DNA from: Deltaproteobacteria bacterium
GTDB lineage: Bacteria > Desulfobacterota > Deferrisomatia > Deferrisomatales > BM512
Assembly (NCBI GenBank): GCA_002869015.1
Contig: PKTT01000016.1
Location: 1-39,443 of the forward strand
Direction: 5' to 3'
Length of the DNA: 39,443 nucleotides
Shown here: positions 1 to 39,443 of the stretch, one piece after another
How the letters are laid out: each line of letters begins with the position of its first letter
How positions within the stretch are numbered: position 1 is the stretch's first letter
Made by a program: the position numbers and the translations under genes
The notes under the pieces: model-generated
Seen by the model: only the letters and a program-made list of their open reading frames with translations
The model's database searches: none
What the model was told of the DNA's origin: nothing

Positions 1-1
1 C

Positions 2-1516
2 ATGCAAATTCGTGCTGAAGAAATTACAGAAATCATCAAGTCGAAGGTAAAGAACTTCGAAGTACAGCTGGATGTGGCTGAGACCGGCGTTGTCCTAAAT
101 GTTGGCGACGGTATTGCCCGCATCCACGGCCTTGAGAAGTGCATGGCCGGTGAGCTCCTGGAGTTTCCGGGCGGCATCATGGGAATGGCGCTGAACCTCG
201 AAGAGGACAATGTCGGCGCCGCTATCCTTGGCGACGATACCCACATCAGAGAGGGTGACACTGTTAAGCGCACAGGAAACATCGTCTCCGTTCCTGTGGG
301 CGACGGTCTCCTCGGCCGCGTTGTCGATCCGCTTGGCAACCCTGTTGACGGTCTCGGAGAGATTGAAGCCGCTGAGACAAGGGTTATCGATATCAAGGCG
401 CCCGGCATCGTCATGAGGCAACCGGTTAAAGAGCCCCTACAGACTGGGCTCAAGGCTATTGATTCGATGGTGCCAATCGGGCGCGGTCAGCGTGAGCTGA
501 TCATCGGCGACCGCCAGACGGGTAAAACCGCTGTTGCGATCGATACGATCATCAATCAGAAGGGTGGCGATGTAATCTGCATTTATGTCGCTATCGGCCA
601 AAAGCGTTCGACGGTTGCGCAGGTCGTCTCCAAGCTCAAAGAGCATGGGGCGATGGAGTACACCATAGTCGTCGCCGCGACGGCCTCAGAGCCCGCTCCC
701 CTACAGTACATATCCCCCTTCGGCGGATGTACCATGGGCGAGTTTTTCAGGGACAATGGCAAGCACGCCCTGATCATCTACGATGACCTCTCAAAACAGG
801 CGGTCTCATACAGACAGCTCTCCCTGCTCCTTCGCCGTCCTCCGGGGCGCGAGGCATATCCGGGCGACGTTTTCTACCTGCACAGCCGCCTCCTTGAGCG
901 CGCAGCTAAGCTCTCAGATACTAATGGGGGTGGTTCACTGACGGCGCTGCCGGTTATTGAGACTCAGGCTTCCGACGTCTCGGCTTACATTCCGACCAAC
1001 GTCATCTCAATTACTGACGGCCAGATATTCCTTGAGAGTGACCTCTTCAACTCCGGTATTCGCCCCGCCATTAACGTCGGCATCTCCGTCTCCCGCGTCG
1101 GTGGTTCTGCGCAGGTCAAGGCAATGAAGGCAATCGCCGGTTCGCTTCGTCTCGACCTTGCACAGTACCGCGAGCTGGAGGCCTTTGCGCAGTTCGGCTC
1201 CGACCTTGACAAGGCGACACAGCAGCAGCTAAACCGAGGCGCACGCCTGGTCGAGATCCTTAAGCAGGGCCAGTATGAGCCCCTTGCCATTGAAAAGCAG
1301 GTCCTTACCATTTACGCGGCGACTAAGGGTTACTGCGACAAATATGATGTCAGCCAACTGGCAGAGTATGAAAAGCAGCTCTATGACTTCTTCGAGACAA
1401 GAAAGGCCGACCTCGTGACAAAGATTCGCAACGAGAAGGCCCTCTCCGACGAGATCAAAGAAGAGCTCAACAGCGCGCTCGAAGAGTTCGACGGAATTTT
1501 CGTATCGGAATCATAG
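2..1516 (+). CDS. atpA: F1F0 ATP synthase subunit alpha
   Basis: This is the 504-residue alpha subunit of the F1 catalytic head, which binds non-catalytic nucleotide and alternates with beta in the alpha3beta3 hexamer at the inner face of the membrane. The N-terminus MQIRAEEI is the standard alpha start, so the gene is complete even though it begins at base 2. The order is an N-terminal beta-barrel (about 25-95), a nucleotide-binding domain with Walker A GDRQTGKT at residues 169-176, and a helical C-terminal domain. Length is normal. atpG follows after 12 bases; the usual upstream atpH/atpF genes would lie outside the window. The family is certain. Confidence 0.97.
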
Positions 1517-1528
1517 GGAGCCCAAAAG

Positions 1529-3836
<2,308 letters not shown>

Positions 3837-3857
3837 CAGCCTGAACTGGAGAACATC

Positions 3858-4280
3858 ATGAGCGAAACAACTTTTCGCCTTGAGATAGTGACTCCCTCGC
3901 GCCAGCTCGTAAGCGAGGGCGTAGAAGAGGTCACCGCCCCCGGAATTCAGGGCGAGTTTGGTGTGCTTGTTGGGCACACACCTTATCTGGTTGAGCTTGG
4001 AATCGGCGAGCTGATGTACAGAGTAGGCAATGAGAAACGCCACCTTGCAGTACGCCGGGGCTTTGCGGAGGTTACTCGTGATAAGGTGACTATCCTTGCA
4101 GAGGAAGCAGAATTCCCTGCTGAAATTGACCTTGCTACAGCTGAAAAACTGCTCGCCGAAGCGGAAGAGGAGATGAAGTCTCTATCCGTATCTGGCGAAT
4201 CCAAGGAGTATTTGGAGGCGCAGGCAAAGATAGACCGTGCGCTTAATCAGGTGGCCGTGGCGAGGAAGCATAAATCCTGA
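3858..4280 (+). CDS. atpC: F1F0 ATP synthase subunit epsilon
   Basis: The 140-residue epsilon subunit binds the foot of gamma, helps couple F1 to the c-ring and can inhibit ATP hydrolysis. The N-terminal beta-sandwich (about 1-85) shows the family pattern GEFGVLVGHTPYL. The C-terminal helical hairpin (about 90-140) is rich in Glu, Ala and Lys, as expected for the mobile regulatory helices. It starts 21 bases after atpD and is the last gene of the operon; a strong terminator follows 22 bases after its stop. Confidence 0.95.
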   Translation: MSETTFRLEIVTPSRQLVSEGVEEVTAPGIQGEFGVLVGHTPYLVELGIGELMYRVGNEKRHLAVRRGFAEVTRDKVTILAEEAEFPAEIDLATAEKLLAEAEEEMKSLSVSGESKEYLEAQAKIDRALNQVAVARKHKS

Positions 4281-4302
4281 TTGCTCAGGAAGCAGATAAT
4301 AA

Positions 4303-4340
4303 AAAGGCCGCTCCAAATGGGGCGGCCTTTATTTATTTTC
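4303..4340. terminator. Bidirectional intrinsic terminator after atpC
   Basis: Bases 4303-4314 pair with 4319-4330 as a 12-bp stem (one G-U pair) around the loop AAAT. A T-rich tail follows on the plus strand, and the A-run before the stem gives a T-run on the minus strand. It sits between the convergent atp operon and the minus-strand gene at 4352-4921, so it can stop transcription from both sides. Confidence 0.9.
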
Positions 4341-4351
4341 AGTGTAAAAAA

Positions 4352-4921
4352 TCAACCTTCGCTAGCAGCTTTCAGCTTAATTAAGTCACCTTTTACCTTT
4401 GGAGCCTTCTCATTAGCCGAGTGGGAAACGGTAAAGCGGACGGCTGCTACGCCAGGTTTATCGATAACCTGTGAAGCTTTGTCCAATATTGCGTCAGATA
4501 TCTTATCCGGGTTAAAAGTTGGGGCATTAGCGCCAGTGTAGAGCGCTCGTATTCGCCTCTTTAATAGCGTCGGATTTTCAATAGTAAGCCTGTCAATATA
4601 AAAGGTGCTTGAGCGCTCCTGCGTAGCTTCAGCTATTGCTTGACGCCGCCCGGTGCGAGCCTTCTCCCACCTCTCAAGGGTTTTTCGTACCCTCGTTTGC
4701 AGCGCACGGAATTTATGCGCCAGGGTGTTCAATTGGAATTGAACACCTGTGGATTTACCATGTTGTGTGCGGGTTGCATTTAAAATTTCATGGTCGATCT
4801 CGTTCATCAAAGAAGACGGCTCGGTTCTTCTGTGGCCTGAAAAATAGAGATCATACTGATAGCGTAAGTCTTCTATCTTTTTCTCTAACCGGACAATCTC
4901 AGGATTTCGCGGTACCGCCAA
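4352..4921 (-). CDS. Coiled-coil protein of unknown function (resembles the C-terminal domain of Myxococcus MXAN_5187-type proteins)
   Basis: This 189-residue soluble protein has no signal peptide and no membrane segment. Residues about 5-105 are strongly helical and charged (EIVRLEKKIEDLRYQYDLYF, then FRALQTRVRKTLERWEKAR), suggesting a coiled coil. The pattern of a leading helix, a YF pair, then a helix with the LNTLAHKFRALQTR segment recalls proteins annotated as the MXAN_5187 C-terminal domain; this is from memory and tentative. The start is TTG at 4921, supported by AGGAG six bases upstream, which overlaps the nifS stop region. It is the last gene of the rubrerythrin-to-nifS run, so it is probably translated from the nifUS message. 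The function is unknown. Confidence 0.7.
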   Translation of the reverse strand: MAVPRNPEIVRLEKKIEDLRYQYDLYFSGHRRTEPSSLMNEIDHEILNATRTQHGKSTGVQFQLNTLAHKFRALQTRVRKTLERWEKARTGRRQAIAEATQERSSTFYIDRLTIENPTLLKRRIRALYTGANAPTFNPDKISDAILDKASQVIDKPGVAAVRFTVSHSANEKAPKVKGDLIKLKAASEG

Positions 4922-4930
4922 AGGTAGCTC

Positions 4931-6088
4931 CTACTCTTCCGTGTAGGGGCTCATGGCGCGTAAGCGCTCAATGATGGGCGGAAACTCTTTAACCACGAAA
5001 TCTATCTCCTCTTTTGTGTTGAACCGGCTAAGGCTGAAGCGTATCGAGCCATGCGCAAAGGTAAAGGGAACGCCCATAGCTCTTAGTACGTGGCTTGGTT
5101 CGAGTGAGCCGGATGTACATGCCGAGCCTGAGCTAGCACAAATTCCAAGCTCGTTCATAAGTAAAAGTATCGCCTCTCCTTCAACAAACTTGAATGAAAT
5201 ATTAGATGTATTGGGTAGGCGTGAGCTTTCATCACCGTTTACTATGGTAAGCGGCACGGAATTAATTATGCCTTGCTCTAACCTGTCGCGAAGCTCCCTA
5301 ACTTCATTTTGCTCAATTGACATATTTTCAAAAGCTACATCACAAGCTTTGCCCAACGCTATGATGGAAGGCACTGCCTCTGTACCCGCTCTTCTGCTAC
5401 GCTCTTGATGCCCGCCAATTATAAAGGGCCTGAAAGGTGTTCTCTTGCGGACATAAAGTGCGCCAACCCCCTTTGGAGCATGAAGTTTATGACCACTTAG
5501 CGCCAGAAAGTCTACGGGGATTTTGTTCAAGTCGATTTCTATTTTTCCAACCGCCTGGACTGCATCGGTGTGAAAAAGCGTACCACGAGACTTTACTATG
5601 TGTGCAATCTCTTCAATTGGAAAGATCGTTCCCGTCTCGTTGTTTGCCCACATAATAGAGACCAGCGCGGTGTTATCAGTAACTGCACTTCTTAATTCAT
5701 CCAGGTCTAGCCGCCCATTTTCATCTACCCCAAGTTGGGTCAGGTGATAGCCCTTCTTTACAAGGTGCTTGCAAAGGTTGAGTACGGCTGGGTGCTCAAC
5801 CTTGGTTGTAACGATGTGTTTTCTGTCGGGCTGGGATTCCAGCGCTGAGCGAATAGCTGTGTTATCACTCTCAGTGCCGCAAGAGGTAAAGATTATCTCT
5901 GTGGGGTCCGCGCCCAAAATAGCTGCTACACGCTCGCGCGCTTCAGTTATCTTTGAGCCGACCTGCCCCCCGAATGCGTGCATGGATGAGGGGTTCCCGT
6001 AAAGGTCGCAGAAATATGGCTGCATCTCTTCAAATACGCGAGGGTCAACGCGCGTTGTTGCGTTATTGTCTAAATATATAGTCTTCAC
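4931..6088 (-). CDS. nifS: Cysteine desulfurase (NifS/IscS type)
   Basis: This PLP enzyme takes sulfur from L-cysteine, as a persulfide, and passes it to the NifU scaffold for iron-sulfur cluster assembly in the cytoplasm. The 385 residues are normal for class I desulfurases. The PLP lysine is K201 in SGHKLHAPKG; the catalytic cysteine is C324 in SGSACTSGS, a loop typical of NifS/IscS rather than SufS. The N-terminus YLDNNATT is the family start. It overlaps nifU by 4 bases (ATGA), implying coupled translation. No nitrogenase gene is nearby, so a general Fe-S role is more likely than a nitrogen-fixation one. Confidence 0.93.
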   Translation of the reverse strand: MKTIYLDNNATTRVDPRVFEEMQPYFCDLYGNPSSMHAFGGQVGSKITEARERVAAILGADPTEIIFTSCGTESDNTAIRSALESQPDRKHIVTTKVEHPAVLNLCKHLVKKGYHLTQLGVDENGRLDLDELRSAVTDNTALVSIMWANNETGTIFPIEEIAHIVKSRGTLFHTDAVQAVGKIEIDLNKIPVDFLALSGHKLHAPKGVGALYVRKRTPFRPFIIGGHQERSRRAGTEAVPSIIALGKACDVAFENMSIEQNEVRELRDRLEQGIINSVPLTIVNGDESSRLPNTSNISFKFVEGEAILLLMNELGICASSGSACTSGSLEPSHVLRAMGVPFTFAHGSIRFSLSRFNTKEEIDFVVKEFPPIIERLRAMSPYTEE

Positions 6089-6930
6089 GCGTTCTCCTCC
6101 ACAACCTCAATTTCAGGGTCAACCATCTCACGAAGTCGGCCTTCCACCCCGTCTTTTAAAGTTATTTGAGCCGATGGGCAGTTTGAGCATGCGCCGCGAA
6201 GGCTAACAATTACTTTCTTTCCTTCGACATCAATCAGATCAAGGTCTCCACCATCAGCTTGGAGGGCCGGGCGTAGCTCCTCATCGATAACCTTCTGTAT
6301 GAGCTGTATGCGCTCAAGGTTGGTAAGCGGTTTGTTTGAAGTTGCCGGGCCGGAAGTGTTCGCCTTTGCCCCGAGCTCTTCAGCTAGTATCTTCTCAATA
6401 TCTGGTATGCATCGCTCGCAGCCACCGCCTGCTTTGGTGAAGTTGGTTACATCTTCTACGGTTTTGATATCATTTTCATGAATCGCTTTTCGGATTTGCT
6501 TGTCGGTAACTCCGAAACACTCGCAAACCACCTCGCCCTCAAGCGCCGTGGTGTCGATCGGAATGCCCCGGTAAGAGTTGATTGCTGCCTCAAGGGCCTC
6601 ACGGCCCATAACTGAGCAGTGCATCTTCTCCTTAGGTAACCCACCAAGGTAATCTGCAATGTCACGGTTTGTTATCTCCAGAGCCTCGTCCAGGGTTTTA
6701 CCCTTTATCATTTCTGTAAGAGCCGAGCTTGACGCGATTGCGCTTCCGCAACCAAATGTCTGAAAGGTCGCATCCTCAATCTTGCCTTCATCATCAAGTT
6801 TAAGGAAAAGTTTAAGGGCATCACCACATGCCAAACTTCCGACTTCGCCTACAGCATCTGCGTTCTCAATCTTTCCAGCGTTCCTAGGGTTAAGAAAATG
6901 ATCTTTTACTTTATCAGTGTAATCCCACAT
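6085..6930 (-). CDS. nifU: Iron-sulfur cluster scaffold NifU, full three-domain form
   Basis: This 281-residue scaffold builds Fe-S clusters with sulfur from NifS. Three domains are visible. An IscU-like domain (1-122) has C35, C61 and C105. A BFD-like [2Fe-2S] domain (about 133-185) has C136, C138, C171 and C174. A C-terminal NifU/Nfu domain (about 205-281) has C248 and C251 in the CSNC motif. All expected cluster ligands are present. The ATG at 6930 has GGAGG upstream at good spacing. A strong promoter lies about 60 bases further upstream, so nifU-nifS can be expressed apart from the redox genes before it. Confidence 0.95.
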   Translation of the reverse strand: MWDYTDKVKDHFLNPRNAGKIENADAVGEVGSLACGDALKLFLKLDDEGKIEDATFQTFGCGSAIASSSALTEMIKGKTLDEALEITNRDIADYLGGLPKEKMHCSVMGREALEAAINSYRGIPIDTTALEGEVVCECFGVTDKQIRKAIHENDIKTVEDVTNFTKAGGGCERCIPDIEKILAEELGAKANTSGPATSNKPLTNLERIQLIQKVIDEELRPALQADGGDLDLIDVEGKKVIVSLRGACSNCPSAQITLKDGVEGRLREMVDPEIEVVEENA

Positions 6931-6990
6931 GGGCCTATTTCCTCCAAAGTCCTATAAAATACAGGGGTTTAATAACTCTTTCACACTTGA

Positions 6991-7019
6991 AATGTAACAA
7001 CTGAAATGGCTAGTGTCAA
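6991..7019 (-). promoter_or_regulatory. Sigma70-type promoter for nifU-nifS
   Basis: Read on the minus strand there is TTGACA (7019-7014), a 17-base spacer and TACATT (6996-6991), with a TG one base before the -10 (extended -10). It lies in the 108-base gap between the thioredoxin-domain lipoprotein gene and nifU. A start near 6984 would give a leader of about 55 bases. Confidence 0.7.
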
Positions 7020-7038
7020 AAGTGGATGGCAACTAAAG

Positions 7039-8118
7039 CTACTTCAACTCTTCAAGGTGGGATTTTATTTGCTCAAGGTCTTCAGTGCCCTGGCCGGTAT
7101 ATACTATCTCCCCATCACCATCGAGAATTATTGCGGTGGGTGTTGCGCCGACACCAAAGGCTCTGGATATGTCGCCTGATCCCATGGCAGACCAGTCTGG
7201 AATGCATGGAAGAGAGGGGTACTTTTCAATAAAGGACTCTACCCTGCGCTTCAAATGCGGGGAGTCAATATTAACAGAGGCTACTTGAATCTCGGGAAAA
7301 TCCTCAGCAAGTTCAGCCATCTCGGGAAATTTAGCTCTACAAGGCTTGCAGTATAGGCTCCAGAAGAAGAGAAGTGTAGGCTTTCCTCCGCCAAGCAAAA
7401 GCTCCCCGCCGCTAAGTGTTCGAGTTCTATAAGTCGCGCCAAGGCCCCCCTCCGTGACAAGATGAGTGGTACCTGCCGGGGCGAAGGTAGTTACCCCACC
7501 CGTTGGCGCTAAAGTAATGTCCTCACCCTTATCTGTTGATAATAGCTCTTTTATTACTGAGTCAAAGCGCTCTTCATCTCCTGGACGGTAGCCCTCCTGG
7601 TATAGGCGAATCCATCCGGAGCGGTCGATGATCACCGTAACGGGCAGGAGCTCAACGTTATAATCAGCTGCAATAGATTGTCGTGTATCGCGCAAAATTG
7701 GGTAATCAAGGCGTATTCCCGCTTTTTTTAGTACAGAGGCTACGCGGGCATCGGTAAAGATGTCAGTGTTTATTGAGAGGATCGCCAGACCCTCTTTGGC
7801 ATACTTATCGTTGAGGGCGATTATTTTTGGCATCTCCTCAATGCATGATTTGCAGAATATCGACCAGAACTCGAGGAGAATGACGTGGTTGCCAACGAAG
7901 TCAGAGAGGCGGGCTTCTCCTCCTCCAAGAAGCTTTGCTGCAAAAGCCGGGGCAAGAGAGTTGACCTCTACAGTTATAGAGTCGCCGCTTGTCCTCTCCT
8001 GTAATCCTGCTATCTCCTCGGAGTTAGCAGCGGGAGCAGGAGAATTGTCGCTGCATCCGGGGAAGACCACAAGGATTATGAGTAAAGAGAAAATTAACAT
8101 GGTGATGTGGCGGAGCAT
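7039..8118 (-). CDS. Lipoprotein with two thioredoxin-like (TlpA/AhpC-TSA) domains
   Basis: This 359-residue protein is exported as a lipoprotein: hydrophobic residues 8-19 are followed by the lipobox FPGC with C22. Two TlpA-like domains follow in tandem. The first (about 50-195) has FWSIFCKSC with the redox pair C89/C92. The second (about 215-355) has FFWSLYCKPC with C257/C260. Both keep the cis-proline region (LLPVTV and GATPTAI). Such proteins act in the periplasm as thiol reductases or in cytochrome maturation; the substrate here is not evident. Its start lies 9 bases after the stop of the upstream hydrolase gene. Two intact CXXC domains in one lipoprotein is the unusual feature. Confidence 0.85.
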   Translation of the reverse strand: MLRHITMLIFSLLIILVVFPGCSDNSPAPAANSEEIAGLQERTSGDSITVEVNSLAPAFAAKLLGGGEARLSDFVGNHVILLEFWSIFCKSCIEEMPKIIALNDKYAKEGLAILSINTDIFTDARVASVLKKAGIRLDYPILRDTRQSIAADYNVELLPVTVIIDRSGWIRLYQEGYRPGDEERFDSVIKELLSTDKGEDITLAPTGGVTTFAPAGTTHLVTEGGLGATYRTRTLSGGELLLGGGKPTLLFFWSLYCKPCRAKFPEMAELAEDFPEIQVASVNIDSPHLKRRVESFIEKYPSLPCIPDWSAMGSGDISRAFGVGATPTAIILDGDGEIVYTGQGTEDLEQIKSHLEELK

Positions 8119-8127
8119 AGCGGGGCC

Positions 8128-8964
8128 TTAATTTCCGTAGAAATACTCTACGCCTGGAAGGTCATAGAGGGTAAAGGAGGAGGGTGAGCCTGAAAATCTC
8201 CGATAAGCTATATCTCCCGGTATTGACCTCTCCTTGCAGAGCTCAAGAAAGATGCGCCTTGCTGCATCAGCTAAAGGTACGTTTTCCATTCTAAGCTTTA
8301 TCGCGCGTTTTCCCACTTCAGCTATTGCCTTTCTTGTGACCTCAATCCACGCTCTAGCGCTATCACCGTTTCGGACTTCACGGTGCCCCGTAACAAGAGT
8401 ACTTACATCGAGAGTCAGGAGCTTGTCGAGTGATGCCAGATAGGTATTTCCATCAGTGAAAAAAGGCCAGGGACTTGGGTAAAAAGCCTCCTCCCATGAC
8501 TCTCCCTTTGGTTGCACTATGTCTCCGGAGAATAGAATACTGGAGTCAGGAAGATAAAAAGCAAGGTCATCATTTACGCTGGAATGACCCGGCGTAGAAA
8601 TACAACGAACCCTGAAACCCTCACCTGGTAAATACGCATCGGGTTTAAGCGGTGAGTTTTTATGAGCGACGACCCTCAGCAGCCCTTTAAAAAGAGCTTT
8701 AATCTCAGGCAGATTCGCTATGTGATCAGGATGCGAATGCGTTATCCAAACTTCAGCTAATGGTTTGCCTGTCTCTTTAATGACTTCGTAAAGCCCGGCA
8801 AGGGGACCCTGCGCGGTGGTCAAAGGTTCGTCGCCCGGGTCAATCACAGCGAGAGTTTCTTTCCCCTCAATGACTGCCATTCGCCCTGCGGTAACCCACA
8901 CCCCCGAAGAAAGCTCGGTCAGCTTTGCCGACAGTGTGGGTTTTGGCCCTGAATAGTTCCTCAC
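8128..8964 (-). CDS. Metallo-beta-lactamase-fold hydrolase
   Basis: This 278-residue protein shows the binuclear metal signature HSHPDH (H76, H78, D80, H81), a later TPGHS histidine, the LFSGDIV aspartate and a VTGH histidine, so all ligands for two metals seem present. It has no signal peptide and is probably cytoplasmic. The family includes glyoxalase II, RNase Z-like and persulfide dioxygenase enzymes; the substrate cannot be told from sequence alone. The start is GTG at 8964, two bases after the stop of the rubrerythrin-like gene, with a poor ribosome binding site, so translation is probably coupled. Its redox and Fe-S neighbours hint at a thiol or persulfide substrate, but that is inference. 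Confidence 0.85.
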   Translation of the reverse strand: MRNYSGPKPTLSAKLTELSSGVWVTAGRMAVIEGKETLAVIDPGDEPLTTAQGPLAGLYEVIKETGKPLAEVWITHSHPDHIANLPEIKALFKGLLRVVAHKNSPLKPDAYLPGEGFRVRCISTPGHSSVNDDLAFYLPDSSILFSGDIVQPKGESWEEAFYPSPWPFFTDGNTYLASLDKLLTLDVSTLVTGHREVRNGDSARAWIEVTRKAIAEVGKRAIKLRMENVPLADAARRIFLELCKERSIPGDIAYRRFSGSPSSFTLYDLPGVEYFYGN

Positions 8965-8966
8965 TG

Positions 8967-9422
8967 CTACTTAAGAGCCTTTTCAATCGCAGCCAGATGA
9001 TCTACCTCCTCATCGACCAAACGGTTGAAAAATTCCCTCTCAGCATCACATGTCGCCTGATTTGCGCGGAGTCTGTAGAAGGCAACGCCCTCCCGCTCCA
9101 TCTTGGCGGCTTCCTCAAGGGCTTCCTTTGCCGAGGCATCAGGGGATAGCGACAGAGTCATGGTCTCCCGCTCAAAAACATCCATGACACCGGATGCGGC
9201 GGCTACCATCTTCATTTCAGAGGGCCACCCCGCGTTGTCCTTGAGTTCTTCGTAAATCTCTCTTACCCTGCTTATATGGCTCTTTTCATCCTCGGCAAGC
9301 TTTGTAAAAACCGCTTTCGCCATAGGGTTAGTAACCCGCTCGGCGGCGCGAAGGTAGAAATCCCTACCGTCAGATTCAAATTTTATAGCTTGCTCCAAGG
9401 CCATTATTGCCGAATCACTCAT
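8967..9422 (-). CDS. Rubrerythrin-like (ferritin-fold) diiron protein
   Basis: This 151-residue four-helix protein keeps the diiron ligands of the rubrerythrin/ferritin-like family: E16, E46-x-x-H49, E109 and E139-x-x-H142. There is no C-terminal rubredoxin domain, so it is an erythrin-only form, of the type linked to peroxide defence or iron handling in anaerobes and microaerophiles. The start chosen is the ATG at 9422, preceded by GGAGG with good spacing; an upstream TTG at 9434 would place that binding site inside the gene. It heads the minus-strand run and has its own promoter, divergent from the flavoprotein-Fur pair. Confidence 0.88.
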   Translation of the reverse strand: MSDSAIMALEQAIKFESDGRDFYLRAAERVTNPMAKAVFTKLAEDEKSHISRVREIYEELKDNAGWPSEMKMVAAASGVMDVFERETMTLSLSPDASAKEALEEAAKMEREGVAFYRLRANQATCDAEREFFNRLVDEEVDHLAAIEKALK

Positions 9423-9456
9423 TGTTTCCTCCAAATGGGTTTAAAGATGTAGTTAA

Positions 9457-9486
9457 ATTATAGTTACCGATATGCTGTATTAACAA
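9457..9486 (-). promoter_or_regulatory. Promoter for the rubrerythrin-like operon
   Basis: On the minus strand there is TTGTTA (9486-9481), an 18-base spacer and a perfect TATAAT (9462-9457). It lies in the divergent gap between the rubrerythrin-like gene and the flavoprotein-Fur pair. No convincing Fur or PerR box could be read in this AT-rich gap, though a repressor site is possible. Confidence 0.6.
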
Positions 9487-9500
9487 GCAGGAAAGAAAAA

Positions 9501-10130
9501 ATGGCTGATATCTTCCCACCTCAAATTCTCTGTGTTTTTGGAAGCCCTAGAAAGGGTGGCAACACTGATGTTTTGATGGACAGCTTTATTAAGGGCGTAG
9601 AATCTGCGGGAGGCGTTGTTCACCCCTTATACCTTCGGGATATGAAGCTCTTTCCCTGCCGTGAGATACACGCCTGCGCCAAGTCGGGCGAATGTGTATT
9701 AAAAGATGACCTCACACCCCTCTTTGAGAGCCTTATGGAGGTTGATGCCTTTGCGCTATCTTCACCAGTGATGTTTTATGGGGTCCCCGCCATAGCCAAA
9801 GCGTTCATTGACAGATGTCAATCTCTTTGGGCGCGTAAGTACGTTCTTAAGATGCCGGTGGCTACTGGGAGGATAAAGGACCGTAAAGGAGTGCTCCTAT
9901 CACTTGGGGGCAGCAAAGGTAATAAGCTTTTTGATGGAGTTAAGCTGACTTTCAGATATTTTCTCGACACTCTGGACGCATCGCCTTGGGGGGAGGTGCT
10001 TTTGAGGGGGGTGGATGAGAAGGGTGATATTTTAAGAGAGAAAGAGGGTCTGGCTGAGGCTGAGGCACTTGGGCGGCAGCTAGTAGAGGCTCTTTTGCTT
10101 GAACTAAAGGAGGACGGTAGTGGGGGCTGA
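9501..10130 (+). CDS. NADPH-dependent FMN reductase-like flavoprotein
   Basis: This 209-residue protein has the flavodoxin-like fold of the NADPH-dependent FMN reductase / iron-sulfur flavoprotein family. The N-terminal strand and phosphate loop GSPRKGGNTD (about residues 14-23) bind FMN phosphate, and ALSSPVMFYGVPAIAKAFIDR is the second flavin-contacting segment. Cysteines occur in FPCREIHACAKSGECV, but the compact CX2CX2C cluster motif of archaeal iron-sulfur flavoproteins is not clearly present, so a plain FMN oxidoreductase is the safer call. It overlaps the Fur-family gene by 11 bases and diverges from the rubrerythrin-like gene, suggesting a redox-stress role. The electron partner is unknown. 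Confidence 0.83.
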   Translation: MADIFPPQILCVFGSPRKGGNTDVLMDSFIKGVESAGGVVHPLYLRDMKLFPCREIHACAKSGECVLKDDLTPLFESLMEVDAFALSSPVMFYGVPAIAKAFIDRCQSLWARKYVLKMPVATGRIKDRKGVLLSLGGSKGNKLFDGVKLTFRYFLDTLDASPWGEVLLRGVDEKGDILREKEGLAEAEALGRQLVEALLLELKEDGSGG

Positions 10131-10581
10131 GAAGAGAAGGGATTTAAAGGCGCAGTTTAAGGAGGCTCGCCGCCGGTTGCTTGAACACCTTAAGGGTAAG
10201 GGTTTGAGGTGGACCAGGCAGCGAGATGTAATCCTGGAAAATTTTATAGCCGCGCAAAAACACATAAGCGCCCAGGAGCTCTACGAGCTTGTTAAAAAGA
10301 GCTCGCCGGAGATTGGCTACGCCACGGTATACAGGTGCCTGAACCTCTTTGTGGATGTGGGAATAGCAAAGGAGCGGCGCTTCGATGAGGAACGCGTCAG
10401 GTATGAATCAGCGATCTTTGCCGACCACCATGACCATCTCATCTGCACCGAATGCGGCACCATTGTAGAATTTGAAGATGAACGCATCGAGAAGTTACAG
10501 GACCTTATTGCCTCGGGGCATGGTTTCGCTGTGACCAACCACAGGCTGGAGCTTTACGGCAAATGCCCTAAATGCAGCTGA
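10120..10581 (+). CDS. Fur-family metalloregulator
   Basis: This 153-residue DNA-binding repressor has an N-terminal winged helix (about 15-90: LRWTRQRDVIL, HISAQELYELV, GYATVYRCLNLF) and a C-terminal dimerisation/metal domain. The DHHDHLICTEC stretch supplies histidine metal ligands and the first CxxC; CPKC at the end supplies the second CxxC of a structural zinc site. The IVEF glutamate and the HHDH spacing are closer to Fur than to PerR, which has aspartate there. The start is GTG at 10120 with AGGAGG six bases upstream, inside the flavoprotein gene. Its pairing with a flavoprotein and a divergent rubrerythrin suggests control of iron or peroxide genes, including its own operon. Confidence 0.9.
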   Translation: MGAEKRRDLKAQFKEARRRLLEHLKGKGLRWTRQRDVILENFIAAQKHISAQELYELVKKSSPEIGYATVYRCLNLFVDVGIAKERRFDEERVRYESAIFADHHDHLICTECGTIVEFEDERIEKLQDLIASGHGFAVTNHRLELYGKCPKCS

Positions 10582-10645
10582 TTCCACACTGCCTCGGTAG
10601 ATTAAATTCTGGTATATTTCACATAAGCAAGCTGCGTGAGCGCGG

Positions 10646-10674
10646 TTGACTTGAAACGAAACTTAGTGATAAAA
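10646..10674 (+). promoter_or_regulatory. Putative promoter for the SAM riboswitch-metX transcript
   Basis: TTGACT (10646-10651) is followed after about 16-17 bases by an AT-rich GATAAA/ATAAAA element (10668-10674). A start near 10681 would place the SAM-I aptamer about 30 bases into the transcript. A small hairpin (CTGGCT pairing with AGCCGG, about 10687-10701) lies before the aptamer. Confidence 0.5.
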
Positions 10675-10710
10675 GGAGTTCGCAGGCTGGCTTTAAGCCG
10701 GTGAAAACTG

Positions 10711-10813
10711 CTTATCTAGAGTGGCGGAGGGACCAGGCCCTGTGAAGCCACAGCAACCGGCCGCTATGGCAACTGGTGCTAATTCCTGCGGGAGAGAGCT
10801 CCCGAGAGATGAG
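10711..10813 (+). promoter_or_regulatory. SAM-I (S-box) riboswitch aptamer
   Basis: The conserved SAM-I core is plain: CTTATCT opens helix P1 (10711-10717) and pairs with AGATGAG (10807-10813). Between them are the GGCGGAGGGACCAGGCCC junction, the TGAAGCC and CAGCAACC segments, and the GGTGCTAATTCC block. S-adenosylmethionine binding should repress metX just downstream. No T-run follows any hairpin between the aptamer and the gene. Instead the likely ribosome binding site GGAGAGG (10896-10902) can pair with CCTCTC (10872-10877) or CTCC (10887-10890), so the switch probably acts on translation. Confidence 0.95.
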
Positions 10814-10913
10814 AGTGAAGGCCGGCATACGGAAGGCACCCTCCGGCGGCTAAAAGCCGTCGCAAGTGAATCCTCTCTTTGCCGCCCTCCACTTCGGAGA
10901 GGCGCTAAAACCC
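10814..10913 (+). other. SAM riboswitch expression platform / metX leader
   Basis: This segment holds mutually exclusive helices: GGCGGC (10845-10850) can close a hairpin with GCCGTC (10856-10861) or pair with GCCGCC (10881-10886), while CTCC (10887-10890) can mask GGAG (10896-10899). GCCGG (10821-10825) also matches CCGGC (10843-10847). No protein-coding signal is apparent. The layout fits ribosome-binding-site sequestration. Confidence 0.5.
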
Positions 10914-12056
10914 TTGATAAATGAAGTTCTCGACGGAGTGGGCCTTATCGAAACCCACTCAGTCACACTTTGCCAATCACCTGACGAGCTAAATCTACAG
11001 TCGGGACGTATTCTTGGGCCGATTGAGGTCGCCTATGAGAGCTATGGCGTTCTTGCCGCAGATCGTTCCAATGCGATCTTACTATGCCACGCACTAGCGG
11101 GTGATGCCCATGCGGCCGGGGTGAATTCTGCCGAAGACCAGAAACCTGGCTGGTGGGATCCGATGATTGGCCCAGGGCGAGCGCTGGATACAGACAAGTA
11201 TTTCATCATTTGTGCCAATGTCCTGGGCAGTTGTCGTGGCACCACAGGCCCCGCTTCCGTAAACCCCAGGACAGGAAAACCTTACGGAATGAAATTTCCT
11301 GTTGTCACCATACGAGACATGGTTGAGGTCCAGGTAAGGCTTTTAGACCACCTCGGCATTGAGCGCCTGCTCTGTGTTATCGGGGGCTCAATGGGTGGAA
11401 TGCAAGCGCTGGAGTGGGCTGTAAGATACCCGGACAGGGTGAAGTCGGTGGTGCCTATATCCACCACCGGAGCATCTTCTCCACTTAATATAGGCTTTAA
11501 CAATATTTGCCGCCGGGCGATCATGTCAGACCCCAACTGGCGTGAAGGCGATTATTACGATACTGGAGAGCTCCCCGTGGATGGCCTCGCAACCGCCCGC
11601 ATGCTGGGGCACCTAACCTTCATGAGCGACCGCTCAATGCGCAGAAAGTTCGGCAGGCGGATTTCAGGGCGTGAAGGTGTCTACGACTTTTCATCTCGAT
11701 ATGACGTTGAGCGTTATCTCCACTATAACGGTTACAACTTCCCAAAACGATTTGACGCCAACAGCTATCTCTATCTGACAAAGGCGCTGGATACCTTTGA
11801 CCTCTCTGAGGGGTTCCCCGGAGGCATGGAGGAGGCATTATCGCGCATCAAGGCAGATGTGCTATTTCTGACTTTCACCTCCGATTGGCTATATCTTCCA
11901 GAGGATACGGAATACCTGGCGGCTATTCTCAGACACAAGGGGCACCCCGTTGAGCATCTATCGCTAAGGTCTGATTACGGACATGACGCCTTTTTAGTCG
12001 AGTACCACCTCTTCTCAAAGCATGTAGGAGAGTTCATCTCCCATCCGCGCCCCTGA
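10914..12056 (+). CDS. metX: Homoserine O-acetyltransferase
   Basis: This alpha/beta-hydrolase-fold enzyme transfers acetyl from acetyl-CoA to L-homoserine, the first committed step of methionine synthesis. From the chosen start it has 380 residues, normal for MetX. The nucleophile elbow is GGSMGG with S159; the other triad members are D324 (TSDWL) and H357 (YGHDAF). The block SGRILGPIEVAYESYG is the family N-terminal signature. The start is uncertain: TTG 10914 has GGAGAGG 11 bases upstream; GTG 10866 lacks a ribosome binding site; GTG 10938 would begin GLIETHS, close to family N-termini. No metW follows, unlike in many proteobacteria. The SAM-I riboswitch upstream supports a methionine role. 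Confidence 0.93.
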   Translation: MINEVLDGVGLIETHSVTLCQSPDELNLQSGRILGPIEVAYESYGVLAADRSNAILLCHALAGDAHAAGVNSAEDQKPGWWDPMIGPGRALDTDKYFIICANVLGSCRGTTGPASVNPRTGKPYGMKFPVVTIRDMVEVQVRLLDHLGIERLLCVIGGSMGGMQALEWAVRYPDRVKSVVPISTTGASSPLNIGFNNICRRAIMSDPNWREGDYYDTGELPVDGLATARMLGHLTFMSDRSMRRKFGRRISGREGVYDFSSRYDVERYLHYNGYNFPKRFDANSYLYLTKALDTFDLSEGFPGGMEEALSRIKADVLFLTFTSDWLYLPEDTEYLAAILRHKGHPVEHLSLRSDYGHDAFLVEYHLFSKHVGEFISHPRP

Positions 12057-12073
12057 CCCTTGTAAGCTCATCT

Positions 12074-12101
12074 TTGGTTGTTGCGCCCCCAGTGATATAA
12101 T
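12074..12101 (+). promoter_or_regulatory. Extended -10 promoter for the TPR-TolQR operon
   Basis: A perfect TATAAT (12096-12101) is preceded by TG and one base, making an extended -10. TTGGTT (12074-12079) sits 16 bases further up. It lies in the 80-base gap after metX, 36 bases before the TPR gene, and would drive the five-gene run to 18512. Confidence 0.7.
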
Positions 12102-12136
12102 GGCTTCTCCCGGAAAATCAGTTATTGGAGACGCTG

Positions 12137-15112
12137 ATGAAATTACACGCCCCTAAGAGGTTGCGCACGGGCGGCTATATTTTTGTGGCAGCCCTTTTTG
12201 TGCACCTCTCTTCACTCGCCTCATTCGCAAACGATAACAAGCTCCCCTCGCCGCTCTTAAAAGGGGTGGAAACTTTAAGAAGCGAACCCTTAAATCTTGG
12301 CACCGTAAAAGTCGGAGAGGAGAGCTCCTCACCCGCGGAGTTGCCACTTATGTCCTTGGAGGGGGCGGCGGACTACAGCCTTGGTGAAGCACCCAAGGTA
12401 CAATCTCCAGGGTGTGGTTATTCCGGAGCCATGGGCTCCGCCGTTACTGCCCTCACTACCGACCCGGCATCTTTTTATAAAGCAGGGTTGGCGGCGCTCT
12501 CAGAGGGGCTTGGTACGGAGGCACTTTACTACTTCCAACAGGTATTAAAACTTGGGCCGGACCACCCCGACGCTGGGCCTTCAGCTTTCTGGCTTGGCGA
12601 GCTCAAACGGCGGGAGGAGAAGTATGGTCAGGCCATTTACTATTTTGGGCGCGTAACCGGGGCCTATGCTGATGAAGCAAGGTATCGTTATGCATGGAGC
12701 GCACAGAGGGCAGGACGGTTGGAGCAGGCGGAGGAGATGTGGATAGAGCTCTCCGATGACAGCTCTTCTGCGTATCGGACCAATGCTCTGACATGGATTG
12801 GTAAAAGGCGCTACCTTGCGGGAGACTTTGAAGGCGGCGTTGCGCCCCTTGAAAAAGCGGTAGAGCTTGAAGGGGACGCTGGAGATGGTGATGCACTCTT
12901 TTTGCTCGCGCTGTTGAATAGGGATGCTGGGCGGGTTGATGAAGCGCAGCGGCAGCTTACGGCTTTCCTCTTGAGTCACCCGGAGAGCGCCTTGGCCCCA
13001 CAGGGGAGGGTGGCGCAGGGGCAACTCCTCCTTGAGCGGGGAGATTACTCCGGGGCCGTTAAGCGCTTGGGGTGGGCGATAGAGGAGGGGCTGCCAGAAG
13101 ATCTTGAGATGAGAGCGCGATACGGGAGGGTGAGGGCCTTGGCTGAGTCTGGTGAAACCTCCGCTGCTAAAGAGGAAAGCCTTGCCTTAGAAGACTTTGC
13201 GCCCCAAAAGGGCTGGCCCGGGTGGGGGTTTTTTGAGGTCGGCTGGCTCATGTTCTCTACGGATGAATATATAGATGCACTGGATTATCTTGCACGCGCC
13301 AGAGAGAATCTAGCTGGTGCCAGTAGGCTTAATATAGTGAACTTTCTAATGGGAGAAGCGCTATACAGGCTAGTTGATTTCAGCGGCGCGGCAAAATATT
13401 TCGGGGAAGTCGAAGACGGAGAGCTCAAGGTTTATGCGATGCACCGTGAAGGTGATGCTTTGCTCTTAGGCGGAGAGGGCGAAAGGGGGGAAGTGGTGTT
13501 GCAGAACTTGCTCGCTGAATACCCCGGTTATGATATGGCTGGTGAAGTGTGGCTCCGGCTCGGGAATGTCCGGTTGGCAAAGGGGGAGAACCGCCGCGCT
13601 GCGCATGCCTTTGAGAGCGTTGATGGCGAGAGCCCGGTATATCCCGAGGCAATTCTTGCCCTTGCGAGGATAGCGGGGGAAGAGGGCGGCTGGGAACGTT
13701 CAGTTGAGCTCTTTGGGAAATACCTGGCCAGGTATGGCCGTGAGCCAGGAAATGATGGAGTTACGCTGGAGCTTGCAAAGGCTATGCTTTCAGCGGGGCA
13801 GGTTGATAGAGCGAAAGAGGTTCTTGAGAATTTGACGGTAAACTCCTCTCAAAAAATAAGGTTCAAAGCTAACCTTTTCCTTGGAGAGCTTCTCTTGGAG
13901 CGTGGTGATATAGCAGGGCGGGAACCCCTAATCACTGCTCTTACCATTGCAGATGACCTTGAGGGAGAGCGTATAGACTCTGACTTAGTGGAGGCGTATC
14001 TACTTCTCGGAGGCAGCTTCACCTCATCCGGGGATTATGAGAGCGGACTCACACATTACAGGAGCGCGCTCAAAGCAGGAGAAAAAGAGGCTATAGAGGG
14101 CGGCGCAAAGATGGCTATTGCCGAGATACTTACGAAGCTAGGCAGGGCCGACGAGGCTTTAAAGTTCTACGATTCAATGGATAAAAGCAGTGAGGGGCTG
14201 AGGGGAAGGGTTGAAGCGCTCATTGGGTTGGGGCGGCTTAAGGAAGCATCTGCCACCCTTGAAGAGTATTTAGCCACAGGTGCCAGAGGAACAGGTGTTG
14301 CCGCCTTAGAGGAGCGCCTTGCCGATCTTTATGCTAAAAGCGGCTCCCCAATGGAGGCTGCGAGTTATTACAAAAGAGCTTCCTCACGTATTAGCGGAGA
14401 GGGCGCGGACCGCGCCAAGATTCTCGCCTCACAAAACTTGAGGCGTGGAGGAGACCTTGAGGGAGCAATTGCTACCCTCACTGAGATAACAAGTATGGAG
14501 AGCCCATTTTATCTTGAGGCAGAGGAACAAATTGGAGAGATTTATCTCCAAATGGATAAGCCTCTGGAGGCAGCCGCGCATTTTACTAAATTGGGGCGAG
14601 AGGAGGAGGACAAAAGGCTCGCCCTCTCCTCGTTTAGGCGAGGTGCCAAGGCGCTATTGCTTGCGGGTGATTGGAGCAGTGCCATAGCACTTTCTCAAGA
14701 GGCTCTTTTAAAAGCGCCTCTTGATGACCCCTCCCCAAGGCAGCGGCTTTTGGTTGATATTGGTGAATACCACATTGCCGGTGAGGATTACGAGGGAGCG
14801 ATTCCTCCACTATTGGAGGGTTCGGAGCTTCTCTATGGCGATACAGGTTTAAAATCTGGGTACCTCCTCGGATTAGCCTATGAAAAAAGTCAAAAATTCG
14901 AGGATGCTATAGCAACATATCTACGTCTGGGGTTACTCTATCCCCGGACAGCGCCGCTTGTAATGGAAGGCAAGCTGAGTGCTGCCCTGATTTTGGAGCG
15001 GCTCGGCAGATTGAATGATGCTGTCGACCTTTATGGTGAATTACTGAAAGATGGCACCCCAGAGCTAAAGGTGCGCGTCGAGGAGCGGCTAAAACTCCTC
15101 GAGAATAGATAA
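12137..15112 (+). CDS. Large exported TPR-repeat protein heading a TolQR operon
   Basis: This protein of 991 residues has an N-terminal signal peptide (basic KRLRTGG, hydrophobic core IFVAALFVHLSSLASFA, cleavage likely near residue 31). Most of the rest is a long array of tetratricopeptide-type helical repeats: helix pairs with alternating small and aromatic residues such as ALYYFQQVLKLGPDHPDAG, AIYYFGRV, AAKYFGEV, AAHFTKLGREEED and AIATYLRLGLLYP. No enzyme domain is seen. It should sit in the periplasm or at the outer membrane as a scaffold. The ATG at 12137 has GGAG six bases upstream; the TTG at 12125 would lie before it. tolQ- and tolR-like genes follow, so it may work with that proton-driven complex, loosely like CpoB/YbgF. 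The exact function is unknown. Confidence 0.82.
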   Translation: MKLHAPKRLRTGGYIFVAALFVHLSSLASFANDNKLPSPLLKGVETLRSEPLNLGTVKVGEESSSPAELPLMSLEGAADYSLGEAPKVQSPGCGYSGAMGSAVTALTTDPASFYKAGLAALSEGLGTEALYYFQQVLKLGPDHPDAGPSAFWLGELKRREEKYGQAIYYFGRVTGAYADEARYRYAWSAQRAGRLEQAEEMWIELSDDSSSAYRTNALTWIGKRRYLAGDFEGGVAPLEKAVELEGDAGDGDALFLLALLNRDAGRVDEAQRQLTAFLLSHPESALAPQGRVAQGQLLLERGDYSGAVKRLGWAIEEGLPEDLEMRARYGRVRALAESGETSAAKEESLALEDFAPQKGWPGWGFFEVGWLMFSTDEYIDALDYLARARENLAGASRLNIVNFLMGEALYRLVDFSGAAKYFGEVEDGELKVYAMHREGDALLLGGEGERGEVVLQNLLAEYPGYDMAGEVWLRLGNVRLAKGENRRAAHAFESVDGESPVYPEAILALARIAGEEGGWERSVELFGKYLARYGREPGNDGVTLELAKAMLSAGQVDRAKEVLENLTVNSSQKIRFKANLFLGELLLERGDIAGREPLITALTIADDLEGERIDSDLVEAYLLLGGSFTSSGDYESGLTHYRSALKAGEKEAIEGGAKMAIAEILTKLGRADEALKFYDSMDKSSEGLRGRVEALIGLGRLKEASATLEEYLATGARGTGVAALEERLADLYAKSGSPMEAASYYKRASSRISGEGADRAKILASQNLRRGGDLEGAIATLTEITSMESPFYLEAEEQIGEIYLQMDKPLEAAAHFTKLGREEEDKRLALSSFRRGAKALLLAGDWSSAIALSQEALLKAPLDDPSPRQRLLVDIGEYHIAGEDYEGAIPPLLEGSELLYGDTGLKSGYLLGLAYEKSQKFEDAIATYLRLGLLYPRTAPLVMEGKLSAALILERLGRLNDAVDLYGELLKDGTPELKVRVEERLKLLENR

Positions 15113-15139
15113 AAATAACTCCCCCAGGGGTAGAGGCAA

Positions 15140-15772
15140 ATGTACGGATATCTCTTGAAGGGCGGGATCCTTATGATCCCGATATTAATATGCTCAGTAA
15201 TCGCTCTGGCTGTTTTTCTTGAGAGGCTTTGGTCCCTTAGGGCTAACCACACCCTCCCAAGAAAGATGGTGGAACGTGTTGGAGAGCTTGTGCAGCGTGG
15301 TCGCCTGGAGGAGGCGATGGCAAGGTGCCGCACCTCAAAAAGCCCTCTCTCCAGGGTTATTATGACTGCCCTATTAAATGCAGGGCATAGCCGCGAGGTT
15401 GTTAAAGAGGCTGTCGAAGAGGTTGGGCGTAGCGAGGCTGCCTACCTAGAGAAATATGTTGGTGTCTTGGGAACCGTGGCGAACGTTTCACCCCTCCTGG
15501 GGCTTTTAGGAACAGTATCAGGCATGATCAAGGCCTTTACAGTTATATCCGTGCAAGGGGTAGGCAACCCGGCTTCTCTTGCCGGAGGAATTAGCGAAGC
15601 TCTAATTACTACTGCTGCCGGGTTAACTGCCGCGATCCCATCTTTCCTGGCTTATAGATATTTTCTGGGTAAGGTGGACCGTACTATTTTAGAGTGGGAG
15701 CAGATCTCTATTCATTTTGTCGACCTTGTTAAAGAGAGGCGTAATGTTGAAAAGGCTGAGGTGCGGGGGTGA
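15140..15772 (+). CDS. MotA/TolQ/ExbB-family proton channel protein
   Basis: This 210-residue inner-membrane protein has the three TM segments of the TolQ/ExbB family: about 8-28 (ILMIPILICSVIALAVFLE), about 108-133 with the TVANVSPLLGLLGTVSGM signature, and about 148-172 (ISEALITTAAGLTAAIPSF). A cytoplasmic domain lies between TM1 and TM2. With its TolR/ExbD partner it forms a proton-driven motor that energises envelope processes. TolQ and ExbB cannot be separated by sequence here; the absence of TonB and the presence of an exported TPR protein favour a Tol-like system. It begins 27 bases after the TPR gene, behind a GAGG ribosome binding site. Confidence 0.92.
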   Translation: MYGYLLKGGILMIPILICSVIALAVFLERLWSLRANHTLPRKMVERVGELVQRGRLEEAMARCRTSKSPLSRVIMTALLNAGHSREVVKEAVEEVGRSEAAYLEKYVGVLGTVANVSPLLGLLGTVSGMIKAFTVISVQGVGNPASLAGGISEALITTAAGLTAAIPSFLAYRYFLGKVDRTILEWEQISIHFVDLVKERRNVEKAEVRG

Positions 15773-15776
15773 TTAG

Positions 15777-16184
15777 ATGATCTTCCGCATTAAGCGAAGA
15801 GATGTAGTAGCAATGGATTTAACGCCCCTCATTGATGTCGTCTTTTTGCTTCTTATATTTTTCATGCTCTCCACTACCTTTATAGTTTCCCCTGGCATAA
15901 AGGTAGACTTGCCCAAAGCGGAGGGTTCGACTGTACAGCAAGGGTCGGGAGATATACGTGTAAAGATATCATCAACAGGAGAGATATACCTAGATGATCA
16001 AGCGGTCAACGCAGAGAGCCTTGAGGTTTCGCTGAGGGAAAAGGCTGATGCGAACCCTCAAACTATGGTCGTCATAGAGGCGGATGCTTCTGCTCAACAT
16101 AAATTTGTGGTGGAGGTTATGGACACCGCTCGCTCAGCGGGACTCACAAAGTTGGCGATAGCGACCAAGCAAAAGGAACAATGA
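15777..16184 (+). CDS. TolR/ExbD-family biopolymer transport protein
   Basis: This 135-residue protein has a short cytoplasmic tail, one TM helix (about 18-38) and a periplasmic domain of about 95 residues. The essential membrane aspartate is D20 in the LTPLIDVVFLLLIFFML signature. The periplasmic part (IKVDLPKAEG, then a strand-rich ISSTGEIYLDDQAV and TMVVIEADASAQH) is typical of the family. It works with the upstream TolQ/ExbB-like protein as the proton-conducting motor. The gene starts 4 bases after tolQ ends and overlaps the next gene by 4 bases, so translation is coupled across all three. Confidence 0.93.
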   Translation: MIFRIKRRDVVAMDLTPLIDVVFLLLIFFMLSTTFIVSPGIKVDLPKAEGSTVQQGSGDIRVKISSTGEIYLDDQAVNAESLEVSLREKADANPQTMVVIEADASAQHKFVVEVMDTARSAGLTKLAIATKQKEQ

Positions 16185-16471
16185 GAATACTCAAGTGGGC
16201 ATTTATTTCTATTTGTGTCGCCGGCTCGATTTGGGCTGGGGCAAAGATCGCTTTTGACGAATACCCCGAGGTCAAAAGGCTGAGAGAAGAGTGTTCACGT
16301 GAAGCTGCTGTTGTTGAGGAGCTGAAGCGGGAGCGCGACCACGTTACACGTGAAATCCATGAACTTGACGATGACCCCCGCGCCGTTGAGCGTGTTGCCC
16401 GTAGCGAGGGCTGGGTAAAAAAGGGGGAGACGGTAATACTCATCCCCGAGAAAAATACAGATGACAAATGA
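16181..16471 (+). CDS. FtsB/DivIC-like septum formation protein
   Basis: This 96-residue bitopic protein has a TM helix at about 4-24, a periplasmic coiled coil at about 30-62 (VKRLREECSREAAVVEELKRERDHV) and the typical tail DDPRAVERVARSEGWVKKGE, matching the FtsB/DivIC family. Such proteins bridge FtsQ and FtsL in the divisome and help activate septal peptidoglycan synthesis. Length is normal. It overlaps the tolR-like gene by 4 bases (ATGA) and the next gene by 11. Its place behind tolQR genes fits the known link of the Tol system to outer-membrane constriction at division. Confidence 0.85.
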   Translation: MRILKWAFISICVAGSIWAGAKIAFDEYPEVKRLREECSREAAVVEELKRERDHVTREIHELDDDPRAVERVARSEGWVKKGETVILIPEKNTDDK

Positions 16472-18512
16472 AAAGAGCGGCAAGCAGGAGGGTAGTGAAC
16501 CGGACACCCTACTGAAGGGTTCACTGCGGCTTATGGTACCGGCCCTCTTTGGAGCAGTACTTCTCTGGGGAGGTTTCAGTGCGCCCTCATACCCGCTAGT
16601 AGGGGTGGCCGCCCTGCTCCTCTTTATCGGATACATGCTTTGGAGAGTATTTAATATCTTTACCGCCCCTGGAAGAATGGAGGGAAGAGGCGGCACAGTA
16701 GCCGAGGCTGTTGAGATAGGGCTGCTATCGATATTTGCAATTGGTACTGCTTTTCAGCTGCTTCCATCACTGGGCACTTGGTGGCTTATCTCCCACTCGA
16801 TACTCTTTGCCCTACTTGCGGGGGTCGCAGGTTTACCTGAACTAGCAGTACTGGCGTTGAGCGCCGCGCTGGTAGGCTACTCCTCTCCAAATGTAACCGA
16901 CCACGGTTTTATCACCTCTTTTTTATCTCTCTATGCCGTGGCTGTAGCCTCTCACCTCGCTATCTCTATAGAGCGCAACCGTTCAAAGCGGCTGAAGAGC
17001 AAAATAGAGCGGCTGAAGATGGATATGGGAAGGCGCTCCTCTGTTGGGGATGGCTCACGAGTTCTTGCAACAATGGACCGCTCCATCGTCGAGACGCTGG
17101 CGGAGATTCGCAGGGGCGTAGATGCGCACTGCGCTATTTTGGCACTCAAGACGCCGCAGGGTGGTTTGTACGTGAAGGCTATGGTCAATGAGGGGGGTGA
17201 GGTGCATCAGGACGCTGGTGTCAGGTTAAAGGGTACTGCCTTTCATTGGATTCTCAACAACCGCAAGGAGTCTTTAATCCCCGCCGTAAAGGACCCCGCG
17301 ACTATGCTGGGGTGTTATGACAGCAAGGTACCCATTCGCAGTTTTGCTGGAGTACCAATCTTCGTAGGTGGACGTGTGGAGGGGGTATTAGGGGTTGACT
17401 CACTTAAAGAGGACGCTTTTAGCGCCGATTTGACTCTTCTCTTAAGGTTGTCCGGCAAACAGCTAGGGTCGATGGTCTACCATTTCCAGGAATCAGCCAA
17501 CAACGCGGTCCTGGTGAAGGATATGAGAACCTTCAGGGAGTATTCGCGACTGATTTCTACTAGTTCATCTGACGGGGAGCTGCCGGGGATTACCCTGAAT
17601 ATATTGGAAGAGAGGCTTAAGCCGGATTTGGTAATTCTGGCGGTTTTGACAACTAAGAGCGAGATAGAGGTTGTTGAGGCAATAGGGGAGGGAGAAGAGA
17701 GTATTGTAGGCTCCTCTGGTCCTGTAGAGGGAAGCCTATCTCAGTGGGTTCTCGGGAGCAACAAGTACCTTCACTGCTCCTCATCAAGGGAGATACCGGA
17801 TAAACCGTTCTTTAGCGGCTCAATTTCAACTGGAAAGTTTGAGACCCTTCTGATAACGCCTGTATCCGCAAGGGGTTCAGCGGTAGGGGTGATCGCCGCC
17901 GGATGGCGCGAGGCCAATTCTATGGACTCCTCCGGGCTTGATTTTTGCTCAGTTATAGCGCGTCATCTTGCCCTTGTGCTGCTACACTCAAGGGATGTGG
18001 GTGAGATTGAGCGGCTAAAATTGGTCGATGAGCATACAGGGCTTAAAACCCATGCCGGATTTATTACCCACCTTGAGCATGAGGAGCTAAGAAGTAAGCG
18101 TTATGAGAGCAGTCATGCAGTTGTAATCTTTGAGATAGACCAATTTTCGGCGATAGCGCAAGGGCATGGAAATAGCGCCCTCGCAGCACTTCTTTCACAT
18201 CTGGGCAATGTTTTAAAGAGCAACCTGCGTGAGTCTGATATAGCCGCCTATCTCGGTGGAGGCCGCTTTGCCCTCAGCCTTTTTGAAGTAGATGGAGAAG
18301 GCGCGCTGAAAATGGCGGAACGATTTGTGCGGTTGGTCGCCTCAACCTCGGTGGAGTGGCGGGAGATCAAGATAAGGTTCACCGCCTCCTTCGGGGTATC
18401 CTCATGGCGTGGCGAAGCCGACAACCACATAGACCTTGCGGGCCGGGCCGAAAAAGCAATGTATACCTCCCGCAGGGCGGGAGGTAACCGTGCGACTTTA
18501 TACGAAGATTAA
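16461..18512 (+). CDS. Membrane protein with GAF-like domains and a degenerate GGDEF domain
   Basis: This 683-residue inner-membrane protein starts with several hydrophobic helices (about 20-175: LMVPALFGAVLLWGGF, LVGVAALLLFIGYML, IGLLSIFAIGTAF and others). A short coiled linker (about 177-190), a GAF-like domain (about 205-355, ending FAGVPIFVGGRVEGVLGVDS), a second GAF-like region (about 365-510) and a C-terminal GGDEF-fold domain (about 520-683) follow. The domain keeps the LVDEHTGLKTHAGF entry motif, but the signature at 599-603 reads GGGRF in place of GGDEF. Loss of the acidic metal and catalytic residues should abolish diguanylate cyclase activity, so it may bind c-di-GMP or GTP, or only dimerise. 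It overlaps the ftsB-like gene by 11 bases. Confidence 0.85.
   Translation: MTNEKSGKQEGSEPDTLLKGSLRLMVPALFGAVLLWGGFSAPSYPLVGVAALLLFIGYMLWRVFNIFTAPGRMEGRGGTVAEAVEIGLLSIFAIGTAFQLLPSLGTWWLISHSILFALLAGVAGLPELAVLALSAALVGYSSPNVTDHGFITSFLSLYAVAVASHLAISIERNRSKRLKSKIERLKMDMGRRSSVGDGSRVLATMDRSIVETLAEIRRGVDAHCAILALKTPQGGLYVKAMVNEGGEVHQDAGVRLKGTAFHWILNNRKESLIPAVKDPATMLGCYDSKVPIRSFAGVPIFVGGRVEGVLGVDSLKEDAFSADLTLLLRLSGKQLGSMVYHFQESANNAVLVKDMRTFREYSRLISTSSSDGELPGITLNILEERLKPDLVILAVLTTKSEIEVVEAIGEGEESIVGSSGPVEGSLSQWVLGSNKYLHCSSSREIPDKPFFSGSISTGKFETLLITPVSARGSAVGVIAAGWREANSMDSSGLDFCSVIARHLALVLLHSRDVGEIERLKLVDEHTGLKTHAGFITHLEHEELRSKRYESSHAVVIFEIDQFSAIAQGHGNSALAALLSHLGNVLKSNLRESDIAAYLGGGRFALSLFEVDGEGALKMAERFVRLVASTSVEWREIKIRFTASFGVSSWRGEADNHIDLAGRAEKAMYTSRRAGGNRATLYED
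18464..18486. repeat. Perfect 10-bp palindromic hairpin at the 3' end of the GGDEF-like gene
   Basis: TACCTCCCGC (18464-18473) and GCGGGAGGTA (18477-18486) are exact inverted copies around AGG. The element lies inside the last codons of the GGDEF-like gene, 26 bases before its stop and close to the convergent panB end. Its core resembles the hairpin at 23969-23988, so it may belong to a REP-like family or act in mRNA 3' end stability. Confidence 0.6.
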
Positions 18513-18520
18513 AGGGGCTC

Positions 18521-19318
18521 TTAGAATTGATGCTCCTCACCGGGGAAGCTCCCCTCTTCCACCTCCTCTTTAAACTTTTCAAGTCCCTCTATGATTCCAG
18601 CCGAGACCTCGTGATATCTTTTCACGAATTTGGGAGTGAAGCGGTCGAAGAGCCCTACTATGTCGTGGAATACAAGTACCTGTCCATCGCATTGGGGGCC
18701 GGCGCCGATGCCAATGGTCGGGATATTAATTGAGCTGGTTATTTTTGCCGCCAGAGGGGCGGGGATGCACTCTAGGACTATGGCGAAGGCCCCCGCAGCT
18801 TCAAGTGCTTTAGCATCTTCAAGCAGCTTTACCTGAGCAGAGGCGTCTCTTCCCTGGACCTTAAAGCCCCCAAGTTGACCCGCTGTCTGAGGTGTCAGGC
18901 CTATATGTCCCATGACCGGTATGCCAGCGTTAACTATAGCACGAACCTTGTCCGCCTGGTTAACCCCGCCTTCAAGTTTCACGCAATCAGCGCGGCCCAC
19001 CTTTAAAAAGCGGCCTGCGTTGGATACTGCCTGCTCTGGGCTCACCTGATAGGAGAGGAAGGGCATATCACCTACAATCAATGCGTTCTCAGTTCCTCGG
19101 GCGGCTGCGGCGGTGTGGTGCAGCATCTCTTCCATTGTAACCGAAACGGTGTCGGGGTATCCCAGGCAGACCATCCCAAGGCTGTCACCAACTAAAATCA
19201 CGTCGATCCCGGCTTTATCGACCAGCCTCGCCGTTGGATAGTCGTACGCCGTGACAACTGTGATCTTCGGGCCCTTGTGTTTCCTCGCCATAATTGCTGG
19301 GGGGGTAATTTTAGGCAT
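18521..19318 (-). CDS. panB: 3-methyl-2-oxobutanoate hydroxymethyltransferase
   Basis: PanB adds a hydroxymethyl group from 5,10-methylene-THF to alpha-ketoisovalerate to make ketopantoate, the first step of pantothenate and CoA synthesis. The 265 residues are normal. The metal ligands are in [17 protein letters not shown] and KLEGG; the catalytic glutamate lies in VLECIP. The N-terminal VTAYDYPTA is the family signature. AGGAG precedes the ATG by seven bases. It follows panE by 17 bases and ends the 11-gene minus-strand run, convergent with the GGDEF-like gene (8 bases between stops). Confidence 0.96.
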
Positions 19319-19335
19319 GGGTAGTCTCCTGTATT

Positions 19336-20265
19336 TTATGAATTGAAATTTTTCTCAAGGATTTTTACAAGGCGAAAAAGGGTTTCATTGATTGGTGTGG
19401 CTATGTTATTTAAAGCGCCCTCACGGACTACTGCTCCATTTATAAAGTCCACCTCGGTGAGCTTTTGTCGATCAACGTCCTGTCCCATGGAGGAGCGGTT
19501 GGCTGCTGTGGCCGCAGCGACAGATAGCACCCAAGAGACAAGCTCCTCCTCGTCGCCAAGCTCTACCCCAGAAGCCTTTGCAACTCGCACTGTTTCTCTT
19601 ACAGCTTCGGAGCAAAGTGCTGCAGCCTCCGGTTGCGCGGGTATTTTTCCATTTTTTATATTCGTTAGGGCGGTGATTGCATTTATTCCGCAGTTGGCAC
19701 AAAGTTTTTTCCACAGGTAAGGGAAGATGGAATCCTCCCAACGAGCGGGTAGTCCGGCCTCTGTGAACATCCGGGCAAGCTCAACGGCTCTTTTAGAGGA
19801 GGGATGGGCAGGGCCGATAATTGTCTCGCCAGCTCCCCCGTGCCGGACTTCGCCGGGTCCCAGCAGAGTTGCTCCCTGGGAAGTAACGCCTACGAGGACT
19901 CGCTCTTCTCCTAATATGTTGCAGAGGATATCCGCACCACCTAAACCATTTTGCAAAGTAAGAACAGGGGTGTTATCAGCCGCGAGAAGGGCTGCTGCTT
20001 CTGCTGCTGCTTTAGTATGAGGAGCTTTGACCATTACGAGAATAAGGTCATAGGGGGAATCGGTAGTGGGGGGAGCCGGAGCGGCGGTTGCTTTCACAGC
20101 GAAGCGGTATACCTCTTCGCCTTCGTGGAGACAAAGTCCTGCTTGCCCTATTGTACGGGCGCGGATGGGGTTGTGGTCGATTAGAAGCAGCTCGTGTCCG
20201 GCGCGTATTAAATATGCACCGAAAAGCGAGCCCATTGCTCCCGGACCGATGATGGCGATCCTCAC
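19336..20265 (-). CDS. panE: 2-dehydropantoate 2-reductase (ketopantoate reductase)
   Basis: PanE reduces ketopantoate to pantoate with NADPH, the step after PanB. The 309-residue protein has an N-terminal Rossmann domain with GPGAMGS (about 7-13), the VKAPHTKAA and LQNGLGG segments that hold cofactor and substrate, and a helical C-terminal domain with the catalytic lysine in [13 protein letters not shown] and the substrate glutamate in [11 protein letters not shown]. The start is GTG at 20265 with GGAGGT six bases upstream. panE and panB together give both enzymes from ketoisovalerate to pantoate; panC and panD are not in the window. Confidence 0.92.
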
Positions 20266-20306
20266 GGTTTCACCTCCTCGGCAAGGCTAAGGGAATGCCT
20301 TGACTG

Positions 20307-21320
20307 CTATTCTTTTGTCCTAATCCTTGAAATCGGGGAGAGCTTGCTTGCGTTCCCCGCCTCGTCTTCCCCCATGCACCCGTAATAATACGTGACGCCA
20401 GGGTTTACGGTTTTGTCTAGATAGATTGTAGTGTTTGCTGGGCTTCTTGCAAGCACTTTTAAAGATTCCGGGCTTTCCCCCCGTAAAATAACCACTGAAG
20501 CGTAACGCTCATCGGGAGGAGGCGCCCACATCAAGCGTACGCCCACTTCATCTTGGAAGGCGGCTAATTCGAGCGGCGGCTCCGGCGGCTCTACATCCTT
20601 TGGTGTTATCTTGGCTTCAAGGGCTGGCGATTCCGCTGTCCAGCCTTCAGGAGTTAAAGCTGCCCACCGCATATATATATTATACGTAATTGAGTCCTTG
20701 AGGTTGATGACTCTTCCTTCGTTGATACCAGCCGGAATCGTTAATAGTAGCTCATTGTTCTCTGCATAAACATTGAGCCCCCTGAAGTCATACCCCTCAG
20801 GCAAAGAGGGGTAGTTGTAGTTTGCTGAGAAACCCTCTTCGGTCGGTGATATTTTAACTTTTGGCGCTGGCAGATCTTTAAAGGAAGTCAATATTGGATC
20901 AGATGGCAGGCCTGGGCGGCCCCTCCCATCATATGATGTGACTCTGTATCGATATTTCCAGCCATCCACAGTTTGGGAATCGGTCCAGCTGTTTGGAGCG
21001 CTGACGTTAGACTTGTCGATTGCTACATCAACCCGCTGAACCTCATCGTACTCGGGGGGACAATCGACGCAGGGCTCCTCTCCCGGCGGCCACCCCTGCC
21101 GCTCAACCAAATATCCCGAGATGGAAGCGGGGCCACCGCCCAGGGTTCTGCCAGGGGTCTTCCAGGTCAGAATTATGGTTGGCCCAAGAGCCCTAATAGA
21201 GGGCGTCTCGGGCTTTGAGAGTTCAACATATTCCGGGGCAATCGGGTCGCCAATCCGTCCACAACCAAAGATGGCAAAGGTTAAGGCGATAAAGAAAAGA
21301 GGTCTGAGCAGGGCTGTCAA
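20307..21320 (-). CDS. Lipoprotein with fibronectin type III-like domains and LptM-like N-terminus
   Basis: This 337-residue lipoprotein has a hydrophobic signal (LFFIALTFAIFG) and lipobox cysteine C20 in FGCGRIGDPIAP. The CGxxGxP-type start recalls LptM/YifL, the small lipoprotein that helps LptD mature, though the resemblance is short. The rest is beta-rich with fibronectin type III-like signatures in two or three modules (SISGYLVERQG, WKYRYRVTSYDGRGRPGLPS, VTYYYGCMGEDEAGNASKLS). Four cysteines (C20, a CVDC pair and one near the end) are present. The start is TTG at 21320, two bases beyond the argH stop, with a weak binding site and probable translational coupling. The function is unknown; location after argH is shared by small lipoproteins in related bacteria, by recall. 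Confidence 0.75.
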   Translation of the reverse strand: MTALLRPLFFIALTFAIFGCGRIGDPIAPEYVELSKPETPSIRALGPTIILTWKTPGRTLGGGPASISGYLVERQGWPPGEEPCVDCPPEYDEVQRVDVAIDKSNVSAPNSWTDSQTVDGWKYRYRVTSYDGRGRPGLPSDPILTSFKDLPAPKVKISPTEEGFSANYNYPSLPEGYDFRGLNVYAENNELLLTIPAGINEGRVINLKDSITYNIYMRWAALTPEGWTAESPALEAKITPKDVEPPEPPLELAAFQDEVGVRLMWAPPPDERYASVVILRGESPESLKVLARSPANTTIYLDKTVNPGVTYYYGCMGEDEAGNASKLSPISRIRTKE

Positions 21321-21323
21321 TTG

Positions 21324-22721
21324 CTAGCCACGCCGAGGCCAGAGACTCTCTAAACGTTCAAGGGCCATATCCGCTTCCCGTTTGACATTCTCCGGTGCAG
21401 GGCCGCCGATCGCCTTCCTCGCCGCCACGGAAGCCTCGACAGGAAGGACCTCGAATATATCTGCCTCGATTATTTTGGAGAAGCCCTTTAGCTCTTCAAG
21501 AGTAAGGCCCTCAAGGGCAATGCCCCTGTCCTCACAGTAGGCGACCGCTTTGCCAACTACTTCGTGCGCCTCCCTGAAAGGTAGCCCCTTCTTCGCCAGA
21601 TAATCGGCGAGGTCGGTCGCGTTGACAAATCCTGCATCAAGCGCTGCCCGCGCGCGTTCGGGGTTTAATGACAGTGAGCGCACCATCTCAATGGTTATGG
21701 CGAGGCTCCCTTTTATTGTGTCCAGAGTATCGAAGACCGGCTCTTTATCCTCCTGCATATCCTTGTTGTAGGCGAGGGGGAGGGATTTAAGGGTGGTTAA
21801 AAGTGCGATCATATTGCCATGCACGCGCCCAACCTTGCCCCTTAAGAGCTCGGGAACGTCCGGGTTTTTTTTCTGGGGCATTATTGATGACCCGGTGCAA
21901 AAACCATCGGAGAGCCTTATAAAGCCATATTCCTGGCTCGACCACAGAACCAACTCCTCGCTGAGGCGCGAGAGGTGAGTCATTATGACTGACCCGTTAA
22001 AAAGAAGCTCAAGCGCAAAATCGCGATCCGAGACGGCATCAAGGCTATTGCGCATAACAGCGTCAAAGCCTACTTCGCTGGCAACCATCTCGCGGTCGAG
22101 AGGGTAGGGAGTGCCTGCCAACGCACCAGCGCCTAGAGGTGAGCGCTTAGTCCTTCGCAACGTCTCGACCATGCGCTCCATGTCGCGGGAAAACATCTCA
22201 TAATACGCGAGCCAGTGGTGACCGAAGGTCACAGGCTGCGCGCGCTGAAGGTGTGTATAGCCAGGGAGGAGCTTCTCCGCATCGGTTTTGCCGCGAGTGG
22301 CGAAGACTTCGCATAAGCCCCTGAGGAGGTCCAGAACAACAGGGATCTCATCCGCCAGATATAACCTGAGGTCAAGCGCGACCTGATCGTTTCTGCTGCG
22401 GCCAGTGTGAAGTTTGCCCCCTACAGCTCCAACCATGTCGGTGAGGCGTTTCTCCACGTTCATGTGGATGTCCTCAAGGGCTTCGGTGAACTCAACTTCT
22501 CCAGCCTCGATAGCCGAGAGAACCTTTTTTAGCCCCGACTGCAATGTCTCGCTCTCCTCCGGTGTGATTACCCCGACGGCGGAGAGCATCTTCGCATGTG
22601 CTATAGAGCCGGCGATGTCCTGCCTGTACATCCTTTTGTCGAAACCGATGGAGGCGGTGAAGGCCTCAACTATCTTGAGGGTCTCCTCTCTAAATCTGCC
22701 TCCCCAGGGTTTTTCTGCCAT
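21324..22721 (-). CDS. argH: Argininosuccinate lyase
   Basis: ArgH splits argininosuccinate into arginine and fumarate, the last step of arginine synthesis. The 465 residues are normal for the fumarase/aspartase superfamily. The signature loop GSSIMPQKKNPD is intact, as are HTGRSRNDQVALDLRL and the YTHLQRAQPVTFGHH block with the catalytic histidine. An AGAGGAAAC site lies before the ATG. It follows argG by 17 bases and directs the run argB-D-F-G-H, which lacks argC, argJ and argA inside this window. Confidence 0.97.
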   Translation of the reverse strand: MAEKPWGGRFREETLKIVEAFTASIGFDKRMYRQDIAGSIAHAKMLSAVGVITPEESETLQSGLKKVLSAIEAGEVEFTEALEDIHMNVEKRLTDMVGAVGGKLHTGRSRNDQVALDLRLYLADEIPVVLDLLRGLCEVFATRGKTDAEKLLPGYTHLQRAQPVTFGHHWLAYYEMFSRDMERMVETLRRTKRSPLGAGALAGTPYPLDREMVASEVGFDAVMRNSLDAVSDRDFALELLFNGSVIMTHLSRLSEELVLWSSQEYGFIRLSDGFCTGSSIMPQKKNPDVPELLRGKVGRVHGNMIALLTTLKSLPLAYNKDMQEDKEPVFDTLDTIKGSLAITIEMVRSLSLNPERARAALDAGFVNATDLADYLAKKGLPFREAHEVVGKAVAYCEDRGIALEGLTLEELKGFSKIIEADIFEVLPVEASVAARKAIGGPAPENVKREADMALERLESLWPRRG

Positions 22722-22738
22722 TTTGTTTCCTCTTTGGA

Positions 22739-23944
22739 CTAGCCGCCCAGCTTGTTAAGCAGCCTCAACCTTAGGGCGTTTAGCTTGATGAAGCCCTCGG
22801 CGTCCGCCTGATTGTATACCTCGTCTTCCTCGAAGGTAGCGGTGTCGGGATCGTAGAGGGTGTTTGGTGAGGTGCGGCCCACAACGCTCGCGTTACCTTT
22901 GTAGAGCTTTAGGCGAGCGGTGCCGTTAACGCCCTTCTGAGTCTCGTCCATGAACGTTTGCAGCGCTTCGCGTTCGGGTGCGAACCAGAAGCCGTTATAT
23001 ACAAGCTTGGCATACTGGGGGACGAGAGAGTCGCGCAGATGCATAACTTCACGGTCCATCGTTAATGACTCTACTGCCTTATGCGCGGCGCGAAGTACCG
23101 TTCCGCCAGGGGTCTCGTAGACGCCGCGGCTCTTCATGCCGACGAAGCGGTTCTCAACGATATCGACACGGCCGACTCCATGTTTACCGCCAAGCTGATT
23201 TAGCTTCTCAAGGAGGGCGGCTGGAGATAGCTTCTCGCCGTTAACCGCCACTGCGTCACCCTTCTCAAATGATATCTCTACGTACTCAGGCTCATCAGGC
23301 GCAGCTTCGGGGCTTACGGAGAGGACGAACATATCTTCAGTGGGTTCATTCCACGGGTCTTCAAGGATGCCGCCCTCAAAGGAGATGTGAAGGAGGTTCC
23401 TGTCTGAGGAATAGGGCTTTTTCTTCGTCACCGGTATGGGGATGCCATGCTTCTCTGCATAAGCGATTAGTTTTTCTCTGCTATTAAGGTCCCAGATACG
23501 CCATGGAGCAATGATCTTAATATCGGGAGCAAGGGCGTAAGCGGTGAGCTCAAATCGTACCTGATCGTTGCCCTTGCCAGTTGCCCCATGGCTGATGGCG
23601 TCGGCTCCCTCCGCTTTGGCAATCTCTACAAGGCGCTTTCCGATAAGGGGGCGCGCGATGGAGGTGCCGAGGAGGTAGTAGGTCTCGTAAATTGCGCCAG
23701 CGCGAAACATCGGGAAAACGTAGTCGCGTACAAACTCTTCACGCAGATCGTCGATGTATATCTTTGAAGCGCCTGTTTTCTTAGCCTTTACGTCGAGGCC
23801 GGACAGCTCCTCTGCCTGGCCAAGGTCCGCAGCAAAACAGATAACCTCACACCCATACTCCTCAATGAGCCACCTTACAATTATCGATGTGTCCAGCCCG
23901 CCCGAATATGCGAGTACAACCTTTTTTACATCCATCTTGCTCAT
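22739..23944 (-). CDS. argG: Argininosuccinate synthase
   Basis: ArgG joins citrulline and aspartate using ATP to give argininosuccinate. The 401-residue protein begins with the PP-loop AYSGGLDTS (about 12-20) and has the [12 protein letters not shown] motif and the [12 protein letters not shown] segment typical of the family. The ATG at 23944 is preceded by GGAG nine bases upstream. The 53-base gap to argF contains a GC-rich hairpin (see 23969-23988), the only notable break within the arg run. Confidence 0.97.
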
Positions 23945-23968
23945 ATTGATCTTCTCCGGGGGAAAACA

Positions 23969-23988
23969 TCCCGCCCTTGCGGGCGGGA
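23969..23988. repeat. GC-rich palindromic hairpin between argF and argG
   Basis: TCCCGCCC (23969-23976) and GGGCGGGA (23981-23988) form a perfect 8-bp stem around TTGC. Read on the minus strand, in the direction of the arg transcript, the stem is followed by TGTTTT, so it could be a weak terminator, a processing site or a REP-like element. The shared CTCCCGC..AGGGCGGGA core with 18464-18486 favours a small repeat family. Confidence 0.6.
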
Positions 23989-23997
23989 GACGAAAAT

Positions 23998-24906
23998 TTA
24001 TGTTAAAAGTGTAGCAAGTATTGCTTTTTGTGCGTGAAGGCGGTTCTCAGCCTGATCCCAAACAACTGAGTGTGGACCCTCAAGGACTCCCTCACTGACC
24101 TCTTCGCCCCTGTGGGCGGGAAGGCAGTGCATGAAGATTGAATGCTCTGCGGAGAGGTTCATAAGCCCCTCGTCGACCATGAATCCCTGAAAATCAGCCT
24201 CTCGTTTTGCCTGCTCCTCCTCCTGCCCCATTGAGGCCCATACGTCGGTCGTGACAACGTCGGCTGATTCCACAGCTTCACGTGGGTCTTCGGTGAGGAG
24301 TATATCGGCACCGCTATTGCGCGCGTCCTCAAGGATCTTTTCGTCGGGATTGTATCCCCCGGGGCACGCCAGTGCCAGCTTAAAGCCGAAAGCAGCAGCA
24401 GCGTTGATCCATGAATTTGCCATGTTGTTTCCATCGCCTACCCAAGCTGCCTTTAGTCCCTCTACCTTACCGAAGCGCTCTTTCACCGTAAGGAGGTCCG
24501 CCATCAGTTGGCAGGGGTGCAGAAGATCCGTGAGGCCGTTAATAATGGGTATAGTCGACCAGTTAGCCAACTCCTCCACAGTCTCCTGCGCGAAGGTTCG
24601 CACCATCACCGCATCAACATAGCGGGAGAGTACACGGGCTGTATCCTTGATAGGCTCACCGCGCCCTATCTGAGTGTCTCTGGGAGAGAGGAAGATCGCG
24701 TGCCCTCCAAGCTGGGTAAGGCCCACCTCAAAAGAGACGCGCGTCCGGGTTGAGGACTTCTCAAAGAGCATCCCAAGAGTTTTCCCGGCGAGGAGTGGGT
24801 GAGGCTCTCCTTGCTGCTGTTTGTTTTTTAGATCAGCGGCTAGATCCAGGATGCCGCCGAGCTCCTCCCCCGTCCAATCCGCGAGGGAGAGAAAATGTCT
24901 AGTCAT
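23998..24906 (-). CDS. argF: Ornithine carbamoyltransferase (anabolic)
   Basis: ArgF makes citrulline from ornithine and carbamoyl phosphate. The 302 residues show the carbamoyl-phosphate site [13 protein letters not shown] (about 49-61), the [13 protein letters not shown] block and the [10 protein letters not shown] ornithine-site motif near the C-terminus. Length and motif set fit the anabolic OTCase. An AGGGGAT element lies upstream of the ATG. It sits 14 bases after argD and ahead of argG. Confidence 0.96.
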
Positions 24907-24920
24907 CTTATCTATATCCC

Positions 24921-26123
24921 CTACTTTTGCATTGAGGCGTAAGTCTCTTCCAGGGCTGGAATGAGGCTGTCCACCTCCTCTTTGGTTATGTTAAGCGCGG
25001 GGACCAGCCTATGAACCCGCTCACCAGCAACTACCGTAAGAAAACCTTTTTCTATCAGAATTTTCACCGCATCTATTGCAAGGTATCCCTCTTCGAGCTC
25101 GATACCTATGAGTAGCCCCTTGCCTCTGACTTCTCTGACGATGGGGCTTTTAGCCTTGACCTCCTCAAGGCGCTTTAAAAAGTGCCTTGAGACTTCAATG
25201 CAGTTTTCGTATATACCCTCCGCCTCAACTGCTCTAACTGTCGCAAGTGCCGCCGCGGCGCAGAGCGGGTTGCCGCCGAAGGTGGTGGCGTGGCTGCCGG
25301 GCCCGAAGTGCGAGGCTACCTCCTCTGTTGCAAGTAGCGCTCCTATGGGGACGCCGTTGCCGAGCCCTTTAGCTAAGGTGGCTATGTCCGGGGTGATCCC
25401 TTCCCACTGGTGAGCAAGGAATTTGCCGGTTCTCCCCATGCCAGTCTGTATTTCATCCAGTATAAGTAGCGCCCCGTATTTGTCGCAGAGCTTACGGACA
25501 CCCTTCATATAGCCGGGGGAGGGGATGCGTATACCGCCCTCGCCCTGTATGGGCTCCAGGATAACTGCTGCGCTATCATCACCAACTGCCGCTTCGAGCG
25601 CCGCCAGATCATCGTATGGAACATGGCTAAAGCCCTCTGGTAGTGGCGAGAAGCCAACCTTGACCTTGTCCTGACCCGTAGCGGTGAGGGTCGCTAAAGT
25701 TCTTCCGTGGAAACTTCCTCCAGCCGCTATAACTTTGTATTTACCGGCAAGGCCTTTATCTGACTGGTATTTGCGGGCAAGTTTGATTGCCCCCTCGTTG
25801 GCCTCTGCACCTGAATTGCAAAAGAAAACACGTTCCGCAAAGGTGTTTCCGGTAAGCCACTTCGCCAGTTGAACCTGCGGCTCGATATGGTAGAGGTTGG
25901 AGACGTGAAGCAGCGTCTCCGCTTGCTTTTTTATTGCCTCTGTAACAGCTGGGTGACAGTGCCCAAGGTTGGTGGTTGCTATACCAGCGACAAAGTCGAT
26001 GTACTCTTTACCGTCTCCATCCCATACCCTGGTCCCCTTGCCCTTTACCAAAGCTATTGGAAACCTGGCGTAGGTTCCCATGACATGCTCTTGTCCTATA
26101 TTAATTATCTCACTGTTTGTCAT
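24921..26123 (-). CDS. argD: Acetylornithine aminotransferase
   Basis: ArgD is a PLP enzyme that converts N-acetylglutamate semialdehyde to N-acetylornithine with glutamate as amino donor; related enzymes also serve lysine synthesis. The 400 residues contain the FCNSGAEANEGAIKLARK phosphate-binding segment, the ILDEIQTGMGRTG aspartate motif and the PLP lysine in TLAKGLGNGVPIGA. The binding site is weak (GGAATAATGTC before ATG), but the gene starts only 4 bases after the argB stop, so coupling is likely. Confidence 0.95.
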   Translation of the reverse strand: MTNSEIINIGQEHVMGTYARFPIALVKGKGTRVWDGDGKEYIDFVAGIATTNLGHCHPAVTEAIKKQAETLLHVSNLYHIEPQVQLAKWLTGNTFAERVFFCNSGAEANEGAIKLARKYQSDKGLAGKYKVIAAGGSFHGRTLATLTATGQDKVKVGFSPLPEGFSHVPYDDLAALEAAVGDDSAAVILEPIQGEGGIRIPSPGYMKGVRKLCDKYGALLILDEIQTGMGRTGKFLAHQWEGITPDIATLAKGLGNGVPIGALLATEEVASHFGPGSHATTFGGNPLCAAAALATVRAVEAEGIYENCIEVSRHFLKRLEEVKAKSPIVREVRGKGLLIGIELEEGYLAIDAVKILIEKGFLTVVAGERVHRLVPALNITKEEVDSLIPALEETYASMQK

Positions 26124-26127
26124 GACA

Positions 26128-27009
26128 TTATTCCATTATCTCCGTGCCGATGCCGCCCTTTGTAAATATCTCCAGTAGGACTGCGTGGCGGATACGGCCG
26201 TCAATTATATGCACCTTCTTGACTCCACCCTTTATAGCGTCCACCGCGCATCGGACCTTGGGGATCATTCCGCCGGCTATTACCCCGTCGGAAATGAGCC
26301 CCTCCACCTCCCCAACCTTCAGTGAGGTTATGAGTTCTCCATCTTTTCCTTTGATTCCTGAAACGTCCGTCATCAAGACCAGCTTCTCCGCCTTAAGCGC
26401 AGAGGAGACCTTGCCTGCTACCAGGTCGGCATTGATGTTGTAGGTGCTCCCATCGGGGCCAACCCCAACAGGCGCTATAACCGGAACAAACCCACCGTCA
26501 TCAAGAGCTTCGATTACACCGGGGTTGACCTCATCCACCTCGCCCACAGCGCCCAGGTCTATGATCTCAGGTGGAAGGTTCTCATCCAGCTTCTTCTTTA
26601 CAACGAGTTTTTTCGCAGTGATTAGGCCACCGTCTTTACCGGTGAGGCCCACCGCTTTTCCCCCGTGCAGCTGAATAAGGCTGACGATTTCCTTGTTGAC
26701 CTTGCCGCCAAGAACCATCTCGACAACGTTCATTGTGGATTCATCAGTTACGCGCATACCATCAATAAAGGTGGAGTCTATCTTCATCTGATCCAGCACT
26801 TTATTTATCTGCGGACCGCCTCCATGCACAATCACCGGGTTTATGCCGATGTATTTCATCATGATTATGTCTAGGGCGAAGGACTCTTTAAGCTCCTCTG
26901 CCACCATGGCGTGACCACCATATTTGACTACGGCGACCTTGCCTGAAAACTCTTTTATATAGGGAAGGGCCTCAAGGAGGATCCCCGCCTTCTCAATCAA
27001 TTTTTCCAC
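26128..27009 (-). CDS. argB: Acetylglutamate kinase
   Basis: ArgB phosphorylates N-acetylglutamate, the second and usually arginine-inhibited step of the pathway. The 293-residue protein has the amino-acid kinase features VVKYGGHAM (catalytic lysine), [11 protein letters not shown] and the later AGGMIPKV loop. An N-terminal extension of about 20 residues before VAVVKYGG ([20 protein letters not shown]) resembles the helix that mediates hexamer formation in arginine-sensitive enzymes, so feedback inhibition is plausible. The start is GTG at 27009 with AAGGAGGG six bases upstream. It follows hslU by 15 bases. Confidence 0.95.
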
Positions 27010-27024
27010 GCTTATCCCTCCTTG

Positions 27025-28338
27025 TTAGAGGATGTACCTTGAGAGATCCGTGTCTCTGGATATTCCCGCGAGCTTGTCCTTAACAAATTCACGGTCTATC
27101 TCGATATTGGTCTTGCCCATGTCGGGGGCCTTGAAGCTGACCTCCTCGAGGAGCTTCTCCATAACCGTATGGAGCCTCCGCGCGCCGATGTTTTCAGTTC
27201 TCTCGTTGACCTCTACGGCTACGGCTGAAAGCTCCTCTATCCCGTCGTCCTTAAAGGTCAGCGTGACCCCTTCAGTTTCCATAAGCGCAGAATACTGCCG
27301 GGTGAGTGAGTTCTCAGGCTCCGTCAGTATCCTCACGAAGTCACTCCCCGTAAGAGCTTTTAGCTCGACCCTTATGGGGAAACGGCCCTGTAGCTCGGGG
27401 ATGAGGTCCGAGGGCTTAGCCATATGAAAGGCTCCCGCCGCGATGAAGAGAATATGGTCGGTCTTAACCACACCGTACTTGGTGTTCACCGTCGAGCCTT
27501 CCACTATGGGGAGGATGTCCCTCTGCACTCCTTCACGCGATACGTCTGGGCCACGGCCCCCATCTGCGCGTGAGGCAACCTTGTCAATCTCATCGATAAA
27601 TATGATCCCGTCGCTTTGCGCCCGCTCAAGGGCGAGAGCATTTATCTTCTCCGGGTCAACAAGCTCCGCTGCAGTTTGCTCGCGCAGTATCTTCTCGGCC
27701 TCTGAGACCTTCATCGTCTTTTTCGCGGGCTTTTTCCGGTTGAAAAGAGAGCCCATCATGTCCTGTATCTGATCCCCCATATCATCCATCGAGTTGTTCA
27801 TGGCGAAGATGTCGACCTTGGGGGTCTGTTGCATATGTATCTCTACTTCAACCTCGCGTTCGTTTAGATCGCCGGCACGGAGGAGGGCGCGAAGCTTCTC
27901 CCTTGTAGAGGAGTCTGAGGAGGTGTTCGGCAGGAGTATGTCGAGGAGCTTCTCCTCGGTCAATTCCGCCGCGCGGGTTGCAACCCTCTCCTCCTCCTCG
28001 ACTCTCACCATGGCCGCAGCCTCGCGGACCAGATCACGGATCATCGATTCCACGTCTCGCCCGACATAGCCGACCTCGGTGAACTTCGATGCCTCCACCT
28101 TTACAAAGGGGGCTTTAGCCAAGCGGGCAAGTCTCCTCGCGATTTCAGTTTTGCCAACCCCCGTAGGACCTATGAGGAGGATGTTCTTGGGCGTTATTTC
28201 ATCACCCAGCGGGCCTTCGACGCGGCGGCGACGCCAGCGATTCCTCAGGGCAATTGCGACCGCGCGTTTAGCCTCATCCTGACCCACTATGTATTTATCC
28301 AGCTCGCCAACTATTTCGCGAGGTGTGAATGATTGCAT
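27025..28338 (-). CDS. hslU: HslUV protease ATPase subunit HslU (ClpY)
   Basis: HslU is the AAA+ unfoldase that feeds substrates into the HslV peptidase. The 437 residues are normal. Walker A is GPTGVGKTE (about 57-65), Walker B is IIFIDEID, and the internal I-domain lies between about 110 and 240. The pore loop region [11 protein letters not shown] is intact. The C-terminal tail ends LSRYIL, the motif that docks into HslV. The start matches the family (FTPREIV then [12 protein letters not shown]). It begins 7 bases after hslV. Confidence 0.97.
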
Positions 28339-28345
28339 ATCTTTA

Positions 28346-28897
28346 TTACTCCAGCGTTACCAGCTCTATGTTTTCATTAGTGTAAATGCAGATGCGCGCC
28401 GCTTGTGCGAGCGCCTCTTTCGCTATGGTTTTTGCGCCCATCTCCGTATGCGCCGCGAGGGCCAGCCCCGCAGCGAGGGCATAGGGACCACCGGACCCTA
28501 TGGCGACAACCTCCTCGGAGGGCTCGACGACATCTCCGGTGCCGGAGAGGAGCAGAGTTGCTTCCGCATCAGCGACCAGGAGCATAGCCTCAAGGCGGCG
28601 CAGGTACTTATCGGTTCGCCAATCCTTTGCCAGCTCAACTGCGGCGCGGCGAAGATTGCCTGAGTGCTGCTCCATCTTCCCTTCGAAGCGCTCGATGAGC
28701 GTGAAAGCATCTGCGGTAGCTCCGGCGAAGCCCGCCAAAACATTTCCCGAAGAGAGGGTGCGTACCTTTCTGGCGTCACCTTTCATCACCGTGGCGCCAA
28801 GGGTTACTTGCCCGTCACCAGCCATCGCAACTTCGCCCCCTCGTCTTACGCAGACTATGGTGGTGCCGTACATCGTATCTTCGCCGTGGCGGATCAT
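28346..28897 (-). CDS. hslV: HslUV protease peptidase subunit HslV (ClpQ)
   Basis: HslV is the proteasome-beta-like threonine peptidase of the HslUV complex. The 183-residue protein has the motif [11 protein letters not shown]; the mature N-terminal threonine should be T12 after removal of an 11-residue propeptide, a little longer than in many HslV. GDGQVTLG and [15 protein letters not shown] are family blocks and the [10 protein letters not shown] turn is intact. The ATG at 28897 is preceded by AAGGAG. It begins 9 bases after xerC, the common xerC-hslV-hslU order. Confidence 0.96.
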
Positions 28898-28906
28898 TTA
28901 TTCTCC

Positions 28907-29842
28907 TTATGCCCTTGGGTGGGCCTTGTCGTAGACTTCCATAAGCCGTTCGATGCCCAGATGCGTGTATTTCTGGGTAGTCGATAGGCTTTTGTGCCCC
29001 AGGAGCTCTTGAATGCCCCTTAGGTCTGCTCCCCCCGCCAACAGGTGTGTGGCAAAGGAGTGCCGCAAAGTATGGGGGCTAACCTTCTTGGCTATCGCAG
29101 CTCGTGTAAGCCACTGGTCCAGAATCCTTCTTACAGACCGGTCAGTCAGCCTGCCGCCCCTTGCATTTAAAAAGATGGGGCCCTTTCCCTCCAGTGGCTT
29201 GCCGGCTTCCATCCTTAGGGCAAAATAGCTATCAAGGGCATCAATTGCAGGGCCTGTGAGCACTACCTCCCGCTCGCTTTTGCCCTTGCCAAGCACCCTC
29301 GCCACCCCTCTGGTCAGCTCTATATCTTTTCCCGAAAGAGAGACCAGCTCGGAAACACGAACCCCTGTCGCATAGAGCGTCTCAAGGATTGCCTTGTCCC
29401 GTGCTCCCAAGAGACCATCTGCCTTTACAGAATCAAGCAGGTGCAGCACTTCATCAACGCTCATGAACTCCGGCAGCTTTTTTGGAGCTTTTGGAGCGGA
29501 GAGGAGGTCCGCCGGGTTACTGCCCAGATGGGCCTGCCTCACTAAAAATCTGAAGAAGGCCTTTACCGCGCTAAGGTTACGTGCAATTGAGCTCTTCCTG
29601 TGTGTGGGGTGCAAATGAGCCAGATATCCTCTGATATCTCCCATCTCCACACCACGCCAGAGGGTGGGCGTGGTTTTAGCGCCTTTTGATAGCCATTCGC
29701 CGAAACGCTCAACGTCGCGAAGGTAATTTCTTATCGTATGCTCTGAAGAGTTAAGCTCAAAGCGCAGGTGCCCGCGAAACTCCTCGACCCAAGGGTCCTG
29801 AGTTGGCTCTTCTTTAACCGTTGCGACCCTATCTTCCGCCAA
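28907..29842 (-). CDS. xerC: Tyrosine recombinase XerC-like
   Basis: This 311-residue site-specific recombinase probably acts with XerD at dif to resolve chromosome dimers. An N-terminal SAM-like core-binding domain (about 18-105) is followed by the catalytic domain with Arg in ATGVRVSEL, Lys in LGKGKSER, the HTLRHSFATHL His/Arg pair, the LLGHKSLS histidine and the nucleophile Y292 in TTQKYTHLG. All catalytic residues are present. The start is TTG at 29842, with GGGAG seven bases upstream and an in-frame stop just before. Its chromosomal setting with hslVU argues for a housekeeping Xer and not a mobile-element integrase. Confidence 0.92.
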   Translation of the reverse strand: MAEDRVATVKEEPTQDPWVEEFRGHLRFELNSSEHTIRNYLRDVERFGEWLSKGAKTTPTLWRGVEMGDIRGYLAHLHPTHRKSSIARNLSAVKAFFRFLVRQAHLGSNPADLLSAPKAPKKLPEFMSVDEVLHLLDSVKADGLLGARDKAILETLYATGVRVSELVSLSGKDIELTRGVARVLGKGKSEREVVLTGPAIDALDSYFALRMEAGKPLEGKGPIFLNARGGRLTDRSVRRILDQWLTRAAIAKKVSPHTLRHSFATHLLAGGADLRGIQELLGHKSLSTTQKYTHLGIERLMEVYDKAHPRA

Positions 29843-29858
29843 CTCTCATCTCCCATAT

Positions 29859-29903
29859 AAAGCTGATGCCTAGGGGAAACCCGCAGTTTAACATATCAGC
29901 TTT
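29859..29903. repeat. 9-bp inverted repeat with a GAAA-loop hairpin upstream of xerC
   Basis: AAAGCTGAT (29859-29867) and ATCAGCTTT (29895-29903) are perfect inverted copies. Inside them, on the plus strand, GGG-GAAA-CCC (29873-29882) makes a small stem with a GNRA-type loop. It lies in the 110-base gap between the YhaN-like ATPase gene and xerC. No good T-run follows, so an operator or mRNA structure is as likely as a terminator. Confidence 0.5.
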
Positions 29904-29952
29904 GCAAAACAACACTTTCCAGGCAGAAATGGGCAGCATTGAAGAGCTTTTT

Positions 29953-32604
29953 CTATAGCGCACCATGAATTGGCGGAAGTTCTATCATCTTTGATTGGGG
30001 GACCGTCCGCTTAATGCGTTCAACTGTCTCCGGGTGACAGGTAAAGAGAAGCGTCTGATTCTCTTCTGAGAAGGCGGAAAGGGCTGAGATTGAAGCCTCC
30101 GCGCGGGTGGGGTCGAAGTTTACGAAAACATCGTCGGCTATGAAGGGTAGGGGGCCTAGGCGGCGGGCAAAATCCCTTGCAAGGGCGAGGCGAAGCGAAA
30201 GGTATAGCTCTTCACGGGTGCCACGCGATAGCTCTTTGGCGCCGGAGAGGTGCTTCCCGCTCTTAGTCACGACTTTAAGGTCATATTCGCCATCCTCTCC
30301 GGGTGGGAGGATTATTGCTGGATACCTGCCGCCGGTAATATTGCTGAATACCGTAGAGGCATCTGCTAGAACTCTTGGCTGGCTCTCGGTAAGATATACG
30401 TCCAGGGCTTTGCGAAGGATATTTTTGGCGATTGTCAATATTCGCCAGCGTGTGGCTAGTTGCTCACCCTCAACCCGCAAAGTTTCTCTTTCAAGCTCTA
30501 GCTCTGCAAGCTCAGTTGTAGAAGACAAGCGGGTAATTTCAGCCTCTATTTTAGCGCACTCCCTGTGGGCATTGCCGAGCTCATCATCCAGCCGCTTCTC
30601 TTCGCTAGACAGGAGAGCTACCTCACTTTTCCACAGCTCCGGGTCCGCCTCTCTCAGTTGGGTTATGCCCTCATCATAGTCTTGAGCATTGCCAAAACCA
30701 GCTTTAAGCGAGGTCAGGTACTTAGCCAATTGCATTTTAGCATCCTCGCGCTTTTGTAAGGTTTCGCCAAACTCCGTAGCTTGCCTATAAAAGTGCCTGA
30801 TCTCATTGTGGAGGGTATGCCCGGTGGGACGCCTTTCGATGTAGCCGGGTAGAGTGGCTAAAAGGTTGAGGGCATTTTCCTCCCACTCTCTATGCTTTTT
30901 TTGCAAAGATGAGAGTTTTGCCTCAGCGTCTTCAACCTCTCCGAGAGCCCGGCGAGTCCGCTCCACCTCGCGTAGGAGGTTTAATAGTCCCTCCGGAGAG
31001 AGCTCTTCTGCAGCGGTAAAGCCCCAACGTTCAACATCATTACGCCAAAGCGATAGGGCCGCCTCAAGTTCCCCGAATTTATTATCGACCTCTGCCTCGG
31101 CTGCTTCTGCCTTGGCTAGGCCCCTGAGCTTCTCATCATATTTTCTAAGCGCGGCCTCCATCTTTGAAATCTCGATGAAGGAGGGAACACTATCCAGCCC
31201 AAGGGAGTTTGCAATCTCAAGCGCGGGTTCGCTAAGTTCCTCTACCTGCTCACGCACCCTCAAAGAGAAGAGGGAAATTATCGCCAGTGTAAGGCCGATA
31301 CCGCCCACTGCGTAACCTAGAGGCTTTGGCGTATACCAGGCTAAAATAACAATCGCAGCAGATAATAAGGCTGTGGTCAAGGGCAGGGCTTTTTTGCGAG
31401 GTGATATGCTGCTTCTCGGGGCGTAGGGGCGTGTACGAAGATGCTCGCTTATGGCCGCAAGCTTCTCAAGCGCCATGCTTGGATCATCAGTCTCAAATGG
31501 AGGGTTCGCATCGCCCGAGAGGAGAACTTCTCTCTTTGCCGCGTCAAGGAGGCCATTGCTGCGAGAGAGTTCATCTCTAAGGTTCTTGAGACGCGCTCCC
31601 CAATCCTTAATTTTTTCGACAGTTGCCATCTCAATCGTTGTGGCCTTGACCCTGCTTGTGTCCCAGCTTGGTCCTAACGTGGCAAGTAGTCCCGCTGCCT
31701 CTCTCTCCCGCCTCTTTAGCTCTTCATCAGCATCAGAGATAGCCTCGATTAATAAATTTTGCCCGGAGATGCCACCCTCAAGCACTTTTAGTTCGGCAGC
31801 TTTATCAAAGAGCTTCTTCTCATCTTCCGTAAGGGCTTTATATCTGGTTAGTTCACCCTCGGTTTTTTCTAATTCGAGAAAGGTGGGGCGGAGCTTTTGA
31901 AGAGTTTCATAGCGGCCTTTCTTGAGGCGAAGTGCTTTAAGTTCCACTATCAAACCCTCTTTAGCAGCCTCCAACTCTAATAGCTTAGCTGACAAAGAGG
32001 GATACTCGCTCATACGCTTTTCAGCTTCACGCAGCGCAATAGACGTATCGCGATACGCTTTAAGAAGATCAGGGAGTTTGCCGCTTCTAGGTTTCAACAG
32101 CTCTGCGCGTTCATCTTCAAGTTTTTTGCCAATTGCAGATGTATGGACTCCTACCCCTGCGGTCAATAGCTTGTCTCTGATCTTCTCATCCGATAGTCCC
32201 TCCATCTGAACCATGTCGAATAGGTCGAAGGCGAATACAGAGCGGAAGGTTTTCAGGTCAAAATCATGGAGAAGCTCAGAGAGAGCGCCCTTGTCACCGT
32301 TGGTGTTGTCCGGCCTCGTTAGAAGCGGTTTTGCGTTTTTGGCGACCATGCGCTCCACCGACCAACTTCCGCGCTCATCTTCCAGAAATAGCCGACCACC
32401 GTGGGCACCCCCCATGAAATTCTCTATTGGGCCACCTTGAGATTTTGCCGGGTAACCAAAGAGTACTGAGCGGATGAAGTTAAGGAGGGTTGATTTGCCC
32501 GCTTCGTTGGGGCCGTAAAGTACGTTTAGCCCCGGCTTTAAATTATCCAGAGCATAATCTTTAAAGGGGCCATACCCATCTATGTGCCAGCCGGTGAGCC
32601 TCAT
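29953..32604 (-). CDS. YhaN-type (Rad50/SMC-like) AAA ATPase
   Basis: This 883-residue ATPase has Walker A GPNEAGKST at 31-39 near the N-terminus, long charged coiled-coil arms, and at the C-terminus an ABC signature ELSRGTREELYLSLR followed by Walker B LPFIADDVFVNFD. The arms are interrupted by two hydrophobic segments (ALPLTTALLSAAIVILAWYT and the YAVGGIGLTLAIISLFSL stretch, about 410-455), as in YhaN, so it may touch the membrane. The ATG at 32604 overlaps the nuclease stop by 4 bases and has GGAGGAG upstream. With the SbcD-like partner it should form a two-subunit DNA-end processing or repair machine; the physiological role of YhaNO is not settled. Confidence 0.88.
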   Translation of the reverse strand: MRLTGWHIDGYGPFKDYALDNLKPGLNVLYGPNEAGKSTLLNFIRSVLFGYPAKSQGGPIENFMGGAHGGRLFLEDERGSWSVERMVAKNAKPLLTRPDNTNGDKGALSELLHDFDLKTFRSVFAFDLFDMVQMEGLSDEKIRDKLLTAGVGVHTSAIGKKLEDERAELLKPRSGKLPDLLKAYRDTSIALREAEKRMSEYPSLSAKLLELEAAKEGLIVELKALRLKKGRYETLQKLRPTFLELEKTEGELTRYKALTEDEKKLFDKAAELKVLEGGISGQNLLIEAISDADEELKRREREAAGLLATLGPSWDTSRVKATTIEMATVEKIKDWGARLKNLRDELSRSNGLLDAAKREVLLSGDANPPFETDDPSMALEKLAAISEHLRTRPYAPRSSISPRKKALPLTTALLSAAIVILAWYTPKPLGYAVGGIGLTLAIISLFSLRVREQVEELSEPALEIANSLGLDSVPSFIEISKMEAALRKYDEKLRGLAKAEAAEAEVDNKFGELEAALSLWRNDVERWGFTAAEELSPEGLLNLLREVERTRRALGEVEDAEAKLSSLQKKHREWEENALNLLATLPGYIERRPTGHTLHNEIRHFYRQATEFGETLQKREDAKMQLAKYLTSLKAGFGNAQDYDEGITQLREADPELWKSEVALLSSEEKRLDDELGNAHRECAKIEAEITRLSSTTELAELELERETLRVEGEQLATRWRILTIAKNILRKALDVYLTESQPRVLADASTVFSNITGGRYPAIILPPGEDGEYDLKVVTKSGKHLSGAKELSRGTREELYLSLRLALARDFARRLGPLPFIADDVFVNFDPTRAEASISALSAFSEENQTLLFTCHPETVERIKRTVPQSKMIELPPIHGAL

Positions 32605-33866
32605 CGCTCCTCCTCGGAGAGCATGGAGAGGAGAAGGTCTCTTGCACATGCAACCTCCAAATCAAATATTTCTCCTGACGGAGGTGAAGAGAGGAATCGG
32701 GTTATGCCTGAGCGTGAGTAGAGCTCGTCAAGGAGGTCCACGTCTGCTTTTGAGATTAGATCATCCGCTACCGTGATGATCTGCGCCTCTACGCCACCAA
32801 GGGAGAGGAGGCGTTTTAGGTCCACCTCGGGTGAGGTAGCTAATTCAATGGAATTCCACCAAAGCGGGGAAGATGAGAATGACTCCTCCTCTCGGAGCAG
32901 GGATAGCAGGTCTACAATAGTGGCGGGGTCAGAGAGCGTGGAGTGCAGGGAGGTCACGCCGGTTACTTTGACAGACAGTATAAGAGCACGCCCCTCCGCG
33001 GCTTTTGCTTCATCATCAGCAACTGACGCCAATAGCGCCTCTATCTCGGCAATGGTCTCTTTACCGGAGATGTCGCATGTAGGATAGGCGAAACGGAGAG
33101 TATCCAGAGGGGTGAAGTCAAGGGTGACTTCTGCCCTTTGGCTTACCTCTACGGCAAAGGCGCCATGTGCGCCTCGCTCTCTTCGCGTGAGCGCCTGAAG
33201 ATTGCCCGGATAAACTATTGAGGGACTATCCTTTGAAACCAAAGTGCGGGTGTGTAGATGGCCCAGCGCCCAGTAATCTATCCCTGCGGTGGTCAGGTGC
33301 TCCATCGAAGTCGGTGCGTAAGGGGCGTGCTCACCTGTTGGGCCAATAGTTGCGTGGACAACCCCCACCTGGAAACCTTCTCCTGCTCCCTTTATCTGCG
33401 CTGCCAGGTCGCGAAGCTCCTCCCTCTTTGAATAGCTGATGCCTGAAACTGTCGCCAATAGCTCCCCTCCACGGACAACGGGAAAGGATTGAGCTTTAGT
33501 GGGAAAAATCTTCACGTTCTGGGGAAGCTCCCCATAAGCGCTCCACATTCTCCCAAGTTCGGAGGGGTGAGGGTCATGGTTTCCGGTAGCTATAAAGACT
33601 TGGACACCCGCCTCCTCAAGGCGCTTGAAACCTTCTCTTAACTTGATACCGCCCCTAACGCCTCGCTCCTGACCGTCGTAGAGGTCTCCTGCAATGAGTA
33701 AAAATGCAGCTTCACGCTCAAGGCAAAGTGAGATCAGGTTGTCGAACGCCTTTAATGTTGCGTCGCGCAGGATTGCCGCGACTTCGGGCGCTGAAGCCTC
33801 AACACCTGAAAAGGGTGTGTCTAGGTGTAGGTCTGAAGCGTGGATGAAAGTAAAGGGTTGTGTCAT
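32601..33866 (-). CDS. YhaO/SbcD-type metallophosphoesterase (DNA exonuclease subunit)
   Basis: This 421-residue protein is the nuclease half of the pair with the YhaN-like ATPase. The calcineurin-like phosphoesterase core has metal motifs DLHLD (D12, H14), AGDLYDG, ATGNHDP and GHLHTR, all intact. The C-terminal 130 residues form a cap and ATPase-contact region with lower conservation. It is shorter than Mre11 and close to YhaO/SbcD length. The binding site (GGGAAAAAT) is weak. A perfect TATAAT (minus, 33920-33915) lies about 50 bases upstream. The family is sure; a specific substrate is not. Confidence 0.9.
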   Translation of the reverse strand: MTQPFTFIHASDLHLDTPFSGVEASAPEVAAILRDATLKAFDNLISLCLEREAAFLLIAGDLYDGQERGVRGGIKLREGFKRLEEAGVQVFIATGNHDPHPSELGRMWSAYGELPQNVKIFPTKAQSFPVVRGGELLATVSGISYSKREELRDLAAQIKGAGEGFQVGVVHATIGPTGEHAPYAPTSMEHLTTAGIDYWALGHLHTRTLVSKDSPSIVYPGNLQALTRRERGAHGAFAVEVSQRAEVTLDFTPLDTLRFAYPTCDISGKETIAEIEALLASVADDEAKAAEGRALILSVKVTGVTSLHSTLSDPATIVDLLSLLREEESFSSSPLWWNSIELATSPEVDLKRLLSLGGVEAQIITVADDLISKADVDLLDELYSRSGITRFLSSPPSGEIFDLEVACARDLLLSMLSEEER

Positions 33867-33914
33867 ATTTTTCCCGTTTAAAGCATTTCGCTGTTTGGAT
33901 TGATTTTAACCGGG

Positions 33915-33920
33915 ATTATA
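33915..33920 (-). promoter_or_regulatory. Putative -10 element for the YhaO-YhaN pair
   Basis: A perfect TATAAT is read on the minus strand about 48 bases before the nuclease start. The -35 side (near TAGTCA, about 16 bases up) is weak. It partly overlaps, in the opposite direction, the promoter of the tRNA deacylase gene, so the two transcription units share a compact divergent control region. Confidence 0.4.
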
Positions 33921-33935
33921 TGATCTCTCAACAAC

Positions 33936-33964
33936 TTGACTAGCGAATGCCGCTCTCAGACAAT
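33936..33964 (+). promoter_or_regulatory. Putative sigma70-type promoter for ybaK-aroF
   Basis: TTGACT (33936-33941), a 17-base spacer and GACAAT (33959-33964) lie 35 bases before the YbaK-family gene. It is the best promoter match ahead of the plus-strand run to 36335. Confidence 0.55.
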
Positions 33965-33999
33965 GAGCGCCAATCAAATTATCTATTGAGGACAAAAGA

Positions 34000-34461
34000 A
34001 TGCCTACAATTGAAGATGTTAAGAAATTTCTGGCGGGCGAGGGCATAACCTGCCTGGAGTTCGAGGAAGATACCCCCACCGCAGAGACGGCCGCCCAGGC
34101 GGTGGGTTGTACACCCGCGGAGATTGCCAAAACGGTTCTCTTTATCGTAGGGGGTGAGCCGGTGGTGGTTGTAACCTCAGGTGACGTGAAGGTGAAAGGG
34201 AGCCTCCTCAAGGCTGAAACGGGGCTAACCGGCAAGGTGCTATTGCCTGCTGCTGATGAGGTCTTCAGGGTTACAGGATATAGGCCGGGAGGAGTTTGTC
34301 CCTTCCTGCTGCCGAGAGCTTTAAGGGTAGTGATAGACTCTTCCATGAGGCGCTTTGAAAAGGTCTATGCGGCGGCGGGTAATGACCATTCCGCTGTCCC
34401 GATTACCGTAGACAGGCTTCTCGCGGTCACCGGCGGAGTTGAGGGGGTTGTGTGCGCTTGA
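34000..34461 (+). CDS. YbaK/EbsC-family aminoacyl-tRNA deacylase
   Basis: This 153-residue protein belongs to the YbaK/ProX-type editing domain family, which removes wrongly attached amino acids (for example Cys-tRNA-Pro or Ala-tRNA-Pro). Family blocks visible are TAETAAQAVGCTPAEIAKTVLF, the lysine in DVKVKGSLL (candidate catalytic lysine) and the GYRPGGVCPF glycine loop. The stand-alone form acts in trans on charged tRNAs in the cytoplasm. It is followed after 70 bases by the DAHP synthase gene. The exact tRNA specificity cannot be read from sequence. Confidence 0.9.
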   Translation: MPTIEDVKKFLAGEGITCLEFEEDTPTAETAAQAVGCTPAEIAKTVLFIVGGEPVVVVTSGDVKVKGSLLKAETGLTGKVLLPAADEVFRVTGYRPGGVCPFLLPRALRVVIDSSMRRFEKVYAAAGNDHSAVPITVDRLLAVTGGVEGVVCA

Positions 34462-34531
34462 GGCGTGAGCCTCTTCGTGTTACGTTTCCCGGAGTTAAAA
34501 ACAACATCTAAAGGGATTTTTGGAGATAAAC

Positions 34532-35554
34532 ATGCTCATAGTTATGGAGCACAACGCCGCGGAGCACGATATAAGAGCCGTCGTGGCGCAGATTGAGGCA
34601 CAGGGTTATAAAGCCGAGTCGATTCCCGGCGGCGATCGTGTCGCCATAGGTGTGCTGGGAAACACAGGTTATGTTGATGAGACCCCATTTAGAGGGATGG
34701 CGGGGGTGCGGGAGTTCATCCACGTTACCAAACCCTACAAACTGGTAAGCAGGGATTTTCACCCCGAAGACACTATCGTTGAGGTCGGCGGCGTTAAAAT
34801 AGGCTGGAATCAGCCGCCTGTTATGATAGCCGGGCCCTGTGCAATTGAGAGCAGGGAACAGCTTCAGGAGGCATCCAGAGTTGTAAAAGAGGCGGGGGCC
34901 TCTATCCTGAGGGGCGGGGCTTTCAAGCCGCGCACAGGCCCTCACTCCTTTCAGGGGTTAGGCTATGAGGGCGTTAAGATCCTCAGCGAAATGAGTAAAG
35001 AGGTCGGATTGCCCTCGGTAACCGAGGTAATGAGAATCGACCAGCTCGAGATGGTGGCAAAGTACTCGGATTGCCTACAGATCGGCGCCCGTAACATGCA
35101 GAACTTCGACCTCCTTAAAGAGGCAGCGAAAATTGATAAGCCAATTCTCCTAAAACGTGGCATGAGCGCTACACTTGAGGAGTTTCTTGCAGCAGCCGAG
35201 TACCTTCTGGCCGGAGGGAACCCAAACGTTATCCTCTGCGAACGCGGTATACGGACCTTTGAGCGGGCGCTGAGAAATACCCTCGACCTTTCAGTTATCC
35301 CCTACCTTAAAAAGGTCACCCATCTGCCGGTTATAGTCGACCCAAGCCATGCGATAGGTGTAAGGGACATAATCCCTCACTTGGTAAAAGCAGCTATTGT
35401 AGTAGGGGCAGCTGGAGTGATGGTGGAGGTGCACCCCAAGCCGGCGTGCGCTCTTTGCGATGGACCGCAATCGCTAAACCCGGAGGGATTCATAAAGATG
35501 ATGCGCGAGCTCAAGATTCTTCAGATTGCGCTCGATACGGGAGAGGAAGGTTAA
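34532..35554 (+). CDS. aroF: 3-deoxy-7-phosphoheptulonate synthase (KDO8P-synthase-like DAHP synthase)
   Basis: This enzyme condenses phosphoenolpyruvate and erythrose 4-phosphate, the first step of aromatic amino acid synthesis. The 340-residue form has an N-terminal ferredoxin-like regulatory domain (about 1-70, starting [14 protein letters not shown]) and a TIM barrel with [40 protein letters not shown] and DPSHAIG, the Thermotoga/Bacillus-like class Ib set. The N-terminal domain is the site of feedback inhibition in relatives. The ATG at 34532 has GGAG six bases upstream; the TTG at 34520 lies before that site. An outer-membrane barrel gene follows after 28 bases. Confidence 0.94.
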
Positions 35555-35582
35555 GTAAAACTCTCTCATTAGGAGGATTGTC

Positions 35583-36335
35583 ATGTTCAAGAAATTTATA
35601 CTTTCGGTAGCCATAGCATCTTTTATACCTCTCTCAGCTCAGGCGCTAGAGATAGGCGTACAGGGTATCTACTGGGCGCCGACCTTTGATGCCTCTCTCG
35701 CCGTAGATGGCGGTACGACATTCGATCCCGAAGATGATTTCGATGTCTCAGACGAGAACATACTAGGATTTAGGGCTTTCGCAGGGATAGGTAGTCACCA
35801 TCTTTCAATTTCGGCCTTCGACTTTTCCTTCAGCGGGACGGATTACGTCACGCAGGATATATCCTTTGGAGGTTCGCCGATAGTTACCGTTGGCAGCGAG
35901 GCCTCGATGGACCTTGATTACACTATGGTAGACCTCGCATACCGTTATGATCTCATTGACCTTGAGAATGTTGCAGCTGGCTTTTCCATTGGCCCTGTAT
36001 TGCAGGCGAAGATATTTGACGGAACCCTTGAAGTCACCGATGAGGGGACAAACACTTCTGATTCGGCAGATTTCTCAGCCGTGGTTCCAATGGTTGGGGT
36101 TGGGCTACATGTGGGCATCCTAGCAGACCTTTTGGAGCTGCGCGCGCAGGTAACCGGGATGGGCTATGACGGCAACAATATAATTGATGCTTATGGCGAG
36201 GTAGTCTTTTCTCCCTTGCCCTTGATTGAGATAGCCGCCGGATACAGAACGCTTCAGATTGACGTCGAGGCAGATGATGTTGACCTTGATGTTGACAAGC
36301 AGGGGATATACGGCTCATTGGGCATATCCTTTTAG
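35583..36335 (+). CDS. Outer-membrane beta-barrel protein, function unknown
   Basis: This 250-residue protein has a clear signal peptide (FKKFILSVAIASFIPLSAQA, cleavage after about residue 21). The rest has alternating polar/hydrophobic strands separated by acidic loops (FDPEDDFDVSDEN, VEADDVDLDVD), and it ends in GSLGISF with a C-terminal phenylalanine, the usual barrel-assembly signal. About eight to ten strands seem possible. No enzyme motif is seen. The AGGAGG site is strong. It lies after aroF, but a metabolic link is not implied; it may simply be read through from the same promoter. A strong terminator follows. Confidence 0.78.
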   Translation: MFKKFILSVAIASFIPLSAQALEIGVQGIYWAPTFDASLAVDGGTTFDPEDDFDVSDENILGFRAFAGIGSHHLSISAFDFSFSGTDYVTQDISFGGSPIVTVGSEASMDLDYTMVDLAYRYDLIDLENVAAGFSIGPVLQAKIFDGTLEVTDEGTNTSDSADFSAVVPMVGVGLHVGILADLLELRAQVTGMGYDGNNIIDAYGEVVFSPLPLIEIAAGYRTLQIDVEADDVDLDVDKQGIYGSLGISF

Positions 36336-36360
36336 CTGACAACTAATCTGACTGAACTAA

Positions 36361-36392
36361 AAAAGCCGCCCCGATGGGCGGCTTTTCTTTTG
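36361..36392. terminator. Bidirectional intrinsic terminator between the barrel gene and the PpiD-like gene
   Basis: AAAAGCCGCCC (36361-36371) pairs perfectly with GGGCGGCTTTT (36376-36386) around CGAT, followed by a T-rich tail on the plus strand and an A-run before the stem that serves the minus strand. It separates two convergent genes. Confidence 0.9.
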
Positions 36393-36405
36393 GAGTAAGG
36401 CCTCT

Positions 36406-37986
36406 TTATTCAGACAGGAACTGCTTGTTCAGTTCAATATCTGCGCTAGCTCTCAGCTGCTCCATATTTGAATTAAGCGCCTCTTCACGCTTTGCCGGGA
36501 GGAGCTCCGCCTTGATGCCATCCTTCTCCTGTAAAAAGAGGTCCATATCGGGAGGTGTCAGCGAGGCGATAGAGAAAGCATTGAACTTCCCTCCGATCTC
36601 GAAGGGTGCCTCAATGACCTTGCCTACCTCCGGGGCACTGAAGAACGCTTTGGGCGCATCAGCCGAGTAGCCAAGTGGTGTTATTGAACTGGCCTTGGCG
36701 TTAAATTTTTCTGAGGTTAGGACTTTGTAGCCAGTGCCCTCCAGCGCTTTTCCCCAACCCTCGCTCGTTGCTTTGGCGAGGAAGCTCTCAGCGGCTTCTT
36801 TTGCGAGGCGAGCTCCCTCAATTGTCCTGAAGCGAGCCTCAACGGAATCCCTGACCTCCGCAAGCTCCGGTACGACCGAGGGTATTAACTCGTTTACCGC
36901 GACTATGTAGACCACATCATCATCCAGCACCTCAGCGCCTTTGGATTCCCGGTCGATTGAGAAGAGCGTTTTCTTGAGGTCGGGTGAATCGGGGAAGGTA
37001 TCGGAGCTTTCGGCTGCCCCTACCACGTCTGTAGTTTTGAAGTTTTGGTCCGACCAGGTCGTCTTGCCATCCTCAAGGTCGGTGAGTGTATTGTATGCAA
37101 CCCTTTCGGCCAGGGTTGCAGCCTTCTCGCTTTTAAGGATCCCCTCAAGTTCATCACGAACTTCATCCAGACTCTTCTGCCGCGCCTCCTCTTCATCATA
37201 AAAGCGGGATTTGCGTGCGCTGTATTCGCTGGCGAGAGTCTCTTCGGTTATTGTCACCTCACCTAAAAAGTCCTCTGTTTTAAACTCCAAATATTTAGCG
37301 GACCGCTTCTCTTGCGTGCGGAAAGCTTCCCCTTCGGCTTTGTAGAACGCTTCAATCTGCTCATCGGTAAACTGAGCCGTTTTGGCAAAGACCACGGGGT
37401 CGAAAGTTATATAGTTAGCAGTGACGAAAGTATTTCGATCCCTAAACTCACGCTCTGCGTCTTCGTCTGTCACTACAGCCGAGTTCCTATAATAATCTTG
37501 AACCCTGTTGAGGAGCAGCTCAAAGCGGCGCTCTTCTTTATATTTGGCGTGTGAGTATCCATTTATGGAGAGAATCTGGCGGTACCTGTCCTGGTTGAAG
37601 GCGCCATCCTGAAAGAAGACTTCCTGACTTTTGATAGCTGTGTTTATCTCGTCGTCGGAGACTTCAAAGCCCAACTCATCAGCCTGCTGCGCCAGTAGAA
37701 TCCTGTCAATGAGCATATCCATAGCCCGTTTCTTTAACCCAAGCTGGTTTAATATATCCTCCGAAACCTGGCCGCCCAGGGTTTCCTTATAGAAGTCCTC
37801 CATGCGACGGTATGTTTCGTTGTAATCCTGGAAGGATATTTCAACTCCGTTTACCTTTGCGGCCGCAGTGGAGTTGTTTCCGCTTAGGCTGCTGTATCCG
37901 AAATAAAAGATAAAGACGAAGATGATTACAACCAGAGGAACCTGAAAAACTCTGCTCTTTGCGTTTTTTCTTATTGTATTGAGCAT
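36406..37986 (-). CDS. PpiD/SurA-N-type periplasmic chaperone apparently lacking the parvulin domain
   Basis: This 526-residue protein has a short cytoplasmic N-terminus (MLNTIRKNAKSRVFQ), a single TM anchor (about 16-36, VPLVVIIFVFIFYFGYSSL) and a periplasmic part starting with the SurA_N-like helices (AAAKVNGVEISFQDYNETYRRMED, AMDMLIDRILLAQQADELGFEVSDDEIN). This matches PpiD, which assists outer-membrane proteins at the Sec exit. Between about 225 and 340, where PpiD normally has its parvulin rotamase, the sequence goes from FRTQEKRSAKYLEF into charged helices without the HIL and GGDLG/F motifs. The ATG at 37986 has GGAG eight bases upstream; an earlier ATG at 38064 gives an implausible N-terminus. 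It diverges from a barrel gene. Confidence 0.82.
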   Translation of the reverse strand: MLNTIRKNAKSRVFQVPLVVIIFVFIFYFGYSSLSGNNSTAAAKVNGVEISFQDYNETYRRMEDFYKETLGGQVSEDILNQLGLKKRAMDMLIDRILLAQQADELGFEVSDDEINTAIKSQEVFFQDGAFNQDRYRQILSINGYSHAKYKEERRFELLLNRVQDYYRNSAVVTDEDAEREFRDRNTFVTANYITFDPVVFAKTAQFTDEQIEAFYKAEGEAFRTQEKRSAKYLEFKTEDFLGEVTITEETLASEYSARKSRFYDEEEARQKSLDEVRDELEGILKSEKAATLAERVAYNTLTDLEDGKTTWSDQNFKTTDVVGAAESSDTFPDSPDLKKTLFSIDRESKGAEVLDDDVVYIVAVNELIPSVVPELAEVRDSVEARFRTIEGARLAKEAAESFLAKATSEGWGKALEGTGYKVLTSEKFNAKASSITPLGYSADAPKAFFSAPEVGKVIEAPFEIGGKFNAFSIASLTPPDMDLFLQEKDGIKAELLPAKREEALNSNMEQLRASADIELNKQFLSE

Positions 37987-38040
37987 GCCTGAAACTCCGA
38001 ATTCATCATGAATGTGCAGTTTTTTTGAGGCCGTAACGCT

Positions 38041-38088
38041 ACACCACGGAGGAATTAAAATCAAGAGATGCGAAGTGCGGCGTGGTGT
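38041..38088. repeat. 8-bp inverted repeat in the divergent ppiD-like/barrel promoter region
   Basis: ACACCACG (38041-38048) and CGTGGTGT (38081-38088) are perfect inverted copies 32 bases apart, in the 171-base gap between divergent genes. The centre-to-centre distance is 40 bases, near four helical turns, so paired operator half-sites or a hairpin are both possible. Confidence 0.4.
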
Positions 38089-38157
38089 GGTTAAATCTAC
38101 CGAACCCGATACGTTGGAACAACCGGCCTCAACTCTTAAGCGAAAGGAGCGCCGCAG

Positions 38158-38844
38158 ATGAAAGTCAAAACCGTGGTCCTGATGACCATAGCCGCGATCA
38201 CAATTACAGCTCTACCTTCAATATCAATAGCAGCCGCCTCCGGGGGCCTTGCGGCTCCTCTTAATGATGGGCAGGGGCTCTTTGGGGTTTCCCTGGGATA
38301 CGTACGCAGGGATGTGGATGGTGGAAGCTACGATGGTGAAGCCGCTAGTAGAAGAATTTATATGAAGGGTGCATTCGGCTTTGGCGAAGGGCTGGATGCT
38401 TATGCTTTTTTGGGCTTTGCTGACGTTGATTACGACAAGACCGATTTTTCCGGCTCATTGGGCGAGATGGTGGGGGGCGGCATAAGATATGGGGGACTGC
38501 TGCTGGGCGGCGGCCCCGCCAGAGTCGTTCTGGACCTTCAACTTGAATATTTTCTCAGTGACGATGGAGGAGATGAGGCTGAGATTACGACCAAGTCGAT
38601 CTCAACTTATGTGGTTCAGGAGTTCGGCGCCGCAGGGAGGATCGGATATTTTTATCCTTACGCGGGCGTAAGGCTCTCTGATGCAGATTATGATAACGAG
38701 GGGTTCGTCAACTTTGATTCTTCAGACCACCTTGGTTTCTTCGGGGGAGCGGACTATTTTGTCAACCCCAATGTTTTCTTCAGCATGGAGCTGCATATTC
38801 TGGATGAAGAGTCCATGACAATCACTGCAGGTTACCGCTTCTGA
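38158..38844 (+). CDS. Small outer-membrane beta-barrel protein, function unknown
   Basis: This 228-residue protein has a signal peptide (about 1-26, MKVKTVVLMTIAAITITALP then SISIAAA). Glycine- and tyrosine-rich amphipathic strands follow (LFGVSLGYVRRDV, RIYMKGAFGFGEGLDAYAFLG, GRIGYFYPYAGVRLSD, HLGFFGGADYFVNPNVFFSMELHIL). It ends in TAGYRF, the C-terminal aromatic signal for barrel insertion. The pattern suits an eight- to ten-stranded barrel like OmpA/OmpW-type small porins. AAAGGAGCG precedes the ATG. It stands alone and diverges from the PpiD-like chaperone gene, a possible helper for its own assembly. Confidence 0.78.
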   Translation: MKVKTVVLMTIAAITITALPSISIAAASGGLAAPLNDGQGLFGVSLGYVRRDVDGGSYDGEAASRRIYMKGAFGFGEGLDAYAFLGFADVDYDKTDFSGSLGEMVGGGIRYGGLLLGGGPARVVLDLQLEYFLSDDGGDEAEITTKSISTYVVQEFGAAGRIGYFYPYAGVRLSDADYDNEGFVNFDSSDHLGFFGGADYFVNPNVFFSMELHILDEESMTITAGYRF

Positions 38845-39002
38845 GAGGCTGTTTAAGGGGCGTTTTGGCCCGGCAAATTTCTCAATGAAATAAACTGCTG
38901 TTTTGCACCCCTTATCACAAGCTCTACGATACACCTGCCGCTAGACGTAAGTGATTGAACTTATTGGCTAATGGCAGCGGCAGGCACTTGTACAGTTTGT
39001 GC
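38845..39002 (+). other. Gene-free stretch with two nested hairpins
   Basis: No gene is supported here. Two structured elements are visible. First, AAGGGG (38855-38860) pairs with CCCCTT (38908-38913), enclosing GCAAA (38873-38877)/TTTGC (38902-38906) and a small TTTC/GAAA hairpin. Second, CCTGCCGCT (38934-38942) pairs perfectly with AGCGGCAGG (38976-38984), enclosing TAAGT/ACTTA. Neither ends in a T-run, so they are not plain terminators. They could be the 3' end of the barrel mRNA or a small RNA. Confidence 0.5.
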
Positions 39003-39032
39003 TTGACACACTGTTTTTTTAAAGCGTATCCT
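39003..39032 (+). promoter_or_regulatory. Sigma70-type promoter for the fhs leader transcript
   Basis: A perfect TTGACA (39003-39008), an 18-base spacer containing a T7 run, and TATCCT (39027-39032) make a good promoter. Transcription would start near 39039, leaving a leader of about 320 bases before fhs. Confidence 0.72.
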
Positions 39033-39038
39033 GTCGGG

Positions 39039-39360
39039 GCTTTTCCCCTTGCTTTAGCGGTTTTTTGGGTTTTGGCACCAGAACTTTAAGACCCTTCCAA
39101 AGCTTCGGGATCATTGGATGTTTTTATTCGATTGTTCAAGCGGGCTTTGCTTGGCGGTCAGTTGAAGTTGGCGAAAGATGGAGGAGCAAGGCGTTTCAGT
39201 CGCCGAACTCTGCCTTTTCCCCGCGCGATAAAAAGCGATAAAAATTTGTTTTTGACGCCAAGGGCATCTTCCAACGTTGAAGGTGGCTTGACGCAACTAA
39301 TAGGGTCTTAGGCCCGCAATCCGTAAATGGCTTTAGAGCCTAGTTACAGGGAGGAAAAAT
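39039..39360 (+). promoter_or_regulatory. Long structured 5' leader of fhs, candidate riboregulator
   Basis: This leader of about 320 bases has several strong helices. CTTGGCGGTCA (39150-39160) pairs with TGACGCCAAG (39253-39262), 10 bp with one bulge. GTTGG and AAGATG (39167-39180) pair with CATCTTCCAAC (39265-39275), 11 bp with a 3-base bulge, and would cross the first helix. CATCTTC (39265-39271) can instead pair with GAAGGTG (39279-39285). GGCG/CGCC (39190-39204) competes with AAGGC/GCCTT (39188-39216). GTTTTG/CAGAAC (39069-39084) forms a local hairpin. No ZTP, THF, glycine or SAM riboswitch signature was found. A short reading frame at 39114-39311 gives no family pattern. Function is inferred only from structure and position. 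Confidence 0.45.
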
Positions 39361-39443
39361 ATGGCTAAACTTGAGCCCAAAAACGTCCCCTCCGATCTCG
39401 AGATCGCTCAGAATCACAAGATGGAGCACATCAAAGTCATCGC
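39361..39443 (+). CDS. fhs: Formate-tetrahydrofolate ligase, N-terminal fragment
   Basis: Only the first 27 codons are in the window. The N-terminus contains VPSDLEIAQNHKMEHI, which matches the conserved start of formate-tetrahydrofolate ligase (family pattern PSDIEIAQxxKMxPI). The enzyme uses ATP to join formate to tetrahydrofolate, giving 10-formyl-THF for purines, initiator tRNA or the acetyl-CoA (Wood-Ljungdahl) methyl branch. GGAGG lies before the ATG with good spacing. The gene runs off the right edge, so catalytic motifs cannot be checked. The long structured leader upstream suggests regulated expression. Confidence 0.82.
   Translation, partial: MAKLEPKNVPSDLEIAQNHKMEHIKVI

Follow-up and report, generated by a model that had tools for sequence, protein, structure and literature searches.

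We identified a leader of about 320 nucleotides (nt) upstream of fhs, the gene for formate-tetrahydrofolate ligase, as a candidate for an undescribed, class-wide cis-acting RNA of the fhs-CODH/ACS operon, transcribed from what appears to be a strong promoter. We put the probability of this reading at roughly 0.6. By comparison with relatives, the leader is real, strongly conserved and non-coding in every member of the class that could be searched. Its role is probably translational, namely control of the initiation of fhs translation.

A conserved leader upstream of fhs

The window, meaning the whole stretch of 39,443 nt that was analysed, runs to the end of contig C50 in a genome of 2.53 Mb and 67 contigs (G000). 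The fhs gene begins with an ATG at 39361 (translation MAKLEPKNVPSDLEIAQNHK), and the contig ends 83 nt into it. We compared 12 genomes of the class from four families, G000 and 11 others. All 11 others carry fhs, and their full genes match PF01268. The region from promoter to start codon could be read in 11 genomes (G000 and ten others), and nine independent leaders were available. In G001, a member of the same genus as G000, the region lies on two contigs, one ending at about 39230 and the other beginning at 39345 in window positions. Both genus members thus have contig breaks in or beside the leader or fhs (window 39443; G001 C69/C189); the piece 39231-39344 is missing from G001, and no repeat was seen. 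The main features of the leader in G000 are as follows.

39003-39032, + strand: sigma-70 type promoter, TTGACA-N18-TATCCT, the sole promoter-like site upstream of fhs
39033-39061, + strand: 5' conserved block GGGGCTTTTCCCCTTGCTTTAGCGG, 0/29 changes relative to G001
39062-39129, + strand: variable part of the leader, 15/68 changes and one insertion in G001
39130-39225, + strand: conserved core of the leader, 4/96 changes relative to G001
39361-39443, + strand: start of fhs, cut by the contig end

An earlier note on this DNA had described a good promoter followed by about 320 bases without a convincing gene before fhs, and both observations held up. Exactly one promoter-like site was found in the roughly 530 bp before fhs, on the fhs strand, in 11 of 11 readable class genomes. 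These promoters are all TTGACA-N18-TATNCT and lie 323-431 nt upstream of the fhs ATG. The pattern occurs three times in the 2.5-Mb G000 genome and twice in a reversed control, and this rarity indicates that its class-wide recurrence is not due to chance. The RNA start is predicted from sequence at about 39038-39041. Counted from the -10 hexamer, leaders in the class measure 293-401 nt. No consistent open reading frame with a Shine-Dalgarno (SD) sequence was detected in them, and no open reading frame is kept among them. A coding origin was further rejected as tblastx likenesses between leaders were short and fell on both strands.

We then analyzed the degree of constraint on the leader. Between G000 and G001, the promoter shows 0/30 changes, and the promoter together with the first 29 leader bases 0/59. 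As yardsticks, 37 of 150 positions (25%) changed in the adjacent intergenic DNA before the promoter, and 58 of 102 fourfold sites (57%) in an adjacent outer-membrane-type gene. The binomial P is about 5e-8 for the first 59 bases and 7e-8 for the core. The leader is 366 nt long in a second genus (G007, G010, G011), where it aligns without gaps and differs by 1.1-4.1%; the fourfold sites of fhs in these genomes differ by 9.7-12.8% (Fisher P 2e-7 to 3e-3). The regions upstream of the leader in these three genomes differ by 3.7-6.6%, a weaker yardstick because coding sequence is included. Nine of the 16 variable leader columns fall within alignment columns 49-82. Moreover, G002 and G004 also align to the block at 39033-39061 (74% over 31 nt, E 0.028). 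The low rate of change relative to fourfold and intergenic sites points to strong purifying selection on the leader. Such constraint alone does not tell a functional RNA apart from a protein-bound stretch of DNA. The earlier note had also proposed collecting fhs upstream regions from related genomes, and in this collection the promoter, the 5' block, the core and the 3' hairpin described below are conserved well beyond chance.

The leader is present in single copy. Searches of the class genomes with two different leaders yielded no second locus of significant length and no matches outside fhs leaders. Two other likenesses were rejected. One, between 39174-39228 and the start of a RelE-like gene (G001:C61:25-79; 77%, E 0.01), is probably due to chance, and the G000 orthologue is less alike; the other, in G003:C99, lies inside a coding gene and was judged a chance match. 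Separately, in G036, a genome from another class, fhs is preceded by a TTGACA promoter and about 230 nt of non-coding leader that has no Rfam match.

As the contig end hides the genes downstream of fhs in G000, the operon was read in the relatives G001, G002 and G003. In G001, the genes after fhs encode RACo (PF14574, PF17651, PF17650) and a CooC-like ATPase (PF01656). In G002 and G003, the two relatives with longer sequence, fhs-RACo-cooC is followed by CODH/ACS genes. These comprise AcsB (CODH_A_N), a protein with the AcsC Fe-S domain, a CooS/AcsA-like protein named by sequence inspection only, and a CdhD-like match that lies below the curated cut-off on a 70-residue fragment. This gene order places the leader at the head of a Wood-Ljungdahl operon in these relatives. 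The context is therefore wider than the folate link suggested earlier, with RACo and cooC in three relatives and CODH/ACS in two.

Hairpins within the leader

Two hairpins stand out in the leader, one in the core and one next to the SD sequence of fhs.

39169-39223, + strand: mid hairpin with loop at 39194-39200, 5' arm GGCGAAAG..GGAGGAG and 3' arm CTCTGCCTTTTCCCC, fold -18.5 kcal/mol
39329-39340, + strand: 3' hairpin GGCT-TTAG-AGCC, 7 nt before the SD
39348-39354, + strand: Shine-Dalgarno AGGGAGG of fhs, AGGGAGG in all class leaders

Within the mid hairpin, G001 differs from G000 by three changes, two in the loop and one that converts a terminal U.G to U-A; the fourth change in the core (39161) falls outside the hairpin. 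Comparable helices were found in G004, G006, G007, G008 and G009, and in other families the similar element begins GGCGARRG. The mid helices of G000, G004 and G008 are weaker evidence because the partner arm was picked by eye. G006 and G009, which belong to different families, have the common arms CGGCGAGG and CCTGCTCG. A mid helix of 11 pairs can be drawn for both; two of its pairs differ by double compensatory changes (U-A/A-U and G-C/A-U), and none is broken.

In seven of nine leaders, the SD is preceded at a distance of 5-10 nt by a GGCY-N4-RGCC hairpin, that of G003 having a six-base loop. The GGCY form was not found in the members of genus g2 (G002 and G004). The fourth pair is C-G in G005, G007, G008 and G009 and U-A in G000, G003 and G006. 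A hairpin of any sequence that satisfies these criteria was present in 8/9 leaders, compared with 4-32% in shuffles of the same segments, giving a joint P of 1.4e-6 with the leaders treated as independent.

Tests of the leader as a whole gave mixed results. A structural alignment of the nine leaders had an SCI of 0.449, above all 24 shuffled sets (maximum 0.373); this value may partly reflect shared sequence, because the shuffled null removes it. The alignment was made with our own LocARNA-like progressive program, which over-fits with few sequences. Two leader subgroups taken alone did not exceed shuffles. In genus g6, where changes are few, covariation was not above a substitution-shuffled null (one double change; 43 of 200 nulls had as many). 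Taken together, these tests do not establish a complete consensus fold. Double changes were observed twice in the mid helix (G006/G009) and once in the 3' hairpin. As a separate observation, across the leaders of G010, G007 and G011, three species of one genus, a 10-bp hairpin at alignment columns 272-295 carries a double compensatory change, G-C to A-U, together with a G-C/G-U change.

Helices A and B

The earlier note had proposed two crossing helices, A and B, that form a pseudoknot or exclude each other, underlain by an imperfect direct repeat.

39150-39160, + strand: 5' arm of helix A, exactly complementary to 39253-39262 and kept in G001
39253-39262, + strand: 3' arm of helix A, absent from the G001 contigs
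39265-39285, + strand: 3' arm of helix B (39265-39275, complementary to 39167-39180) and a local hairpin, CATCTTC-CAACGTT-GAAGGTG

The arms pair exactly as described, with energies of -12.5 kcal/mol for A and -9.3 kcal/mol for B. Structure above chance is another matter. We examined 60 dinucleotide shuffles with our own helix scorer, which allows small bulges: 56 contained a crossing pair that matched or exceeded the strength of A and B, and 43 reached the number of such pairs seen in the real sequence. Furthermore, the leader folds no better than shuffles (MFE z -0.64, two segment choices). The direct repeat is present in G000 and altered in G001 by a G to A change at 39161. The pseudoknot or mutually exclusive model is not supported, because it is at chance level in the G000 sequence and the G001 contig breaks at about 39230. 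The strongest evidence for the leader is the comparison with relatives, not helices A and B.

A possible role in translation

Scans of the leaders of four class genomes (G000, G006, G004 and G011) detected no intrinsic terminator. This favours translational control (or Rho) over terminator-based attenuation. Control of fhs translation is further suggested by the conserved hairpins in mid-leader and right beside the SD. In the proposed mechanism, the fhs-CODH/ACS operon would be transcribed from the promoter at 39003-39032, with the leader acting in cis. The true SD (GGGAGGAAAA) would then compete with the SD-like purine arm of the mid hairpin (GGCGAAAG..GGAGG) for one pyrimidine arm, TTTTCCCC, at 39215-39222. 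The response might be to a one-carbon or folate compound, to the energy or redox state, or to a protein. In G000 this pyrimidine arm is complementary to the SD region, and in six of nine leaders a pyrimidine stretch located 34-41 nt past the mid motif pairs with the SD. What recurs is the position of such sites and not their strength: pairing with the SD is in general no better than that found in shuffled leaders, and G000 has a stronger site than the one in its core. The competition between the mid hairpin and the SD is therefore an inference. The fullest form of this model, in which a new riboswitch class or other sensory RNA, responding to a one-carbon, corrinoid or redox signal, would use this competition to set translation of the whole fhs-RACo-cooC-CODH/ACS operon, is offered tentatively and is itself rather unlikely.

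Two other readings accept that the leader is functional and differ in what acts on it. A metabolite-sensing riboswitch of a new class, with a ligand such as THF, 10-formyl-THF, formate, a corrinoid or ZTP, would fit a single-copy leader before a one-carbon and CODH/ACS operon, conserved across several species upstream of a metabolic gene and arranged as a conserved core followed by a conserved hairpin and the SD; moreover, another fhs leader, the Leptotrichia fhsA motif, has been put forward as a weak candidate for a riboswitch (PMC11109978). Against this, only short blocks are common to the class and no invariant multi-branched core was resolved, no matches occur beyond fhs leaders, and no Rfam class was assigned, so that we regard a riboswitch as a minority possibility. 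The earlier note had inferred an undescribed riboswitch or other cis-acting RNA; the second half of that proposal is supported by the class-wide leader, its constraint, its hairpins and the lack of an Rfam family, whereas the riboswitch half is not shown, as no full covarying fold was obtained. Similarly doubtful is the suggestion that the conserved blocks are binding sites for a regulatory protein, in DNA or RNA, within what is otherwise merely a long 5' UTR. Conservation peaks in the promoter and the first 29 leader bases, as it would for an operator, and the conserved blocks are short; however, the core is found 100-190 nt beyond the start, the changes within it are compatible with the hairpin, and the hairpin adjoining the SD is kept.

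The remaining readings would detach the leader from fhs or deny it a function. A strong promoter and a strongly conserved first half could belong to a separate small RNA that lies before fhs by chance, but this is improbable: in the four scanned genomes no terminator separates promoter and fhs, no other promoter-like site lies nearer fhs on its strand, and 6S RNA is located elsewhere in the genome. That the region is a long spacer with accidental helices agrees with the MFE z-score and with the frequency of crossing helices in shuffles; nevertheless, the class-wide promoter position and the constraint refute it for the leader as a whole, and we give it very little credence. We therefore favour a cis-acting RNA of the fhs-CODH/ACS operon as the working interpretation.

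Comparison with known RNA systems

ZTP (pfl) and THF riboswitches control folate and purine genes, and fhs is among the ZTP hosts. The Rfam covariance models of these riboswitches do not match the class leaders, in agreement with the earlier remark that their conserved cores were not found. Rfam searches were run at E up to 10 for the G000 leader and at E up to 3 for ten class relatives; they returned only a handful of isolated matches, far below the gathering scores of the families concerned, and no folate or purine class, ZTP and THF included. The search suggested earlier thus matched no known RNA class. Similarly, none of 14 other fhs loci of the phylum gave a match at gathering thresholds. 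Elsewhere in the window, an ordinary, clear SAM riboswitch (RF00162, 88 bits; 10709-10815, + strand) directly precedes a putative homoserine O-acetyltransferase (MetX) gene at 10866. In other bacteria, 6S RNA is a known RNA gene beside the folate gene ygfA. This candidate (RF00013) was rejected here, since the only 6S match of G000 is on another contig (C30:24448-24630).

The fhsA motif (WRC-63-1) is a weak riboswitch candidate upstream of fhs in Leptotrichia and environmental DNA (Narunsky et al. 2024, PMC11109978). It has a possible pseudoknot and was speculated to sense THF or a one-carbon derivative, and its second hairpin, P2, looks like an intrinsic terminator (PMC11109978). Like the class leader, it is a structured RNA candidate upstream of fhs. 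Compared by text description, the motif has a terminator-like P2, whereas the class leaders of G000, G006, G004 and G011 have no terminator, which argues against their membership in the fhsA motif.

In the acetogens Eubacterium limosum and Acetobacterium woodii, 5' UTR structure is related to the translation of Wood-Ljungdahl genes, and leaders of the carbonyl branch are linked to lower translation efficiency in autotrophic growth (PMC6260860, PMC8407422). The carbonyl-branch 5' UTR of E. limosum is 129 nt (PMC6260860). These studies make translational control of the fhs operon plausible. The acetogen 5' UTRs are individual, without a described conserved motif, whereas the leader reported here, at about 290-400 nt, is conserved throughout a class. 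As a means of carbon fixation, the Wood-Ljungdahl pathway is both ancient and costly, and acetogen work ties 5' UTR structure to its translation without a conserved element. The class-wide leader of the fhs-CODH/ACS operon would offer a concrete, testable RNA for translational control of this pathway.
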